DNA of 64,000 nucleotides from Verrucomicrobiota bacterium (GTDB lineage Bacteria > Verrucomicrobiota > Lentisphaeria > Oligosphaerales > Oligosphaeraceae): contig JAGVUR010000087.1 in NCBI GenBank assembly GCA_019136135.1, positions 62,001-126,000 on the forward strand. Reading direction: 5' to 3'. The first letter of the stretch is position 1, and each line of letters begins with the position of its first letter. Below the pieces are notes generated by a model, which had not been told where the DNA came from, ran no database searches, and worked only from the letters and a program-made list of their open reading frames with translations. A program made the position numbers and the translations under genes. Below are positions 1 to 64,000 of the stretch, piece by piece.

Positions 1-430
1 AACTCGCAGTAAGCTCACGTTCCTCGATTCGACTAGGAGTGATCGTGAACTCGAAAAGCAGGTCGTCAGCCTCGGCAATGACCGTGATGGTGTTTTCACC
101 CATTTGATTCAGGCTCTGGCAGGCGAACACAACATTCGCTTCTGGGCGGTGCCGTTGGATGGCGATGGACGCAAAATCAGGGATGTCAACCGTCTGGGTA
201 TGAATGACCTCCGCTCCAGGTATCTCCTCGTCGCCAGTCAAATATTCATATTCGAACTCATTGCTGAAAATCGTGATTTTTTCTTCCATTTCATTCAGAA
301 GATAATTTCGCTGGAAGAAATAAATCCCGTTGAAGCTAAGCAGGAACGCCATCAGGATCAGGGCGACGTTGATGCCGCACATTTTCGCCCGAACGGTATT
401 GAACAAGGTCTTCAACTTATTCCAGGACAT
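1..430 (-). CDS. Sensor histidine kinase, N-terminal part (cut by window edge)
   Basis: The protein starts MSWNKLKTLF at 430 and stays open to base 1 (143 residues visible). Residues 18-40 form a membrane helix (INVALILMAFLLSFNGIYFF), followed by an acidic extracytoplasmic segment of about 100 residues, the usual front half of a CusS/EnvZ-type sensor kinase. The HAMP, dimerisation and ATPase domains would lie beyond the window, so kinase function is inferred from the topology and from the 14-base overlap with the response regulator gene upstream, which implies translational coupling. The ligand cannot be read from the sequence. Confidence 0.75.
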   Translation of the reverse strand, partial: MSWNKLKTLFNTVRAKMCGINVALILMAFLLSFNGIYFFQRNYLLNEMEEKITIFSNEFEYEYLTGDEEIPGAEVIHTQTVDIPDFASIAIQRHRPEANVVFACQSLNQMGENTITVIAEADDLLFEFTITPSRIEERELTAS

Positions 431-1085
431 ACCCGAATCCCCGAACTGTCTTGAGTAGTTTGCGTTCAAAATTCTTGTCTAGTTTTTCCCGAAGACGGCA
501 GACTTGTGCCTCAACGACGTTGGTCTTGGGATCGAAGCCATATTCCCAGACATGTTCCAGGATGGTGGTTTTGGTCACAACCCGACCCTTGTTGCGCAGT
601 AGATATTCCAGTAATTTAAATTCCAATGCGGTCAAATCCAAATTTTTCCCGGCACGGGTGACGCGGCGCCCGAAAAGATCCATTTCCAGATCTTCTAGGC
701 AAAGCACTGATGGTTCAGTGACATCTCCTGACCGACGCAGCAAGGCATAAATTCGCGCCAAAAGCTCAGAGAAGGAAAATGGTTTGGATAAATAATCGTC
801 CGCGCCGATTTCCAGTCCCTTGACCTTGCTTTCCACCGAGTCCCGTGCACTGAGCACGATGATGGGTGTCTTGATTTTCGCCCTCCGGATTTCCTCAATG
901 ACCGCCAGCCCATCGAGCTTCGGCAGCATAATGTCAATAATGGCGATATCATACGTTTCCGTCCGGGATTTAAACAAGCCATCCAAGCCATCTGAACTGT
1001 GAATCACCTGAAAGCTGGATTGTTGCAGCCCTTGGATAATAAAATCAGCGCACTCGCTGTTGTCTTCAATCAAAAGAACCTTCAT
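417..1085 (-). CDS. OmpR/CusR-family response regulator
   Basis: This is a 222-residue two-domain DNA-binding regulator. The receiver domain (1-118) has the acidic pair E7/D8, the phosphoacceptor D51 in IIDIMLPKLDG, S79 and K101 in SKPF. The winged-helix domain (about 127-222) ends with the typical KTVRGFGYVLE. It should be phosphorylated by the overlapping sensor kinase and then bind target promoters. The CusR/CopR subgroup often answers to metals or envelope stress, but nothing in the window fixes the signal. The gene starts with ATG at 1085 behind AGGAG. Confidence 0.93.
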   Translation of the reverse strand: MKVLLIEDNSECADFIIQGLQQSSFQVIHSSDGLDGLFKSRTETYDIAIIDIMLPKLDGLAVIEEIRRAKIKTPIIVLSARDSVESKVKGLEIGADDYLSKPFSFSELLARIYALLRRSGDVTEPSVLCLEDLEMDLFGRRVTRAGKNLDLTALEFKLLEYLLRNKGRVVTKTTILEHVWEYGFDPKTNVVEAQVCRLREKLDKNFERKLLKTVRGFGYVLE

Positions 1086-1225
1086 TTTCGTAATTCCTCC
1101 TTATGGGCTGAATCGTAAATTGGGGTAAAGTTCTTCTGCCTAAGACACGAACTTGTGACGATAGTTCGCCGAGTTTTTAGCAATTCAGCTCCGTTTTTAG
1201 CCGCTTGACCGGCGTCATCGCGTAG

Positions 1226-1380
1226 GTACGAGCACCCCGGGTACCCGTACTCAGACGGTGTCACTGGTCAAGTGGCTGAAAATGGCGCATCCCTAGTCGG
1301 ATGGGGTCGGACGGGTCGGACTAATTTGTCCTGCTTCAGAACAAGACAGTCTTAAGTACGGGCACCCCGGGTGCTCGTAC
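1226..1380. repeat. Composite palindromic (REP/BIME-like) unit 1
   Basis: This lies in the 336-bp gap between the response regulator and the 1047-residue protein. It consists of two 25-bp GC-rich palindromes, 1226-1250 and 1356-1380, of the type GTACGRGCACCCC followed by GGGTGCYCGTAC, with 105 bp between them. The interior begins TCAGACGGTGTCACTGG and ends TGCTTCAGAACAAGACAGT; a related interior recurs between the paired palindromes at 56185-56318. The right palindrome ends 41 bp beyond the stop of the 1422-4565 gene. Nothing else was recognised in this gap apart from the regulator's upstream region. Confidence 0.8.
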
Positions 1381-1421
1381 CTAAACCGGTCACATTGTTT
1401 GCGAGCATTTTTGTGGGAAAA

Positions 1422-4400
1422 CTAGAAGGTTAGGCTTGCCTCGGTTTCGACGGCGATTGGTTTGTTGAAGAGCGTTGTTTTTTCGTCTCCGAAGCCATGG
1501 AAGACTCTAAGTTGCTTGGTTGTTTTGAGCGGTTGTCCATCCAGTGAACGGAAGGTAAAGAGAACCGGGCTTTCGTATTTGTGACCATTGAAGGAGCTGG
1601 CATGGAAAGCCAGGAAGGTTGGGGAGTAGGCTAGGAAGCCTCCTACCCGGGGAAGGATGATTGCGTCCTTGGAAAGCTGCGGGAGCTCCAGGGCAAAGGG
1701 CTTCGCAGATTGATTCACATAGATGGACATCGTTCCAAATTCGGTGAATTCAACATCCTTGTCATCATCGAGGAATCGATGGTTGGTCATCGGTGAATTG
1801 GCGGAAAGCCTGGCGATCCAAGAGGTGACTTCGTAGGTGTTTTTGATGAATCGATCGGTGAGATTGAGGTGTTTTGCCCAACCATTGTCGGCACGCGCGA
1901 AATTGGATTCCTGCGGATTTTCCTTGACAAAATCGACCTTTATCGTTTCGTCTTTGTTGACTGCGAGTTCAGCCAATTTGAAGTTTGAAGAGGCCTGGTT
2001 GTTGAAGTCTGTGAAGGTGAGTCGCCGTCCTGTCTTTGCATCGAAGAGTCCGACTTTCCATATGATGTCGTTGTCATATCCTTCCGGGACGGTGATTTCA
2101 CGAGTGGATGTAATGACTTGTCCAGGTTTGACAGGTTCTCTTATGATGGGGTGGTCGTCCTGGAAGGCGATCTTATCAGGTTTGTTTGTGGCTGTCTCGT
2201 GTGTGAAATGGACGAATGAATTGACATTGAATGACACGGGTTCCAAGACCTTCCATTGGAAGGTGACGGAGAATTTCCTGTTTCCTAGGGATTTGACCGT
2301 TGGTTTGATGAGTTGGAATGCGTATTCTCCTTCAAGGCTTTGTTGATCGAAATAGATATGTGGTCCGAAGTTATAGAGTGGGGTTTCGGCGTGTGAGATG
2401 CACGCGAGGATGTAGTCGTCCCGTCCTGGCGTTGCCCGGTCGCCTTGATGCGTATAGAGATTGACGCAATCGCCGTAGACTATTTCCATGATTGGCACCA
2501 GATCGCCACCCATATTCGAGAAAAATTTGCTTTCCGGGCTTCGGATATTGGCGCGATGGGAGAAGACTCCTTCGAAGTAGTCGGCGTAGGGGACTGCCCA
2601 TTCGCGTCCTTCCTCGGAGCCGAAGAGTCCGAAGTGCTTTCGCGCCAGTTCGCAGAGCTTGCTTTTCCATATCATGTCATCGTAGCGTGTTTGGGGATGG
2701 TTTGGGTCATGGCAATCATAGAGTGGCGCCGCGAAGATCGTGTCGATGAAGTAGATGGTTGGTCCGAAGAGCTTTTGGATCATCGGCAGATTGGTTTCGG
2801 GTCTGCTTGCCAGTTCGACTTGCTTTTCGGCGCAGACCAGCCAGCATTGGCCACCGGCCCAGTTGCCGCCTAGGCGCAGCGTGCCATTGGCGTTTTTAGC
2901 GATCATATCCGGGTTCCAGGAAGGTGCGTCCTTGTACATGTCCTGGTAGTTGTCGTGGAGACCGAACAGGAATCCCGTGTCCTTGATCCGCTTCGACGCC
3001 TTGATCAGCGCTTCGTTGCCGCCAAGTTCGGGGGCGACGGGGAGCGGATCCGGATGCTGATTGTCATAGCCACGATGGATCCAGCCCGCCAAAACCATCA
3101 TTGCACGGTCGATCTTCAGGTCATTGTGCAGGTGTTCGGCGCATTGGGCAATCTCCGGCATTGAGTAAGCGACCCATTGTTGGAGCTTTCCGGATTTGTT
3201 GTAGACGGATTCAGGTACCGTACGGCTGAAGACGAAGGGCTTGAAATCGGCCGCCCCGTGCATCTTCTCCACATCGATGCCAAGCTTCGCCTTCTTTTCA
3301 GCCCAGGTCATCGCCAAGCCTGACTTGCGGACGATGCTTCTGTATGCCTTGGCGATATCGACATAATTTGCCTTGCCCAGAGGGCGCACGTAGCACGTGG
3401 TCTTGTCGGCTTGGAGAGAGGTGAACGAAAACGAATGAACCACGGTACCGGGCAGGATGCGGGAATCCAATTTCCAATTACGTGCGAATTCTGTTTGAGT
3501 ATGCGGGTGATCCCAGGAGAGAAGCAGGCCGCAGCCTTCCTTTTCCTGGCCGATCATCGCCATCGTTGCGCCACCGTCGTACGTTGGCCAAGAACGGGTG
3601 CCGGGGGATTTTGAGCGAATCGTATCAAAGCGCTCGCCCGTACGGAAGCCGACCGTCGATGCGCCGGACTCATTGTTCGTCGTCTGAAATGCCTTGTGAA
3701 ATAGCAATACACGCCTGACTTGCTTGGGATTGCCGATGCATTCCACGTCAAACGCCAATCCTTTTGGAGCCTCGTCAACCGTGCGTATCGTGACGTTGAC
3801 GATCAGATCTGGTTTGATGAGCTTGGCCAGCGTGATTTGCTTCGGCGACGTTTGTGCGATTGACGTGAAGGGGAGCAGTTGCGTTAGGTTGTTCTTGTCG
3901 CCTTCGATCCAATTGATGTATCCGAACGCCTTGGTCTCTGGGTTTGAGGTCCAGAATGCGCCTCCCCGCTTGTCAAGGAGGTCGAAGGCGCTGGCGTCAT
4001 CCGCCAATCTGAAGGTTAGTTCATCGGTCTCGATCTTGAGCTTTGCATTATCGAGCTTTTGTTTCAGCACATTCTGCCTTTCGGCGGCGATGTTTTTCGG
4101 GAGTGGCGGCGGTGGTTCCAGGGTGATTTTCGGCGCGTTCTTGTCAATGGTGACAGTTCCTGCATCGTAGTCCACATATCGTCCTTCTGTTCCCTGGTAG
4201 TCGAAGATCCCGAAGTGCAGCCGGTATTCGCCATCTGGGGTTTTGGGGGGAACATAGACCATAAGCGGTCCGACGACGACGGTTTCGCCAGGTTGCCAGA
4301 GCGTTGTCGGGGGTTCGCCAAGTTCATGGTCCAGATGGCCGATGATCTTTTCGCATTGAAGTTCTGTACTTTCAATGTGCATAAATCCGCGGAATTGAGC

Positions 4401-4565
4401 ACTTGCCGCTTTGGTTCCGGCATTCTTGTACGTGATGGTTATCGTTGCCATGTCGCCGGGACGAAATCGTTTGTGGGACAGGTTCACCGATACAACTTCG
4501 GGCTTGAATTCAGCATAGATCACACCTGTGGCCAATAGCATCAGAGCCGCTAGACAATGTCTCAT
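1422..4565 (-). CDS. Large secreted glycoside-hydrolase-like protein
   Basis: 1047 residues, starting behind AAAGGAG with a Sec signal peptide (1-18, cut after IYA). Residues 20-145 look like an Ig-like beta domain; 180-410 are beta-rich, as in the sandwich domain that precedes the barrel of GH101- or DUF5696-type enzymes. Residues 460-690 read as a TIM-barrel core with WIHRGYD (495-501), GLHDNYQD (535-542), YFIDTIF (605-611) and GSEEGREW (649-656). D608 and E651/E652 are candidate catalytic acids. It is last in an operon with a serine hydrolase and a sugar-type binding lipoprotein, which suggests glycan processing outside the cytoplasm. Family assignment is tentative and the substrate unknown. 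Confidence 0.6.
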   Translation of the reverse strand: MRHCLAALMLLATGVIYAEFKPEVVSVNLSHKRFRPGDMATITITYKNAGTKAASAQFRGFMHIESTELQCEKIIGHLDHELGEPPTTLWQPGETVVVGPLMVYVPPKTPDGEYRLHFGIFDYQGTEGRYVDYDAGTVTIDKNAPKITLEPPPPLPKNIAAERQNVLKQKLDNAKLKIETDELTFRLADDASAFDLLDKRGGAFWTSNPETKAFGYINWIEGDKNNLTQLLPFTSIAQTSPKQITLAKLIKPDLIVNVTIRTVDEAPKGLAFDVECIGNPKQVRRVLLFHKAFQTTNNESGASTVGFRTGERFDTIRSKSPGTRSWPTYDGGATMAMIGQEKEGCGLLLSWDHPHTQTEFARNWKLDSRILPGTVVHSFSFTSLQADKTTCYVRPLGKANYVDIAKAYRSIVRKSGLAMTWAEKKAKLGIDVEKMHGAADFKPFVFSRTVPESVYNKSGKLQQWVAYSMPEIAQCAEHLHNDLKIDRAMMVLAGWIHRGYDNQHPDPLPVAPELGGNEALIKASKRIKDTGFLFGLHDNYQDMYKDAPSWNPDMIAKNANGTLRLGGNWAGGQCWLVCAEKQVELASRPETNLPMIQKLFGPTIYFIDTIFAAPLYDCHDPNHPQTRYDDMIWKSKLCELARKHFGLFGSEEGREWAVPYADYFEGVFSHRANIRSPESKFFSNMGGDLVPIMEIVYGDCVNLYTHQGDRATPGRDDYILACISHAETPLYNFGPHIYFDQQSLEGEYAFQLIKPTVKSLGNRKFSVTFQWKVLEPVSFNVNSFVHFTHETATNKPDKIAFQDDHPIIREPVKPGQVITSTREITVPEGYDNDIIWKVGLFDAKTGRRLTFTDFNNQASSNFKLAELAVNKDETIKVDFVKENPQESNFARADNGWAKHLNLTDRFIKNTYEVTSWIARLSANSPMTNHRFLDDDKDVEFTEFGTMSIYVNQSAKPFALELPQLSKDAIILPRVGGFLAYSPTFLAFHASSFNGHKYESPVLFTFRSLDGQPLKTTKQLRVFHGFGDEKTTLFNKPIAVETEASLTF

Positions 4566-4583
4566 TGTTTTCTCCTTTATTAA

Positions 4584-5657
4584 TCAATCGACGTGTCTCA
4601 AAAGCACGATTCTCTTATCTTGGTTTGGTGACGATAGCAGGTGTTGGATGTGGACCAACGTGATGTTTCGCACCTTGTCAACAGCCAGGAACGAACCGGC
4701 AGCGCCGCCCCAGCCGAAATCCGAGACCTTACCGTTGTTGGGTTCGGGACAGCGGACTCCAAGACCGTAGTTGTATTCGACATTGATCCAGTACGACCTC
4801 TTCAGCTCCTCGTTCAGTCTTGGTTGCGTCATCAGGTCGATCGTCTCCCGTTTCAGGATTGTGTCTCCAATCCTCAGGGCTTCCAGGAAGACCGCCAGGT
4901 CATCCATGGTGGAGATGCAACCGGCTCCGCCCGAAGCATATTGTGTGCCCAGCTTGAAATCGATGGTCTTGGACCGTTCCCGTGCCAGCTTTGCGTTTGC
5001 ATCGAAGGCATATTGTGGCGCGATGGTATCCAGCTGGCTGTCATCCAGCAGGAATGTGGAGTCGTTCATGCCCAATGGCTTGAAGATGTTCTGTTCCACG
5101 TAGTCCTCGAATTTTTGGTTGGTGATGACTTCGACGAGTGCTGCGAGGACATCGTGGCAGAGGCTGTATTCCCAGCGTTGTCCTGGGTCGAAGAGCAACG
5201 GATCTTGCGCCAGGTATTTCATTGATTCTCGTGTTTGGCAGCGTCCATTTGTTTCGCTTCTTGCCGCCTTCAGGTTTGGCGTGTTCAGGTTGTAGGAGAA
5301 TCCCGCCGTCATCGTAAAGAGGTTTTCGATCGTGATCTGGGTACGTGCCGGACGTACTGTTCCATCGACATTGCGGACATTCATCGAGGCGAATTCAGGC
5401 ATGTAGTCTTTCAATTCGTCATCCAGCTTGTACAGCTTCTTTTCCAGCAGTTGCAACGCAGCTGCGCAGGTGATCACTTTCGAGCAGGAGTAGATATTGA
5501 CTCGTTCATTTCCCTGGACGGGTTGCGTTTTTTCCGGGTCAAGAAAGCCATCCATTTTCTGGTATTCGCGGATTCCGTTTCTTGTGACGGCGCAATGGTA
5601 CCAGGGGACTCCCATCGGGATGAACGTGTCGAGAAGTTGGGTCAATCTGCTATTCAC
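4584..5657 (-). CDS. Serine hydrolase, class C beta-lactamase/esterase family
   Basis: 357 residues with no signal peptide. The SxxK active-site motif is S57-C-S-K60 (YSCSKVIT), and Y164 in EYSLCHDV fits the YxN-type tyrosine. A Gly-rich GWGGAAGS near the C terminus replaces the usual HxG/KTG strand. Such proteins act as esterases, amidases or D-amino-acid peptidases more often than as antibiotic-degrading lactamases. The gene sits 28 bp after the binding-protein gene and 18 bp before the giant secreted protein, so it is probably co-transcribed and may process a product of the same glycan. The substrate is unknown. Confidence 0.8.
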   Translation of the reverse strand: MNSRLTQLLDTFIPMGVPWYHCAVTRNGIREYQKMDGFLDPEKTQPVQGNERVNIYSCSKVITCAAALQLLEKKLYKLDDELKDYMPEFASMNVRNVDGTVRPARTQITIENLFTMTAGFSYNLNTPNLKAARSETNGRCQTRESMKYLAQDPLLFDPGQRWEYSLCHDVLAALVEVITNQKFEDYVEQNIFKPLGMNDSTFLLDDSQLDTIAPQYAFDANAKLARERSKTIDFKLGTQYASGGAGCISTMDDLAVFLEALRIGDTILKRETIDLMTQPRLNEELKRSYWINVEYNYGLGVRCPEPNNGKVSDFGWGGAAGSFLAVDKVRNITLVHIQHLLSSPNQDKRIVLLRHVD

Positions 5658-5685
5658 TGGTAGCGTGCCTTTTTGGGTTGAAGGG

Positions 5686-6963
5686 TTATTTTTCTGCGGC
5701 TGCTGCCATTGCCTTGGCGGCTTCTTCCGGAGTCATCGTGCCAGCGAAGATGTTTTGCGTCGTATTGGCATGTTGAACTCCCAGCTTTGCTGGCAGAAAT
5801 TGGTCGTAATATGGTTGGATCGTGTCTGCATTGTCCAGGAGTTTCAGCACCAACTGGGTCGGCTTCGGAAGTTTTGCGACTTGCTCAGGCGTCGGCTTGA
5901 CGGCAGGGATGCGACCAATCTCGCACCATTCGCCGATTACTTGTTCATCCGTCAAGGCATTCAACAACTCAACCGCCAAATCCTTATGGGCACTTTGGGA
6001 CGATACGGCAAAACCGCAGTTCACACCGCCCAAAACCGTGCGCAAATCACCCTTGCCTGAAGGAACTGACGGAAAGGGAACCGGCACCATCGATGCCATG
6101 AAATCAGGATTTTCGTCCTTGACGCGAGCCACAAGCCAGGTGCCGGTCAAGTACATCGCGGATTTCCCGTTCACAAACGAGACCCGGGCGACATCGTCTT
6201 CCAATCCGTTGAATCCAATCGAAAACGCATTCAAGTCAATCAAGTCACGAAGATAACGACCTGCCAAGATGAACGATTCGTCAGCAAACGAAGCGGATCC
6301 GGAAGCCGCGTCCAAAAACAATTGCGTTCCGCCGCAACGATTCGCCAAGTAGCAAAAGTAAAATGCGCCAGGCCACTTCTTCATGTTGCCCAAGGCCAAG
6401 GGAGTAATCGATTTGTCGCGAAATACAGAAACCAAACGGGTCAGATTGTCCAGCGTTGACGGATAGGACTGGCCATGAGATTCGAACAGATCCTTGTTGC
6501 ACCACAATGTCACGGCTGACAGATCCAGGGGAAGGCAGTACAATTTCCCCTCCAAACGGCAGATTGACAGGGCGGAGTCAATAAACTTCCCTTCCCAATC
6601 GTTCTCTTTTGAGTAATTGTCCAAGCATTCGACCTTGCCTTGACGAATGTATTCCGAGGTCTGCCCTCCGGCGCCCCACGTGAAGAAAACATCGGGTGAA
6701 TTGCCAGAAGCCATCTCGTTGGCGAGCTTGACCTTGTAGGAGTCATTCTCAAAAGTCTGTATCTGGACTTTTACACCAGGATGGTTGGATTCGAAACGCT
6801 TCACCGCACGCTCCAATACCTCCTTCGGTCCGCTGTAGTTCATAATATGCCAAAATTTCAATGTGGTCTGGGAAGACTGCGAACCTCCTTCGTCAGAGCG
6901 ACGGGAACAACCAAAGATCACAAACGCAAATAAAATAATAATTCCTAAAAATAATTGACGCAT
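5686..6963 (-). CDS. ABC-type sugar-binding lipoprotein (family 1 extracellular solute-binding protein)
   Basis: 425 residues. The N terminus is a lipoprotein signal ending VIFGC with the lipidated Cys at 19. The mature part has the family-1 solute-binding pattern (LKFWHIMNYSG near the start, YKVKLANEMASGNSPDVFF and a GKSAMYLTGTW segment in the middle). Members bind oligosaccharides and deliver them to an ABC permease. No permease or ATPase gene is adjacent: the next gene downstream is a serine hydrolase and the gene on the other side is divergent. It therefore either serves permeases elsewhere or works as a free glycan binder. Confidence 0.88.
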   Translation of the reverse strand: MRQLFLGIIILFAFVIFGCSRRSDEGGSQSSQTTLKFWHIMNYSGPKEVLERAVKRFESNHPGVKVQIQTFENDSYKVKLANEMASGNSPDVFFTWGAGGQTSEYIRQGKVECLDNYSKENDWEGKFIDSALSICRLEGKLYCLPLDLSAVTLWCNKDLFESHGQSYPSTLDNLTRLVSVFRDKSITPLALGNMKKWPGAFYFCYLANRCGGTQLFLDAASGSASFADESFILAGRYLRDLIDLNAFSIGFNGLEDDVARVSFVNGKSAMYLTGTWLVARVKDENPDFMASMVPVPFPSVPSGKGDLRTVLGGVNCGFAVSSQSAHKDLAVELLNALTDEQVIGEWCEIGRIPAVKPTPEQVAKLPKPTQLVLKLLDNADTIQPYYDQFLPAKLGVQHANTTQNIFAGTMTPEEAAKAMAAAAEK

Positions 6964-7115
6964 ACTGCTTTACCCTTAAATTACTAATTTTTACCCTAGT
7001 TCGTTGCTCAATGTCGAATTCCCCTAATGTAAACTAGTTTTCTCTCTTGGCAATAGCCCAATGGCTGCGTAGTCGCCACAGGGAAAACTCAAGATAAGCA
7101 AAAAAGTTAAGGATT
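6964..7115. promoter_or_regulatory. Divergent intergenic region with two promoters expected
   Basis: This 152-bp AT-rich stretch separates two divergently read operons (binding protein on minus, exopolysaccharide-type operon on plus), so it must hold a promoter for each. TTAAGGA before 7116 is a plausible ribosome binding site. No convincing -35/-10 pair or operator palindrome could be picked out by eye. Confidence 0.4.
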
Positions 7116-9341
7116 ATGTTGTTTCAAAACGCAAGAAACGCATTGTTTGCAATATTGATTCCGTTCTGCCTCGCTTTTGGGCAGGATTCGGTTCCCTGGC
7201 ACGCGGCTGATGCCGAGGCGAGAATTCGCTTCAGCGTCGCAAACAAGCGAGCGCCCAGCTTGTTCGTGCCGATCCCTGAAAGCTTGTCCGAGGGGGTCAA
7301 CCATGTCGTTGCGTTTGACGACAAGGGTGTGGTTCTTGCCGCATCCCCGGTGTTGGTCGGCGGTCGTCTGGTTGGCGCATCCGTTGACGCCACGAAGCTT
7401 AGCGTCGCCGTGAGCACCTATGCAAATCCATCTCCTGTGGCGAGCCTGTACTTGCTCGCGAAGCCTGAGCCGAAAGCCGTTTCGTACGCAGGGCAACCCG
7501 TAGTTCTGGATCGACGTGTCCAAAGTCTGACCACGCGCGGACATTCCGCCGCCGAAATGATGCGGCTGTTCGGAAACCTGAGGCAGTCAAGGCGTGAACA
7601 GCTGCCGCCAGTCGCCGTCAACTCACTGGGCGGCGTGCCTGATAAGCCAGGATGGACCCACCCGCGGGAACAGACCTTCGTCTGTGCAATTATGCATTGG
7701 GAAGCGCTGTGGAACGTCGATGTCGAAAAAATTATCCGCTTTGGAGCGGACCAGACGTATGTAGCATGGACCGTGTTGCTGGACGGATTGCCAGTTGCAA
7801 ACTGGCAACCTGATTTAGGCAAGGAAAAGGAAGCGGACATTGAGCTTCGTCCGGAAGGGGCAGGGCGCTTCTGCCAACCTGTCAAGGTCGCTCCCGGGTT
7901 GCATACCCTGCAGTTCCTCGTCGTACAGGGACAAGGGCAAAACATTCCGCAGCTGCTGATCAAGACAGAGGGTGAAAAGGGACATGGGAATCCGCCTGCT
8001 GGACTGATTCCGTCTGTGCGACCCTTTACGTTGAAACCTGAACGGAAATCTGACAAGGAGCTGACCGCCTTTGTAACGCTTCTGCCATTTGGTGCCGCCG
8101 CCTTCGCCACCGTGGGAGACCCGCCATACGAAACCCTCTCAAGCTATCGCTTCATCGGAGATGCGACCAAGGTTCAAGTGCTGAAAACAACTGGCGAGCC
8201 AGCAACTCCAATCCTAGGCGAAAATGAAACAACCGGAATCTTCCTGACTGGTCACGCCTATCCGGACATCATCATCCAAGGGCATCTCTTCAAAGGTCAA
8301 CAGCACTGGGTGAAAGGACGGAGTATTCCAGCTACCGCAAGAATCGAGGAACTGGAGCCGCTCGTCAACCCAGCAGAACCCATTAACGCCAAAATCCAGT
8401 TCAATTGGTCAGGACCATTCCCAAAACCAGCGGAACTCGATTTCATGTTGACCTTCGAAGACGAACAAGGGCAACAGATTAGCACAAGCGCAGTAAAGCC
8501 AAAACAAGCCAAGGACGATATTTACGAGATCGAGTTCAATTTGCCGCAAAATGTCGCCAATGTCAACATAGCGGTGAGACTCTATGAGATGGCGATTCCC
8601 TGCCAGGCAGGCGAAATCAGATTCTTCAGGCCGAAAGACGCACGATTCCCAATCACCGCACAAGGCAAGTCCCTGTTTGACGGAACTGACCTAGGCGCCG
8701 CAAGGGTCGTCTGCATCGCCGATCCATTGCCGGAAGAGCTGCCGGCCAAGAGGTCAAGCACGGGCTTCAAGAGCTCAATCGTCATGCTTGACGACTTCAT
8801 CGCAGCCAGAAATGCGCCTGGCGCCACCCTTCGCCCGGAAACTGTTTTGGCGGAATTGCTGGCAGGCAAGGGATTGCATACCCTGTTCCACGTCAGCGTC
8901 TCAAATTCCCTTGGAACCGATTCTCAGCTCGCCATCCTGGCCAACTTGGGAACGGCTATCCAATTGAAGCCGAAGACAGTCGTTCTCGCCGTTGGTCAAC
9001 TTGGCTTGATTGCCGGCTTGATGCCGTTGGAAATGGTTTACCAGCTTCAGTTTTCGGTCCAGGCGTGCCTCGCCAACGGCATCGAGCCGATCCTGGTCAC
9101 CTTGCCTGCGCATCCAAAAATCGATAGCGAAACTGCACGACTTGCCGCCCTCTACACCAAGGAGCTTGCGGTCAGGCTCGCAATACCTGTCATTGATCTT
9201 CACGCACAAGGTCTCAAGGAAAATGTCAATACCCAGGAATGGTACAAGTCGGATGCCATCGGGTTGGCCACTCCGAATAACGCGGCACGTCTCTGGCTCA
9301 CCAAGAACATCGCCGAAAATCTCGAATCCATTTACAGATAA
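7116..9341 (+). CDS. Exported protein with C-terminal SGNH/GDSL-like domain, glycan operon
   Basis: 741 residues with a Sec signal peptide (about 1-22, ending CLAFG). The middle (200-520) appears to be beta-sandwich material. The C-terminal 200 residues look like a degenerate SGNH hydrolase: AARVVCIADPLPEEL near its start, KTVVLAVGQLGLIAGL in block-III position, an EPILVTLPAHP strand and a final AIGLATPNNAARLWLTKNIAE. The block-I Ser was not confidently found, so activity is uncertain. It is the first gene of the operon, 11 bp before a GT2 synthase. A role in acyl modification or export of the polymer is inferred from that position only. Confidence 0.55.
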   Translation: MLFQNARNALFAILIPFCLAFGQDSVPWHAADAEARIRFSVANKRAPSLFVPIPESLSEGVNHVVAFDDKGVVLAASPVLVGGRLVGASVDATKLSVAVSTYANPSPVASLYLLAKPEPKAVSYAGQPVVLDRRVQSLTTRGHSAAEMMRLFGNLRQSRREQLPPVAVNSLGGVPDKPGWTHPREQTFVCAIMHWEALWNVDVEKIIRFGADQTYVAWTVLLDGLPVANWQPDLGKEKEADIELRPEGAGRFCQPVKVAPGLHTLQFLVVQGQGQNIPQLLIKTEGEKGHGNPPAGLIPSVRPFTLKPERKSDKELTAFVTLLPFGAAAFATVGDPPYETLSSYRFIGDATKVQVLKTTGEPATPILGENETTGIFLTGHAYPDIIIQGHLFKGQQHWVKGRSIPATARIEELEPLVNPAEPINAKIQFNWSGPFPKPAELDFMLTFEDEQGQQISTSAVKPKQAKDDIYEIEFNLPQNVANVNIAVRLYEMAIPCQAGEIRFFRPKDARFPITAQGKSLFDGTDLGAARVVCIADPLPEELPAKRSSTGFKSSIVMLDDFIAARNAPGATLRPETVLAELLAGKGLHTLFHVSVSNSLGTDSQLAILANLGTAIQLKPKTVVLAVGQLGLIAGLMPLEMVYQLQFSVQACLANGIEPILVTLPAHPKIDSETARLAALYTKELAVRLAIPVIDLHAQGLKENVNTQEWYKSDAIGLATPNNAARLWLTKNIAENLESIYR

Positions 9342-9352
9342 GCCAACACATT

Positions 9353-10768
9353 ATGCCAAAATTGTATGATCTGACAACTCACGATACGAGCCAACCCTAC
9401 GCACCAAGAGGGTTCCAACAGGCTACGCTAGTGCTTTGCCCATGGCAGAAAGTCTTCCTGATACTTCTGGTGATCGGATTGATTGTCTGGGGGATATTTG
9501 ACTGGAAAACAGAAATCTTCGTGATCAATGTCGTCCTCACCATCTTCTACTTGGCGTCGACGCTCTACAGGATGCTGATCATCGAGCTGGCGCTTCAGAA
9601 GCCAAGGGAGATTCAAATCGAACCGAGCGAACTTGAGCACCCGCCGAATGGCAAGCAGTGGCCAAAGTACATGGTCATCCTGCCGATGTACCATGAAGGA
9701 GATATCCTACCGCATCTCGTCGAGGGACTCTCGAATCTCGACTACCCAAAGGATAGGCTCGATATCAGGCTGCTGATCGAGGAGGATGACGACGAAACAA
9801 TGGGGGTCGCCAAAAGCCTTGACCTCAAGCCGCCTTTCGTCATCATCCCAATCCCTAAATCCTACCCAAGAACCAAGCCGAAGGCGTGCAACGTGGGAAT
9901 CGAAGACGGAGAGGCAGACTACCTGGTCATCTACGATGCCGAGGACAAGCCCGATCCGGATCAACTGAAAAAGGCTGCCCATGCCTTCGCAAGATGCCCT
10001 GACAACATCGCGTGCATTCAGGGGAAGCTTGGATTCTACAACCCCAACCAAAATCTTCTCACCAAATGCTTTACTGCGGACTATGCGACTTGGTTCGGGC
10101 TTTGTCTTCCCGGGCTCGACTGCCTGCAGGCGCCAATCCCGCTCGGAGGTACCTCCAATCACTTCAGGCTTGACATCCTTAGAAAAGTCGGCGGTTGGGA
10201 CGAATACAACGTAACCGAGGATTGCGATTTGGGATTGAGGTTGTTCTCTGACGGATATCGTACCAGAGTCCTGGATTCCTCGACTTGGGAACAAGCCTGC
10301 CCGGATCTGGGATTTTGGATCAGGCAACGCTCCAGATGGGTCAAGGGGTACATCCAAACCTACCTCGTCCATACCAGGCAATTCTTCAAATTGCACCGTA
10401 GTCTTGGCTTTTGGAACAGCATTCAGTTCCATTTGCTGATTGGCGGTTCATTTTTTTCACAGCTGATCAATCCATTCTACTGGCTGATGACCTTGATTTG
10501 GCTGGTCTTCCGGCCGGCAGGTGTTGACCAGTTCTTCCCCGCTCCCGTCTTTGCCATGGGTGCGTTTTGCCTGTTTGTTGGAAACTTCATCTTCGCGTAC
10601 ACGTCATCAATTGCCTGCGTGCGTCGCGGAGCGGGGCATTTGGCGAAAATCGGTATCATCATGCCATTCTACTGGCTGATGATTTCCATCGCCGCTTGGA
10701 AAGGTTTCCTCCAACTGTTCACCAATCCCCACCACTGGGAAAAAACCAAGCATTTCGCCAACGAGTAA
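9353..10768 (+). CDS. Processive-type family 2 glycosyltransferase, membrane-bound
   Basis: 471 residues, cellulose/hyaluronan synthase-like. Membrane helices lie at about 32-50 and 56-80. The cytoplasmic catalytic domain (105-340) has VILPMYHE, the D195-A-E-D motif, T288-E-D as catalytic base and QRSRW (325-329), the signature of processive enzymes. Further helices (about 355-465) would form the translocation channel. It should polymerise a nucleotide-sugar into an exopolysaccharide while passing it through the inner membrane. The gene is 11 bp after the SGNH-like gene and 4 bp before a polytopic membrane protein. The sugar is unknown, though phosphoglucomutase in the same operon hints at UDP-glucose supply. 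Confidence 0.88.
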   Translation: MPKLYDLTTHDTSQPYAPRGFQQATLVLCPWQKVFLILLVIGLIVWGIFDWKTEIFVINVVLTIFYLASTLYRMLIIELALQKPREIQIEPSELEHPPNGKQWPKYMVILPMYHEGDILPHLVEGLSNLDYPKDRLDIRLLIEEDDDETMGVAKSLDLKPPFVIIPIPKSYPRTKPKACNVGIEDGEADYLVIYDAEDKPDPDQLKKAAHAFARCPDNIACIQGKLGFYNPNQNLLTKCFTADYATWFGLCLPGLDCLQAPIPLGGTSNHFRLDILRKVGGWDEYNVTEDCDLGLRLFSDGYRTRVLDSSTWEQACPDLGFWIRQRSRWVKGYIQTYLVHTRQFFKLHRSLGFWNSIQFHLLIGGSFFSQLINPFYWLMTLIWLVFRPAGVDQFFPAPVFAMGAFCLFVGNFIFAYTSSIACVRRGAGHLAKIGIIMPFYWLMISIAAWKGFLQLFTNPHHWEKTKHFANE

Positions 10769-10772
10769 TCAT

Positions 10773-12299
10773 ATGTCACAATCACTTGACACAACAAGGC
10801 AAGCAGTTGCCCCGCTTCGGACACCGCCATTTTTCTGGACAGTCTGCGTCATCGTCCTTGCTATCGTTAGGGCCCAGTTCGGAGGCGTCTCCAATGTCCC
10901 GCTTACGCTCCACCAAAGCATCGTTGACTCAATCCTCGCAGGAAACGACTGGGGACGCCAGGCGCTGATCGGAAACCTCGACAGCCCTCTGCTTCCAACG
11001 CTGGGACTCCTTGCCGCCAATCTGGTCTCGAAACTCCTCGGAGGCAATCCTGCCTTAATGTTGTGCTCGATATCGCAAGCGATTCTGATCATCTGCTTTG
11101 TCAAGCTCGCCTGCGATCGCCGCAAGTGGATTTTGGCGGCTTTGATTGTCCTCGTGCCTCCCGCGATTCCGCTGATCCGCAACCTTTGCCTTAACCTGGA
11201 TCCCAACTGGTGCTCCGCCATCCCTGCAGCTATCGCGATCTGCCACTTGAGAGATTGGCAGGAAACAGGTAAATTGCGTGATCTGCTCGTTGTTGCGATC
11301 GCCTGTGGATTGCTTGCCTTTGCGGGACCGGGGCCCTTGGTGCTGACCATTGCATTCCTGATTGTTCTCACGTACCAGAAAAAAGAAAAGGTTGGCGGCG
11401 ACTGGTCACAGCATCGCGGCTTGCGTACGTTGATTTGGATGCCGATCCTCTATTGCATCGCCCTTTGGTTCCTTTGGAATTCATTGATCTTCAACGATAT
11501 GTTTTTCGGCTTGCATGAATTGTTCAATCGTTCCCAGGCCACGATCAAGCATCCGACGATGCCCTACGATTTCCACGCGATCATCGCCCTGGTCGCCACG
11601 TATTTGATCTTGGCGATGAAGACGACGCACCGTTCGACGGCGCGTTGCCTGCTGCCTGCGGTCTTCGTCATTCCATTGACGGCCTATTTTTCAGCTCGGC
11701 TGGGGCTTGGGCCTGCGGGACTGGGCCCCTTCGGGGTTATCCTCTTCATCACTGCTGGAACTTTGGTGTACTTGGCTGACTCAAGTACTAAGAGTGTGAT
11801 GATTGCAGTCAGAATCGCATTTCTGATCGCCTTGGCTGTCGCTTGCGTCCATGGCAACGTCAACTCCACGTACCCAATCGATTCACATGAAATCAAGCAT
11901 TTCACCACGATGCCGATTTCGGAAGGTCAGACGATGGACGCACCGAGCCAAGAAGAACTGATCGAGTTCATCGACAAGTACTGGCCAAATTCCAGGATCC
12001 TCGTCTGCGGTTCAAGGCTTCCCGCACTTTATCCCGATCCTGAAGAAAAACGATTCGTCGCAAAACTTTTCTTCTCCGAGGAGGACTTCATTCGTCAAGC
12101 CCAAGAGGAACAGCTCCATATTCTAATCCCGCCCCCGGATGGACGATTCTTCCCAACACATCGGTCAACTTTGGCGGATATCCATGAAAACGGAAGGGAT
12201 TGGCTCTTCCTGGAAAAGGTCTTCCCAAATAATTGGCAGCTCTGGAGATCGACGATTCCGCCGAAGGGTGAATCTAAACTCCTGAGGCAAAACCAATAA
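10773..12299 (+). CDS. Polytopic membrane protein of the glycan operon (function unknown)
   Basis: 508 residues. About ten hydrophobic helices span 20-370, followed by a soluble C-terminal region of about 120 residues (from HGNVNSTYPIDSHE). The overall shape recalls GT-C/ArnT-type or O-antigen-ligase-type envelope proteins, but I recognise no diagnostic motif. It begins only 4 bp after the GT2 stop and ends 19 bp before the cysteate synthase homologue, so it is co-transcribed. A role in polymer transfer, export or decoration is inferred from context alone. Confidence 0.7.
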   Translation: MSQSLDTTRQAVAPLRTPPFFWTVCVIVLAIVRAQFGGVSNVPLTLHQSIVDSILAGNDWGRQALIGNLDSPLLPTLGLLAANLVSKLLGGNPALMLCSISQAILIICFVKLACDRRKWILAALIVLVPPAIPLIRNLCLNLDPNWCSAIPAAIAICHLRDWQETGKLRDLLVVAIACGLLAFAGPGPLVLTIAFLIVLTYQKKEKVGGDWSQHRGLRTLIWMPILYCIALWFLWNSLIFNDMFFGLHELFNRSQATIKHPTMPYDFHAIIALVATYLILAMKTTHRSTARCLLPAVFVIPLTAYFSARLGLGPAGLGPFGVILFITAGTLVYLADSSTKSVMIAVRIAFLIALAVACVHGNVNSTYPIDSHEIKHFTTMPISEGQTMDAPSQEELIEFIDKYWPNSRILVCGSRLPALYPDPEEKRFVAKLFFSEEDFIRQAQEEQLHILIPPPDGRFFPTHRSTLADIHENGRDWLFLEKVFPNNWQLWRSTIPPKGESKLLRQNQ

Positions 12300-12318
12300 G
12301 TTAAGGATAAGGAGAACT

Positions 12319-13596
12319 ATGGCACTCAGCTACACCTTGCGATGCGTCGAATGCGGAAAGGTCTTCGACGATGTCGAAAAAGGATTCCTCTTGAATTGCG
12401 ATGAAAATCACGGTCCGGCGATGCTTCAGGCCGATTACTCCGTGGATGGATTCGAACCAGTCGCATCTGTCAAGGGAATCTACAGATACCAAAATTGGCT
12501 ACCGATCCGAAAGACATTCGAACGCTCGCCGGAAACTATCGTCTTCCAAAACGAAACGATTTCCGAAAAGCTCGGACTCGAAAACCTCTACTTCGCATTC
12601 AATGGATATTGGCCGGAACGCAATGGCGGCATGCCGACCGCCTCGTTCAAGGAACTCGAAGCCGCTTCGGTCCTTGCAAGGCTCCCGGAGACCGAACAAA
12701 GGTCAATCGTCATCTCGTCGGCGGGCAATACGGGACGCGCTTTCCTCGAATACGGATCGCAGTTCAAGATCAACACGATGGTCGTCGTGCCCGAATTCGC
12801 ACTTCCGCAAATGTGGACCACAATCCCCAAAGCCGATTGCGTCAAGCTCGTCGTGCTCAAGGATGCTGATTATTTCGATGCGATCCAGCTGGCGAACCAT
12901 ATCTGCGAACTGGAGCCGTACTTTCCCGAAGGCGGAGCCAAGAACGTCGCCCGCCGCGACGGCATGGGTACCGTGATGCTCGCTGGAACCGAAGCGATCA
13001 ATGCGATTCCAGACCACTACTTCCAAGCAGTCGGTTCGGGCACGGGCGCTATCGCCGCCTGGGAAATGGCCTGGAGATTGATTACGGATGGGCAGTTCGG
13101 ACAACACCTGCCAAGATTGCATCTCTCGCAAGCAGAATCATTTACGATTTTGGCGGATGCCTGGGCGAAACAGTCGCGCACACTACCTGAAATCCCCGAG
13201 GAAGAAGCACGCGCCGCTGCCATGAAAGCCTATTCGCCAGTCCTCAGCAACAGAAAACCACCATATGGTCCCACAGGTGGCTTGTTCGACGCACTTGCTG
13301 AATCACTTGGACTCTTCTATGTCCCGACAGATGAGCAGGCCAAACGGGCCGGGGAACTCTTCCAGGATCTCGAGGGAATTGATCTGGACAAGGCTGCGGA
13401 AGTTTGCCTGGCCTCACTCTTTAATGCAGTAGCTGAAAAAACCATCAACCCGAAGGACAATATCCTCGTCAACCTGACAGGTGGCGGTGCATTGCGTGCA
13501 AAGGCTGACGGCAAGACGATTCCAGCTACACCGGATTTCTACTTCACGAAAGAGCAAGATAACATGGATGACATCAAAGCCATCCTCGGATTGTAA
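12319..13596 (+). CDS. Cysteate synthase homologue (PLP-dependent, threonine-synthase fold)
   Basis: 425 residues, starting behind AAGGAG. It matches from memory the cysteate synthase of Methanosarcina (EC 2.5.1.76, O-phosphoserine plus sulfite to L-cysteate): an N-terminal C9-x-x-C12 zinc-ribbon-like start, the PLP lysine K111 in SFKELEA, SSAGNTGRAF, PEGGAKNVARRDGMGT, FQAVGSGTGAIAAWE, RLHLSQAE and LSNRKPPYGPTGG. The family evolved from threonine synthase, which is the main alternative. The product L-cysteate feeds coenzyme M in archaea and capnine/sulfonolipids in some bacteria. Its place between glycan-synthesis genes and phosphoglucomutase is unusual. Confidence 0.8.
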   Translation: MALSYTLRCVECGKVFDDVEKGFLLNCDENHGPAMLQADYSVDGFEPVASVKGIYRYQNWLPIRKTFERSPETIVFQNETISEKLGLENLYFAFNGYWPERNGGMPTASFKELEAASVLARLPETEQRSIVISSAGNTGRAFLEYGSQFKINTMVVVPEFALPQMWTTIPKADCVKLVVLKDADYFDAIQLANHICELEPYFPEGGAKNVARRDGMGTVMLAGTEAINAIPDHYFQAVGSGTGAIAAWEMAWRLITDGQFGQHLPRLHLSQAESFTILADAWAKQSRTLPEIPEEEARAAAMKAYSPVLSNRKPPYGPTGGLFDALAESLGLFYVPTDEQAKRAGELFQDLEGIDLDKAAEVCLASLFNAVAEKTINPKDNILVNLTGGGALRAKADGKTIPATPDFYFTKEQDNMDDIKAILGL

Positions 13597-13619
13597 TTCA
13601 TTTCTCAGGAGTGACCACT

Positions 13620-15239
13620 ATGCTCTCAGAATTGGCAGGAAAACCAGTCCCAAGAACGCTATTGCCCAATATCCCGAAACTGATAACCAAGTACTATTCC
13701 GAATTCCCAAATCTGGACGACCCTAACCAAAAAGTCGTGTTTGGAACCTCGGGACATCGTGGAACCTCAATAAACACAAGCTTCACCGATGCGCATATCG
13801 CAGCGACCACACAGGCTATCTGCGATTATCGAAAAAAAGAAGGCGTCGATGGTCCGCTCTTTATCGGAATGGATACGCACGCACTATCGGAACCGGCGCA
13901 CAACACCGCCGTCGAAGTCCTTGCGGCAAATGGAGTCTTTGCGAGAATCGCCGCCGATGGAGGCTATACCCCGACGCCGGTCATATCACATGCAATCATC
14001 ACCTATAATCGAAAGCGTGTACGAGGACAAGCCGACGGTATTGTCGTGACACCCTCGCACAACCCTCCTCAAGACGGCGGATTCAAGTACAATCCAACCC
14101 ACGGAGGTCCAGCCGATACCGATGCGACAAAGTGGATTGCCGACCAGGCTAACAACTATCTCAAAGACAACAATCGGAATGTAAAGAGAATCTCAAGGGC
14201 CAAAGCTGACAAGTCGCCATATGTCGCCCAGTACGACTATGCTACCCCATACATCGAAGACCTCAAGAACATCATCGACATGGAAGCGATCGCCAACGCA
14301 AAACTCAGCATCGGAGCAGATGCGCTCGGCGGGGCGGGACTCGCATTCTGGGCCAAAATCGCACAACGATACAATCTGGACATTACTCCAAAAAATGATT
14401 TTCCGGATCCGACTTTCAGTTTCATGTCCGTTGACCATGACGGCAAAATCCGGATGGATTGCTCCTCGCAATACGCCATGGCGGGATTGATTGCCCTCAA
14501 GGATCAATTCGACATTGCCTTTGGCAACGATCCTGATTTCGATCGCCACGGAATCGTCACCCCGTCCGTCGGGTTGATGAATCCAAATCATTATCTCGCG
14601 GTCGCAATCCAGTACTTGTACACAACCCGAACTCAATGGGCTGCCGATATCAAAATCGGAAAAACCCTGGTTTCAAGTTCGATGATTGACCGGGTCGCCG
14701 AAAAGTTGGGTCGTCAGGTCTACGAGGTTCCAGTCGGATTCAAGTGGTTTGTTCCGGGTCTTTCCAGCAAGTGGCTTGGGTTTGGCGGCGAGGAAAGTGC
14801 GGGAGCTTCATTCCTCAGATTCAATGCCGATACTTGGACGACTGACAAGGATGGCATAATCCTAGCCTTGCTCGCAGCGGAAATCACCGCCAAGACTGGG
14901 GAGGATCCAGGACAACACTACAAGAAGCTCGTCGATGAATTCGGCGAATACCACTATGCCAGAATCGATACTCCAGCAACGAAGGAGCAGAAGGATCACA
15001 TTTCATCCTTGAGTCCCGAAACAATTGGCATTGATTCCCTGGCTGGCGACCCCATTGAGGCAGCATTTACCCAGGCACCTGGGAATGACGCTTCAATTGG
15101 AGGACTCAAGATCGTCACCAAGAATGGATGGTGCGCATTGCGACCTTCCGGAACCGAAAACATCTGCAAACTCTACGCGGAGAGCTTTGTCGGACCAGAC
15201 CATCTCAAGCAAATCCAAGCCGAAGCCGCGAAGCTGTAA
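13620..15239 (+). CDS. pgm: Alpha-D-glucose phosphate-specific phosphoglucomutase
   Basis: 539 residues; interconverts glucose-1-phosphate and glucose-6-phosphate. The ATG at 13620 is chosen over an upstream GTG at 13611 because AGGAG (13607-13611) lies 8 bp before it; this puts the phosphoserine in TPSHNPPQDGG at position 146, as in E. coli Pgm. The metal loop DPDFDRHG, sugar loop GGEESAGAS and phosphate loop RPSGTENICKLYAE are all intact. It is the last gene of the five-gene operon, 23 bp after the cysteate synthase gene, and could supply glucose-1-phosphate for nucleotide-sugar synthesis used by the GT2 enzyme. Confidence 0.96.
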   Translation: MLSELAGKPVPRTLLPNIPKLITKYYSEFPNLDDPNQKVVFGTSGHRGTSINTSFTDAHIAATTQAICDYRKKEGVDGPLFIGMDTHALSEPAHNTAVEVLAANGVFARIAADGGYTPTPVISHAIITYNRKRVRGQADGIVVTPSHNPPQDGGFKYNPTHGGPADTDATKWIADQANNYLKDNNRNVKRISRAKADKSPYVAQYDYATPYIEDLKNIIDMEAIANAKLSIGADALGGAGLAFWAKIAQRYNLDITPKNDFPDPTFSFMSVDHDGKIRMDCSSQYAMAGLIALKDQFDIAFGNDPDFDRHGIVTPSVGLMNPNHYLAVAIQYLYTTRTQWAADIKIGKTLVSSSMIDRVAEKLGRQVYEVPVGFKWFVPGLSSKWLGFGGEESAGASFLRFNADTWTTDKDGIILALLAAEITAKTGEDPGQHYKKLVDEFGEYHYARIDTPATKEQKDHISSLSPETIGIDSLAGDPIEAAFTQAPGNDASIGGLKIVTKNGWCALRPSGTENICKLYAESFVGPDHLKQIQAEAAKL

Positions 15240-15279
15240 ATCGAAGAAAATCCTTGCGCTGCTGCATCGATATAACCCC

Positions 15280-15319
15280 AAAAAAAGCAGTTGATGCCAT
15301 GACAACAACTGCTTTTTTT
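15280..15319. terminator. Bidirectional Rho-independent terminator after pgm
   Basis: A-rich run plus GCAGTTG, a 12-base loop, then CAACTGC and seven Ts. The symmetric A and T tracts let it work for pgm (plus) and for the converging PfkB kinase gene (minus, stop at 15345). Confidence 0.9.
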
Positions 15320-15344
15320 AGGTAAATTTCTTCAGGGTCGAATT

Positions 15345-16475
15345 TTACTTTTTGATCCAGACGCCTTGGCTGTCTTTTGTCCAGCTCGGGTCATTGTTTT
15401 CGATTGCTTTTGTTTCCCATCCGGCTTGGATTCTGGCATTGGTTTCTTCCCAGGTCTTGATTCCGCCGAGTGAATCTGGCGCTTCCACATTGCAGGCTCC
15501 GACTGCGGCGGCGAAGAGTCCCGCGTCGTGGAGGTTGTAGCCTCGGAGCAGGGCGCAGAGGAAGCCGCCGATGCTGGAGTCGCCCGCGCCGGTGGCGCCG
15601 CGGAAACACTCTTCCTTGTAGATTGGGAAAATCATCTCCAAGTCTGCCCAGCCCGAAAGATCTTTCGGGGCGCTCGCTCCCATTGCGCTGAGACGGTCTT
15701 TGGAAGCGGTTCTGATGTACATTCCTCGTGAACCCAGCTTCACGGCAACGATTGCAGACCCCAGGCTAAGCATCATGGAACCTAGTTCGGAGAGTTCGGG
15801 AGGAGTCAAGTTGTCGCCTTTCCCGACCTTTTCCGGGGCGAGCATATAGAGCAATTCCTCGGCGCTGGGCATAAAGATGTCGCAGTAGGGCAGGGTACGT
15901 GCCAGCACGCCTTTCCAATCGACTTTTCCTGCGGGGCCTGTGGCATCCGGCAGACCTGGATCCATGGAGGTGGTCACGCCGTAGGACTTGGCGGTCTTGT
16001 ACATTTTGGTCAGCTCCTCTCCGCCGTTGGCATACATGGCTGCCATAAAGGCTGGGTATCCGAAATGGAAGAGGGATGCGCCTTTCAGCTTTGCCCAGTT
16101 GACATCGTCGCTGACATAGCTTCCATTGGCTCCAGGGCAGTGGAAGAACATCCTGTCAATGCCAGGGATATTGACCACGATCGAGTAGGATGTGGTGACT
16201 CCAGGAACGATGGTCATTCCGGCTTCCAACCCAGGCTGGCGAGCCTTCAGGATGTCCAGGATTTGGGAACCGAAGGAATCGTCGCCTATCTTGCCCATCA
16301 GGGTTACGGGTGTGCCAAGGATAAGCATGGTCATTCCTGTGTTCGATACGGCACCGCCAGTGGCAAATTGGGAGGCTCCGACTTCGAAGAGACGACCAGG
16401 AACCAGCTCGACAGGATTGGGGAAATAAGGTATGACGTCCAAATCGATGTGGCCTGCGATAACTGCGCGTTTCAT
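15345..16475 (-). CDS. PfkB-family carbohydrate/nucleoside kinase
   Basis: 376 residues, starting behind AAGGAG. The ribokinase-type signatures are present: GAVSNTGMTMLILG near residue 41 (substrate side), MGKIGDDSFG (60-69) and FRGATGAGDSSIGGF with catalytic D299 and its anion hole. It phosphorylates a sugar or nucleoside at a hydroxymethyl group using ATP; the substrate cannot be told from the sequence. It is last in the rph - small exported protein - mreC - kinase operon, 20 bp after mreC, and there is no obvious functional link to mreC. Confidence 0.9.
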   Translation of the reverse strand: MKRAVIAGHIDLDVIPYFPNPVELVPGRLFEVGASQFATGGAVSNTGMTMLILGTPVTLMGKIGDDSFGSQILDILKARQPGLEAGMTIVPGVTTSYSIVVNIPGIDRMFFHCPGANGSYVSDDVNWAKLKGASLFHFGYPAFMAAMYANGGEELTKMYKTAKSYGVTTSMDPGLPDATGPAGKVDWKGVLARTLPYCDIFMPSAEELLYMLAPEKVGKGDNLTPPELSELGSMMLSLGSAIVAVKLGSRGMYIRTASKDRLSAMGASAPKDLSGWADLEMIFPIYKEECFRGATGAGDSSIGGFLCALLRGYNLHDAGLFAAAVGACNVEAPDSLGGIKTWEETNARIQAGWETKAIENNDPSWTKDSQGVWIKK

Positions 16476-16495
16476 GTTTTCAGGTCTCCTTGGGT

Positions 16496-17323
16496 TTATG
16501 GGTTGCGAACAAGTATGGTTACGAAATTGATTTTCTGGAGATTTGCCCTGGGCAATAGGAAAGCCATTGACCTTGCGTGGTCAATATCGGTTTTCAGTAG
16601 CCCGTTGACGGGTACGATTGTCCCCACGGGGATGCCTCCTGGCATGGTTCCCCCCAGGCCCGAGGTCATGACCAGATGGTCTGGGATGGGATCGATGTCC
16701 AATGGAAGGAAGTTGATTTCGCATCGATAATCCGACTTGCCGTTGGTTCCCCTTGCGCCTCGGATGATTCCGGTATGATCTGAACCATCAAGCACGACGC
16801 TGAATTGGCACGTTGGCGCAAGGATCGTATCGACCCTTGCGCTGTGCCTGTTAACCTCTCTGACCCGTCCTGCCACGGCACCACCGACTGTGACGATTGC
16901 GCCTGGAGCAATGCCGTCCGAGGAACCCTTGTCAACCACGAAGGAATAATCCCAAAAGGCGGGATCGCGGAGCAGTATCTCAGCGCGTACCGGCTGCCAG
17001 CCCGGGAATGGTCGCAATCGCAGTTCGGCTCTCAGTCTTGCGTTTTCCGTGTGCAATGCCTTCATCGTCCCGATTCTAAGTTCAAGATCCAGGAGTTCCT
17101 GTTGGAGTTTTTTCACTTGTTCGTCGAGTTCCGCCTGTTGTGGATTGAAGAGGTAGGCGGCATTGGTTACGGTGGCTTCCGCGTTGCGCTGACCCTTGAG
17201 AAAAGGCATGGCGATGGCAAGCGATGATTTGGAACCCGAATTCGAAAACACAAACACCAAGGCGAGAAGCAACATCGTCGCGCATAGGAAGAAAGCTAGT
17301 TTTCTTGCTTCCAATTGGATCAT
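16496..17323 (-). CDS. mreC: Rod shape-determining protein MreC
   Basis: 275 residues. A short cytoplasmic start, one membrane helix (9-27), a periplasmic coiled coil (about 55-100, QAELDEQVKKLQQELLDLEL) and two beta domains containing FVVDKGSSDGI, GAVAGRVREVN and a late MTSGLGGTMPGGIPVGTI segment are typical. MreC links MreB and the elongasome to peptidoglycan synthases. The start codon overlaps the stop of the upstream gene (TAATG), implying coupling. mreB, mreD, pbp2 and rodA are not next to it here; a kinase gene follows instead. Confidence 0.93.
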   Translation of the reverse strand: MIQLEARKLAFFLCATMLLLALVFVFSNSGSKSSLAIAMPFLKGQRNAEATVTNAAYLFNPQQAELDEQVKKLQQELLDLELRIGTMKALHTENARLRAELRLRPFPGWQPVRAEILLRDPAFWDYSFVVDKGSSDGIAPGAIVTVGGAVAGRVREVNRHSARVDTILAPTCQFSVVLDGSDHTGIIRGARGTNGKSDYRCEINFLPLDIDPIPDHLVMTSGLGGTMPGGIPVGTIVPVNGLLKTDIDHARSMAFLLPRANLQKINFVTILVRNP

Positions 17324-17922
17324 TACTCTTCTTCTTCGTCGTTGGCTGCTGGCTTTTCTTCTTCTTCCTTAGCAGCAGCTGGTTTTTCTGCTTCGGCTAC
17401 GGGCTTTTCTGCTTCTTCAGTGGCTGCGGGTTTTTCAATCAATTGGATCGGTCCGATTGGCAAGTACGGGATTCCCGCATACACGCAGGTGAACATCACA
17501 TTTTCGAGATCGGACGGAGTTTCGAAAATCAGGTAGATCGGTTCGCTGCTTTCGTGGACGCTACGCCGGAAATCATAGACGTTGTTGCTGACCAAGGCGA
17601 GGCTCAAGCAGGGGTAATCATTCCCATCGGACACTAGTTTATAGTCAAATGGGCTGATAGTACGCGCGGGTGTGGGGGTGATTTTCAGGATTACAAATTG
17701 CTTCCCTTCAGCCGGTCCCTTGTCTTCGCATAGATCTTCCTGTACTTCGCTTGTCGGGGATTTCTTGTTTTGCGCAGCGCATTTTGCCAGATTAGTGAAT
17801 CGTTGCGCCTCGGTGGTGACTTGTACGGCTTCGATTTTGCCTGCATGGAACGCAAGGGGCAAATCAGCGATAGCCGAGGTTATTGTGGCTAACGTGACCA
17901 GTGTGGCTAATGTCAGTTTCAT
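17323..17922 (-). CDS. Small exported protein with Glu/Pro/Ala/Lys-rich tail (unknown)
   Basis: 199 residues with a Sec signal peptide (1-19, cut after IA). The mature domain (20-160) holds three cysteines and a beta-rich pattern (FVILKITPTPARTISPFDYKL). The last 40 residues are low complexity, built on EKPAA and EEEE units, and would be a flexible acidic tail in the periplasm. I recognise no family. It lies 30 bp after rph and is coupled to mreC by a one-base stop/start overlap, so a part in cell-wall or shape machinery is possible but unproved. Confidence 0.75.
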   Translation of the reverse strand: MKLTLATLVTLATITSAIADLPLAFHAGKIEAVQVTTEAQRFTNLAKCAAQNKKSPTSEVQEDLCEDKGPAEGKQFVILKITPTPARTISPFDYKLVSDGNDYPCLSLALVSNNVYDFRRSVHESSEPIYLIFETPSDLENVMFTCVYAGIPYLPIGPIQLIEKPAATEEAEKPVAEAEKPAAAKEEEEKPAANDEEEE

Positions 17923-17952
17923 TGTACGACTCCGAATATCGTGGTTAAATTT

Positions 17953-18693
17953 CTAGTTTTCTAGGTAATTGCGGAGGGCTTGCCCTTGCAAGTCGAAAAT
18001 CGTCTTCAGTCCATTTTTGGCGAGATTGAGCAGGGTTGCGAGGTCATCGTCAGAAAACGTGGCTTCTTCTCCGCTTCCCTGAAGCTCCACGTACCTGCCC
18101 TTGTCCGTCATAATCACATTCATGTCAACGTCTGCGGCGGAATCCTCAACATAGCACAAATCCAACAATCCTTCCTGTTGGAGCATTCCGACGGATACCG
18201 CCGCGACTCGCGCCAGCAGTGGGCTTTCCGTCAGGATGCCGTCCTTGATCAGTTTTGCCACTGCCAGTTCCAGCGCCAAGCTGGCGCCTGTGATCGAGGC
18301 GCAACGAGTCCCGCCATCGGCGTCCAGTACGTCGCAGTCAATATGCAATGTAAGCCCCGGGAGCTTTTCCAGGTCAACCGCCGCCCTCAGGCTGCGACCG
18401 ATCAGGCGCTGGATCTCCGAACTCCGTCCCGAGAGCTTCCCTCGGACGGCTTCCCGCTCCGTCCGTTGTTCCGTGGAACTGGGGAGCATCTGGTATTCGG
18501 CGGTAATCCAGCCGCCGCCGGTCTTGCCTTGTTCCTTCATCCAACGGGGAACTGCTTCCTCGACGCTTACCGCGCAAATCACACGGGTATTCCCGAAAGT
18601 CGCCAGAACCGACCCCGCAGGATGACGTTGAAAGCCGCACGTAAATTCTACATTGCGCAATTGATCGTTACGCCTGCCGTCTTGACGCTCCAT
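17953..18693 (-). CDS. rph: Ribonuclease PH
   Basis: 246 residues, starting behind AGGAG. This is a phosphorolytic 3'-5' exoribonuclease that trims tRNA 3' ends. The start RQDGRRNDQLRNVEF, the segment MLPSSTEQRTEREA, EIQRLIGRSLRAAVD and the active-site block DCDVLDADGGTRCASITGA are all diagnostic; YVELQGSGEEATFS near residue 203 is the second conserved loop. Length is normal. It is the first gene of the mreC operon and reads divergently from the lipoprotein gene at 18787. Confidence 0.97.
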   Translation of the reverse strand: MERQDGRRNDQLRNVEFTCGFQRHPAGSVLATFGNTRVICAVSVEEAVPRWMKEQGKTGGGWITAEYQMLPSSTEQRTEREAVRGKLSGRSSEIQRLIGRSLRAAVDLEKLPGLTLHIDCDVLDADGGTRCASITGASLALELAVAKLIKDGILTESPLLARVAAVSVGMLQQEGLLDLCYVEDSAADVDMNVIMTDKGRYVELQGSGEEATFSDDDLATLLNLAKNGLKTIFDLQGQALRNYLEN

Positions 18694-18786
18694 CTTGCCT
18701 AATTCTCCTAGTTGTGATATGTTATATATTTTCTGTTAATTCATAACAACTATTGATTCGCTACACCCTATTAAAGTGATTTGTCA

Positions 18787-19896
18787 ATGACACTTTGCCA
18801 ATTATCCAAGCAAATTTTCATCGTCTTTCTGATAAGTTTGGCGATGGTAGGGTGTCGTGACCGTGCAAAGCCCCCTGAGTTTGACCGTACGCGCGCGCAG
18901 TTGACGTCGCTGTCGGCAACATTGATACGCGAGGAACGGACCGATGATGCGATCAACTGCCTGACAAAGCTGCTGGAATCCAATCCCGAGGATCCCTACG
19001 CAACTGCGGCTTTGAGGAAGCAGGAGATCAGGCAGCTTGTTGAAACCGCCAATGAACTCCTTAGAAAAGGACACTTCAATGAGCTGGACGAGCACCTGAG
19101 CAACGTCGAGGCTGAAGGAGACATAAGTCCGGAATTGCTGGATTTCAGAAATGCACCTCCCGCACTGGAAGCCCTGGCTAGATTCTGCCGAAGAATGCCT
19201 TGGGAAACCTCAAAGGATCTGGAGACCAACTTGGAAACTCTCGTGCCGCATCTGCCAGTCCTGAACCAATCGGAGACTTTCAAGGATTTCATCAGCTTCC
19301 AAAAACAACAACTCGAAGTGCTCAGGCGTTCCGAATGGCAACAGGCAAACCTCGATATCCTGACAAAGCTTGACCAGGCTATCGTGACACAGACACAACA
19401 GGATGTCGAAAAAATCCTGCGGGAACTAAAAGCGAAATTCCCGCAAAATCCATTTTTCCGGTATGGTTCGTTTTCGACGAAGGCTGAAGCGGATCGTCTG
19501 TACAAGGACTCCGAAGGCTTGTTCGCAGGCCGATTGGCCTACGAATTGGCGTCGAGCTGCAGATGGAGTGCGATGCCAAACGAATTGAAAGGAGTGGTCG
19601 CAGGGCAATTGGCTGGCGGAGAAGGACCCGTGTCGCTGAGCGGATTGTGGAGACTGGGAGAACAACGGAAAAACAATGCCGACTACCTGAAGCTCATGGC
19701 GCGCCTAAAGGGAAAAGCTCCAAATCCAGATGTCGCCAAAACAGGAATCGCATTGGCAAAGGCGACTAATCCAAAGGTGTTTGCGCCAATCGCCAGTGCA
19801 AATGCCCTGGAAGTTACAAATGTATTGCACCAGATTCGACTGGTGTCAACAATAGGTAATAAAACAAACAAAACAAACGCAAAGGAAAAAAAATGA
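18787..19896 (+). CDS. Helical envelope lipoprotein coupled to a PpiC foldase
   Basis: Starts at the ATG at 18787, preceded by an AAAGTG Shine-Dalgarno-like stretch; a TTG six bases upstream is less likely. The signal peptide ends LAMVGC with the lipid-anchored Cys at 23. The rest (about 345 residues) is mostly alpha-helical with TPR-like spacing at the start (DDAINCLTKLLESNPEDPYATAAL). No known family was recognised. Its stop overlaps the start of the parvulin gene by four bases (ATGA), so the two are translated together and may act together in envelope protein folding or quality control. Confidence 0.75.
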   Translation: MTLCQLSKQIFIVFLISLAMVGCRDRAKPPEFDRTRAQLTSLSATLIREERTDDAINCLTKLLESNPEDPYATAALRKQEIRQLVETANELLRKGHFNELDEHLSNVEAEGDISPELLDFRNAPPALEALARFCRRMPWETSKDLETNLETLVPHLPVLNQSETFKDFISFQKQQLEVLRRSEWQQANLDILTKLDQAIVTQTQQDVEKILRELKAKFPQNPFFRYGSFSTKAEADRLYKDSEGLFAGRLAYELASSCRWSAMPNELKGVVAGQLAGGEGPVSLSGLWRLGEQRKNNADYLKLMARLKGKAPNPDVAKTGIALAKATNPKVFAPIASANALEVTNVLHQIRLVSTIGNKTNKTNAKEKK

Positions 19897-20930
19897 GTTC
19901 ATTATTTAAGAGGATGTTGTCGATTGCGGCTTTGGCAATTGGGATGAGTGCGCTGTCGCAAGACGCCGCCGCTCCTGCCGTACAACCGCAGGCTCCGGCA
20001 AAGTTCGACGCGGCTGAATTGCTCAAGATGATACCTGACAAGCTTGCCAGCTACGGCGACGGGAAGTTCGTGACGGGCGAAGAAATTAGAAATCTCATCA
20101 TGTTTCAGCTGGATATGGCTGCCAAGAGAGGGCACGAAGTGACCAAGGAAGAGATCGAGCAGGTCATCCCCATGATGGCTGAGGGGTATGTCCAGCAGAC
20201 GATTGTTGGAATCGAAGCTGAAGCCCTGGGAATGAAGCCTGATGTTGAGAAGGTCAAGGAGCAATTGGCAGAACTAGAAAACCAACCTCAGGGAAAAGAT
20301 ATCCTCGCGAATATCCTCAAGCAGTTCAATTGCAAGGATACCGAGGAGTTCGCCTTGAAGCAAGCCAAGTTGATGATGGCTCAGGAACTCATTAAAAAGC
20401 AAATCGAGGCAATCGAGGTCACGGATGAGGAAGCCAAAAAGGAGTACGAAGACAACAAGGATTCCTTAGTTACTTTGAGCGCGGCGCATATCCTGATTAG
20501 CCCCACTGACAAACCTGGCGAAAAAGCAACAAAGGAACAGGAAGACGCGGCTCTCGCCAAAATCAAGGATATCCAAAAGCAATTGAAAGAAGGAGCCAAG
20601 TTCGAGGAGTTGGCGCAAGAGCACAGCACATGCCCATCGGGCAAGCAAGGAGGAAGCCTCGGTGAATTCCGCAAAGGACAAATGGTTCCAGAATTCGAAG
20701 CCGCCCTGCTTAAGCTGAAGGAAGGCGAGGTCTCAGATGTCGTCAAAACTCAATTTGGCTACCACTTGATCAAGGCGGGCGAAACCAAAATCAAATCCTT
20801 TGATGACGTGAAACCGCAAATCGTCGATAGCCTCAAGCAGGATAAACAAGGCAAAGCCGTCAGGACCTACGTAGATGGACTGATGAAAAAGTACAATGTC
20901 AAGATGCTGGTCAAGAAAGCTGGAGAATGA
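19893..20930 (+). CDS. PpiC/parvulin-type peptidyl-prolyl isomerase, exported
   Basis: 345 residues with a Sec signal peptide (about 1-22). A SurA/PrsA-like helical N-terminal domain (30-185, with EEIRNLIMFQLDMAAKRG and KEEIEQVIPMM) precedes one parvulin domain (about 192-290): SAAHILISP, FEELAQEHSTCPSGKQGGSLGEF, KGQMVPEFEAAL and VKTQFGYHLIK. It is a periplasmic chaperone/isomerase, probably for outer-membrane or secreted proteins. It is translationally coupled to the preceding lipoprotein, and an outer-membrane barrel gene follows 388 bp downstream. Confidence 0.93.
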   Translation: MSSLFKRMLSIAALAIGMSALSQDAAAPAVQPQAPAKFDAAELLKMIPDKLASYGDGKFVTGEEIRNLIMFQLDMAAKRGHEVTKEEIEQVIPMMAEGYVQQTIVGIEAEALGMKPDVEKVKEQLAELENQPQGKDILANILKQFNCKDTEEFALKQAKLMMAQELIKKQIEAIEVTDEEAKKEYEDNKDSLVTLSAAHILISPTDKPGEKATKEQEDAALAKIKDIQKQLKEGAKFEELAQEHSTCPSGKQGGSLGEFRKGQMVPEFEAALLKLKEGEVSDVVKTQFGYHLIKAGETKIKSFDDVKPQIVDSLKQDKQGKAVRTYVDGLMKKYNVKMLVKKAGE

Positions 20931-20940
20931 CAAATGAAAA

Positions 20941-20967
20941 GCGCGGCTTGGAAATCCCGAGCCGCGC
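20941..20967 (+). terminator. Stem-loop after the PpiC gene
   Basis: Perfect 8-bp stem GCGCGGCT / AGCCGCGC with an 11-base loop, 10 bp after the stop. The T tract is poor, so it may be a weak terminator or a 3'-end stabiliser. Confidence 0.65.
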
Positions 20968-21318
20968 CGATTCAAATCTTTAAGATGGTGGATCCAGATT
21001 TCATTCACTCTGCAGTCCTAGTGAAAGTAAGGCCATGTAGACCCCGATATGATATTTGTTCAGAGGTGCAATCGTGGAGCCACCAAAACTTAAAATATAG
21101 ACACTTTTAACCTTTGCAAGCGCAAAACTCGAATTTTTACGAAAACTCAACTTTTATTAGGGATAATTAATTTTTTGTGTCTGATTAGCTTGCAAAAACT
21201 CAATTGTGGGGTTAAGGTAAGGAATACCTTGAGAGGTAAACCAGGAAAACAGATTGTTTTCATTTATGCCGTGCGCACGCCGGCGAGAAATCAACCAAAA
21301 ACATAGGGTGAGAAAAAC
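20968..21318 (+). other. Long upstream/leader region of the outer-membrane protein gene
   Basis: This 351-bp stretch has no gene. It is AT-rich in the middle (21100-21180) and carries small inverted repeats (TTTGC-AAGC-GCAAA near 21113, AAGGTA..TACCTT near 21216). A promoter for the barrel gene and a long 5' leader are likely, but I cannot place the transcription start and recognise no known riboswitch. Confidence 0.35.
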
Positions 21319-22164
21319 ATGAAGAAAAAGATTTTTGGAATGATTGCGGTGGCAATGTTGATTGGTCTTCAAGTCCGTGCACAGGAAGTTGAAGTCAAGG
21401 CTGAAAAGGATGCCTGGATCCCCACCATCTCCTTGCAAGTAGACTATCAGGCAAGATACATGTCGAAGGGTAAGGTTGTTAACCCGGAAAGCATGATCTT
21501 TGGTGATGCAAACTTGAGCTGGGATTTCGGTTTCTATGCCGGTATCTGGGTTGCCCATGACTGGAACGATACCAACAAGGAAATCGGAATTGCTTACGAA
21601 CCGGAAGAAATCGACTGGTACATCGGATATGCATACAAGTTTGAAGAAGTCCCTGGCATCAATTCCTTGGAAATCGACCTCTGCTACACCTACTGGGACT
21701 ATCCCAAGCGCGCAGGCGATGTCCTCCACAACCGCTGGGAGCAGAACCGCGAATTGTCGCTGAAATTGACCACGGGTCTCCGCTTCAAGCCCGGTATCTG
21801 GGTTGCCTGCGATCACGAAAATGACAAGTGGTATGCGAAGCTCTTCGCTTCCCACGAATATGAAATCATCGAAAAGCTGACCTTGACCAACAAGGGTGAA
21901 CTCTACTGGGGCAATGGTCGCTACAATGGCGGCACCTATCCTGGCGACAGGCAGCTCGATCACTACAAGAACGCCCTCAGCACCTTCGTCTGGACAGTCA
22001 ACCTCGACTATGCCATCACCGAAAACATCAAGTTCGGTCCTCTGATGCAGATGGCATGGGCACTTGACCACGATGTCCGCGAATCCTGGAAGGGACCCAA
22101 CAACTTCAACAGCAAGAATGGTTGCAACATCCTCTGGGGCTTTAAGGTCGCAGCTGAGTTCTAA
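21319..22164 (+). CDS. Outer-membrane beta-barrel protein (TorF-like)
   Basis: 281 residues with a clean signal peptide (cut after QVRA, about 22). The mature chain alternates aromatic and polar residues in strands such as SLQVDYQARYMSKGKVV, DFGFYAGIWVAHDW and FGPLMQMAWALDH, and ends in a C-terminal Phe (KVAAEF), the BAM recognition signal. This general pattern matches small barrels annotated as TorF-family or unspecified porin-like proteins. It stands alone with its own terminator, suggesting an abundant, independently controlled envelope protein. Pore function is not shown. Confidence 0.75.
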   Translation: MKKKIFGMIAVAMLIGLQVRAQEVEVKAEKDAWIPTISLQVDYQARYMSKGKVVNPESMIFGDANLSWDFGFYAGIWVAHDWNDTNKEIGIAYEPEEIDWYIGYAYKFEEVPGINSLEIDLCYTYWDYPKRAGDVLHNRWEQNRELSLKLTTGLRFKPGIWVACDHENDKWYAKLFASHEYEIIEKLTLTNKGELYWGNGRYNGGTYPGDRQLDHYKNALSTFVWTVNLDYAITENIKFGPLMQMAWALDHDVRESWKGPNNFNSKNGCNILWGFKVAAEF

Positions 22165-22190
22165 GACCAATAGGTCGTAAGACAATTTAA

Positions 22191-22226
22191 GCCGGTATTC
22201 CACGATTTGGAATGCCGGCTTTTTTT
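22191..22226 (+). terminator. Strong Rho-independent terminator
   Basis: A 12-bp stem (GCCGGTATTCCA / TGGAATGCCGGC, one G-T pair), a 5-base loop and seven Ts, 26 bp after the barrel gene stop. Confidence 0.95.
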
Positions 22227-22278
22227 GTGCCTATAAAAACGACACAAAACCAAGGCGAAAAAATGTAACGGCTTTTGA

Positions 22279-22303
22279 GTAGGAGCACCCCGGGTGCCCG
22301 TAC
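22279..22303. repeat. REP-like palindrome, copy 3
   Basis: GTAGGAGCACCCC then GGGTGCCCGTAC, between two converging genes and 46 bp beyond the minus-strand stop at 22350. The left flank CGGCTTTTGAGTAGG is shared with the copy at 40380. Confidence 0.8.
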
Positions 22304-22349
22304 CTAACTCTGCGGTCTTCTCGAACTCTTTGTTTTGCGTTAAAAAAGC

Positions 22350-23405
22350 CTACCAATCACGCTGGGAGAATCCCAGGGCTTTGAAGAGTGCGTTGTCCCT
22401 GGCGGCGTTGGGATCTGCGAAAAGGTTTCTCGTCAAACCGATCGCCATATGCTTTTTACGGTCCAGCAATCCTTCGGCTCCGCTCCAGCCGCCATGGCCG
22501 AAAATCTGACCGGGATCGGACTTTGGCCCCGACAGCATGTATCCTAGCCCGAAGAGCACCCAGTTCCCAGCCTTGAATTCAAAGGGATCGTTTGCGTCAC
22601 GGCAAGGTTGCGTGGCATTGGCGATCGTTTCTGGGGCAAGCAGCATTCCCTGGTCAAGCGCATGGTAGTGATTGGCGATCGAAAGGGCGTTGGACATCGC
22701 GCAACTGGCAGGATTGCAGCAGGTTCGAGCCTCAAGAGTGTTGAGGAAATCCAATCCGTCGCGATCGTAGAATCGACCATCCTGCGATGGAACCATCATG
22801 GCGGAATTCTCCAGCTCCTGAAGTGTCGCCCCATAGTGGAAATGATCCATCTTGGCAGGTTTTCCGACTAGCTTTCGGAAGATTGCCGGGTAGTCGAAGT
22901 CGTTCAACAAGTGGCATATCATTCCCGCGACCAGCCAGCCGTATGTCATGGGATGGTAGCGTTGGAATTCTCCGATCTTGTGGGCTGGAGCTGCCATCGC
23001 CATTCTTTCTGTCATCAGCTTGAAGTCTGCGAGTTCCTTTAGCGTTGATTTTGGCTGGATGTAGAGACCGCCCCTGTAGCTGAGAATGTGCCTGACCGTC
23101 ATCGATTCCTTGCCGTTGCACGCAAATTCGGGCCAGAACTCGCGAACCTCGGTGTCATAGTCAACAAGTCCGTCTTCGACCAATCGGTGAAAGGAGGTCG
23201 AGCATGGCGCCTTGCCCGTCGAATACACGGGAAATAGGGTGTTTTCGTCAACGGGACGCGACTTGGACCAATCCGTCCAGCCCGCATAGGCATTGACCTC
23301 AAGCTTCCCGTCGATATAGACTGCCGCTTGGCAACCGCATTCCAAACCCTGCTCGACAACACGGTCAAGCAAATCCTGTACTTTGTCCTGAAGCTCCATT
23401 TTCAT
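22350..23405 (-). CDS. Serine hydrolase, class C beta-lactamase family (second in window)
   Basis: 351 residues with no signal peptide. The SxxK motif is S62-T-G-K65 (PVYSTGKAPCS). HGGWSG near residue 310 is the HxG-type third motif, and the YHPMTYGW segment holds the tyrosine candidate. Members are cytoplasmic or envelope esterases/peptidases. It is only distantly like the hydrolase at 4584-5657, so a recent duplication is unlikely. It stands alone between the barrel gene (converging) and nifJ (divergent). Confidence 0.85.
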   Translation of the reverse strand: MKMELQDKVQDLLDRVVEQGLECGCQAAVYIDGKLEVNAYAGWTDWSKSRPVDENTLFPVYSTGKAPCSTSFHRLVEDGLVDYDTEVREFWPEFACNGKESMTVRHILSYRGGLYIQPKSTLKELADFKLMTERMAMAAPAHKIGEFQRYHPMTYGWLVAGMICHLLNDFDYPAIFRKLVGKPAKMDHFHYGATLQELENSAMMVPSQDGRFYDRDGLDFLNTLEARTCCNPASCAMSNALSIANHYHALDQGMLLAPETIANATQPCRDANDPFEFKAGNWVLFGLGYMLSGPKSDPGQIFGHGGWSGAEGLLDRKKHMAIGLTRNLFADPNAARDNALFKALGFSQRDW

Positions 23406-23520
23406 TGTTCCAAATTAAGCTTTTTGATGTGACAAGTAGCAAAATGTCATCTCTCAAGTTTGTTTGTCAATAAATGCATGGTAAAGTCGGGCAAAAAAAT
23501 AGATTTGTAGTATATTATCA

Positions 23521-23652
23521 ATTTTATGTAATGCCCTTGGCTTTTCGGGGTCAAGGTTGGATTTTTTATTCAATTCTCTGTTCGCAAGAGCAGGGTGTCT
23601 ATCGGGGTTCCGCGAGGAACGAACATCAATCCTAGTCTAGGAGAAGTAGAGA
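23521..23652 (+). other. Structured 5' leader before nifJ
   Basis: The 247-bp gap upstream of nifJ contains, close to the start codon, a GTTCC-GCGA-GGAAC hairpin with a GNRA-type loop (23607-23620) and a short CCTAG-T-CTAGG palindrome (23631-23641) that abuts the ribosome binding site AGGAGAAG. These could control translation or mRNA life. They match no RNA family that I know. Confidence 0.4.
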
Positions 23653-26600
23653 ATGTCGGTAAAAATCAACACTCAAGATGGCAACTATGCAGCCGCGTAC
23701 ATCGCTTATGCATTAAGTGAAACAGCAGCGATTTATCCTATCACTCCATCGTCCACGATGGGCGAATGGGTTGACCAGTGGGCAGCCGAGGACAAGAGGA
23801 ATATTTGGGGCAAGCAGGTATCCGTCGTTGAGATGCAATCTGAAGCCGGTGCGGCCGGTGCAGTCCATGGCATGCTTGCCGCCGGTTCCTTGACCACGAC
23901 CTACACGGCTTCCCAGGGCTTGCTCCTGATGATCCCCAACATGTACAAGATCGCAGGCGAGTTGCTTCCCACCGTCTTCCACGTCACCGCGCGTTCATTG
24001 GCTTGCCAGTCGCTCGCCATCTTCGGCGACCATTCTGACGTGATGGCCTGCCGCAACACCGGTTTTGCCATGCTCGCCGCAGCTTCCGTCCAGGAAGAGC
24101 ACGATATGGCGCTCGTCGCGCACTTGGCAACCTATCCCTCAAAGGTTCCCTTCCTCCAGTTCTTCGACGGCTTCCGCACCTCGCACGAAGTCCACAAGTA
24201 CGAGGAACTTTCGTACGACACGATCGCTACCATGATTGACAAGGCAGCGATCGAAGAATTCCGCGCACGCGCCATGAAGCCAGAAAAACCGGTCTGCAAA
24301 GTCGGAGCGCAAAATGGCGACGTTTATTTCCAAGGACGCGAAACCGTCAACAAATTCTATGATGCCTGCGGCGATATCGTCCAGGCGAAGATGGATCAGT
24401 TGGCTGCTGTCTGCGGACGTCAATACCATCTGTTCGACTACGTCGGCGCACCGGATGCGACTGACGTGATCGTCTCTATGGGTTCCAGCTGCGAAGCGAT
24501 CGAAGAAACCATCAACTACTTGAACGCCAAGCGTGGAACCAAGTACGGTCTGATCAAAGTCCGCTTGTATCGTCCGTTCTATGCGGACAAGTTCCTCGCC
24601 GCCCTCCCGGTCACCTGCAAGCGCATCGCCGTCCTGGACCGCACCAAGGAACCTGGCGCGATCGGCGAACCCCTCTACATGGACGTCAAGATTGCTGTGA
24701 ACAATCCCGCAATTACCGTCATCGGTGGTCGCTACGGCTTGTCCTCCAAGGACTTCACGCCTTCCATGATCCTCGCCGTCTTCAAGCACCTCGAAAAGGG
24801 CGGCTTCCACGGATTCACCGTAGGCATCAACGACGACGTCACCAATACGTCTCTGCCTATTGACGAGATCATCGCCACGGAACCCGAAGGCACCACCTCT
24901 TGCATGTTCTACGGTCTCGGCGGCGATGGTACCGTTGGTGCCAACAAGACCACGATCAAGGTCATCGGAAACCTTACCGACAAGGACGCGCAGGCATACT
25001 TCGCCTACGACTCCAAGAAGTCTTTCGGCTTGACCTGCTCGCACCTCCGCTTCTCCGATAGCCCGATCAAGTCAACCTACCTGGTCACCAGCCCGGATTT
25101 CGTGTCCTGCTCAACGTCTGCATACATCGGGCGTTACGACCTCCTCAAAGGACTCAAGAAAGGCGGTACCTTCCTGCTCAATTCACCCTACGACAACGAC
25201 GAAGTGTTCTCGCGCCTCACCCGTGACATGCAGGAATACATCATCAAAAATGACATTAAGTTCTACAATGTCAATGCCGAAGAGATCGTCAAGACGAAGC
25301 CAGGTCTCCGCGGAAAGGGCGCAAACACCGTCATGATGGTCGCTTTCTTCAAGGTTTCGGGGATCGTCCCATTCGACAAAGCTTCCAAGGAAATGAAGAG
25401 ACTCAACGCCAGGGCGTTCGCATCGAAGGGACAGGCTGTCGTCGATATGAATAACGAACTGGTTGACGCTGCGGCAGACGCTTGCGTACAAATCAAGGTT
25501 CCTGCGTCACTCGATGGCATCCCATTTGCTGAACCCCTCAAGCTGATTCCAGATGATGCCAACGACTTTGCCAAGAAGATTATCGAGCCATCGATGAGAA
25601 ACGACGGCGATTCAATCCCAGTGTCCGCAATGTCCATCGACGGCACGTTGCCAACCGGTACTGCGGCTCTCGAAAAGCGCGGCTTTGCACCTGCAGTTCC
25701 CAAGTGGAACGTCGCAAACTGCATCCAGTGCGGTGTCTGCGCATCCTCTTGCCCGCACGCTGCTATCCGTACCAAATTGTTCAAGGTCGAAGATCTTGCC
25801 AACGCGCCTGCTTCCTTCGCCGTCAAGGATCCGATTCCCAAGGCTGAAGGTTTGAAGTTCAAGGTTCAGGTTTACATCGAAGACTGCATGGGTTGCGGAG
25901 TCTGCTTGGAGCAGTGCCCGCTCAGCGGCAGGGAAGATGCCAAGAAGGCGTTGGTCTGGTCCACCCTCGAGGAAGAACGCGTTGCTGGCGAAAACGCCAA
26001 CGAGAAGTTCTTCGAGAGCACCGAAGACAACATCCTGGGCGCCAACAAGCCGACATCGCTGAAGGGCGCGATGCTCCGTCAGCCGTTGTTCGAGTTCTCC
26101 GGCGCTTGCGCAGGATGCGGCGAAACGCCTTACGTCAAGCTCGTCTCGCAGCTGTTCGGCGAAAACATGATTGTTGCCAACGCAACCGGATGCTCCTCAA
26201 TCTATTCCGGTACTTTCCCGACCATCCCGTACGCAAAGGCTAAGAATGGACGCGGTCCTTCATGGGCCAACTCACTCTTCGAAGACAATGCGGAATTCGG
26301 TCTCGGCATGCGCTACGCACTCGATTCCAACAGGGAGACGCTCAAAGACTACTGCGGAAGGCTCCTCGAAAACGAAAAGACTCCTGCAGACCTGAAGGAT
26401 GCGATCAATAACGCACTCTCATTCTGGGACAACAGCAAGACTGAAGAAGCGATTGCAGCCCAGGAAGCATGCAAGGCTGTCCTCGCCAAGTACGCAGATT
26501 CCGGTTGCGAACTCGTCGCAAAGGTCATCGAACTCCAGGATTACTTCACTGACAAGTCCGTCTGGATCATCGGTGGTGACGGTTGGGCAAACGACATCGG

Positions 26601-27192
26601 TTTCGGCGGTATCGACCACGTCGTCGCCAACGGCAGGAATGTCAACATCCTCGTCCTGGATACCGAAGTCTACTCCAACACCGGTGGACAGGCTTCCAAG
26701 TCAACGCCGACCGCCGCAGTCGCCAAGTTTGCAGCTGGTGGCAAGCAGACCTACAAGAAGAACATGGGCTTCATGTGCATGAGCTACGGCTATGTTTACG
26801 TGGCAAGTGTCGCCCTCGGTTACGATCGCGCCCAGACCTTGAAGGCATTCCAGGAAGCCGAGGCCTATGATGGTCCGTCCATCATCTTCGCCTATGCTCC
26901 TTGCATCGCCCACGGCATCGACATGAGCAAGACCCAGACCGAGCAGAAGCTGGCTGTCGAATCAGGATACTATCCTGTCTATCGCTACAATCCAGCCGCC
27001 GAAACTCCGTTCAGCTGGGATGTCAAGAAGGAAGCAGTCGAAGGCGCCTTCCAGAACTTCATCCGTTCCGAAGGCCGCTACAAGCTCCTCCTCAAGGTTA
27101 ATCCTTCCCAGGCAGAAGAGCTCTACGCAAAGGCTGAAGCCGACGCCAAGAAGCGCATGGACTTCATCAAGAACGTGGGTGCCATGATGTAA
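23653..27192 (+). CDS. nifJ: Pyruvate:ferredoxin (flavodoxin) oxidoreductase, single-chain
   Basis: 1179 residues, normal for the fused homodimeric enzyme that turns pyruvate plus CoA into acetyl-CoA, CO2 and reduced ferredoxin in anaerobes. Domain I starts with AYALSETAAIYPITPSSTMGE. The two ferredoxin clusters are C690/C693/C696/C700 (CIQCGVCASSCP) and C745/C748/C751/C755 (CMGCGVCLEQCP). The TPP domain holds FSGACAGCGETPYVK, GGDGWANDIGFGG and LDTEVYSNTGGQASKSTPTAA. The codons look strongly C-ending, as in highly expressed genes. It is monocistronic with its own terminator and is the strongest sign of anaerobic life in the window. Confidence 0.98.
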   Translation: MSVKINTQDGNYAAAYIAYALSETAAIYPITPSSTMGEWVDQWAAEDKRNIWGKQVSVVEMQSEAGAAGAVHGMLAAGSLTTTYTASQGLLLMIPNMYKIAGELLPTVFHVTARSLACQSLAIFGDHSDVMACRNTGFAMLAAASVQEEHDMALVAHLATYPSKVPFLQFFDGFRTSHEVHKYEELSYDTIATMIDKAAIEEFRARAMKPEKPVCKVGAQNGDVYFQGRETVNKFYDACGDIVQAKMDQLAAVCGRQYHLFDYVGAPDATDVIVSMGSSCEAIEETINYLNAKRGTKYGLIKVRLYRPFYADKFLAALPVTCKRIAVLDRTKEPGAIGEPLYMDVKIAVNNPAITVIGGRYGLSSKDFTPSMILAVFKHLEKGGFHGFTVGINDDVTNTSLPIDEIIATEPEGTTSCMFYGLGGDGTVGANKTTIKVIGNLTDKDAQAYFAYDSKKSFGLTCSHLRFSDSPIKSTYLVTSPDFVSCSTSAYIGRYDLLKGLKKGGTFLLNSPYDNDEVFSRLTRDMQEYIIKNDIKFYNVNAEEIVKTKPGLRGKGANTVMMVAFFKVSGIVPFDKASKEMKRLNARAFASKGQAVVDMNNELVDAAADACVQIKVPASLDGIPFAEPLKLIPDDANDFAKKIIEPSMRNDGDSIPVSAMSIDGTLPTGTAALEKRGFAPAVPKWNVANCIQCGVCASSCPHAAIRTKLFKVEDLANAPASFAVKDPIPKAEGLKFKVQVYIEDCMGCGVCLEQCPLSGREDAKKALVWSTLEEERVAGENANEKFFESTEDNILGANKPTSLKGAMLRQPLFEFSGACAGCGETPYVKLVSQLFGENMIVANATGCSSIYSGTFPTIPYAKAKNGRGPSWANSLFEDNAEFGLGMRYALDSNRETLKDYCGRLLENEKTPADLKDAINNALSFWDNSKTEEAIAAQEACKAVLAKYADSGCELVAKVIELQDYFTDKSVWIIGGDGWANDIGFGGIDHVVANGRNVNILVLDTEVYSNTGGQASKSTPTAAVAKFAAGGKQTYKKNMGFMCMSYGYVYVASVALGYDRAQTLKAFQEAEAYDGPSIIFAYAPCIAHGIDMSKTQTEQKLAVESGYYPVYRYNPAAETPFSWDVKKEAVEGAFQNFIRSEGRYKLLLKVNPSQAEELYAKAEADAKKRMDFIKNVGAMM

Positions 27193-27227
27193 TTGTCTTA
27201 GCCAATAAGGCTTTTACTTAACCCATA

Positions 27228-27260
27228 CAGGCGCGTCCCCAATCCCGGTGGACGCGCCTG
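27228..27260 (+). terminator. Terminator hairpin after nifJ
   Basis: An 11-bp perfect stem CAGGCGCGTCC / GGACGCGCCTG with a loop of 11 bases, followed by TTGCGTTTC. It lies 35 bp beyond the stop. Confidence 0.85.
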
Positions 27261-27310
27261 TTGCGTTTCATGCGTTGTCTTCCTCCCCAATCTCCGTCGC
27301 TACGGGCTAG

Positions 27311-27335
27311 GTACGAGCACCCCGGGTGCCCGTAC
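27311..27335. repeat. REP-like palindrome, copy 4
   Basis: GTACGAGCACCCC then GGGTGCCCGTAC, followed by TCAGACGATGTCACTGGTCAAG, which matches the interior start of composite unit 1 (1251 onward) but then diverges: a half-unit. It sits between converging genes, 95 bp beyond the minus-strand stop at 27431. Confidence 0.8.
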
Positions 27336-27378
27336 TCAGACGATGTCACTGGTCAAGGGACTGAAACAAAAGTCATTG

Positions 27379-27407
27379 GTGTTTATTCGAGTCCATTCGT
27401 GGTTCCC
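27379..27407. repeat. Dispersed TTTATTC/GTGGTT repeat, rearranged copy
   Basis: Reads GTGTTTATTCGAGTCCATTC then GTGGTT, related to the hairpin repeat at 40165-40208 (whose reverse strand reads GTCCATTTGTGTTTATTC then GTGGTT) but with the segments in a different order. It lies 43 bp from palindrome copy 4. Confidence 0.5.
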
Positions 27408-27430
27408 CTAAAAAGTGCGGGGGAATCTTG

Positions 27431-29341
27431 TCAGCCTTGAACAGTAATGGTCTTGCCGTAGAGACCGGGGAGCTTGAAGGCCACGTTCTTCCAACTTGAC
27501 GGCATCGCTACGCCGACCCGTCCATCCTGCACCAAAAGCTCATTGATGGCCTGGACAAAGCTGCCCTCTGCCGTCGTGAACCAGGGGCGATGCCCTGTCT
27601 CGTAAATCTCGAAGATTTCCGAGAAACAACCGGTTGCGGCAGCGGTCTTGCTCAGCAGTTCCAGTGTGGCATCGCCATCGCCCAAACGAGCATAGACGAT
27701 GGCCATCCAAGCCGCATACCATGAGCAAATCGATGTTCCTACCGGGTACATGTTGCCGGCAGTTTCAGCGACGGCGAGAAAGTCGTCCAAGGCGCGGCGC
27801 TGCATCGGGTCGTCTTTCGGCAGGGCAGGAAAGGGGAAGATGCCACTGAAAACAGCGACGCTCTTGTCGGGACAACCCGGATAGGGAATGTACTTTTCAC
27901 CATCGTTGGGGAGGTGGCGCCTAAGGCCATCGGCAAGCCGGCGCCATTCCACGGCAAGCTCCTTGTCTTCGTCGAGGACATCGGTGGCATCAGCAGCGGC
28001 ATTGAGGGTATTGATGGCGCCGCAGCTGGTCATGTAGGCGTTTTCACGGGCGGCGCCAAGACGCTCCAAATCCGTACATTTGCCAACGTAGATCCGACCT
28101 GAAGCCTCCTCATAGATGGCGTGGACGCGGAAGAATTCCGCACAGCCTCGCAATAGGGGATAGCCGCATTGCCGCAGGTAATCGAGGTCGCCGGTATAGC
28201 GGTAGTAGTCATTTGCACTGCAGGCGATAGTGGACATATGGAAGATGTGCTCCAGCCAGAATCCAGGAGGAGCGCCTTCGATGCCGGGAACTTCCACGGT
28301 TTCCCACACGAAACGGGCTGCGCCGGCACCGATCTTGCCGAAGTACCTATGGGCGCGAGTCTGCGCCGCTTCAAGGTGGCTGCGGCGAAATTCGGGCACG
28401 CGACGAGCCACGCTGAGATGCCCGGAGCTGGCCAGTCCGCGGAACATGAACATTTCGTCGAAGCCGAAGTAGCGACCATCCCAATGGGAAGGAAAGAGAC
28501 CGACAGGCATGGACCAACGGGTGGCATTGATGCGCAGGTGGTACTGGGAAGTGGCATAGACCTCCTGAAGCTTTTTATCCGGCAATTCGACCCAGCCCTC
28601 TTCCCAGTACTCATCCCAAAGTTTGCGTTGCTCGGCGAGTAGTCCATCGTAACCGAGGGCGAGCAATTGTTCGGGGACGCAGTCGTCGAATGCCATGAAC
28701 AGAGTGATGTCCGGTGCCGTTGAGCGGATGGTCCAGGTGACATCGCAGTCTCCAAGGGGACCGCTTCGGTCTTCGATTTCCGTTGTGACTGGCTGGTCTG
28801 CAAGGATAAAAATCTTGCCTCGGTATTGGCTTTGCCCGTCAATGTGGTAGTCAATGCCTGTGTCCGGCATCCCGCTTGCGAGCATACGCCGGCCTTTGAG
28901 CGTGTAGGTGAAGACGAAATCGCCCTTGCCGCTTATGCGACGGCGGAGCACGATGACGTTACGATCAAGCATGCAGAAGCTGCTGGCTTGTTGCTGCCGA
29001 CCATCAGCGTAGGTCGTGGTCGAGGCTACGACGCCATAGCGCGGATCAAGGCTCTGTTCCCAGTCCGCGACTTCGCCGGCACCCTCGGGACCACACTGGA
29101 AAGCACCAAAACGCACCAAAGGCCTAGTGCCGAAATCGTAGCGCACACCCGCACGGCAAATCACCGGCACCGCACGTTCGGCGGAATACTCGCGCTGCGT
29201 CATGGAGCCACAATAATCAATTTGCAAAGACAGGTCGCCATTGCCGATGGGCGGAGGGGCATAACGGCGATTTTCTGCGTCACGGCGCGTACAGGAGATA
29301 ACCACGATTTCTTCTTCCTTTTTTTTATTTTTTGTTGTCAA
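27431..29341 (-). CDS. GH65/GH95-like (alpha/alpha)6-barrel glycosidase or phosphorylase
   Basis: 636 residues with no signal peptide, so probably cytoplasmic. The N-terminal part has RRYAPPPIGNGDLSLQ and a beta-sandwich. The barrel (about 270-600) has GLFPSHWDGRYFGFDEMFM, the W/F-D-E site typical of inverting GH65/GH95-type enzymes, plus GFWLEHIFHMSTIACSANDYYRYTGD and a FEIYETGHRPWFTTAEGSF end. Substrate is unknown. The reading frame opens at a TTG (29341) before an A-rich KNKKKEEE run; a GTG at 29305 behind AAGGAAG is an equally good start. It is 11 bp after the 1236-residue secreted protein, so co-transcribed and perhaps acting on its products. Confidence 0.7.
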   Translation of the reverse strand: MTTKNKKKEEEIVVISCTRRDAENRRYAPPPIGNGDLSLQIDYCGSMTQREYSAERAVPVICRAGVRYDFGTRPLVRFGAFQCGPEGAGEVADWEQSLDPRYGVVASTTTYADGRQQQASSFCMLDRNVIVLRRRISGKGDFVFTYTLKGRRMLASGMPDTGIDYHIDGQSQYRGKIFILADQPVTTEIEDRSGPLGDCDVTWTIRSTAPDITLFMAFDDCVPEQLLALGYDGLLAEQRKLWDEYWEEGWVELPDKKLQEVYATSQYHLRINATRWSMPVGLFPSHWDGRYFGFDEMFMFRGLASSGHLSVARRVPEFRRSHLEAAQTRAHRYFGKIGAGAARFVWETVEVPGIEGAPPGFWLEHIFHMSTIACSANDYYRYTGDLDYLRQCGYPLLRGCAEFFRVHAIYEEASGRIYVGKCTDLERLGAARENAYMTSCGAINTLNAAADATDVLDEDKELAVEWRRLADGLRRHLPNDGEKYIPYPGCPDKSVAVFSGIFPFPALPKDDPMQRRALDDFLAVAETAGNMYPVGTSICSWYAAWMAIVYARLGDGDATLELLSKTAAATGCFSEIFEIYETGHRPWFTTAEGSFVQAINELLVQDGRVGVAMPSSWKNVAFKLPGLYGKTITVQG

Positions 29342-29352
29342 TCTTCGACTGC

Positions 29353-32300
29353 TTAGTAGTTCGCCTCAATAATGTTTTTCCCAGGTTTCAGCGGGAGCTT
29401 TGTGGTACCTTGGGTGACTGTGATTTGCTGGTTGTTGACCATCATGGCCTTTGGCGAGACCAGGGTTGCGAGGGAGGATTCAGAGGCTTCCAGTTCCAGA
29501 GTCAGCTTTTTGGTTGCTGGTTCGAAGGTGAAGTCGATGATTTTTGCATTGACGCAATTGGTTAGGATTGGCGCATTTAGGGTTGTTGCCAGCGTGAGCG
29601 CGAGTGGATATGCTACCGTGATTCCCGGCCAATCCCGTTGCCAGAAATCGGCTTTTGATTCAATGATTTGATCTGCATAGTGTTCCAGATTCATTTCTGG
29701 GGTTTTGAAGAACGCGATTGGTTGCAGGTATCGTTCATTGCAAGCGATTTTACCTGATTCAGTCAGTGTCGGAATTGAGAAGTTGAGCATGTATTGCTGG
29801 ACATCGTGTTTGACGTACTTGTCATAGAGTTGGAAGAGGGCGCCAGGTGCGCCCTGCGAGAAGTCGAAGAGATCCATGGCGGAGGCGACATTGGAGTTGT
29901 TCCTCAGTGGATTCGGGTAGGTTTTTGGACCGTATTCACCGAATCCCGTGACGAGTGAGATTGTCCTGCCCGGAGCCTTGGGGTCGTTGGGTTGGTTCAT
30001 CCAAGTATGGAACCTAAGCCTGACCAAGGTTGGGACGGATCGTTTTGCGGCTCTGTAGATTGCATCGTCTTGTTCGGCTTTGTCCTTGGCGATTCGTGCT
30101 GCACGGGCGTGGCTGATGAATCCTGCGTATTCGCCGTTCAGCATATCGATCCAGGCTCCCGCGCCATCTTCTCGGCATGAACCTGAGTGGTATGCCCAGT
30201 CGTCCATCACCTTTTGATGGGTCATATTGTACTTGAGGTAGCTCCAATTGGCCTTGACAAGGTCTTGGAAGCCAAATCGTTCGGCAAGCAGATCCGCAAC
30301 CCATGCGATGACTGAAGAGGCCTCGTTGCAGTCGCCGTAGTTGTATTTGGTGCCTTGGTTTTCCTCGTAGCTGACTCCCAGCGGGTAGATGCTTCTGAAC
30401 ATCACAGGGTATTGCAATCCCGAGAAGGGTTCCATGCGGTGACGAGCCATGTTCTTGTATTGATATTGATCCAGCGGTTCGACGAATCGGTGGTTGACGC
30501 GCATCCTAAGCAACGCACGATTGCTGTCAGAGAGGAGGAAATAGCCCTGCAATGCAGTCGTGAGGCCGAATTGCCAGGTAAAGGGGCTGATATTGTCGCC
30601 GCCTCGACCGCCGCCCGGGACGTCGAATTGGAGCAATTCGTATGGTGCGAGGCCTCCCCAGGACCATTTGACGCCACCTTGGAAGGCTTTGTTGGCAGCA
30701 TCTATCCAGCGATGTTCCATGTTGAAGCTTGGTGTGACGATGCAAGCATCGATGTCAGGGAGGTCGAGGGAGTAGGTGAGGGTAGAACGACCCAGGACCG
30801 CCAAAGTCGGACCGTAGATTGAGGCGAGGTCAAGATCTTCAAGCTTGCCTTCTGTCGGGGAGTCAACATCAACCGTATCTCGCGTAACGATCAGCTTTTC
30901 GCGTTCGGCGATCGCCATCAAGGGTGGCATGATGCCGTAAGCGAACTTGGGGATGTTCCAATCGTTTTCCCAATAGTGATGCTCGGTTCGTTGGATGATC
31001 CTGACCTTATTGGATTTCTCATCGATCTTGAAGATTTCCTGTGCATGGACAGGAAAATTGAGCGCCATTTTGGCTTGGAGGTCGAGCTTGTCTCGAATTG
31101 CCAACGGGAGGTTTTCCGTCCATTCGTCTGTTTGTGTTTGTGCGGTTCCCCATGGCCAACCAGCGAGGAAAGTGTCGTTGTTGCCTGCTAGTTCGATGGT
31201 GAATCCCTCGATTGTGCCTTCGTATTCGCGAATGGTCAGCCTTTCCGGATTTCTCGGAAAGACAAGCAACAGGGGGTGGGTGGCTCCAAGCTTGTGGATT
31301 AGGATCCATGGACGTTTCAAGGAGCCGTGGCTAGCCTTGTCATAAAGGACTGTTTGACCTTGGAGCTTGATCGATTTCATCCCTTGCGAAGTCTCGAAAA
31401 TTGCCATGTCCGCAAGGTTTTCGACTGCCAGCATGATGCTTTTCGGCAGTTTCGAGTAGCACACGAAAGGCGAAAGAAGCGAGACTTGCTGCGTGAATGT
31501 TCCGCCTTCCTGCGTGATCTTCATTGTTTTTCCAACCCAATTGACGGATTCGATTTCCAGCTTTGCCTGATTGTTGGTCGAAGTCGCCGGCAGATCAACC
31601 CTAAACGATCTTGGGCCGACTTCGGAAGCCAGGTCGCGCCGCAAGGAGTAGTGCAGCAATCCTTCGGCGATATTGTACCCAAATCTTCCGAAATTATTGC
31701 TTGATTGTCCGACTTGCCAAGTGCCCGTGGTTGTTTCGGGAATCTCCTTGCGGATTTGATCGATGATGGCTTGGTCGGTTTTCCTGGCGCTGTCAAGCAG
31801 CTTGTCCTTGACGATATCGACAGTTGAAAAGGCTTCAGTTCGATTGGCCAAGTAGAGAATCGCTCTGATTAGAAATCTATCATAGTACAGGTCATCCGGG
31901 AGAAGCTGGACACCGATTCCCGTTGCGACGTAGATTGCATCGGTGTTTTCGACGACGCATGGCTGCCCGTTTTCGAAGTCGATGATCCTCGTTGCCCCTG
32001 GTTTTGCGGTTATGGAGTAGTACTGTCCGAAAGCCGCCTGGCTCAAGGTTTCGCCTTGGAGGAGCTTATGTTGTGTTGCTTGCTTGAGTCGATATCGTTC
32101 GGCATAGTCGTTTGGGTTCAGGTACTCCAGTTGGACTGGGATTGCGTTTTTGACGTCTTCGTCTGCCACGGATCCGAAGACCAGGAGCTTTTTGCCTTTT
32201 ATGGCATGTGGTTTTTCCGGATCGGGTTTAGCTCTTGAATAGACGATAACATCAGCATCTTGGTTATTGTCAACGATTTGGAAGAGTTGCCACTCTGATC

Positions 32301-33063
32301 TCATTTCGCTTGGGATGTTTTGCTGATCACCTTTTGTGTGTGCTGCGAGTCCTTTAAGGAGGAAGTTTTGGAAGCCAAGGTGCTGATTTGCTTCCTCGAA
32401 TTTCGTGCTGTCCTTTAAGGAAACATAGGCGATTTTGTCCTCGTTATCCAAGTCGAAGGCGACCTTGACAGGAGGCATGGCCGGCTTTTTCGCCTGCTGA
32501 TATGGGGTGAGAGCGGTGTTGTGGATCGTGTAGGAAATCCCCTGTGGACCCAGTTCGTGAGCGGAGCAAAAACGGATGTCGCGCACTTCAATCTCGGAAT
32601 GGTCATTGGGATTATAGGCGCCATTGAGATGGAATTTGACTTGTACGACTTTCCATATCGCATCTGAAAGATGAAAATCCGTATCCAATCCCATGACATA
32701 GGTTCTCCAATCCTGCGAATCGCCGGAGAATGCTGGGGCACGATGGGTAATCCAGCGTTTTCCGTTGCCTGGATTCGTGAGGATATGGACGTCAACAAGC
32801 GTGTTTTGGTTGGTTTTTCCGCCTTTCAGCCTGAAAGTCAGCTTGTATTGCGCGGGGACGTTGACGTCCGGTGTATTTCCTATTGCGATCGTGTAGTTTC
32901 TTGTGCCGGGAGTTTTGGGCATTGACAGTACAAATCCATTGTCATAGTTTTGTATGACGCCTACTGGCAGTTCCTTTGATTGCCAAACTCCAAACTTGTA
33001 TCCTGCGAATGCCTGTGTCACAGTCAACAGGCAGGCCAATCCGATGAAACATCCTGATCGCAT
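29353..33063 (-). CDS. Giant secreted protein, probable (alpha/alpha)-toroid polysaccharide-active enzyme
   Basis: 1236 residues behind AGGAG with a signal peptide (1-20, cut after AFA). Residues 25-165 resemble a carbohydrate-binding beta-sandwich (YKLTFRLKGGKTNQNTLVDVHI). Residues 440-720 are beta-rich. Residues 750-1110 are helical and aromatic with YNYGDCNEASSVIAW, DWAYHSGSCREDGAGAWIDML and GFGEYGPKTYPNPLRNNSN. A small C-terminal beta domain ends the chain. The shape suits a polysaccharide lyase or hydrolase but I cannot name a family. It is first in an operon with the GH65/GH95-like enzyme. Confidence 0.55.
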   Translation of the reverse strand: MRSGCFIGLACLLTVTQAFAGYKFGVWQSKELPVGVIQNYDNGFVLSMPKTPGTRNYTIAIGNTPDVNVPAQYKLTFRLKGGKTNQNTLVDVHILTNPGNGKRWITHRAPAFSGDSQDWRTYVMGLDTDFHLSDAIWKVVQVKFHLNGAYNPNDHSEIEVRDIRFCSAHELGPQGISYTIHNTALTPYQQAKKPAMPPVKVAFDLDNEDKIAYVSLKDSTKFEEANQHLGFQNFLLKGLAAHTKGDQQNIPSEMRSEWQLFQIVDNNQDADVIVYSRAKPDPEKPHAIKGKKLLVFGSVADEDVKNAIPVQLEYLNPNDYAERYRLKQATQHKLLQGETLSQAAFGQYYSITAKPGATRIIDFENGQPCVVENTDAIYVATGIGVQLLPDDLYYDRFLIRAILYLANRTEAFSTVDIVKDKLLDSARKTDQAIIDQIRKEIPETTTGTWQVGQSSNNFGRFGYNIAEGLLHYSLRRDLASEVGPRSFRVDLPATSTNNQAKLEIESVNWVGKTMKITQEGGTFTQQVSLLSPFVCYSKLPKSIMLAVENLADMAIFETSQGMKSIKLQGQTVLYDKASHGSLKRPWILIHKLGATHPLLLVFPRNPERLTIREYEGTIEGFTIELAGNNDTFLAGWPWGTAQTQTDEWTENLPLAIRDKLDLQAKMALNFPVHAQEIFKIDEKSNKVRIIQRTEHHYWENDWNIPKFAYGIMPPLMAIAEREKLIVTRDTVDVDSPTEGKLEDLDLASIYGPTLAVLGRSTLTYSLDLPDIDACIVTPSFNMEHRWIDAANKAFQGGVKWSWGGLAPYELLQFDVPGGGRGGDNISPFTWQFGLTTALQGYFLLSDSNRALLRMRVNHRFVEPLDQYQYKNMARHRMEPFSGLQYPVMFRSIYPLGVSYEENQGTKYNYGDCNEASSVIAWVADLLAERFGFQDLVKANWSYLKYNMTHQKVMDDWAYHSGSCREDGAGAWIDMLNGEYAGFISHARAARIAKDKAEQDDAIYRAAKRSVPTLVRLRFHTWMNQPNDPKAPGRTISLVTGFGEYGPKTYPNPLRNNSNVASAMDLFDFSQGAPGALFQLYDKYVKHDVQQYMLNFSIPTLTESGKIACNERYLQPIAFFKTPEMNLEHYADQIIESKADFWQRDWPGITVAYPLALTLATTLNAPILTNCVNAKIIDFTFEPATKKLTLELEASESSLATLVSPKAMMVNNQQITVTQGTTKLPLKPGKNIIEANY

Positions 33064-33152
33064 TCCAATTAACTCCTATGATGATTTGTCTTTCACGAAG
33101 AATCGGGGTAAATTCGTGTTCTTTAAAGTTTTGTTGCTAGCAATTTGCGGTC

Positions 33153-33956
33153 ATGGAACTCAAGGAAATACTGCAATCGTTTCGTCCCGTTGTAATTGGC
33201 GATCCCATTGGCTTGTGTGCTGGGGATCGCATTGTTTCCTTGTGGTGGTTTGTTTTGTTGGGCTTGGTTTTAGGTGGCTTGGTTTTGGCGATCTTGCGTC
33301 GCAAGTTTCGTTGTCGTTTGTGGATTTCGGTGGCTAGCGGCGGGTTAATCGCCTTGCTATGCTATGGAATCGGGTATGGTTTGCAGGTTTATTGCGGCGG
33401 TCCCTACAACTATGATGGATATGTGGTGCCTAATGAAGCTTGCGATGTGCTGATCTGGTTCTCTGGCGCTGATGAAGGCGCCTATGGATACGATAAGTTC
33501 CTGCTTTCAGATGTCCACAAGGTCAATGCAGAATTCGGCGAGGGACGTGCGGCGATGTTCAATTTCCTGGATATCGACCGGGCTTTGGAGTTTGTGGAAA
33601 AGCTCCCCGATGGCTGTCGAATTGTCGTCCGCGGCCATTCGATGGGAGGAACGGCTGCATTTCGATTCGCCGAACGCTGTAAAAAGGAAATCTGCGTCTT
33701 GGATACCAGGGATCCGACATCGTGGTTCGGACGCCCAACGGGAAAACCTGCGATGGTTTGCCATTGGAGAACCGTTCTGCCAGGTGACACTGGGTTCAAG
33801 ACAAAATATCCTCATCCATACACCGCCGAGATGGGAAGCTGGAACGCATCAAACGTCTATGCTTGGATCGGAGGTTCATGGGGGGAAGTGCCGGGGGCAA
33901 CCGTCATCCGCCTGGAAAACGCCGACCATACCGATGTGTCCCTCAACATAGACTGA
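33153..33956 (+). CDS. Membrane-anchored alpha/beta-hydrolase-like protein
   Basis: 267 residues. Two membrane helices (29-48, 58-78) precede a hydrolase domain (95-267) with the nucleophile elbow G161-H-S163-M-G, a possible acid D184 or D187 (LDTRDPTS), and H259 in ENADHTD near the C terminus, completing a Ser-Asp-His triad. The substrate is unknown; esters or lipids are typical for such GHSMGG proteins. It reads divergently from the 1236-residue protein gene, and its stop is 2 bp from that of the converging phosphoesterase. Confidence 0.75.
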   Translation: MELKEILQSFRPVVIGDPIGLCAGDRIVSLWWFVLLGLVLGGLVLAILRRKFRCRLWISVASGGLIALLCYGIGYGLQVYCGGPYNYDGYVVPNEACDVLIWFSGADEGAYGYDKFLLSDVHKVNAEFGEGRAAMFNFLDIDRALEFVEKLPDGCRIVVRGHSMGGTAAFRFAERCKKEICVLDTRDPTSWFGRPTGKPAMVCHWRTVLPGDTGFKTKYPHPYTAEMGSWNASNVYAWIGGSWGEVPGATVIRLENADHTDVSLNID

Positions 33957-33958
33957 AA

Positions 33959-34819
33959 CTATTTCGGAAACTCAGCAAAGCGACCTTGCAGGGTCTTGAT
34001 CCGCGCAAGCCATTCAGGCTTTGGGGGCTTATGTGGACGGGGAGTGTAGTGGTCGTTGATTTCCAACGAAATCCTGTCGCTCTTGTCGCCTAAAGTCATG
34101 ATTCCGTATCCGATGTCACCCCAATGTCCTGTTGAAGGGAGGCAGAGCGTGCGGAGACCATTCGGCAATTGCTTTAAGCTCCAGTAATGATTGTGGCCAT
34201 AAAGATATCCCTTGACGCAGGGCGCAGATGCCAAAAGCGTATCCAGTTTCGTTTCGTTGATCGGATGGTGTGCGCAAACGTACGTGGGCTTTGTCTGGGA
34301 AGCTAGGAACGACTGCAACCACTCGCGCTGCTTGTCATCAATCGTGCCTGGAACCTTGCCGGGATCCAAGGAGTCAAGCAAGACAAAGTCGGCTTTCGGG
34401 GTATTGACGATCGATACGATCCTGTCGGGCACCAGATCCTGTTTTTTGTCTGGGAACGCCTGCAGGAACGGTTCTCTTCGATCATGGTTTCCCATTGCGA
34501 CATGCCATTTGATGCCTGCCTGTTCCAGCCTTTCCATGTAGGGCTTCAGGAGTTCATAGTCCTTGGGCAAGCCTCGGTCGTACGCGAAATCGCCTAGGAT
34601 GAGGATGTTGGCTGGCCTGGACTTCATCGCCAAAACGGCATCGATCTGTTTGTCCAAGCCGTTTTTCTGGTGCTCCTGGCAGTGAATCCCAATATGCGTA
34701 TCAGCAAAAAGTACGACTAGATTGGGGTCGATAGGGGGAGTGCTCTGTTCTTGACCCTTGGACAACCAGGGAATCAGGGCTGACAAGCCCATCAATTTCA
34801 GGAAATCTCGTCGTTGCAT
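33959..34819 (-). CDS. Tat-exported calcineurin-like metallophosphoesterase
   Basis: 286 residues when started at 34819, where AGGAG lies 7 bp upstream; a longer frame opens at 34849. The chosen start gives MQRRDFLKLMGLSAL, a twin-arginine signal, so the protein is folded with its metals before export. The dinuclear-metal motifs are in order: FADTHIG (D-x-H), LGDFAYD, MGNHD, CAHHPI and YGHNH. It hydrolyses phosphomonoesters or diesters; the substrate is unknown. It converges on the alpha/beta-hydrolase gene with a 2-bp gap. Confidence 0.88.
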   Translation of the reverse strand: MQRRDFLKLMGLSALIPWLSKGQEQSTPPIDPNLVVLFADTHIGIHCQEHQKNGLDKQIDAVLAMKSRPANILILGDFAYDRGLPKDYELLKPYMERLEQAGIKWHVAMGNHDRREPFLQAFPDKKQDLVPDRIVSIVNTPKADFVLLDSLDPGKVPGTIDDKQREWLQSFLASQTKPTYVCAHHPINETKLDTLLASAPCVKGYLYGHNHYWSLKQLPNGLRTLCLPSTGHWGDIGYGIMTLGDKSDRISLEINDHYTPRPHKPPKPEWLARIKTLQGRFAEFPK

Positions 34820-34924
34820 TGCTGTTTCTCCTATGTGTTGGGTTGCCAAAACCAGAAAAATGAAATATAATTAACTGTTTGGTTTTTGTCTAGCTTGAAC
34901 TATGAAATCCTGTGGTGAAGTATT

Positions 34925-35617
34925 ATGTGCAAGAGACTTATCGTCATTTTGATGTTTTTTTGTGCCTTTGCCTTTGCGTTGGAATTGGAAGAAAAGGTAA
35001 AAATATGCGGGGTTTGCGGGAATGTTGTCCGGGTGACCGCCGTTGTTTCAGTGAATACGTTCGGCTCAATGGATCTGGATCTGAGGCCGGCGCCGGAGCG
35101 GCGGGATACCCTGAAGTACCAAATCGAACTCTGCAGGAATTGCGGCTATTGCTGGCCGGATATCGGCAAGGAACGCAAGCGAGAATCAATTGCTCAAGTC
35201 CTGAATGCATCCCTGAAATTCGATGACTTGGCGGCATTGTTCGCTAGGGCGGCCGAAATCGAAATCGCTACAAACCAAGGAGCCTCGTTCGCATCCTTTA
35301 TGCTCTACATGAAAGCTGCTTGGGCAGAAGATGATGCCGATAATGACGATGAGGCGAAGAAGTATCGGCGCCAAGCCGTAGAGCAAATGACCAAATATAT
35401 GGAAGCCGACCAAATCGCCAGGCTAACCCCGGATAATTACCTGATTCAGATTGACGCCGCAAGGCGATGCGGGGATTTCGAACTTGCGGAAAAACTTCTA
35501 AAAACAGCAACGCCAATGGCTAACGCAGGATTGCTCAGGAAAATCTTGGTCTTCCAAAAACGGCTCGTCGAACGAAAGGATATTGGGCGTTATACCGTTG
35601 CGGATGCGGATAATTAA
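34925..35617 (+). CDS. Exported DUF2225-like zinc-ribbon protein
   Basis: 230 residues with a signal peptide (1-18, ending AFAL). Right after it come CGVCG (28-32) and CRNCGYC (69-75), the four-Cys layout and PAPERRDTLKYQIELC spacing of DUF2225-type proteins, then a helical TPR-like region (ASFMLYMKAAWAEDD, NYLIQIDAARRCGDFELAEKLL). DUF2225 proteins are usually cytoplasmic; an exported form is odd. It ends 16 bp before the 1499-residue lyase-like protein and should be co-transcribed. The function is unknown. Confidence 0.7.
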   Translation: MCKRLIVILMFFCAFAFALELEEKVKICGVCGNVVRVTAVVSVNTFGSMDLDLRPAPERRDTLKYQIELCRNCGYCWPDIGKERKRESIAQVLNASLKFDDLAALFARAAEIEIATNQGASFASFMLYMKAAWAEDDADNDDEAKKYRRQAVEQMTKYMEADQIARLTPDNYLIQIDAARRCGDFELAEKLLKTATPMANAGLLRKILVFQKRLVERKDIGRYTVADADN

Positions 35618-35633
35618 TAATTATGGAGGCGAC

Positions 35634-38600
35634 ATGCTGAGAAATTTGCTGCTGTTGTTGCTGATTTCACAGATCGCCTTGTGCGAAAATCTTCTGAAAG
35701 ATCCGCCTCGCCTTGTGGGAAATGCACGTCTCGTGGAAGATGTGTTTCAAATTGAGAATCCAGCTCCAACGATGTCGGAGGTGGTCTATGAAGTCGATTT
35801 GAACCAATCCGAACCAAAAGACTTCCGCTATGGATGTTTCTCGAAAAGCGTAGGAAGCGACACCAAGAAATCTGTTGATTATTCGATATCGGTGTTTCTG
35901 ACTTTTCAGGACAGGAGCCAATTGAGTTGGATCAATGTCTGTTTCAATGAAAATCAAGCCTGGGCAGGCGCGGAGAGAGTATATGCTCCGAAAAAGGCAA
36001 TCAAGACCGCAACGGTAAAGCTAGTCTATAAGCGAGCCGGAAAAGCCGAGTTCAAAGAACCATTTTTCGAAACCGTCATCCATAGACCTGCCAAAATCGA
36101 TCCTGCAGTAGGTGATGAGTGGCAAAAAATCGGGTTGTTGAAGCAATTCCAACGAGATCTTAACCTGGAAACCAAGTTGGACAATTGCGCTATCGTCCTG
36201 CCAAAGGGCGAGGAGGCCGCGAATTGGGGCAAGAAAATCAAAGATGCGCTGCTAGTCGCAACAGGCAAAAACATTCCAATTGTTAAGGATGACCAGTATG
36301 CGCTTGCCAATAACCTAGACAAGAACCTGATTGTCATCGGGAATCGGCATGACAATGCGACCATAGATCATTTGTACCTCCTCCACTATGTCATCCTGGA
36401 TTGCGCTTATCCAGGTTCGGAAGGATACGTGGTCAGGACGCTCCACAACCCATTCGGAGACGGGCATAATATCGTGTTCGCAGGCGGCAGCGACAAGCAA
36501 GGAACCGGAGAAGCAGTCGAAAAACTCGTTGAAATCATCAGGGCAACCAAGGCTTCAAGCCTGCCACGCCAATGCGTGATACGCCTGGGAGCGGAATTTG
36601 AGGTGCCGGAGAGCGGGAATAAAGTGAATCTGTGGGAGGAGTCGCGAGGCTACGGAAAGGTAGGCTACTTCGGATGGAATAGCCTTTCCAGAAACTTGGC
36701 GATGCACTACATGACCGGTGAAAAACGATTCGCAAGGGAATTCATCCGCCTGGCTTTCCCGAAAACAGCCGAAGATAGAGCTGAATTGTTCAAGCTCGAT
36801 GACGAATCCTACAGGGATATCCATCGCCCCTTGGCGGAACCCTACCACTATCGCTCGATTATGGTTCCCTTGTACTGGGATTTGGTTGAGGAATCCGATG
36901 CGTTCACCGACGAGGAACGTGAAGCCGTCACCCGTGAACTATACGCACAATTGGTCAATCGACTCCTCGATAAGCACTACTACAATATTCACAATTTTGG
37001 CAAGAGGCCACTCAAGTATTTACCTGACAGGCATTTGGCATGGGAAGCCGTGACGGTTTTCGTTACGGCTAGGTATTTTGCCCGCCAGTACGATTGCTTT
37101 GATGGCAAGTATGGTCTTGAACTCTGCGCCAATGCATTTTGGAGTTTGGATTACTACGCCTCTTGCATTCACACCAGTTCATTTTTCTGGTACAACACGT
37201 TCATCGAGCCTTTCTTTCACTATGCCGCCTTGTCGGGTGGTCGCAACTATTTGGGTAGCAAGGTATTGAAGCGATTAGCGGAGGGGTTGGCCGCCTTCTC
37301 GGAAGTCATTGAGAACGATTGGTCGCAAGCCTATTCCAGTTCTGCGTTTTTGGGAATGGCTGCTTGTCTGACTCAAGACCAGGCGTTTGTGACGCTTCGC
37401 GAAAAGCTGGACCTTGCGAAAAGTCCGTTCCGTGCAGGTCAATCCTACTTGATGATTGAGCCGTACGAGCAGGATTTCTTCAAGCGCGAATCGGGTCGAT
37501 TCTACACCTATGCTGCGGATAGTCGTGGAGTTTCCTGGAACCCGCCATTTGACGTATCGGAAGTCATCGAGTGGATGTCCTATCGAGAAAAGCCCGGTGA
37601 CGAGGGGGATTTCCTCTTGATCGACCCCAAGTACGGAACTGGAGGTCGAATCCCAGCTCATAATTTCAATTTGCTGACGCTGAGATTAGGCAAGGACAGG
37701 CTCCTTCATGGGTATGCCAACCAAATCTTCTGCTTCGCAGACGGATTGGCCAATCTCAAAACATGCGATTTCGCACATGTGACCGAGTATGGAAGCTGCT
37801 TTGACGGAGATACCGTCTTCGTAAAGGCTAACCTCAAGGACTACAATGGGTTCGATTGGACAAGAGCCTTCATTGTCAGAAGAAACCAATGGCTGGTGGC
37901 ATGGGATGAACTTAAGCCTGTCAGAAGCATGAGCACCTGCGAAATCATGAACCGATGGCAACCGGCATCACAAGTCATCAGTACCCGGATAAATGATGAC
38001 TTCCAGCTGACATTGCCTAGGCTCAACCAACCGGAATCTACTGAAGGACTGCACCTCTACATGGGACGAGACGATATCGCCAAGGCGGTTGATTGGAAGG
38101 ATAAATTCAACTCAAGCAATAAGCTGTATGTTTGCTTCAATGGCGTACAAGTCGGTACGGTTTTGACTATCCCGTTTACATTGGAAAAGCCTGCCAGCGG
38201 CAACCTGAGAATCAAAATGGGATGCCATGCAGGACGAAGAGGGCGTTTAAGATTCAAGTTGGACGGGAAAACCATCGTCGAAGACTTTGACCACAAGGAT
38301 CCAAAAGGAGCTGTCCTGAAAACTCTCGAACTGGGACAATATCAACTTGCGGGAGGAAACCATAAACTCGAAGTCGAAAGCTTGACAATCGACGAACCGA
38401 CCTCGACAATCGTCGGGATGACAGACCTGGAATTCTCGTCCGATGGCTTCAAACTCCCTTCAAATACCTGGATTTTGTCCAGTTCAATTGTCGGTGAACG
38501 GGAAATGGTATCTGTCAGCGGAGGACGCGCATTGGAATTCAGGTACGAAGGCGAGCCGAAATCCAATGGAATCTGCTTCGCAACTGTACTCGGAAGAAAC

Positions 38601-40133
38601 GAAGCAGGAGAAATCTCTGCGCGGCAATCGAGCGATGAAGTCGTTGATCTCCATGTGCCATCACGGGTTCGAATCAGCCGTCATGGCGAAGGAATCGTGC
38701 TTCAGGAAGCTGATGGCAACATCGTTGCCCTGAGCGTAAAGGAAGTCCCGAATGTATTCCGATCCGAAGTCCCCGCCGTCGCCTGCCTGAAAGGCGATCA
38801 GTTGGAAATCAGATGCAAGCAATCCGGAAAGCTGACGATGGAGGATGGAAGAACACTCGAACTGAAGCCAGATGCCCCGAATATCGTCGCAAAAGTCAAC
38901 GCCAAGCTAAGCCCGCTACCAGATATCGAAGACAAAAAAGTTGAGCAGACGAAACGACAAGTAGAACCCAAAAAAGGAGAATGGAAACCTGTAGTTAATG
39001 GAAAATTGCCGACTGAGCATGGTGGGTGCGTCGTCGTTGACGGCAACCAATGGGCGGCTTCCAGCGGAAAGCAAGTCGCTTTGATCTCCAGTTCAGGTCA
39101 AGTGATTCGGACATTTGAGTTGGATGCGATCGTTGGTGCCTTGTGGCTCGGAGACGGGCTTTTGGTGGCTGGATGCCGAGACGAGAAAGTGGTCGCATTC
39201 CAGCTTTCAACTGGCGAGCGACTCTGGGAATTCAAATCCGAAATGTCCGATGGATTGGTTGCTGGCTCGCAGTTTTATTGGTTTAAATCAGCTTTGCCCG
39301 GTGTTTCCGCCTTGTCAGCCTGCGCGTTTGATGGCGGTGAGAAGCTGTTGTTTGTTGGAAGCACATCGACGGTCGAGGTTCTGGAGTTGAAAACAGGTCG
39401 CTTGCTTGCTCGAAAACAAACCGAGTATGGTTATGTGACGGGTTTCGAGTTCGTTCCTGGAGATGGAAACAAGAGGCAGGATCATATGCTGGCCTACAGG
39501 CGATCAGGTGGATTCCCGACTGTCTATGCTTTTGACAAGTCGTTGAATGTCAAAAATATAGGAATGGGTGTCGGGACTGACGGACAGAGTATGGGAAACT
39601 TCGGCTACAGTGGTGTGGGGCGAGGTTTTCTGGTCGCCGCAAAACTGGAACCGCAAGGCGACCTGAAGTTAGTCGGGGATTTCAACGGGGTCTTGAATCG
39701 AGTCGGAGTCTGGAATGCAACAGGACAAATCCAGCATGACGTGAGTTTTGGCGATGGCTTCCAGGCTACCTCAGGCAACTACGGCAATTGGGCGCTCCGT
39801 AGCGCAAACATCAAAGACCTCAAGGTTGGGGATCTGGACGGCGACAAAATACAAGAAATCATTGTAGCCTACAATCGGCGCAGAATCTTTGCCTTCAATC
39901 CAGACTTGACGCTCAAAAAACTTTGGATCCTCGATAATACGCCAACAACTCTCGCAACCTTGGGCAATCGACTCGTCGCAGGATGCACTAAAGGAACCAT
40001 CTTTGAGCTTCATCTCGATGGCACCGTACGGCAAGCCGCAAAGCTCAATGGGACAATCGTAGCGCTTTCCTCGACCAATGACGGCAAATGCATTGCCGTA
40101 ACAAACAAAGGCGAATGGGCAATATTCCAGTAG
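35634..40133 (+). CDS. Giant secreted lyase-like protein: toroid domain plus C-terminal beta-propeller
   Basis: 1499 residues from the ATG at 35634 (GGAGG 5-6 bp before; the open frame extends upstream to 35583, inside the previous gene). Signal peptide MLRNLLLLLLISQIALC. In order: a beta-sandwich (20-165), an alpha/beta domain like those preceding glucuronidase-type catalytic domains (185-325, NLIVIGNRHDN, GGSDKQGTGEA), an (alpha/alpha)-toroid with heparinase/alginate-lyase flavour (340-640, HYYNIHNFGKRPLKYLPDRH), a beta-sandwich (650-1120) and a PQQ/WD-type propeller (1120-1499) of repeated blades such as GGCVVVDGNQWAASSGKQ. Probably degrades an acidic polysaccharide; no catalytic residue could be assigned. 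Confidence 0.6.
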   Translation: MLRNLLLLLLISQIALCENLLKDPPRLVGNARLVEDVFQIENPAPTMSEVVYEVDLNQSEPKDFRYGCFSKSVGSDTKKSVDYSISVFLTFQDRSQLSWINVCFNENQAWAGAERVYAPKKAIKTATVKLVYKRAGKAEFKEPFFETVIHRPAKIDPAVGDEWQKIGLLKQFQRDLNLETKLDNCAIVLPKGEEAANWGKKIKDALLVATGKNIPIVKDDQYALANNLDKNLIVIGNRHDNATIDHLYLLHYVILDCAYPGSEGYVVRTLHNPFGDGHNIVFAGGSDKQGTGEAVEKLVEIIRATKASSLPRQCVIRLGAEFEVPESGNKVNLWEESRGYGKVGYFGWNSLSRNLAMHYMTGEKRFAREFIRLAFPKTAEDRAELFKLDDESYRDIHRPLAEPYHYRSIMVPLYWDLVEESDAFTDEEREAVTRELYAQLVNRLLDKHYYNIHNFGKRPLKYLPDRHLAWEAVTVFVTARYFARQYDCFDGKYGLELCANAFWSLDYYASCIHTSSFFWYNTFIEPFFHYAALSGGRNYLGSKVLKRLAEGLAAFSEVIENDWSQAYSSSAFLGMAACLTQDQAFVTLREKLDLAKSPFRAGQSYLMIEPYEQDFFKRESGRFYTYAADSRGVSWNPPFDVSEVIEWMSYREKPGDEGDFLLIDPKYGTGGRIPAHNFNLLTLRLGKDRLLHGYANQIFCFADGLANLKTCDFAHVTEYGSCFDGDTVFVKANLKDYNGFDWTRAFIVRRNQWLVAWDELKPVRSMSTCEIMNRWQPASQVISTRINDDFQLTLPRLNQPESTEGLHLYMGRDDIAKAVDWKDKFNSSNKLYVCFNGVQVGTVLTIPFTLEKPASGNLRIKMGCHAGRRGRLRFKLDGKTIVEDFDHKDPKGAVLKTLELGQYQLAGGNHKLEVESLTIDEPTSTIVGMTDLEFSSDGFKLPSNTWILSSSIVGEREMVSVSGGRALEFRYEGEPKSNGICFATVLGRNEAGEISARQSSDEVVDLHVPSRVRISRHGEGIVLQEADGNIVALSVKEVPNVFRSEVPAVACLKGDQLEIRCKQSGKLTMEDGRTLELKPDAPNIVAKVNAKLSPLPDIEDKKVEQTKRQVEPKKGEWKPVVNGKLPTEHGGCVVVDGNQWAASSGKQVALISSSGQVIRTFELDAIVGALWLGDGLLVAGCRDEKVVAFQLSTGERLWEFKSEMSDGLVAGSQFYWFKSALPGVSALSACAFDGGEKLLFVGSTSTVEVLELKTGRLLARKQTEYGYVTGFEFVPGDGNKRQDHMLAYRRSGGFPTVYAFDKSLNVKNIGMGVGTDGQSMGNFGYSGVGRGFLVAAKLEPQGDLKLVGDFNGVLNRVGVWNATGQIQHDVSFGDGFQATSGNYGNWALRSANIKDLKVGDLDGDKIQEIIVAYNRRRIFAFNPDLTLKKLWILDNTPTTLATLGNRLVAGCTKGTIFELHLDGTVRQAAKLNGTIVALSSTNDGKCIAVTNKGEWAIFQ

Positions 40134-40164
40134 CCGCCATCGCCGAAAAAACCTACAATTCATG

Positions 40165-40208
40165 GTTTATTCGTGGTTTCCAAGCAAATGTTTGAACCAC
40201 GAATAAAC
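40165..40208. repeat. Perfect inverted repeat of the dispersed TTTATTCGTGGTT element
   Basis: Arms GTTTATTCGTGGTT and AACCACGAATAAAC with a 16-base loop, 31 bp beyond the lyase-like gene, then ACAAATGGACACTAAT. A rearranged copy lies at 27379-27407. Confidence 0.75.
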
Positions 40209-40379
40209 ACAAATGGACACTAATTTCAGCCCATCTTTCTCACTTTCGCCTCCTTTTGAGGCTAAAAAGGCACAACAAACTTTTCAGATCTCCCCCTCTG
40301 ACCATGAATAAACGAGTGGTTCAGGTCTCGCCAGCCGTTGACGGCTCCACGACCACGCTTCAGGACATGACGGTTTTGA

Positions 40380-40404
40380 GTAGGGGCACCCGGGGTGCTC
40401 GTAC
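40380..40404. repeat. REP-like palindrome, copy 5
   Basis: GTAGGGGCACCC then GGGGTGCTCGTAC, with the left flank CGGTTTTGAGTAGG seen also at copy 3. It is 73 bp beyond the minus-strand stop at 40478. Confidence 0.8.
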
Positions 40405-40477
40405 TTGGATCGAACCATCAATTGACGCGGAAAATGCGAGAATTTTGTCGTGGGGGCGGGGGGACCGCAAGGAGCGG

Positions 40478-41905
40478 TTACAATTTTTGCTCAAATGGGG
40501 CGACTGGATGCCCGGCTCGATTGACGAGGTTGGGCATGGCGAGCTTGTGCCACCCGAAGCGAATCATGGCAGGGGTCTTGACGTTCGGTGACGAGACGAT
40601 TAGCTGGTCGTTTTGGACGAATCCAGTTGCCTCGTGGTAGATTCCATCGGCTCCTGCCAATGTGAGGAACGTAATGGGATTTCCGTCTCGGGATTTGAGT
40701 CCGTTTGGGAGATTGAACGAGACGATGACCTTGTCGTCCTTGACTTCTGCGGATTTGAACGTTGGTGGCATCGCGGAGTCGTCTCCGATCCCGTATGATT
40801 TGAAGAGGACTTGTTTGGCGAGTCGTCTGGCCAGCGGGATTTTTGTTCTCGGGTGGATATCGTCTGCCTGTCCGCAATCGGTCGTTACGATGAAATAGGC
40901 GTTTGGGTCGCTTTCAGCGAATGTCTGTTGTGCGAGCCAGAAGTTTGGGATTTTCGTGGGGTCTTCGTTGCCATATTGCCATGGCGGGATTTGGACGATG
41001 TAGATTGGGAGGGTTGGGTTTTGGAAGCATTCTCTCCAGCTCAGAGCGAGAGCCTTGAGTTTTTCGCCGTAGATTGCCCCTTCGTAGTGGTTGTCTTCCC
41101 CCTGGTACCAAAGCATGCCCTTGACGGCCATTGGTCCCAGCGGGTGCACCATGGCGTTGTAGAGGGCTGTTGGCAGGCGTTGCTTGTCCTTTCTCAGTTC
41201 CTCATCCTTTTTGGCTTTCATGTCCGCGACTCCGTTTCGAACCGCTTCGCCGACCTGCTTCAAGGATGGAAAGCGATCAAACGAATCAAGCCTGCTCATC
41301 GATTCAACTCGGCAACCGCCCCAGGCGATCATGATCAAGCCCATCGGAACCGAGGTTTCAGAAGCCAGTTGCTGACCAACCAGGTATCCGACGGAGGAGA
41401 ATCGTGCGCTGGTCTCGGGATTGGCGGCAACCCATCTCCCTTTCACATCCTCCCTGGGATCACGCGACCAGACTAGGGGAATGCTCAACAGGCGGATGGT
41501 GTCCTTGCCGGATGCGGCGATGATATCAGCCACGTCGTTGGTGTTTCGTAACATCCATTGCATGTTGGATTGTCCGGCACATAGCCAGATGTCGCCGACC
41601 AGGACATCCGAAAATGTCTTGGTTGTTCCGTCGCTAGTCACTTGGAGTTCGCGACCTTGCGCAGAAGCCGTCATCGGTGGCAATTGGGCAAGCCATTTTC
41701 CGTCTGCATCCGCCGTAACCTGGCTGGATTGACCCGCAAAGGACACTGCAACTTGGCTGCCAGGAGCCGCTTTTCCCCAAATGCGAACCTCGCTGTCACG
41801 CTGTAGGACCATTTGATCCGTGAAAAATGACGGCAATTCCAAGGCAAAGGAAGAAAGACCAAGCACCAACACCAACAAGATTTGCCAAAGACTACATTGC
41901 TTCAT
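40478..41905 (-). CDS. Sialate O-acetylesterase family protein (SASA domain)
   Basis: 475 residues starting behind AAAGGAG, with a signal peptide (about 1-22). The N-terminal part (25-105) is the usual beta-domain (FTDQMVLQRDSEVRIWG). The SGNH core has the nucleophile S113 in LCAGQSNMQW, the glycine block IAWGGCRVESM, WYQGEDN and the DDIHP motif with the catalytic His. It removes acetyl groups from sialic acids or from acetylated plant or animal glycans such as xylan or mucin. It fits the surrounding carbohydrate-processing island and is probably periplasmic. Confidence 0.93.
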   Translation of the reverse strand: MKQCSLWQILLVLVLGLSSFALELPSFFTDQMVLQRDSEVRIWGKAAPGSQVAVSFAGQSSQVTADADGKWLAQLPPMTASAQGRELQVTSDGTTKTFSDVLVGDIWLCAGQSNMQWMLRNTNDVADIIAASGKDTIRLLSIPLVWSRDPREDVKGRWVAANPETSARFSSVGYLVGQQLASETSVPMGLIMIAWGGCRVESMSRLDSFDRFPSLKQVGEAVRNGVADMKAKKDEELRKDKQRLPTALYNAMVHPLGPMAVKGMLWYQGEDNHYEGAIYGEKLKALALSWRECFQNPTLPIYIVQIPPWQYGNEDPTKIPNFWLAQQTFAESDPNAYFIVTTDCGQADDIHPRTKIPLARRLAKQVLFKSYGIGDDSAMPPTFKSAEVKDDKVIVSFNLPNGLKSRDGNPITFLTLAGADGIYHEATGFVQNDQLIVSSPNVKTPAMIRFGWHKLAMPNLVNRAGHPVAPFEQKL

Positions 41906-42250
41906 CGATTGCTCCTTTGAAATTCGCTACGTTATATAAAAAAAGCCAAAAAAAAATTCAAGTGAAATCCAAGTTTTTCGCTTGCCGAAATAGTCTTGCT
42001 GGTGACATGCTTTTTATGAAAAACAGTGTGTAGTAATAAAAATCGGAAATCCCCAAGGCTTTTGCCAAATTATCATCATGGATGCCAATATAATACTTTG
42101 GTCGTATTTGTCCTATGGGTCTTTTGAGTATGAAACTGTGAAATTTTCATCTTGCCCCAACGGGGTACTGCATATCAGATTATCTCCATTAAACCACCGC
42201 GACGCAAAGATTCTTATGCCCTTTCGCTTTCTTGCGTTCTTGGTGGCTGC
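41906..42250. other. Upstream region of the acetylesterase with a 3' inverted repeat of the AlbA gene
   Basis: 345 bp with no gene. The left part is AT-rich and must carry the acetylesterase promoter (read leftward). At 42194-42246, directly beyond the stop of the AlbA-like gene, an imperfect inverted repeat (CCACC...CGCAAAGA against TCTTGCG...GGTGG) could act as its terminator; its wording (GACGCAAAGATTC, CTTTCTTGCGTTCTTGG) looks like a dispersed repeat. Confidence 0.45.
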
Positions 42251-43909
42251 TCATTTTTTCTCCCCCTTTTTCGATTGTCGCAACACAGTCCGTCCCTTGT
42301 CGGTAAGCCGGTACTTCTGTTGGCAACTGGTTAGTTTATCAGGAATAGTCATTTCGATAAGACCATCTTTCAGTGCTGGATGAATATATGTTTCCCTGAG
42401 TCTTCGACGGCTTTTCAATTGAAATGATTTCAAAATATCTGCGCTTCCAAGTGGTTCATCGGACTCAAGCAAGTTGAGAAGGCGGTGGACATATTTGTTG
42501 ACTGGTGCCGTGGCTGGTGCCGTGGCTGGTGCCGTGGCTGGTGCCGTGGCTGGTGCCGTGGCTGGTGCCGTGGCTGGTGCCGTGGCTGGTGCCGTGGCTG
42601 GTGCCGTGGCTGGTGGTGCCGTGGCTGGTGCCGTGGCTGGTGCCGTGGCTGGTGCCGTGGCTGGTGCCGTGGCTTCGGGGTCAGCATGTTTGGTTGCTGG
42701 AGCCAGCGGCACAGTCACCTTGAACATGTCGCCATCATCGAATATCGGCGTGCCTGCACCAGGAGCGTAGTACGGCAGATACATATGTACTTTGCGGACA
42801 CCGGAGCCGAGTTCCTCATAGCGACCAATCTGGAGCATGAACTTGCAGATGGTTGGGTTCTTGGGAAACGGCGTAAAATTGCCGGGGTCAATGCGACCGT
42901 GATAGTAAGGAACGCTGGGATTCAGGAACTCAACGCGGTCATTATAGATTACCATCGTGGCCGGGGCGGCGCTAGTATATTCCCGGTGGGCGATAATGTT
43001 GGCTACCAGTTCGCGGAAGATGACCGAGCGCAGGCTGATGCTTGTGGTATCCTCCATGTAGAAGGGATCATTCAGGTGCTTGTTGACAAAGCCCATGAGC
43101 AGATCAAAGGCATCAATGAGATTATTCCGGACAATCAGCCGGTCGTCGTAGCGTTCGGTATCGCGACGACGCAAAAGCGCATCAAACTTGTAGCCGGGAA
43201 CAATGCTTTGGATTGTCATATCGTAGCCAAACATCAGAGCTGCCGCCAGGGTGTAGCCAGGTTTGCCAGTCAAATAGTCTTTCCGAATAAATCCAGCCAC
43301 TTTGAGGAACTCTTCGGGTGGCAAATTAGCCCAAGGATGTTGCGGCTGGCGACCGAGCATCAACTTCTTGGCCTTCTCAATGAGGGCGGGATTGAGATCA
43401 TTGAGTCCCAGATACGGATAAACCCGCTGCTCAGTAAAAAAACTCAATTTTCGGTTCATCAGTCCAGCCAGACGATTGACACCCTTGACTTTGTAGTCGC
43501 CATCCTCGCTACGCAGATAGACATTGCTCCCAACCTGATGAATTTGGGAACTTGCGGGTACAAGCACTTTAATGACCAATTTGCCAGCAACCTGCTCTTC
43601 TTGCGGAAACAGCATATGCGGTGGATCGAGCTTCTGTGGATTGTTAGACAAATTGGCGATATCTATCTTAATCCGTTCAACCGCATCGGCATCCACACCT
43701 GAGACTGTGCCGTCGTCTTCCACTCCCAGAATGATTTGCCCTCCATTCATATTTAGAAATGCGCAAACCGTGTCGAAAAAGTTGGTTGGCAACTGATCCG
43801 TCGCCCTTTTGAACTCCAGATTCAACCCCTCTTTTTCGCCAAAGGGCTTTCTTGCCGTCTTCTTGCTTTTCATTCCCTTTCTCACCTCCGTGTCTTCGTG
43901 TGAAATCAT
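42251..43909 (-). CDS. AlbA/Schlafen-like ATP-binding protein with Thr-Ala-Pro-Ala linker
   Basis: 552 residues. The AlbA_2/Schlafen-type domain (about 25-150) has EGLNLEFKRA, AFLNMNGGQIILGVEDDG and VYLRSEDGDYKV; an HATPase-c_4-like region (300-400) has FRELVANIIAHREY and GRYEELGSGVRK. These COG2865-type proteins are putative nucleic-acid-binding regulators, some linked to defence. Residues 412-469 are 14 ATAP units encoded by a 12-bp minisatellite, joining a C-terminal winged-helix-like domain (470-545). The first residues (ISHEDTEVRKG) are encoded by what looks like an intergenic repeat, so the ATG at 43873 is a possible true start. Target unknown. Confidence 0.8.
   Translation of the reverse strand: MISHEDTEVRKGMKSKKTARKPFGEKEGLNLEFKRATDQLPTNFFDTVCAFLNMNGGQIILGVEDDGTVSGVDADAVERIKIDIANLSNNPQKLDPPHMLFPQEEQVAGKLVIKVLVPASSQIHQVGSNVYLRSEDGDYKVKGVNRLAGLMNRKLSFFTEQRVYPYLGLNDLNPALIEKAKKLMLGRQPQHPWANLPPEEFLKVAGFIRKDYLTGKPGYTLAAALMFGYDMTIQSIVPGYKFDALLRRRDTERYDDRLIVRNNLIDAFDLLMGFVNKHLNDPFYMEDTTSISLRSVIFRELVANIIAHREYTSAAPATMVIYNDRVEFLNPSVPYYHGRIDPGNFTPFPKNPTICKFMLQIGRYEELGSGVRKVHMYLPYYAPGAGTPIFDDGDMFKVTVPLAPATKHADPEATAPATAPATAPATAPATAPPATAPATAPATAPATAPATAPATAPATAPATAPATAPVNKYVHRLLNLLESDEPLGSADILKSFQLKSRRRLRETYIHPALKDGLIEMTIPDKLTSCQQKYRLTDKGRTVLRQSKKGEKK
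42504..42674. repeat. 12-bp minisatellite, 14 units
   Basis: Fourteen tandem copies of GGTGCCGTGGCT (plus strand), nearly identical, with a single 3-bp insertion (GGT) about 105 bases in. They are in frame and encode the ATAP linker of the AlbA-like protein. Such perfect units should gain or lose copies by slippage without breaking the frame. Confidence 0.97.
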
Positions 43910-44165
43910 CCTCTACTATGAACCATGTCCTCTTGCAGTTAATTTCTCCCCAGCACATGTGGATATTCGATAGGTTAGCACATCGCAAGCGTAGAATCAA
44001 TTGAAACCAATGCTTGGTGAACGCTCCAAGTCGGAAGCAGGCGAAGGCTTCTATCGAGATGCCTCGCAACGAGTGATATTTTTCAGTTTTTCAAAGAGAA
44101 ATACACTGAGTTGCTCAGTTTTCATTTTTGCATGGAAATATTACAAAAACATTTTACTAGGATTA

Positions 44166-44735
44166 TTAACCTATCAATTGATTGAAAATTTCAGTTGATA
44201 CCGTCAACACATCGCGATGCAGGCTGTTGCCATGGGCATCCATCGTGACGACGGCTGGGAAATCGACGACTTGGAACTGCCAGATTGCTTCTGGCGCACC
44301 AAAATCATCGTAATAGAACACGTTTTCAACGGCTTTGACGCATTGTGCCAGGACTTGAGCCGCTCCTCCGACGGCGTGCAGGTAAACGCACCCAAATTGC
44401 TTGCAAGCATCAGCTGTCGCTTGTCCCATGCCGCCTTTCCCAATGATTGCCTTGAGTTTGAATCGTTCGATCAGTGCAGCCTCGTAAGGCTCTTCCCTGC
44501 TTGACGTCGTTGGTCCTGCCGCTGTGACTTTCCAGGAGCCGTTATGCTTGACGATCACTGGGCCGCAATGGTAGATCACCGCATTGCGCAGGTCAGGAGC
44601 GGGTGATTTTAGCACTTGATTGACCACCAAGTACTGGTGGGCGGCGTCTCTTGCGGTGAAAATAGTCCCTGTCAAGGCAACGCTTTGCCCAAGCTTTAGC
44701 GATCGGACCTGTGATTCTGTCAATGGGAGTTGCAT
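44166..44735 (-). CDS. Class I fumarate hydratase/tartrate dehydratase, beta-type subunit
   Basis: 189 residues. Conserved blocks are SVALTGTIFTARDAAHQYL, IYHCGPVI, AAGPTTSSREEPYEA, IIGKGGMG and FGCVYLHAVGGAAQVLA, matching the C-terminal half or beta subunit of oxygen-sensitive iron-sulfur fumarases (fumarate to malate). The 4Fe-4S cluster is held by the alpha subunit, whose gene is not in this window; two-subunit enzymes are normally encoded side by side. It follows yicC by 15 bp as the last gene of the lexA-ruvAB operon. Tartrate dehydratase is the main alternative. Confidence 0.88.
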   Translation of the reverse strand: MQLPLTESQVRSLKLGQSVALTGTIFTARDAAHQYLVVNQVLKSPAPDLRNAVIYHCGPVIVKHNGSWKVTAAGPTTSSREEPYEAALIERFKLKAIIGKGGMGQATADACKQFGCVYLHAVGGAAQVLAQCVKAVENVFYYDDFGAPEAIWQFQVVDFPAVVTMDAHGNSLHRDVLTVSTEIFNQLIG

Positions 44736-44750
44736 GGGACTAGCCGAGAA

Positions 44751-45626
44751 TCATTCGATGTTCATAATTTGCTCACGGATGCGGGCAATTTCTGTTTTGA
44801 GCGTCAATGCGTACGTCGCAATATCCATATCTGCGGTTTTTGCCGAGAGCGTATTTGCTTCCCGGTTCATTTCCTGTCCTAGGAAATCCAGGTTACGCCC
44901 TGTATCGTCTTCGCTGTTCAGCAGTTCTTTGTACTTGACGAGGTGGGATTGCAGTCTGACGGTTTCCTCGGTGATATCTGCTTTTTCCACGTAGAAAGCC
45001 AATTCTTTCGCCAATCGTTCATCATCGAGTGGGATTTCCACGCCCAGCTTTTCGATTCTTTCCTGGAGTCGTTCCTTTTGCAGGATCACAGCATCGTCTG
45101 CGCGGGCGGCGATCTTTTCGACCAGCTCCCCCAGTAGCTTGCCGCGTTCCATCAGGTCGTCTTTCAGCCGAAGCCCTTCTTCGACCTTGGATTTGTCCAA
45201 GGCATCCAATGCATCCTGCAAAGCCTGGATTGACAAGTTCTGGATCTGTTCCTGGCAATCCAAGCTGGTGTCTGACAAAACACCAGGTACGAGCAGGATG
45301 TCGCCAATCGTCGGTTCAGGCAATCCCGTCGTGTCTGCCAAGGACTTCAATTCCTTGCTGACCAAGGCGAATTTCTTATGGTCAATCGATTGGATGGCTT
45401 GTTGCGCGGTGTCGTCAAGCTTGTATGAAAGGACGATTTGAATGCTGCCTCGGGAGAGCTTTTCGAGGATGATTTTCCGCAAGGCAGGTTCCAGCATTCC
45501 CAGTTCACGCGGAATGGTGAATCGCATATCGACCTGCTTGCGGGAATTGACGGCTGATAGTTCAATGGTCACCTGGCAGCCATCGGCGGAAGCGGTGGCG
45601 CGACCATATCCTGTCATGCTTTTCAT
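44751..45626 (-). CDS. yicC: YicC/YloC-family endoribonuclease
   Basis: 291 residues starting MKSMTGYGRA, the signature of the family, behind AAGGA. The N-terminal region (1-155) and C-terminal DUF1732-type end (DFLGQEMNREANTLSAKTADM, IREQIMNIE) are complete. Family members cut RNA, and in E. coli affect small-RNA turnover. The gene lies 20 bp after ruvB in the SOS-type operon, an uncommon placement, since yicC more often neighbours gmk and rpoZ. Confidence 0.93.
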   Translation of the reverse strand: MKSMTGYGRATASADGCQVTIELSAVNSRKQVDMRFTIPRELGMLEPALRKIILEKLSRGSIQIVLSYKLDDTAQQAIQSIDHKKFALVSKELKSLADTTGLPEPTIGDILLVPGVLSDTSLDCQEQIQNLSIQALQDALDALDKSKVEEGLRLKDDLMERGKLLGELVEKIAARADDAVILQKERLQERIEKLGVEIPLDDERLAKELAFYVEKADITEETVRLQSHLVKYKELLNSEDDTGRNLDFLGQEMNREANTLSAKTADMDIATYALTLKTEIARIREQIMNIE

Positions 45627-45646
45627 AGTGCTTCTGTCCTTATTGC

Positions 45647-46711
45647 TCAGAATAGTTCGGGTTGGATTTTTGTGGAAGCATCGCCATCGCGTGAAGGCTT
45701 ATGGAGGTGCGAAGCGGTTGGAATGATTCCGAATCGTTTGAACGCCTTGTCAGTCGCCAGCCTTCCTGCCGGCGTGCGCATCAGGTACCCTTCTTGAATC
45801 AGGTATGGCTCATAGACTTCTTCGATGGTGCTTTCTTCTTCGCCCACTGCGACCGCGAGGGATTTGAGTCCCACGGGATGTCCTTTAAAGTTGACGATCA
45901 TCGCCTCGAGGATCCGGTTGTCCATATCGTCGAGTCCATCGATATCAATATCAAGCATGGTCAATGCCTCGTCGGCGATTTCGGGATTGATTTCGGGTAT
46001 GTTTTTGACCTGGATAAAGTCGCGGACCCACCTGACCAACTGGTTTGCGATACGTGGTGTTCCCCGTGCCCGCCTGGAAATCATGTCAAGCCCTTCCTTT
46101 TGCGCCTTGACTCCGAGCACATTTGCGGTGCGGGTCAGGATTTTGGTCAGGTCTTCGACGTTGTAGTAGTCAAGCCTGCATGTCATGGTGAATCTTGAGC
46201 GTAGCGGCGATGAGAGTTTTCCCTGGCGGGTCGTTGCGCCAATCAGCGTGAATTTTGGGAGTGTGAGGCGGACGGATCTGGCCCCGACTCCCTGTTCGAG
46301 CATAATGTCAATGACGAAGTCTTCCATTGCCGAGTAGAGGTATTCCTCGATGGGCATGGTGAGGCGGTGGATTTCGTCAATGAAGAGGATGTCGCCTTCC
46401 TTCAAGCTTGTGAGCAATCCGGCAAGATCGCCGGGTTTTTCGATAACCGGTCCCGACGTCGCCTTGATGTCAGCACCAAGATTGTTGGCGATGATATTGG
46501 CTAGCGTAGTCTTTCCGAGCCCGGGCGGTCCGCAAAGGAGGACGTGCGACATGGGCTCCGAGCGCGATTTTGCCGCCTGTGCCATGATCAGGAGGCGTTC
46601 CTTGACTCGGTCTTGCCCGGGGAAGTCCTCGAATCTCTGTGGTCTCAAGGGGATTTCGAAGCTTTCTTCCCGGGCATTGAGTTCGGATGTGATGAATCGT
46701 TCTGAAGCCAT
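45647..46711 (-). CDS. ruvB: Holliday junction branch migration helicase RuvB
   Basis: 354 residues of the AAA+ motor that drives branch migration with RuvA. Walker A is GPPGLGKTT (61-69), Walker B LFIDEIH (109-115), sensor 1 LIGATTRQGKLSSPLRSRF, and the C-terminal winged helix ends YLMRTPAGRLATDKAFKRFG. The start overlaps the ruvA stop by one base (TAATG). It belongs to the lexA-ruvA-ruvB-yicC-fumarase run, so LexA control is likely. Confidence 0.98.
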   Translation of the reverse strand: MASERFITSELNAREESFEIPLRPQRFEDFPGQDRVKERLLIMAQAAKSRSEPMSHVLLCGPPGLGKTTLANIIANNLGADIKATSGPVIEKPGDLAGLLTSLKEGDILFIDEIHRLTMPIEEYLYSAMEDFVIDIMLEQGVGARSVRLTLPKFTLIGATTRQGKLSSPLRSRFTMTCRLDYYNVEDLTKILTRTANVLGVKAQKEGLDMISRRARGTPRIANQLVRWVRDFIQVKNIPEINPEIADEALTMLDIDIDGLDDMDNRILEAMIVNFKGHPVGLKSLAVAVGEEESTIEEVYEPYLIQEGYLMRTPAGRLATDKAFKRFGIIPTASHLHKPSRDGDASTKIQPELF

Positions 46712-47343
46712 TATGAATTAAGCAACGCTAGGGATTTTCGGATTAGAGATTCGGTCGAAGGGGAATCGGAGGACTTTTCAAGGAGTGATGCAACGATCTT
46801 GGCAGCGACGTCTCGTTTGAAGCCCAGGGTCTCAAGCGCGGCAATGGCATCACGTGCCTCGGGAGGCAAGGACTTGTCCTGACGCAAGCCCGATGCGGAA
46901 CCAGATGACGAATCGGAGGAACCACCGAGCAAACCTAATTTAACGACTTTGTCACGGAGCTCGACGACCATCCGCTCGGCTGTTCGCTTGCCAATGCCTG
47001 AGATCTTTGACAGCAGCTTCAGGTCGCCTTCGGCAATCGCCTTGGCAAAATCCGCTATCGATAGCGAGCTGAGTACGTTCAGTGCCAATTTAGGACCAAT
47101 TCCGGAGACTTGTGTCGTCAGCAGGATGAACAACATCTTTTCCTCCTTGGTTCCAAATCCGTACAGCTGGATGTCATCCTGGCGGACCAGCATCGCTGTA
47201 CGCAAAGTCACGCGCTGCCCAGGAGGAGGCAGGATATCAAAGGTGCTCAATGGTATCGACAAGCCGTACCCAACGCCATTTACGTCCAAGATCACAGACG
47301 TGAAATCGGACTCGACCACGGTTCCAGTAAGCTGCGCAATCAT
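46711..47343 (-). CDS. ruvA: Holliday junction binding protein RuvA
   Basis: 210 residues. The OB-fold domain (1-65) starts MIAQLTGTVVE and contains LYGFGTKEEKMLFILL. Two helix-hairpin-helix motifs follow (LTTQVSGIGPKLALNVLSS and ISGIGKRTAERMVVELRDK), then a Ser/Gly linker (SSDSSSGSASG) and the RuvB-binding domain III (DAIAALETLGF). It binds four-way junctions as a tetramer. It sits 13 bp after lexA and is coupled to ruvB. Confidence 0.97.
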   Translation of the reverse strand: MIAQLTGTVVESDFTSVILDVNGVGYGLSIPLSTFDILPPPGQRVTLRTAMLVRQDDIQLYGFGTKEEKMLFILLTTQVSGIGPKLALNVLSSLSIADFAKAIAEGDLKLLSKISGIGKRTAERMVVELRDKVVKLGLLGGSSDSSSGSASGLRQDKSLPPEARDAIAALETLGFKRDVAAKIVASLLEKSSDSPSTESLIRKSLALLNS

Positions 47344-47356
47344 GTCAAATCCCGGT

Positions 47357-47983
47357 TTAGTAGAGGCGTTGCAGGGCGACGACTACCCCTTGGATCGCAA
47401 GCTTGTCGTAGTCGTAATATCTGGATCTATATTCCTTGTTTGCGGGACGCAATTCGTATTGCATCGAGTCTGACAGGTACAGGGATTTGATGGTGGTTTC
47501 GCCGCCTTCGACGATGGCGATCACAATGTCACCAATGCTCGCTTGTTCGACTTTCTTCGCGATTACAATGTCGCCCTCGAAAATCCCCATGTCCTTCATG
47601 GAATCGCCTTGGACGATCAGACCGAACAACTTGTAGCCGCCAAGACCGCGGGGCAACATCGCTGGGTCAACCTGGATTTTGCGTTCAATGTTTTCCTCTG
47701 CGAGAAGCGGTATCCCAGCTGAAATGCGACCCAAGATCGGAACGCTTAGCGTCAATGACAAATGCTTGGGACGATCGGCGTGCAAGACGGATAGGCTACG
47801 CGCCTTCGAGGAGCGAGTCACATAACCCTTTCGCTCCAATGCCTTGACATGCGCAAACGCCGTCGCACTCTTGATGTCAAACCTGTGGGCAATCTCCGAA
47901 TTGGTTGGAGCCATCCCCTCTTGCCTTGTAAAATCCGAAATAAAATCCAAGATTTCCTGTTGCCTGTCAGTCAGTCCTTTCAT
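47357..47983 (-). CDS. lexA: SOS repressor LexA
   Basis: 208 residues starting behind GGAGG. The N-terminal winged helix (1-65) has LTDRQQEILDFI and PTNSEIAHRFDIKS. The self-cleavage site is A89-G90 (GRISAGIP) and the Ser-Lys dyad is S128 (QGDSMKDMGI) and K166 (TTIKSLY). It represses DNA-repair genes until RecA filaments trigger its cleavage. It heads the ruvA-ruvB-yicC operon, and palindromes just upstream (48029-48064) are candidate autoregulatory operators. Confidence 0.97.
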   Translation of the reverse strand: MKGLTDRQQEILDFISDFTRQEGMAPTNSEIAHRFDIKSATAFAHVKALERKGYVTRSSKARSLSVLHADRPKHLSLTLSVPILGRISAGIPLLAEENIERKIQVDPAMLPRGLGGYKLFGLIVQGDSMKDMGIFEGDIVIAKKVEQASIGDIVIAIVEGGETTIKSLYLSDSMQYELRPANKEYRSRYYDYDKLAIQGVVVALQRLY

Positions 47984-48028
47984 GCCTGGTAATCCTCCAA
48001 TTACTTTTGGTTTTCACTCTCTAATTAC

Positions 48029-48043
48029 GATCGTGTCCCGATC
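48029..48043. promoter_or_regulatory. Candidate operator palindrome upstream of lexA (proximal)
   Basis: GATCG and CGATC separated by TGTCC, centred 53 bp upstream of the lexA start. It is a perfect 5-bp inverted repeat next to a longer one. It may bind LexA or be chance. Confidence 0.35.
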
Positions 48044-48044
48044 T

Positions 48045-48064
48045 TAGTGCTTACAATAGCACTA
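48045..48064. promoter_or_regulatory. Candidate LexA operator (SOS box)
   Basis: Perfect 7-bp arms TAGTGCT and AGCACTA around TACAAT, 62-81 bp upstream of the lexA start codon. It is not the E. coli (CTGT-N8-ACAG) or Bacillus (GAAC-N4-GTTC) box, but LexA motifs differ between phyla and lexA is normally autoregulated. No second copy was seen in the window. Confidence 0.5.
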
Positions 48065-48345
48065 CTTCCCATATTGGCAAATTGATATTTGGTAGTTTTT
48101 TGTTGAAAATTGTCGTCTTTCTTGCTTGGTTGACAACTTCTATCTATAAAATATCGTATAATTTTTATTTTATATTTTTTGATGTTTGAATTACTGTTTT
48201 TCGTCTTGGCAAATTATGAAAAAAGGTACGTCCATGGCTCTTTTTTTCAGCAAAATATTGAAAAGTCGCGTTTTGGCTAACATGTTAAGTGTTTCGCCAT
48301 TATGGCATGAACGTAACCGAGTTAACCTCGGAAGGAGCAAGAGAT
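48065..48345. other. Divergent AT-rich control region
   Basis: AT-rich DNA between lexA (minus) and the gene at 48346 (plus); with the operators the gap is 362 bp. A TTGACA (48130) and a TATAAT (48157) are present but 21 bp apart, too far for one standard promoter. No gene or RNA was recognised. Confidence 0.35.
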
Positions 48346-49518
48346 ATGAAAAATAATAGATTGATGTTGGAACATGAGGCACTGGGCTGGAAAGTCGAGC
48401 ATGACGAGCATGGCTTGGGACCAAGTCGTCTGGAAGTCGATGGCGTGTTGGTCATGGATGGATATGCAAACGTGATTGACGGAAAGGGGCGCAACGGAGA
48501 GTTTTCAGTTAGGAAATCCCATGTTTACCGGAAGAGCGGCATAGGGATATTCGAGAGCGAATGCGCATTGTCTTCGGGCGTTGAGAATGGCTTTTGGCAG
48601 ACCTGCCGTTATGGTGCGAATGTATGCCGGGTGACGACAGATTTTCAGATTAAGAGTGGCACGCTGTTGAAGGAACCCGTTGAGTGCGGCTCGATGCGTT
48701 TGCACGGCAAATGGGTTTCCCTGACGACGGTTCCTGGTTTTGGGACGGAGGAATTGAAGGCAGGCGATTCATTTGTCCTTGAGCAATTGCCATTGGTTTG
48801 CCTTTTCCAGCGGGAGGACGGATTTGTCTTCGAGATCGATTCTGGCTTCGATACTTGGAGATGGGATTACGGTTTGGGATTCGGAAACGCATTTGCAGAA
48901 ATCACCGTCGATGAAAATGGGCTTGATTTCAAGCGATTCCTTGTCAAGCCCGAACCAGGCTTGACGGACGAGACTGCGTTACAGCCTGAAGCCCGCGAAT
49001 TCAGGTTCTGCTCGCAATTCGCATGGTCGGCAAAGTCAACCAAGGAAAGCATCGATCCCGCCAATGTGACCAAGTTGGAAGTTTTGCCTCGCGGAAAAGG
49101 CGTGATGTGGGAAGACCCAAGTGAATCAGCTGTTCTTGGGATTGATTTTTCGGAGCTTGAAGCGGCGGAATCCTCACGTGCTTTCTCCGGAAATCTGATG
49201 AAGGACGAATTGTGCTGGGAATGCAATGCCTATAAGCAATATGCCAAGAAGGCGATTCGCCAATTGGTGGCAAAGTCGAGTTCGGGCAAGCTGGTCATCC
49301 TGGGCGGCTTGGTGCCTAGTATTTGCGACAAGGGGAAGCATGTTGACCGACCCGGCAAGACGATCCCCCACTGGGACTTGAACGGGATTGTGACGTTCTC
49401 GCAATGGGCGCGTCAATGCCTGGGACCCGGCTGGACTGTTCAGGTTCAACTTCCTGAACCCTGGGATCAATTGCCTTCGCTGCAGGGGCTGTTTGAGGCA
49501 AATGGTTTCGAGAGCTGA
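48346..49518 (+). CDS. Protein of unknown function, paired with a nucleoside hydrolase
   Basis: 390 residues when started at the ATG at 48346, which has AAGGAG 8 bp upstream; the open frame runs back to 48289. It has no signal peptide or membrane helix. It is rich in aromatic residues and short strands (FDTWRWDYGLGFGNAF, SQFAWSAKSTK), suggesting a beta-sandwich fold of the galactose-mutarotase or carbohydrate-binding sort, but no motif is clear. The C-terminal 100 residues (KAIRQLVAKSSSGKLVILGGL) look alpha/beta. It precedes the nucleoside hydrolase by 30 bp, so the two are probably one operon. Confidence 0.6.
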   Translation: MKNNRLMLEHEALGWKVEHDEHGLGPSRLEVDGVLVMDGYANVIDGKGRNGEFSVRKSHVYRKSGIGIFESECALSSGVENGFWQTCRYGANVCRVTTDFQIKSGTLLKEPVECGSMRLHGKWVSLTTVPGFGTEELKAGDSFVLEQLPLVCLFQREDGFVFEIDSGFDTWRWDYGLGFGNAFAEITVDENGLDFKRFLVKPEPGLTDETALQPEAREFRFCSQFAWSAKSTKESIDPANVTKLEVLPRGKGVMWEDPSESAVLGIDFSELEAAESSRAFSGNLMKDELCWECNAYKQYAKKAIRQLVAKSSSGKLVILGGLVPSICDKGKHVDRPGKTIPHWDLNGIVTFSQWARQCLGPGWTVQVQLPEPWDQLPSLQGLFEANGFES

Positions 49519-49548
49519 AGATACACGAACAAAAACAAAGGAGTGACC

Positions 49549-50469
49549 ATGGGATTTCCTGCATTGAGCGATAGTTTTCGTCTGTCCCGTCTAGGCAATG
49601 CCAAGCACGTTGCCAGTTGCGTGTTGGACACGGATACGTACAACGAAGTCGATGACCAGTTTGCGCTTGCGTATGCAATGCTGGCAAAGGACAAGGTGTC
49701 GCTGGAAGCCGTGTATGCCGCTCCTTTCCACAACAATCGTTCTACGGGGCCTGAGGACGGAATGGTGAAAAGCTATGAAGAAATCTTCCGCGTCGCGGAG
49801 AAGATTGCTCCTGTTCCGGAAGGATTCGTATTCGAGGGCTCCAGGAGCTGGCTGAAGGACAATGGCGGAAAGCCGGTCGAAAGCCCTGCGGCAAGGGACT
49901 TGGTCAAGAAGGCGATGGCGCGGAGCGATCAGGACGAACCGCTGTATGTCTTGACAATTGGGGCGCCGACGAATGTGGCATCGGCACTGTTGATGGAACC
50001 GGAAATCGTCAAGAAAATCGTGATTGTTTGGCTAGGCGGTCAGCCTTTGGAATGGCCTACGGCTCGGGAGTTCAACCTGTTCCAGGACATCGCCGCATCC
50101 CAGGTGCTTTTTGATTCAGGCGTTCCGCTGATGCAAATCCCTTGCACGAACGTTGCCGAGCACCTGAGGGTCTCCTTGCCTTTCCTGGACACCTATCTCG
50201 CTGGAAGTAGCGCACTTGGAGATTACTTGACGGATATCGTCCACAAATACACCAACGATCCGTTCTGCTGGTCGAAGGTCATTTGGGATATCTCCGCCGT
50301 CGCTTGGCTGGTCAATCCAGGATGGTTTTCAACGACGATTACGCAAAGCCCGATCCTCAACGACAATTTCACCTACAGCCATGGCGCTCAACGCCACCTG
50401 TACAGGGTTGCGACGCACTTGAACCGCGATGCAATCTTCAGGGATCTCTTTACATTGATCCGCGGCTGA
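49549..50469 (+). CDS. Inosine/uridine-preferring nucleoside hydrolase family protein
   Basis: 306 residues from ATG 49549 (AAAGGAG 5 bp before; a GTG at 49543 lies within the spacer). The calcium and ribose site reads D27-T-D-T-Y-N-E-V-D-D36, a longer loop than the classic DTDPGxDD, and is followed by YVLTIGAPTNVASALL, IVIVWLGGQ, EFNLFQDIAASQVLF (metal-binding N/D) and VIWDISAVAW. These enzymes split the N-glycosidic bond of ribonucleosides; the modified loop leaves the substrate open. Its last 20 bases overlap the end of the converging radical SAM gene. Confidence 0.88.
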   Translation: MGFPALSDSFRLSRLGNAKHVASCVLDTDTYNEVDDQFALAYAMLAKDKVSLEAVYAAPFHNNRSTGPEDGMVKSYEEIFRVAEKIAPVPEGFVFEGSRSWLKDNGGKPVESPAARDLVKKAMARSDQDEPLYVLTIGAPTNVASALLMEPEIVKKIVIVWLGGQPLEWPTAREFNLFQDIAASQVLFDSGVPLMQIPCTNVAEHLRVSLPFLDTYLAGSSALGDYLTDIVHKYTNDPFCWSKVIWDISAVAWLVNPGWFSTTITQSPILNDNFTYSHGAQRHLYRVATHLNRDAIFRDLFTLIRG

Positions 50470-51574
50470 GTTCGCGAAGGCGGGTCGCCAAGGCGTCGAA
50501 TCGCTCAATCGTGTAATCATAGAAGATTTTCCAGTCCTCGCACAGGATGCTGCGTCCTGGGCGAGGACCGAACTCACGATGCTTTGGACAATCGCCTTGG
50601 CAAAGTGGCATGTATCGACAGAGTGCGCAATCCGCCAAGACCGCAGACTTTTTCTTGCCGAAATCCACGTAAATCGGGTTCTCGAGCATGTCGTTGAGGT
50701 GAGTTTCGGTGATATTGCCAAGCCGATATTGCGGCAGTACATGGAAATCGCAGGGATAGACGTCGCCATTATGCTCGACGACCAGGTACTGCTGGCAATT
50801 GTGTTGCATCGGGCAGAACGTGGCGAATCCGGTTGCCAGCCTGGAAATGATGGAATCGAACAGGCGAATCGATACCTTGGTTACGTCTTTCGGGTACCAG
50901 GCGTCAAAAATCCTGCATAGGAATTCGCCCCATTGACCGGGTTTGAGCGAGAATGGCTTGGGGGTAATCTTGTCATCCTCGTATTCGATGCATTCGATGT
51001 ACTGATGGAACTTGAAGCCCAATCCCTTGATGTAGTCGTAGATATGTTCTGGTTGTTTGCAATTGACGCTATTGACGAGTGTTAGAGCATTGCACTCGAC
51101 CTTGCGTCTTTGGAGGCATTTCAGTCCTTTGATGACTTGTTGATGGGAGCCTTTGCCATCGGCTCGTTTTCTGTATTCATCGTGGATTTTGGCCGGTCCA
51201 TCGATGCTGATTCCGACGAGGACATGGTTTGCCTTGAGGAAATCCGCCCAGTCCATGTCCAGCAAGGTTCCATTTGTTTGCAGGACATTGCTGACCTGTT
51301 GGTTTTCTGGGTTGCATTGATGTTGCAGTCGTACTGCGTTTCGATAGAAATCGAGTCCCATCAGCGCTGGCTCTCCGCCTTGCCAGCAGAAAGACTTGGC
51401 GTTGGCATCGATGTCCATGACTTGCTTGACGAGTAGTTCGAGGACTTGCGGCGTCATCCGTCGCCGTTGATTTCGGTACAAGTCAGCTTTTTCGGAATAG
51501 AAGCAGTATTGGCATCTCAGGTTGCAATCTGCTCCTGACGGTTTGACCAGGACTTGGAAAATATTCCGGTTCAT
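50450..51574 (-). CDS. Anaerobic sulfatase-maturase-type radical SAM protein
   Basis: 374 residues. The radical SAM cluster is C17-x3-C21-x2-C24 (CNLRCQYC) after QVLVKPSGA, as in anSME. It also has WQGGEPALMGLDFY, ISIDGPAKIHD and a C-terminal SPASM domain with CPMQHNC, VYPCDFH and CALCRYMPLCQGDCPKH. anSME converts a Ser or Cys of sulfatases to formylglycine without oxygen. No sulfatase gene lies in the window. The start overlaps the end of the upstream membrane-protein gene (ATGA), so the two are coupled. Confidence 0.9.
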   Translation of the reverse strand: MNRNIFQVLVKPSGADCNLRCQYCFYSEKADLYRNQRRRMTPQVLELLVKQVMDIDANAKSFCWQGGEPALMGLDFYRNAVRLQHQCNPENQQVSNVLQTNGTLLDMDWADFLKANHVLVGISIDGPAKIHDEYRKRADGKGSHQQVIKGLKCLQRRKVECNALTLVNSVNCKQPEHIYDYIKGLGFKFHQYIECIEYEDDKITPKPFSLKPGQWGEFLCRIFDAWYPKDVTKVSIRLFDSIISRLATGFATFCPMQHNCQQYLVVEHNGDVYPCDFHVLPQYRLGNITETHLNDMLENPIYVDFGKKKSAVLADCALCRYMPLCQGDCPKHREFGPRPGRSILCEDWKIFYDYTIERFDALATRLRELSRGSM

Positions 51575-53538
51575 TTTTCGGCTGTTTTGACTCGCACTGC
51601 GATTCCCATGTCGCCTTGTCCGTTGGTATCGAAGAGCTTGCCTTGATTATCGGTCATGTCTCCCATGACGGAATAGACTTGGAATCCCTTGACTAGCTTG
51701 TGCGTCGTCTTTTCGTATTCCTTGTAATCGGGCTTCGTCTCGAAGAAATCGTCTTTGCGATAGATCAGCTGCTCTCCGGTGAATGGGTCAAGGGGGATTT
51801 CGGCCAAGAATTCCGGCACGAGTTTCTGGAGGCTTTCCGGGTTTTGGCCTTGGTTTTTGAGCCTGAATCGCTGGATTGCTATCGCGGTTCGGAGTGCCTT
51901 TTGCTTGGCGATTGCAGGCATGTAGACGTGCCAGGTGGAGATCAATCCCTTCGAGTAGGTGACGTAGGCGGGGATTGAATCGTGAATCGCTCGATAGGCA
52001 TCAAGCGTCGATTTGTCATTTGCTGGCTTGTCCATCAAGGATGCAAGGTATTCGAATGTCCAGCAGCCATCTTTTCTGATCAGCCAGAGCTTGATCGGTC
52101 CCAACAAGCCCATTAGGATGGCGACAGGTGCGCTTTGCATGGTGACCAATTGGTTTCCGCTGGTTTGGACCTGGGAGTAGTACCAGGCGGCTGAAGACCA
52201 GAGGGTTCTCTTGGTCACATCATTCCATTTGGCGAGTTCTTCGCTGATTTCCTGGTCGATTGTTGCGAGTTGCGAATCGTCAAGCAACGATGCCTCGAGG
52301 ATTGGAACGTAGCATCCAAGCCTCATCAGTTCGAAGTATGTGGCTTGTCCATAAGCCAGGGTATAGGGGTCTGCAAAGGCGGTATCTCGAATCCAGGTGA
52401 GCCGATCGAGGCACAGAAGCGCATCGTCCAAATTGCGGTTTTGAACGTCATGGAGCAGGCGTCCCTTGTAGATTGCGCTCCAGGAGACCAGAGTCTGGAA
52501 AATGCGACGGCTCAGCTCTTCGGCGTCTTCGGATTCGTCCACGGTTCCCTTGTACAGGCTTCCGGCTGTTGCTTGATCCATCGCATCAAAATGCTTTGCG
52601 GCCTCCGAGTACCAGCTTTTGAAATCCTCTTGCGCATCGGCATCGCCCTGTTCGATTGACGCCAGTAGCGCGGCGGAAGGTGCGGCAGGAGGCGCCGGGA
52701 CCTCGTCCTGCTGCTGCTCGTCAGCTTGTTGCCCGTCTGTTTTAGACTTTACGAGTTGATGGAATAGGCCGTCGGTCGTGGCAGGTATATCTTTGAAACC
52801 TTCTTTCATGGCGGTGTGCGTCAATGGGCGTCCCAACCACGATGAGATTTGCTCTCTGGCGGTAAACATACGCTCCTCGGCATTGGCACCGTCAATCAGG
52901 AAATAAAGCTGGAATAGGATCCAAGGAGCCAGGATCACGCCTAATATCGTCCATTTGCGACGGGTAATCTCGCATTTCGTCAACTCCTTGATGATCAATA
53001 TGCCCGAGGCAAAGGACGCCCCAAGCATCACTGTGGGCAAGACGGCGTACTCCCATGTGGTCGTGTACTCGCCGAGCAATGTCTTGTCGATGATCATCAG
53101 CAAGCCATATCCGGACAAAAACCCAGGCAAGGACAACAGAAGACCACGACGGGATTTCAGCTTGAACGAAATGACGCCGGTGAAACCAAAATAGTAAAAC
53201 GGACCTAAAACCAAGGCCGGTACCAAGAGAATGCTGCTCCAAATCCGGGATAGGCTGAAACGCTCTTGGATGAACCGATGCCAAAATGATTGCAATGTCG
53301 ATAAAGCCCACAGCAAGCCAATCAGGCCAAGTGAAAACAACAATGTGTAGCCCATGGACAACCAGCGACTCTCGATCGCTTGACGCAAACTCCCGACGGT
53401 CTGGTTGAACTGAATCAAAAAATACCACTGCAAAGCACAAGAGGGAACAGACAGCAAGACGGCAAGCGCAATCATTGAACCCCAAGTGCCTTCAGGATCC
53501 TCAGAATCCAAAGCAAGCATTCGACGAAAGGATTCCAT
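51571..53538 (-). CDS. Membrane protein with soluble C-terminal domain (unknown)
   Basis: 655 residues. About six membrane helices fill residues 20-225 (for example IALAVLLSVPSCALQWYFLI and ILGVILAPWILFQLYFLI). A Gln/Glu/Ala/Pro-rich linker (270-295) leads to a helical extracytoplasmic region (300-560) and a C-terminal motif RFRLKNQGQNPESLQKLV...IPLDPFTGEQLIYR, which I recall from exported proteins of planctomycetes and relatives. It is coupled to the radical SAM maturase, so it could be part of the same secretion or maturation path. Function not known. Confidence 0.7.
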   Translation of the reverse strand: MESFRRMLALDSEDPEGTWGSMIALAVLLSVPSCALQWYFLIQFNQTVGSLRQAIESRWLSMGYTLLFSLGLIGLLWALSTLQSFWHRFIQERFSLSRIWSSILLVPALVLGPFYYFGFTGVISFKLKSRRGLLLSLPGFLSGYGLLMIIDKTLLGEYTTTWEYAVLPTVMLGASFASGILIIKELTKCEITRRKWTILGVILAPWILFQLYFLIDGANAEERMFTAREQISSWLGRPLTHTAMKEGFKDIPATTDGLFHQLVKSKTDGQQADEQQQDEVPAPPAAPSAALLASIEQGDADAQEDFKSWYSEAAKHFDAMDQATAGSLYKGTVDESEDAEELSRRIFQTLVSWSAIYKGRLLHDVQNRNLDDALLCLDRLTWIRDTAFADPYTLAYGQATYFELMRLGCYVPILEASLLDDSQLATIDQEISEELAKWNDVTKRTLWSSAAWYYSQVQTSGNQLVTMQSAPVAILMGLLGPIKLWLIRKDGCWTFEYLASLMDKPANDKSTLDAYRAIHDSIPAYVTYSKGLISTWHVYMPAIAKQKALRTAIAIQRFRLKNQGQNPESLQKLVPEFLAEIPLDPFTGEQLIYRKDDFFETKPDYKEYEKTTHKLVKGFQVYSVMGDMTDNQGKLFDTNGQGDMGIAVRVKTAEK

Positions 53539-53555
53539 ACTCGTTTCCGTATAGG

Positions 53556-54722
53556 TTACCGATGGAAATCCGCGTCAACTTCAGCACGGAAATCGGGATT
53601 GGTGTAGTATTCCAGCGCGATGGCGCCCATTGCCGCCGCGGCATTGAGGCAGGCTTGATGCCCGCGCTCCGAGTTGGCTGCCGCCGTCATTTCCACAGAA
53701 TGCCCTGCGTATTCGTTGTCGCAAATGCCGAAATAGGGATGGATCCCTGGGCGTACGATTGAGAAGTTTCCGAAATCCGTCGATCCGCCGCCTGGCTTGG
53801 CTGGGACAGTGCATTCGATGCCGAGGTCTTTCAGCGCTTTCATGTACATTTTGTTCATTGATCCATTTGGCTTTCTCGCTGCAGTCGCTGTATCTGCGAA
53901 ATCGATTTTGCTTGTGCAGTCGGTCATGAGGCATGCGCCATCGACGATATTTTTGAATCGGACCTTCATGGTTTCGAGGTACGTATTTCTGACGCAGCGG
54001 AGGTAGAATTTCGCCTGTGTATGATCGGGGATGATATTCGGTCGATCTCCTCCTGCCGTAATGACACCATGGATTCTGGCGTCTTCCGGGAGTTGTTGCC
54101 TCCAGCATCCGACAGCCGCATAGACGAGGTTCATGGCGTCCAGCGCATTGATGCCTTGTTCAGGCATTCCACCTGCGTGGGAAGCCTTTCCGTAGAAGTC
54201 GATGGTGGCTCTTTGGTTGGCGGTGCATCCAGGGTCTGTGGTATAGGTTGGGGATGATTTTGGGTGTACCATCATGCAGGCATGGATGTCATCCAGCGCG
54301 CCTTGCCTTTCCAGAAGGACTTTTCCGCTGCCGCCCTCTTCGGCGGGTGTGCCCAGGACGACGAGCTTGCCGGGAATGCGCTCTTTGGTCATCAGTTGAC
54401 GCAAAGCATTTGCCGATGCCAGCGCCGCTGTGCAGATCAAGTTATGCCCGCACCCGTGCCCGATGCCGGGAAGCGCGTCGTACTCGGACGCCAAGGCGAA
54501 AACGATGTCGCCCTCACCCCATTCGGCTCGAAATGCCGTTTTCAGGCCCAGGTATGGGAAGGTGACCGAGAAGCCCCAGGATTCCAAAAGCTTGACCTGT
54601 TCGGCGGCGGCGTAGTGCTCCTCAAAGCTCAATTCAGGGCGTTCCCAGATGCGACGAGCCAGGTCCAGGTAGGTCTCGCGGTCGCGCTCAATGATGCTCA
54701 ATATGTCCTTGCAACGGGTCAT
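53556..54722 (-). CDS. M20-family amidohydrolase/peptidase
   Basis: 388 residues from the ATG at 54722, where GGAGG lies 8 bp upstream; a longer GTG frame opens at 54749. Metal-site motifs: EYDALPGIGHGCGHN (near residue 90-105), PAEEGGSGK, HPKSSPT and the dimerisation domain GKASHAGGMPEQGINALDA. AbgB-like amidohydrolases cleave N-acyl amino acids or p-aminobenzoyl-glutamate; the folate genes nearby (folE, folD) make the latter attractive but it is only a guess. It is 19 bp after folE on the same strand. Confidence 0.9.
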   Translation of the reverse strand: MTRCKDILSIIERDRETYLDLARRIWERPELSFEEHYAAAEQVKLLESWGFSVTFPYLGLKTAFRAEWGEGDIVFALASEYDALPGIGHGCGHNLICTAALASANALRQLMTKERIPGKLVVLGTPAEEGGSGKVLLERQGALDDIHACMMVHPKSSPTYTTDPGCTANQRATIDFYGKASHAGGMPEQGINALDAMNLVYAAVGCWRQQLPEDARIHGVITAGGDRPNIIPDHTQAKFYLRCVRNTYLETMKVRFKNIVDGACLMTDCTSKIDFADTATAARKPNGSMNKMYMKALKDLGIECTVPAKPGGGSTDFGNFSIVRPGIHPYFGICDNEYAGHSVEMTAAANSERGHQACLNAAAAMGAIALEYYTNPDFRAEVDADFHR

Positions 54723-54741
54723 TGTCTTGCCTCCACTAGCA

Positions 54742-55299
54742 TTAGGCACGATGGATCAATTTCAAAAACTCATTTCTGGTTGCGGCAGATTGCAGGAATG
54801 TGCCTTTCATCGCCGAGGTGACCATGCAGCTGTTTTGCTTCTCTACGCCGCGCATCATCATGCACAAATGATGGCATTCCATGACGACGCCGACGCCCTC
54901 AGCGTTGACGCGCTCCTTGATGAACGTGGCAATCTGCTGGGTCAGGCGCTCCTGGATCTGAAGGCGACGCGCAAAGCAGTCAACCAGTCGAGCCATCTTG
55001 CTGACCCCAAAAACCTTCTCGCGAGGAATGTATCCAATGTGGCAACGGCCGTAAAACGGAAGCATGTGATGCTCGCAAAGGCTGTAGACCTCAATGTCGC
55101 GAATAATGATCATGTGGTTGCATTCCTCGTGGAAAATTGCGTCTCCAACCACATCTTCGGGTTCGATGTTGTAGCCGCTAAGCAGGAATTCGTAGGATTT
55201 CGCAACCCTTTCCGGAGTTTTTGCAAGCCCTTCGCGATCCGGATCTTCGCCGACATTGATCAGCAACTGCCGAATCAATTCCTCTGTGTTCATAGACAT
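54742..55299 (-). CDS. folE: GTP cyclohydrolase I
   Basis: 185 residues. It converts GTP to dihydroneopterin triphosphate, the first step to folate and a possible source for queuosine-type deazapurines. Zinc ligands C75, H78 (SLCEHHMLPF) and C146 (ECHHLCMMMRG) are present, as are GRCHIGYIP and VTSAMKGTF. Length and order are normal for type IA. It lies between a class II aldolase gene (32 bp upstream) and the amidohydrolase gene. Confidence 0.97.
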   Translation of the reverse strand: MSMNTEELIRQLLINVGEDPDREGLAKTPERVAKSYEFLLSGYNIEPEDVVGDAIFHEECNHMIIIRDIEVYSLCEHHMLPFYGRCHIGYIPREKVFGVSKMARLVDCFARRLQIQERLTQQIATFIKERVNAEGVGVVMECHHLCMMMRGVEKQNSCMVTSAMKGTFLQSAATRNEFLKLIHRA

Positions 55300-55331
55300 T
55301 GTTGAAATGGCTCCATTCTGATAAAAAAGGG

Positions 55332-55964
55332 TTATTTTCGACCGACGAAGCGATCCAGCTCCGCAATTTTAGCGTCATCCAATCGCCGTACATCGCCCAA
55401 TTGCAATACGATCAGCGTCTGTTTTGCCGTGAACTCGAGCAGCTCGATTTTGTCAAACGCATCAAGCAGGTTTTTACCCACCGTCAGGATGCCATGGTTT
55501 TCCATCAAGCAGCAATCAGCGTTGACCATCGCCTCCGACACCCGTGTTGCCAAAGAGCTGGATCCCATTAATTCGTAGGGAACGAAGACAGGATTGCCCA
55601 GAATGGCGTAGGCTTCAGCAGTCAAGCGGGTGTCCAGTTTGGCTCCCGAAGCGCAAAATGCAGTCGCCGTGACAGGGTGGGCGTGGACAATCGCCTGAAT
55701 GTCAGGACGCTTCGCATAGATGGACAAGTGCATCCCCGTTTCGATGGACAACGGAAGCTTGCGAGTGAGCAATTGACGGTCGGGAGTGACTACGCAGACG
55801 CCCTCCGCAGTCAATTCGCCCTTGTCAAACTTGCTGGCAGTTATGGCAATATGCCCCTCTGGAGTACGGCACGATATGTTGCCACCTGATGATGTGGTCA
55901 AGCCGTGCTGGTACAATCGACGCATGTAGTACGCAACCTGAGTACGGGTTGATTCGCATAGCAT
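55332..55964 (-). CDS. Class II aldolase/adducin-family protein
   Basis: 210 residues starting behind AAGGAGG. Motifs: SSGGNISCR (phosphate site), E75 in PLSIETGMHL, and zinc ligands H94, H96 (VHAHP) and H157 (ENHG). The family includes L-fuculose-1-phosphate aldolase and L-ribulose-5-phosphate 4-epimerase; this length suits a fuculose- or rhamnulose-type phosphate aldolase. Fucose is a frequent product of mucin or algal glycan breakdown, which would agree with the neighbouring carbohydrate genes, but the specific substrate is not shown. Confidence 0.88.
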   Translation of the reverse strand: MLCESTRTQVAYYMRRLYQHGLTTSSGGNISCRTPEGHIAITASKFDKGELTAEGVCVVTPDRQLLTRKLPLSIETGMHLSIYAKRPDIQAIVHAHPVTATAFCASGAKLDTRLTAEAYAILGNPVFVPYELMGSSSLATRVSEAMVNADCCLMENHGILTVGKNLLDAFDKIELLEFTAKQTLIVLQLGDVRRLDDAKIAELDRFVGRK

Positions 55965-56346
55965 GGGAATGGACCTCCTTGAGTTCTATAAGAAACAAAA
56001 TGTAAAGTACTTAATATAATAGAAGAAAAGACCATGACAAGAAATCGTGCAAGAAACTAAATTTCCATGCTAAATCAAAAGAAAAATGCCAGATCCGTAC
56101 TCGAAAAGCATGTGACATGCCCCCTCAAATAATTTTTCGACAAAAATCTCCGCATCCTCTCCACATGTTTGTGGCTTGTCTTAAGTACGGGCACCCCGGG
56201 TGTCCGTACTCAAGCGGTGTCGCCGCTAAAGCGGCGAAGCTGGGGCGTTCCCAGCCAGCCCAGATTTGCCTTGCTGCAGAACAAGACAGTTTAGGTATGG
56301 GCACCCGGGTGCTCGTGCTTAGAGTGTTATGATTTCAGAAGCCGAG
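55965..56346. other. Gap holding composite palindromic unit 2
   Basis: 382 bp with no gene. The left end is the AT-rich upstream region of the aldolase gene (read leftward). The right part is the composite repeat at 56185-56318. Nothing else was recognised. Confidence 0.5.
56185..56318. repeat. Composite palindromic (REP/BIME-like) unit 2
   Basis: Two palindromes, 56185-56209 (GTACGGGCACCCC then GGGTGTCCGTAC) and 56295-56318 (GTATGGGCACCC then GGGTGCTCGTGC), are separated by 85 bp. The interior starts TCAAGCGGTGTC, has a CGCCGC-TAAA-GCGGCG hairpin and ends TTGCTGCAGAACAAGACAGT, aligning with unit 1 at 1226-1380. It ends 28 bp beyond the stop of the flippase-like gene. Confidence 0.8.
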
Positions 56347-57363
56347 CTAATTGCGGCGTTCATCCAGGAATCCCAAGCAAATGGCACCGAACATCGCCCA
56401 GGTCACAATCAAAATTGAGTTGACAATAGGGATGGTTCCGATGATGCTTGTAGGCGCAGTTTGGAATGCGGCAAAAAAAGCTGCCGACACGGCATCGCGC
56501 AATCCCAGCCCACCCGGCGTTGCGGGAACTAACGTGACTGCATTGCCAATTTGGGTACTTAGGAAATAGGCGGCAAAACTCAAGGACGTCTCGCCAATCG
56601 CTCGGCCAATGCAAAACAAGCCGATGCCTAGCGTGGTGTGAATCAGCATGGAGATCAACAGTGCTGTAATCACGGTCTTGCGGGACGACTTGTAGAGATT
56701 TGCGCTGTCGGCGAGCTTTTTGACCAAGTCTGTAATGGCTTTTGGGAGGTGCTTGTCCAGAACATTCAAGATTTTGGCGATAAACGGGATTTTCAGGAAA
56801 ACATCATTCCAAATAACCATCGCCAAAGCGGCCAAGCTTGCCAAGCCACCGAGGATGACAACCAGGAGCGAGGTTCCGATGACCGAATTGCTCGTCACCA
56901 AGTCCCAATGCGTCGCGGCAAACAGAATCCCACCAAGGTCGGCAACGAGAAACAACCCCGCGACACCGACGATTCGATCCATCGCAATCGTTAAAAATGT
57001 CTGGGTTCCCCGACCTTCGCGAGTCCTGGCAACATAGGCCAACTTTAGCAGATCGCCCGATACGGCACCAGGAATCAACATGGAAAAATATACGCCGACC
57101 AAAGTCAGCTTCAGCAAAAGCGAATACTTGAGGTGAATCCCCTGAACCGACAGCAGGCGCCCCCAGCGAAAGGCTCCCAAAAAATGGGTCGAGCCAATGC
57201 AGAGAAAGGCGCATGTGATCAGGAATTTGTTGGATTCCTTGATGGCGTCAAAAGGCTTGGCGTCCGTCTTGAGAATCGTGTAAGCCATCAGTCCGAACGC
57301 AAGGAAAATGCCCAGAACCCTGAGCAGCCAAATCATCACACTCTTGGGAGACTTGCTTAGCAT
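56347..57363 (-). CDS. UPF0104/lysylphosphatidylglycerol-synthase-TM-type membrane protein
   Basis: 338 residues from the ATG at 57363, which overlaps the folD end by 7 bases; the longer frame to 57453 lies inside folD and is unlikely. About eight membrane helices with the family motifs FLGAFRWGRLLSVQG, GVYFSMLIPGAVSGDLLKLAYVAR, MDRIVGVAGLF and VTLVPATPGGLGLRDAVSAAFF. Such proteins share the flippase-like domain of MprF and of glycan-lipid transporters. It probably moves or handles a lipid-linked molecule; the substrate is unknown. Last gene of gph-FKBP-folD-flippase. Confidence 0.88.
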   Translation of the reverse strand: MLSKSPKSVMIWLLRVLGIFLAFGLMAYTILKTDAKPFDAIKESNKFLITCAFLCIGSTHFLGAFRWGRLLSVQGIHLKYSLLLKLTLVGVYFSMLIPGAVSGDLLKLAYVARTREGRGTQTFLTIAMDRIVGVAGLFLVADLGGILFAATHWDLVTSNSVIGTSLLVVILGGLASLAALAMVIWNDVFLKIPFIAKILNVLDKHLPKAITDLVKKLADSANLYKSSRKTVITALLISMLIHTTLGIGLFCIGRAIGETSLSFAAYFLSTQIGNAVTLVPATPGGLGLRDAVSAAFFAAFQTAPTSIIGTIPIVNSILIVTWAMFGAICLGFLDERRN

Positions 57364-58244
57364 TGGGCTTTCATGGTCGCTGATTGAACCGTGTTGTACA
57401 AAAGCATTGTGATCGTCATGGGACCGACACCGCCGGGAACCGGAGTTATCCAACCGGCAACGTCCTTCACAGCTTCAAAATCAACGTCGCCGACTAGACG
57501 ATATCCCTTTTCATAGCTGCTGTCTTCGACTCTGTTGACGCCGACGTCGATGACCGCCGCCCCAGGCTTGACCATATCGGCCGTAACCGTATTCGGGCGA
57601 CCCGAGGCAACCACCAGGATATCCGCCTGGCGTGTGAAATCCGCCAGGTTTTTCGTCGCCGTATGGCAAAGCGTAACCGTTGCGTTTCCGCCTTCCGCCT
57701 TTCTTGCCAAAAGGGCGGCGACGGGCTTTCCGACGATATTTGACCGTCCTATGACTACAGCGTGCTTGCCCTTGGTTTCGATATTGTTGATCTTCAGCAG
57801 ATGGATGATCCCGTGCGGCGTGCAGGGGAGGAAACAGGGCTGTCCTATATTCATCCGTCCCACGTTGACGGGATGGAATCCGTCCACGTCCTTATCGGGA
57901 TCGATGGCCATGATGACCTTGTTTTCATCGATATGCCTTGGCAGGGGCAGTTGCACCAAGATTCCATGGATTTGGGAATCTTGGTTCAGCTTTTGGATAA
58001 GTCCAATCAGCTCCTCTTCGGATGAATTTTCGGGGAGTCGATTATCATCCGAGTAGATTCCGATTTCGGCGCATGCCTTTTCCTTTGCCGTGACGTATGA
58101 TTTTGAAGCGGGGTCGTCGCCGACGAGGACGACGGCCAGTCCTGGCACGACTCCCTTGTCCGCCTTGAGTTTCGCCACGGATTCAGTCAATTGTGCGCGG
58201 AGGTTTTTCGCTGCCAGCTTTCCATCGATTATCGTTGCAGTCAT
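57357..58244 (-). CDS. folD: Bifunctional methylene-tetrahydrofolate dehydrogenase/cyclohydrolase
   Basis: 295 residues. It interconverts 5,10-methylene- and 10-formyl-tetrahydrofolate. Y50 and K54 in SYVTAKEKACAEIGI are the cyclohydrolase pair; HGILVQLPLPRHID, DPDKDVDGFHPVNVGRM, PCTPHGI, GRSNIVGKPVAALL and TPVPGGVGPMTI complete the signature. It is 21 bp after the FKBP gene and overlaps the membrane protein gene. With folE nearby it marks a folate-rich neighbourhood, though on a separate transcription unit. Confidence 0.98.
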   Translation of the reverse strand: MTATIIDGKLAAKNLRAQLTESVAKLKADKGVVPGLAVVLVGDDPASKSYVTAKEKACAEIGIYSDDNRLPENSSEEELIGLIQKLNQDSQIHGILVQLPLPRHIDENKVIMAIDPDKDVDGFHPVNVGRMNIGQPCFLPCTPHGIIHLLKINNIETKGKHAVVIGRSNIVGKPVAALLARKAEGGNATVTLCHTATKNLADFTRQADILVVASGRPNTVTADMVKPGAAVIDVGVNRVEDSSYEKGYRLVGDVDFEAVKDVAGWITPVPGGVGPMTITMLLYNTVQSATMKAQC

Positions 58245-58265
58245 AGGTACAGGTTCCGGGGAGGC

Positions 58266-58922
58266 TTAGAAGACTTTGATCAGTTCGACTTCGAATATCA
58301 GGGTTGCCATTGGCGGGATGACGCTGCCGGCGCCGCTGTCGCCATAGGCGATTTCCGGCGGAATGGTCAGGATTGCCTTGCCGCCTTCCTTGAGCAATTG
58401 CAGGCCTTCGGTCCAGCCTGCGATCACTTGATTCAGCGGGAAATCAGCGGGCTGGCCGCGGTCAACCGAAGAATCAAATACCTTGCCGTCAATCAGTTTT
58501 CCGACATAGTGGACTCTGACCTTGTCCGTCGCCTTCGGGGATTTTCCGCTTCCCTGCACCAGATGTTCGATTTGCAGTCCTGATTTCGTGACGATAACGC
58601 CTTCCTTTTTTGCATTTTTCTCTCGGTATTCATCTCCTGCCTTCTTGTGCTCCGAGCCACCGCAGTCGTGGCCGCAAGAGCTGCAGTCGGTGCATCCGCC
58701 TTCTTGCTTTTGTTCGGCTTCGATGCGTTCCTGGAGTTCCGTCAACACGGCAATGAATTCCTCGTGCTTGATGGCTGGTTCCTTGCCATCGATCAAATCC
58801 AAAAATCCAGCCATGAACTTTTCGGAATCCAGTTCCAGCGGGAGTTGCGTGATTTGCATTGCGAAGTTGAGTCCCAATGCGTACGAGAGTTTCTGTTCGT
58901 CGTTTTTGAAGTGGATAGCCAT
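58266..58922 (-). CDS. FKBP-type peptidyl-prolyl isomerase with Cys-rich insert
   Basis: 218 residues with no signal peptide. A FkpA/FklB-type helical dimerisation domain (8-70, KLSYALGLNFAMQITQLPLEL) and a full FKBP domain (110-218: VRVHYVGKLIDGKVFDSS, VIAGWTEGLQLLKEGGKA, YGDSGAGSVIPPMATLIFEVEL). Between them is an insert with C77-x2-C80-x2-C83-x3-C87 and H85, which looks like a metal site and is not part of the usual Fkl fold. It should be a cytoplasmic isomerase/chaperone, possibly metal-responsive like SlyD (whose His/Cys tail is C-terminal instead). Confidence 0.93.
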   Translation of the reverse strand: MAIHFKNDEQKLSYALGLNFAMQITQLPLELDSEKFMAGFLDLIDGKEPAIKHEEFIAVLTELQERIEAEQKQEGGCTDCSSCGHDCGGSEHKKAGDEYREKNAKKEGVIVTKSGLQIEHLVQGSGKSPKATDKVRVHYVGKLIDGKVFDSSVDRGQPADFPLNQVIAGWTEGLQLLKEGGKAILTIPPEIAYGDSGAGSVIPPMATLIFEVELIKVF

Positions 58923-58947
58923 TTTTTGTTTTCTTTTTGTTTTGGGG

Positions 58948-59589
58948 TTATTTGTTCAAGAGGATCTTGGTCAATTCTTCAAAGGATTCGATGGAATAAT
59001 CTGGGATGCAAGTATCCATGATACCGAATCCGAATTTGCAGAACACGGATTTGAGTCCTGTGTTTTCTGCTGCTTTCAGATCGGTTCTATGGTCTCCGAC
59101 GATCCACGATCCTTCCTGTTTCGAGTTGGTTTCCTGGATTGCCTTGAGTATCGGCTCCGGGTGTGGCTTCAGGTGTTGGCACCGTCCTCCTCCGATTACC
59201 GCGTCAAAGTCGTCCAAGATATCCAATCCTTTCAGGATTTTGATGGCTGCCGGCTCGGGCTTGTTGGTCACGACGCACAAGTTGTAAGCCGTAGCCAGCT
59301 CATCGAGGGTGCTCTTCACATTCGGGTACAGCGTCGTGTTGTCCAGCAGGTGCTCCCTGTAGGTATCCGAGTACTTTTTCACCACGTCATCCAGATTGCA
59401 TTCAACGTCTTGGAAGCAGCGTTTCACAAGGTTGCGTATCCCGTCTCCGAGATATCCTGTCACAACAGGCTCCGGGAGTTCGGGCAAGCCGAGAGATGAA
59501 CGAACCAGGTTGATTGACAGCGCAAGGTCAAGGCGGGAATCAATCAACGTTCCGTCCAAATCAAAGATGACCAAAGACCGAGAAGACAT
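58948..59589 (-). CDS. gph: HAD-superfamily phosphatase, phosphoglycolate-phosphatase type
   Basis: 213 residues. HAD motif I is D10-L-D12-G-T (VIFDLDGTLIDS), motif II VVTNK (with a helical C1 cap at 18-85), motif III K in LKPHPEPILKAI, and motif IV VGDHRTDLKAAENTG. The cap and spacing fit Gph (2-phosphoglycolate to glycolate), though related HADs with other substrates look alike. It is first in the gph-FKBP-folD-flippase operon, 25 bp before the FKBP gene. Confidence 0.85.
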   Translation of the reverse strand: MSSRSLVIFDLDGTLIDSRLDLALSINLVRSSLGLPELPEPVVTGYLGDGIRNLVKRCFQDVECNLDDVVKKYSDTYREHLLDNTTLYPNVKSTLDELATAYNLCVVTNKPEPAAIKILKGLDILDDFDAVIGGGRCQHLKPHPEPILKAIQETNSKQEGSWIVGDHRTDLKAAENTGLKSVFCKFGFGIMDTCIPDYSIESFEELTKILLNK

Positions 59590-59897
59590 GCAACAAATCC
59601 ATTTTCAATTCGATGTAAAAACCAATAATGTCAACCATAATTCCTCAGTTTCCAGCAATTGACGGAAATTCTGTTTTCAAATTAGCGAACTCAGGGGGTA
59701 TGTCACATGGATTTTGAGTACGAAACCGAAGATTTTTTTGCTTTTGTCCTGTCTTGTTTTTTGTGAAATCAACAAGCGTATCAAAAGGGGAGAGAATTGA
59801 TTCCTTAATTTCTCTTTTGAATTGTAAATCATCAAAACCATGCTAGTTTTCAAGTACGTTTTTCTATGGCTCATTTTAAAATTGAAGAGGAAGAACT
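59590..59897 (+). other. Upstream region of the 1243-residue secreted protein
   Basis: 308 bp, strongly AT-rich, with an imperfect inverted repeat (GAGAGAATT...AATTTCTCTT, about 59792-59816) and the string ATTTTGAGTACG (59712), which resembles the flank of the REP-like palindromes without the palindrome itself. It lies between divergent genes, so promoters both ways are expected; none could be placed with confidence. Confidence 0.35.
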
Positions 59898-62800
59898 ATG
59901 AAACAGAATTTTCTCCTACTCCTGATCCTTTCGTCGGTTTGCCTGGCTCAGCTTCGTGTTGACTTTGGGGACGGCATCAAGGGCAGCATTGAATCCCAGG
60001 GCTACCGGGTTTCAGTCGAATCCTGGTGGAATGTGATCTATTCCGGAGGCGACAGGCTTCCTGCGGCGGACTTCAAGGGCAAGGTGAACGTCTCCAAGGA
60101 CGGCGTCCAATACCGGTCTGATGAACTGGATTTCGACATCGCCGCCGTCGCGGCAGAGCAGGGGATTGATTTCCGCGTGACAATCTTGAAGACATCCCGT
60201 CACATCGAGCAGATCATGTTTCCGCACCGGGCGGACTTCCCAGTCGAGGGAATGAGGAAATTCGTGTTTCCAACCCAGGGGAATTCCACGCATGGACTCG
60301 CATTGCTTCCCACATACTTCGCTGAGCACGACCTCAAGGGCGGCAGCCACAAGTGGCGATCTGTCGTCATGGGAACAAAGGGATACGAGATGCTCTTTGG
60401 GGGTCGATTGAACCAGCTGCCTGACAGGGTCGATCAGAAGCAACTCAAGGTCACGGAAGCTGGAAGGGAATGGTTCCAAAGAGACGCAATCAGGGGCATC
60501 GAGGTAAGCGAGTACAGTGTCAACAGACCGCCTGCGGAAGGGCAAGCGGATGTCGTACTCGTCGAAACCGAAGATGGGCCTGCCTTGGCAGGATCGCGGC
60601 TCGGAGGTGAAGGATGGCTCTTTAGATTCACCGGCTACGGAAACGACAGGTATGCGGACTACGGTCAAAGCGCAATGAGACGGATGTTTGTTGCAACCAT
60701 GAATGCCGTCGTTTACAGGGAACCAAAACGCCTTGAGGGAAAAAAGGCAATCCTCATCGCACTCAAAAACGGACCGATCAAGGGAAACTGGTCCCCGATG
60801 TACATCGAGAGGTTCGAGGAATTTTTCAGGAGCGCGTCCTTCCTCGGAACAGCCAATGCGACCTACGAGGTTGTCGACAGCCCGGAAGGCATGCGGAAGG
60901 CGTTGTCGGATCCCCAGGTTGGGCTAATCGTCAATCCTTACGGCGAGGCATTTCCTTCTGGCGAAACGGAGAAGTTTTTAGGCGATCTTGAGTTGGTTCG
61001 CAATTTTGTCCGTCGCGGCGGCGTTTGGTGGGAGCTTGCCGGGTATCCGTTTTATTGTGTTTTGGTGCCTCGTTCTCTCAACGACAAGTTGTATGCAGTC
61101 TATCCGAGTGCTGTCGCGGACTTTGCCCATATTTCTCATTCTGGTGGCGGCATCGCCATTTACGGCATTCAGCCGATGATGCGGAAGCCCTGGGACTTGG
61201 AGCGCCTGGTCAAGCCAGCCATGCTCCACTTGGAGGCAACCGGAACCGCGGCACGATTTACCCACGGCTGGATGATGGCGGTCAAGCAAGGAGATACCTG
61301 GCAATCGCCGCCGTTCCGTTGGGCAACAGACAAGGGCGATCCGAGGACCTCACTGGCGAACTACGCAAAACTCAATGAAATCCAGGGTTCGCTGGAGCAG
61401 AAGGTCACCAAGCCAGGCGTGCTGGACAAGCTGAAGGGTGCAGTCCTGGTCAAGCTTTTCTCATACGGCTCCAAGCATCAGATCGCAACGTTGGATCACC
61501 TGCCCAAGGGGTCGCTGGTGCACTACTCAAGCTACCTGAAAGGCGGATTTGACAAGGAGTACCCCGACCATCTGCCGGTAAATCCCAAATGGGGTACCAA
61601 CGACGACCTCGCAAGACTGATCGATCGTTCCCATGAACTCGGGCATCTCATCATGCCATACACCAACACATCATGGTGGTGCACGGATCCCAGGGGACCC
61701 ACCTTTGAACGGGAAGGCGAAGAACCGCTCGGACGAAATCTGGACGGTTCGCTCAAAAAGGAACGATACGCCAAGAACGAAGGTTTCTCGCTCTGCTTCT
61801 ACCATCCGGCAGTCCAGGCGGCGCACAGGAAGGTCAGGCACCAGATGACCGTCGAATTCCCAAATGACGTCCTCTTCCAAGATCAGGTTGGCGCTCGACG
61901 CTGGACCTGGAACTTCCATCCGCTGGAACCGAATCCCGCCAGTGGGCACGATGGAATGCACTCCCTGTCGATGGAGGACGCCAAGACTGTCCCGATGGCG
62001 ACCGAGGATGGCCACGACCGCGTGCTCAACTTCGAGACGATGATTTGCGGCGCGGCATGGAGCATGATTCCATCCTTCGGCAACCGCCGTTCCCATCACA
62101 TCATGTACAACTATCCTGCTGGAGATTGGCAGTTCTACCCAATCTTATCGTATCTGGGACACGACCAGGTCATCTTCACCACGCACGACCTTGGGCACTT
62201 CATGCGGAAGCCAATCAATGTCGCATACGCCATTGCCTGCGGATATGCGATGTCTGCGGCATGGCACCACGATGACGCAAACAACCAAGACTCGGTCAAC
62301 TGGATATTCTGGCTCGACGCAGTTCAAAAGTCGATCTGCAAGGACTATGCAGGCAAGAAACTGATAGACTTGAGATACCTCCAAGAAGGAATCTCGCAGC
62401 CCGCACCGCACAACGCGATCTATGCCGAGTACGATGGGGACATCAAGCTCGTCGTCAATATCGGCGAACGACCACTGGAACTCAAGGGACTCCTCGACAG
62501 TACAAAATTCTCATCGGTAGAACGCGCGTGGCTGGAAAGCAAGCCGTTGCCGGAATTCGGATTCTATGCGACGTCCCCACGCATCCGAACGGCACGGGTT
62601 TTCGATGACAAACAAAACATCGCTTCAGTCGCATTCCGACTCGAAAACAACGAATGGATCGGAGATTGCCTTGCCAATAATGACGCGACCATGACCATCC
62701 CAATGCCAACCGAACTCAACGGAAAAACCATTGCAGCAAGCACAAGAAATGGCGTAAAAGTCAACCTTATCTGGAATACCAAGGACGATATCGCAACAAT

Positions 62801-63629
62801 CACTCTCCCGAAACAAGGAAAGCCTGTCGTCGATATGCCGGAAGTCTTCGAGAAGACAGCGCCAAAGAGCTCGAAGGCGACAACGAACCAAGTCGTGATC
62901 ATTAAGCCAAACGAGTACAAAAACGAAAAGTTCCACCAAAATTGCCAAGAATGGATTGACGGACTGAAGGAGCAATTCGCCGGTACCGACCTGCAGTTGA
63001 TCGTGGTTGACAACCTGCAGGCGATGTCTTCGCTCCTAACCCAACCGCGTTCCAAAGCCCCCTTTGCAATCATCAACTATGGTGGTGAAATCACGCTGGT
63101 ACCACAGGGAATCAAGCATTTCGACTACATCGCCATGATCAAGCAATATGTTGATAACGGCGGCATCTGGTGGAATACAGGAGGATATCCGTTCTTCTTC
63201 ATGAAGAACATCGCTCCAGACGGCACGGAAACAACTAACCCGACAGGACCTACTGCCGCAGCAAGGCTTGGAGTCGAGTGCCCGTCAGGAGCAATCGATG
63301 AACCGGAAAAGCGACTGTTCCTCACCGACACCGGAAAACTCTGGTTCGCAGGTCCACGCGCCGACCGCATCCAAGCCGCATCGGCCAATACCCAGCGACC
63401 TTTCGTCAAACCCGAGGTCTCGCTTCCTTTGATTCAAGGCGGAAACGACAACTTCGTCGCAGGAATTCGGTTTGACGGATACGGGTTCTTCTTCAACCTC
63501 GGTGGCTTCAGCATATCTCGAGACGTGGCAATCGACATTGTCGCAGGAACCATCGAATACCTTTGGAACAATCCGACCCCAACACCGCTCCTCCATTCTC
63601 AAAGCTTCTTCTGGAAACTTCGACCATAA
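59898..63629 (+). CDS. Giant secreted glycosidase-like protein with two related halves (DUF6259-like)
   Basis: 1243 residues with a signal peptide (1-17, ending VCLA). The central part (about 500-850) reads as a TIM-barrel with LGHLIMPYTNTSWW, DVLFQDQVGARRW (likely catalytic Asp region), NFETMICGAAWSMIPSF and VIFTTHDLGHFMRK, similar to DUF6259/GH-A-like proteins. A beta domain follows (850-980). Segments at 183-385 and 1000-1240 resemble each other: GGVWWELAGYPF (374-385) and GGIWWNTGGYPF (1088-1099), LKVTEAGREWF (183) and LFLTDTGKLWF (1140), but in opposite order. The function is probably extracellular glycan breakdown; substrate unknown. Confidence 0.6.
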   Translation: MKQNFLLLLILSSVCLAQLRVDFGDGIKGSIESQGYRVSVESWWNVIYSGGDRLPAADFKGKVNVSKDGVQYRSDELDFDIAAVAAEQGIDFRVTILKTSRHIEQIMFPHRADFPVEGMRKFVFPTQGNSTHGLALLPTYFAEHDLKGGSHKWRSVVMGTKGYEMLFGGRLNQLPDRVDQKQLKVTEAGREWFQRDAIRGIEVSEYSVNRPPAEGQADVVLVETEDGPALAGSRLGGEGWLFRFTGYGNDRYADYGQSAMRRMFVATMNAVVYREPKRLEGKKAILIALKNGPIKGNWSPMYIERFEEFFRSASFLGTANATYEVVDSPEGMRKALSDPQVGLIVNPYGEAFPSGETEKFLGDLELVRNFVRRGGVWWELAGYPFYCVLVPRSLNDKLYAVYPSAVADFAHISHSGGGIAIYGIQPMMRKPWDLERLVKPAMLHLEATGTAARFTHGWMMAVKQGDTWQSPPFRWATDKGDPRTSLANYAKLNEIQGSLEQKVTKPGVLDKLKGAVLVKLFSYGSKHQIATLDHLPKGSLVHYSSYLKGGFDKEYPDHLPVNPKWGTNDDLARLIDRSHELGHLIMPYTNTSWWCTDPRGPTFEREGEEPLGRNLDGSLKKERYAKNEGFSLCFYHPAVQAAHRKVRHQMTVEFPNDVLFQDQVGARRWTWNFHPLEPNPASGHDGMHSLSMEDAKTVPMATEDGHDRVLNFETMICGAAWSMIPSFGNRRSHHIMYNYPAGDWQFYPILSYLGHDQVIFTTHDLGHFMRKPINVAYAIACGYAMSAAWHHDDANNQDSVNWIFWLDAVQKSICKDYAGKKLIDLRYLQEGISQPAPHNAIYAEYDGDIKLVVNIGERPLELKGLLDSTKFSSVERAWLESKPLPEFGFYATSPRIRTARVFDDKQNIASVAFRLENNEWIGDCLANNDATMTIPMPTELNGKTIAASTRNGVKVNLIWNTKDDIATITLPKQGKPVVDMPEVFEKTAPKSSKATTNQVVIIKPNEYKNEKFHQNCQEWIDGLKEQFAGTDLQLIVVDNLQAMSSLLTQPRSKAPFAIINYGGEITLVPQGIKHFDYIAMIKQYVDNGGIWWNTGGYPFFFMKNIAPDGTETTNPTGPTAAARLGVECPSGAIDEPEKRLFLTDTGKLWFAGPRADRIQAASANTQRPFVKPEVSLPLIQGGNDNFVAGIRFDGYGFFFNLGGFSISRDVAIDIVAGTIEYLWNNPTPTPLLHSQSFFWKLRP

Positions 63630-63698
63630 GCACCCATGAAACAAGGCGATTTGAAGGTTTAAGCCTTAAAAAATGATACACAAGTAGGAGTAAGTTCA

Positions 63699-64000
63699 AT
63701 GTTTAGGCGTACAGCAATTGCTTTTTGCAAGTACATTGCGACAGGATCCTTTTTGACTGTCAAGTATGCGGTCATATATGCGATGATTGCAGTGGTCTTG
63801 CTGGCACATGGCGTAGCCCACGCCCAAAACTCGCATCCACTTGTTTTGGGCTCTGGAGACCTCACCTGGCGCATTACCAGCATGGACTTTGGCTGGGAGG
63901 ATCAAGCTGTCCACGACTTTTTGGAGAGTACCAAGGATAGCCAAGTCAATGAATTCACAAGAAGTACAGATATGTCACGAAGTCGGACGATAAAATTATA
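63699..64000 (+). CDS. Exported protein, N-terminal part (cut by window edge)
   Basis: An ATG at 63699 with AGGAG 9 bp upstream opens a frame that runs to the window end (100 residues). It starts MFRRTAIAFCKYIATGSF, followed by a hydrophobic helix and an AHGVAHAQ cleavage region near residue 43, so it is exported. The visible mature part (NSHPLVLGSGDLTWRITSMDFGWED) shows no recognised family. It follows the giant secreted protein by 69 bp and may be co-transcribed. Confidence 0.65.
   Translation, partial: MFRRTAIAFCKYIATGSFLTVKYAVIYAMIAVVLLAHGVAHAQNSHPLVLGSGDLTWRITSMDFGWEDQAVHDFLESTKDSQVNEFTRSTDMSRSRTIKL

What the first reader, a model, noticed from the sequence alone, without database searches (positions are those of the whole stretch)
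42504..42674. In-frame 12-bp minisatellite as a variable linker in an AlbA/Schlafen-like protein
Fourteen near-perfect GGTGCCGTGGCT units encode ATAP repeats between the ATPase-like part and a C-terminal winged helix. Units are a multiple of 3, so copy changes tune linker length without loss of the protein. The repeat has no stop codon in any frame, so long open frames appear on both strands. This resembles adjustable linkers in immune or regulatory proteins.
Basis: seen in the sequence. Interest (0 to 1): 0.55.

Follow-up and report, generated by a model that had tools for sequence, protein, structure and literature searches.

The report
Stretchable tether in a Schlafen-like protein
A bacterial Schlafen-type protein carries a run of 14 identical four-residue repeats that joins its enzyme body to a predicted DNA-binding head, and relatives suggest that this joint changes length and that the head behind it can be exchanged, although what the protein acts on is not known.

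Summary
The repeat is real and its coordinates are exact: 14 perfect 12-bp units plus one extra codon at 42504-42674. It lies in a 552-aa minus-strand gene (42251-43909) with Schlafen AlbA_2, HATPase_c_4 and a Fic-like_C winged helix (wHTH). The linker is predicted disordered. Unit number differs in the nearest relatives: 14 here; 7, 5 and 2 elsewhere. Another gene of the family, about 99% identical in two genomes, has 4 versus 9 units. Tetrapeptide repeats at this joint are common in the family: 21 of 29 proteins found by the enzyme core alone have them, 20 of these 21 with a 4-aa period. The unit sequence tracks the helix-turn-helix part of the head, not the core. In two of three close pairs the repeats and wHTH helices 1-3 are replaced or strongly diverged together, between nearly identical flanks. 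Tether and helices 1-3 therefore look like one exchangeable cassette. Length tuning is plausible (precedent: HsdS TAEL repeats) but untested. Within-species typing could not be done, so neutral slippage in a tolerant linker is not excluded.

The parts
42251..43909 (-). 552-aa protein P0001: SLFN_AlbA_2 + HATPase_c_4 + repeat linker + Fic-like_C winged helix
   Evidence: best fold match 3lmm (DIP2311), then Schlafen N-terminal domains; head also 4rgl
43487..43831 (-). SLFN_AlbA_2 domain, residues 27-141 (putative RNase part; E27, E32, K34 mostly conserved)
   Evidence: Pfam 2.8e-15; E27 in 42, E32 in 44, K34 in 41 of 56 sequences; role as RNase is by analogy
42785..42952 (-). HATPase_c_4 match, residues 320-375 (GHKL-like ATPase region; conserved E300/N304/H308 lie just before it)
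   Evidence: Pfam 6.7e-06, 26.5 bits against a cut-off of 26; conservation
42504..42674 (-). 12-bp minisatellite, 14 identical units + 1 codon, encodes (ATAP)5 P (ATAP)9; predicted disordered tether
   Evidence: pLDDT below 50 for residues 405-467
42302..42490 (-). Fic-like_C winged helix, residues 474-536: helices 1-3 (472-514 in the model; the part replaced or diverged in close relatives of other family members), then wing and C-terminal helix (the constant tail)
   Evidence: Pfam 1.6e-18; model secondary structure; replacements in relatives

Best explanation
The array is an in-frame minisatellite, by its uniformity recently expanded, that forms the disordered tether between the enzyme core (Schlafen AlbA_2 plus GHKL-like ATPase) and a wHTH head. 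It is one allele of a family-wide tetrapeptide tether that gains and loses 12-bp units by slippage or unequal crossing-over. Tether and the first three wHTH helices (including the recognition helix) behave as one cassette: they are inherited, and apparently exchanged, together, while core and wing tail stay constant. Shown: the anatomy by sequence and model, unit-number differences between relatives, the 4-aa period, co-variation of unit type with HTH type, two close pairs with sharply bounded replacement or divergence, and tandem duplication of repeat+wHTH modules. Inferred: that the tether sets the reach of the head, that its repeats (with the conserved wing block) are a seam for recombination, that the head chooses the target or signal, and that the core is an RNase set off by it.
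For: Relatives of the window gene: G434, core 86% identical over residues 12-405, 7 units; G020 5; G003 2. In these four copies the 9 bp ACGGCACCA are constant, except for one base in two of the seven G434 units, while the first codon varies; the window array is all of the GCC variant. Another gene of the family, ~99% identical in G011 and G026: 4 vs 9 units, exactly 60 bp. Found by core alone: 21 of 29 have at least ~3 copies, 20 of 21 with period 4; shuffles 0 of 1450, core windows 0 of 86. Found by wHTH: 63 of 168, period 4 in 57 of 63; shuffles 3 of 3360, other windows of the same proteins 5 of 468; by core class Alb 47/69, Fic 6/71, other 10/28. Of three Alb pairs with cores of 90% or more, two, L014/L017 and L034/L055, have ~95% identical DNA in the core, then an unrelated (HTH 32%) or strongly diverged (HTH 57%) linker+HTH, then a near-identical tail. 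Unit follows HTH (partial rank r 0.34, 0 of 200 permutations reach it), not core (0.007). In L231 duplicated modules 2 and 3 differ by 36 bp in the linker. Linker disordered, head well folded in the model.
Against: No within-species data. G003's copy runs into a contig end and G020's open frame has unrelated sequence upstream of the linker, so only the window and G434 copies are complete. Most genomes are drafts, in which repeat counts can be wrong. Unit-HTH co-variation was tested by permutation, which does not remove relatedness. L034/L055 could be fast divergence instead of replacement. 22 of 69 Alb-type linkers pass no repeat threshold. Nothing shows that the head binds DNA, that the core cuts RNA, or that tether length matters. 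The window gene is not beside recognisable defence genes among the 19 window ORFs scanned with Pfam, and its own PADLOC matches are weak.
Confidence: 0.6

Rival explanations
1. Neutral slippage: a disordered linker tolerates in-frame 12-bp steps, the units are kept alike by homogenisation, and neither the length nor the repeat has a function.
For: The linker is predicted disordered. Unit sequences vary freely, about 40 types. In one apparently broken relative (G007:C18, L259) two units are 10 bp long and the frame is lost. In the 57 period-4 arrays 157 of 225 adjacent unit pairs are identical in DNA, as slippage would give.
Against: Slippage alone does not explain why the period is 4 residues in 57 of 63 and 20 of 21 arrays, nor why the same wHTH on Fic cores has at least ~3 copies in only 6 of 71. 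Descent from an ancestral tetrapeptide could explain part of the period bias.
Confidence: 0.3
2. Adjustable linker proper: unit number itself is the selected variable and resets the spacing between head and core, as in type IC HsdS.
For: Steps of exactly 12 bp between near-identical genes. [quoted passage not shown]).
Against: HsdS differs by single units of a short spacer; here 2 to 14 copies of a predicted disordered, proline-rich tether, for which single-unit steps should matter little. No functional data.
Confidence: 0.2
3. Assembly error: the true unit number or homogeneity differs from the draft assembly.
For: The genome is a 217-contig draft, 88% complete, and a 171-bp array is longer than a typical short read (recalled).
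Against: An extra codon breaks the array, the frame is intact on both sides, and relatives carry related arrays at the same place. In the other examples, the L123 and L055 genes lie in G011, which is a single 5.7-Mb contig.
Confidence: 0.07
4. A DNA-level element (hairpin-forming array) or a coding antisense frame is what matters.
For: Both strands fold better than dinucleotide shuffles, z -4.44 and -3.40; a 405-aa antisense ORF exists.
Against: The repeat units of relatives differ widely in sequence. The antisense frame stays long without the array and the longest antisense run in G434 is only 257 codons.
Confidence: 0.03

Closest known systems
COG2865-type proteins: SLFN_AlbA_2 (PF04326) + HATPase_c_4 (PF13749) + C-terminal wHTH; solved example 3lmm (DIP2311)
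   Same: Domain order and best fold match. [quoted passage not shown] The COG name is from recall.
   Different: The passages I saw say nothing of a repeat tether or head exchange. The window gene has no defence neighbours among the ORFs scanned.
Type IC HsdS tetra-amino-acid repeats (TAEL/LEAT; E. coli, NgoAV)
   Same: In-frame units encoding 4 residues between functional parts, differing in copy number, in a protein whose target-recognition domains are shuffled between alleles (passages).
   Different: Not an HsdS: no S-subunit domain found. Units here are predicted disordered and diverse, and 2-14 copies occur in the window's relatives instead of two or three.
Fic proteins with a Fic-like_C wHTH (solved example 4rgl)
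   Same: Same wHTH family; many have a short xQV-type tetrapeptide lead-in.
   Different: Fic core instead of Schlafen core; at least ~3 copies in only 6 of 71; on average the HTH stays closer to the core, with exceptions such as L084/L065.
Phase-variable contingency loci (simple sequence repeats)
   Same: Repeat number changes, presumably by slippage.
   Different: The unit is a multiple of 3, so no on/off switch is expected; only length changes.

Membership tests
SLFN_AlbA_2 / COG2865-type regulator-nuclease | AlbA_2 domain above curated cut-off | tested here: met
   57.3 bits, cut-off 25.3
SLFN_AlbA_2 / COG2865-type regulator-nuclease | HATPase_c_4 domain plus C-terminal wHTH | tested here: met
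   26.5 bits, cut-off 26 (only just above); Fic-like_C 66.8 bits, cut-off 27; fold match to 3lmm
SLFN_AlbA_2 / COG2865-type regulator-nuclease | RNase activity with carboxylate active site | tested here: inconclusive
   E27 in 42, E32 in 44, D65 in only 24 of 56 sequences; assignment to the Schlafen active site is recalled; activity needs the bench
Type IC HsdS with tetrapeptide repeats | HsdS target-recognition domains | tested here: not met
   No such Pfam or NCBIfam match up to E = 1
Type IC HsdS with tetrapeptide repeats | 12-bp/4-aa units between functional parts with copy-number differences | tested here: met
   works-like only, not membership
Type IC HsdS with tetrapeptide repeats | Copy number changes target spacing | not testable with these tools
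   Needs binding or activity assays
Known anti-phage defence system (PADLOC) | Strong match to a defence protein model | tested here: not met
   Best E 4.3e-4 (PDLC02402) and 3.2e-3 (pAgo), both short stretches
Phase-variable contingency locus | Repeat change shifts reading frame or switches expression | tested here: not met
   Unit is 12 bp; differences in the readable copies compared are multiples of 12 or 3 bp. Expression was not tested

The most novel reading that the evidence does not exclude
Bacterial Schlafen-type effectors carry an exchangeable head made of a tetrapeptide-repeat tether plus the first three wHTH helices. Recombination between the repeats on one side and the conserved wing block on the other swaps the head and so retargets the effector, while slippage adjusts its reach: a two-dial diversification system comparable to HsdS in restriction systems, in a different protein family.
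Probability: 0.3. Interest if true: 0.75.

Novelty: new variant of a known kind. Interest (0 to 1): 0.52.

Why it matters
If the head is a swappable sensor or targeting part, the repeat marks the seam at which these proteins change what they respond to. Variable part and effector could then be told apart by sequence alone, and chimeras become directly testable. Even if the length is neutral, the period of four residues, found in 77 of 84 arrays over two overlapping samples with about 40 unit sequences, asks for a structural reason.

Tried and rejected
Antisense gene: rejected, because the frame stays long without the array and the longest antisense run in G434 is 257 codons. Selection on unit sequence from pN/pS between adjacent units (0.53): not used, since arrays were picked for amino-acid likeness. 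TRF over the fetched loci (156 of 313 unique arrays have a 12-bp period): not used as a background, since the loci are centred on this gene family. Defence-island test: flank ORFs of Alb-type and Fic-type loci were scanned with PADLOC (94 of 138 and 94 of 161 flank ORFs). Both sets hold type I restriction genes (HsdS models match up to 6 of 94 and up to 3 of 94; a restriction-subunit model 6 of 94 in the Fic set), so the test does not single out Alb, and no such neighbour was seen for the window gene. E. coli strain typing: a Gallibacterium Alb gene found nothing; a Pseudomonas one found 38 of 5426 genomes. In the one E. coli chromosome opened, and on one IncC plasmid, this is a 387-aa relative beside TrlF, too short for the linker and wHTH, so strain-level unit number could not be tested; the other hit records were not opened. 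The phage search gave 44 records, all under 60% identity. A search for five repeat strings in papers found none. So 'not described' means only: not found by these searches in the held library, which lacks bioRxiv.

Full report
The observation. The minus-strand gene 42251-43909 encodes 552 aa. Positions 42504-42674 hold nine perfect GGTGCCGTGGCT units, an extra GGT and five more units. It is the only place in the window with three identical tandem 12-mers, and a double unit occurs nowhere else in the draft genome (4.74 Mb, 217 contigs, 88% complete). It encodes (ATAP)5 P (ATAP)9.

Anatomy. Pfam finds SLFN_AlbA_2 (27-141), HATPase_c_4 (320-375, just above its cut-off) and Fic-like_C (474-536). 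An AlphaFold model built with 13 GTDB and 2 IMG/VR relatives (mean pLDDT 74, pTM 0.48, so the domain arrangement is uncertain) has pLDDT below 50 for residues 405-467 and about 90 for most of the wHTH. Its best fold matches are 3lmm (DIP2311, C. diphtheriae), then N-terminal domains of Schlafens 13, 14, 11 and 5; for the head also 4rgl and PadR-type wHTHs. E27, E32 and K34, and E300/N304/H308/N351/G370, are conserved; naming them as Schlafen and GHKL motifs is from recall.

Nearest relatives. A search of 59 relatives and of 387 genomes of the phylum gives a series at the same joint: window 14 units; G434, another family, core 86% identical, 7 units; G020, same family, 5 units; G003, same genus, 94% and 90% identical in protein on the two sides of the linker, 2 units. 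G003's copy meets a contig end, and G020's open frame has unrelated sequence upstream of the linker, so those two are not known to be whole genes. A further, apparently broken remnant in G007 has about nine TAP-type units, two of them 10 bp long. The four readable copies share ACGGCACCA (one base changed in two of the seven G434 units) with GCC, GTC or GTT before it. The window array is all GCC, a variant seen once in G003, so it looks like a recent expansion of one unit. Another gene of the family is about 99% identical in G011 and G026 but has 4 versus 9 RPES units, a difference of exactly 60 bp.

A family trait. Sample A was found by the wHTH: loci, the 30 loci and 60 further places from its list, the best 80 of 583 relatives in GTDB and 11 IMG/VR loci. 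It gave 190 unique domains, of which 22 were dropped (short upstream, incomplete, weak or masked). 63 of 168 have at least about three tandem copies in the 70 aa before the head; 57 of 63 have period 4 aa. Controls: 3 of 3360 shuffles and 5 of 468 other windows of the same proteins. By core class: Alb-like 47 of 69, Fic 6 of 71, other 10 of 28. Sample B was found by the window's enzyme core alone: 21 of 29, period 4 in 20 of 21; 0 of 1450 shuffles, 0 of 86 core windows. Seven of the 29 are proteins that also lie in sample A loci, and relatives are not independent in either sample.

A cassette. Three Alb pairs have cores of 90% or more. L123/L124 keep the HTH (98%) and differ in unit number. 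L014/L017 (two genomes of one genus) are about 96% identical in DNA up to the linker; then the repeats (GPES vs GEQV) and the first three wHTH helices are unrelated (HTH 32% identical), and the last ~80 bp, from the wing on, are again nearly identical. L034/L055: core 94%, HTH 57%, tail 100%, with sharp edges at the DNA level; here strong divergence is an alternative to replacement. Across Alb pairs with cores 60-69% identical (47 pairs) the HTH averages 29% and the tail 68%; for Fic pairs at the same core identity (310 pairs) the HTH averages 50% and the tail 70%. Fic pairs have exceptions: L084/L065, core 99% over 148 aa, HTH 56%, tail 100%. Among 70 arrays of non-Fic proteins the repeat unit follows HTH identity (partial rank correlation 0.34; 0 of 200 label permutations reach it) and not core identity (0.007). 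For pairs with similar cores, 9 of 13 with similar HTHs share at least 3 of 4 unit positions, against 6 of 50 with dissimilar HTHs; for pairs with dissimilar cores, 86 of 276 against 110 of 1475. Permutation does not remove relatedness. L231 has three tandem repeat+wHTH modules; modules 2 and 3 are 269/294 identical and differ by 36 bp in the linker. L033 has two such modules, and L030 two with another wHTH type. The window's own HTH was not swapped relative to G003, G020 or G434.

Mechanism. The simplest reading is a disordered tether that lengthens and shortens in 12-bp steps and is transmitted with the reading head. The repeats on one side and the conserved wing block on the other are natural seams for recombination. 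What the head reads is unknown. PMC12839542 (passages only) describes Schlafen RNases fused to a minimal histidine kinase and wHTH as associated with BREX in at least 1017 taxa, and cites a preprint that bacterial Schlafens defend against phage (not read). The window gene itself lies among ordinary genes: SASA esterase, fumarase C-terminal part, YicC, RuvB, RuvA, LexA.

Precedent. Type IC HsdS proteins carry TAEL/LEAT repeats, and unit number goes with a 1-bp change of spacer (passages in PMC6789123 and PMC10030836). The present protein is not an HsdS; the resemblance is in how it may work.

Limits. No within-species typing, mostly draft genomes, no assay. Neutral slippage in a tolerant linker remains the main rival; the strong period of four and the contrast with Fic proteins speak against pure neutrality but do not exclude it.

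Noticed in passing
L231 (G409:C331), C-terminal 341 residues: Three tandem repeat-linker + wHTH modules in one protein; modules 2 and 3 are 269/294 identical but differ by 36 bp in the linker.
   Followed up: partly
L259 (G007:C18:164139-164309): Apparently broken remnant of a TAP-type array in which two units are 10 bp long, so the frame is lost, in contrast with readable genes.
   Followed up: partly
L084 vs L065 (Fic-type loci of one genus): Fic cores 99% identical over 148 aa with HTH 56% and tail 100% identical: head replacement may also happen on Fic proteins.
   Followed up: no
window 42485-43702, + strand: 405-aa antisense ORF across the gene; long even without the array, and the longest antisense run in the G434 relative is 257 codons.
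   Followed up: yes
window 44166-47983: Fumarase C-terminal-type gene, YicC, RuvB, RuvA and LexA lie in a row upstream of the gene on the same strand.
   Followed up: no
window 29353-33063 and 35583-40133: Two very large ORFs (1236 and 1516 aa) without any Pfam match at 1e-5.
   Followed up: no
L224 1498-2661 and L225 2269-3432: On an IncC plasmid and an E. coli chromosome a 387-aa relative, too short for linker and wHTH, sits between TrlF ATPase and HsdS genes.
   Followed up: partly
L109 1214-1574: 65-bp-period repeats that look like a CRISPR array near a repeat-linker gene.
   Followed up: no
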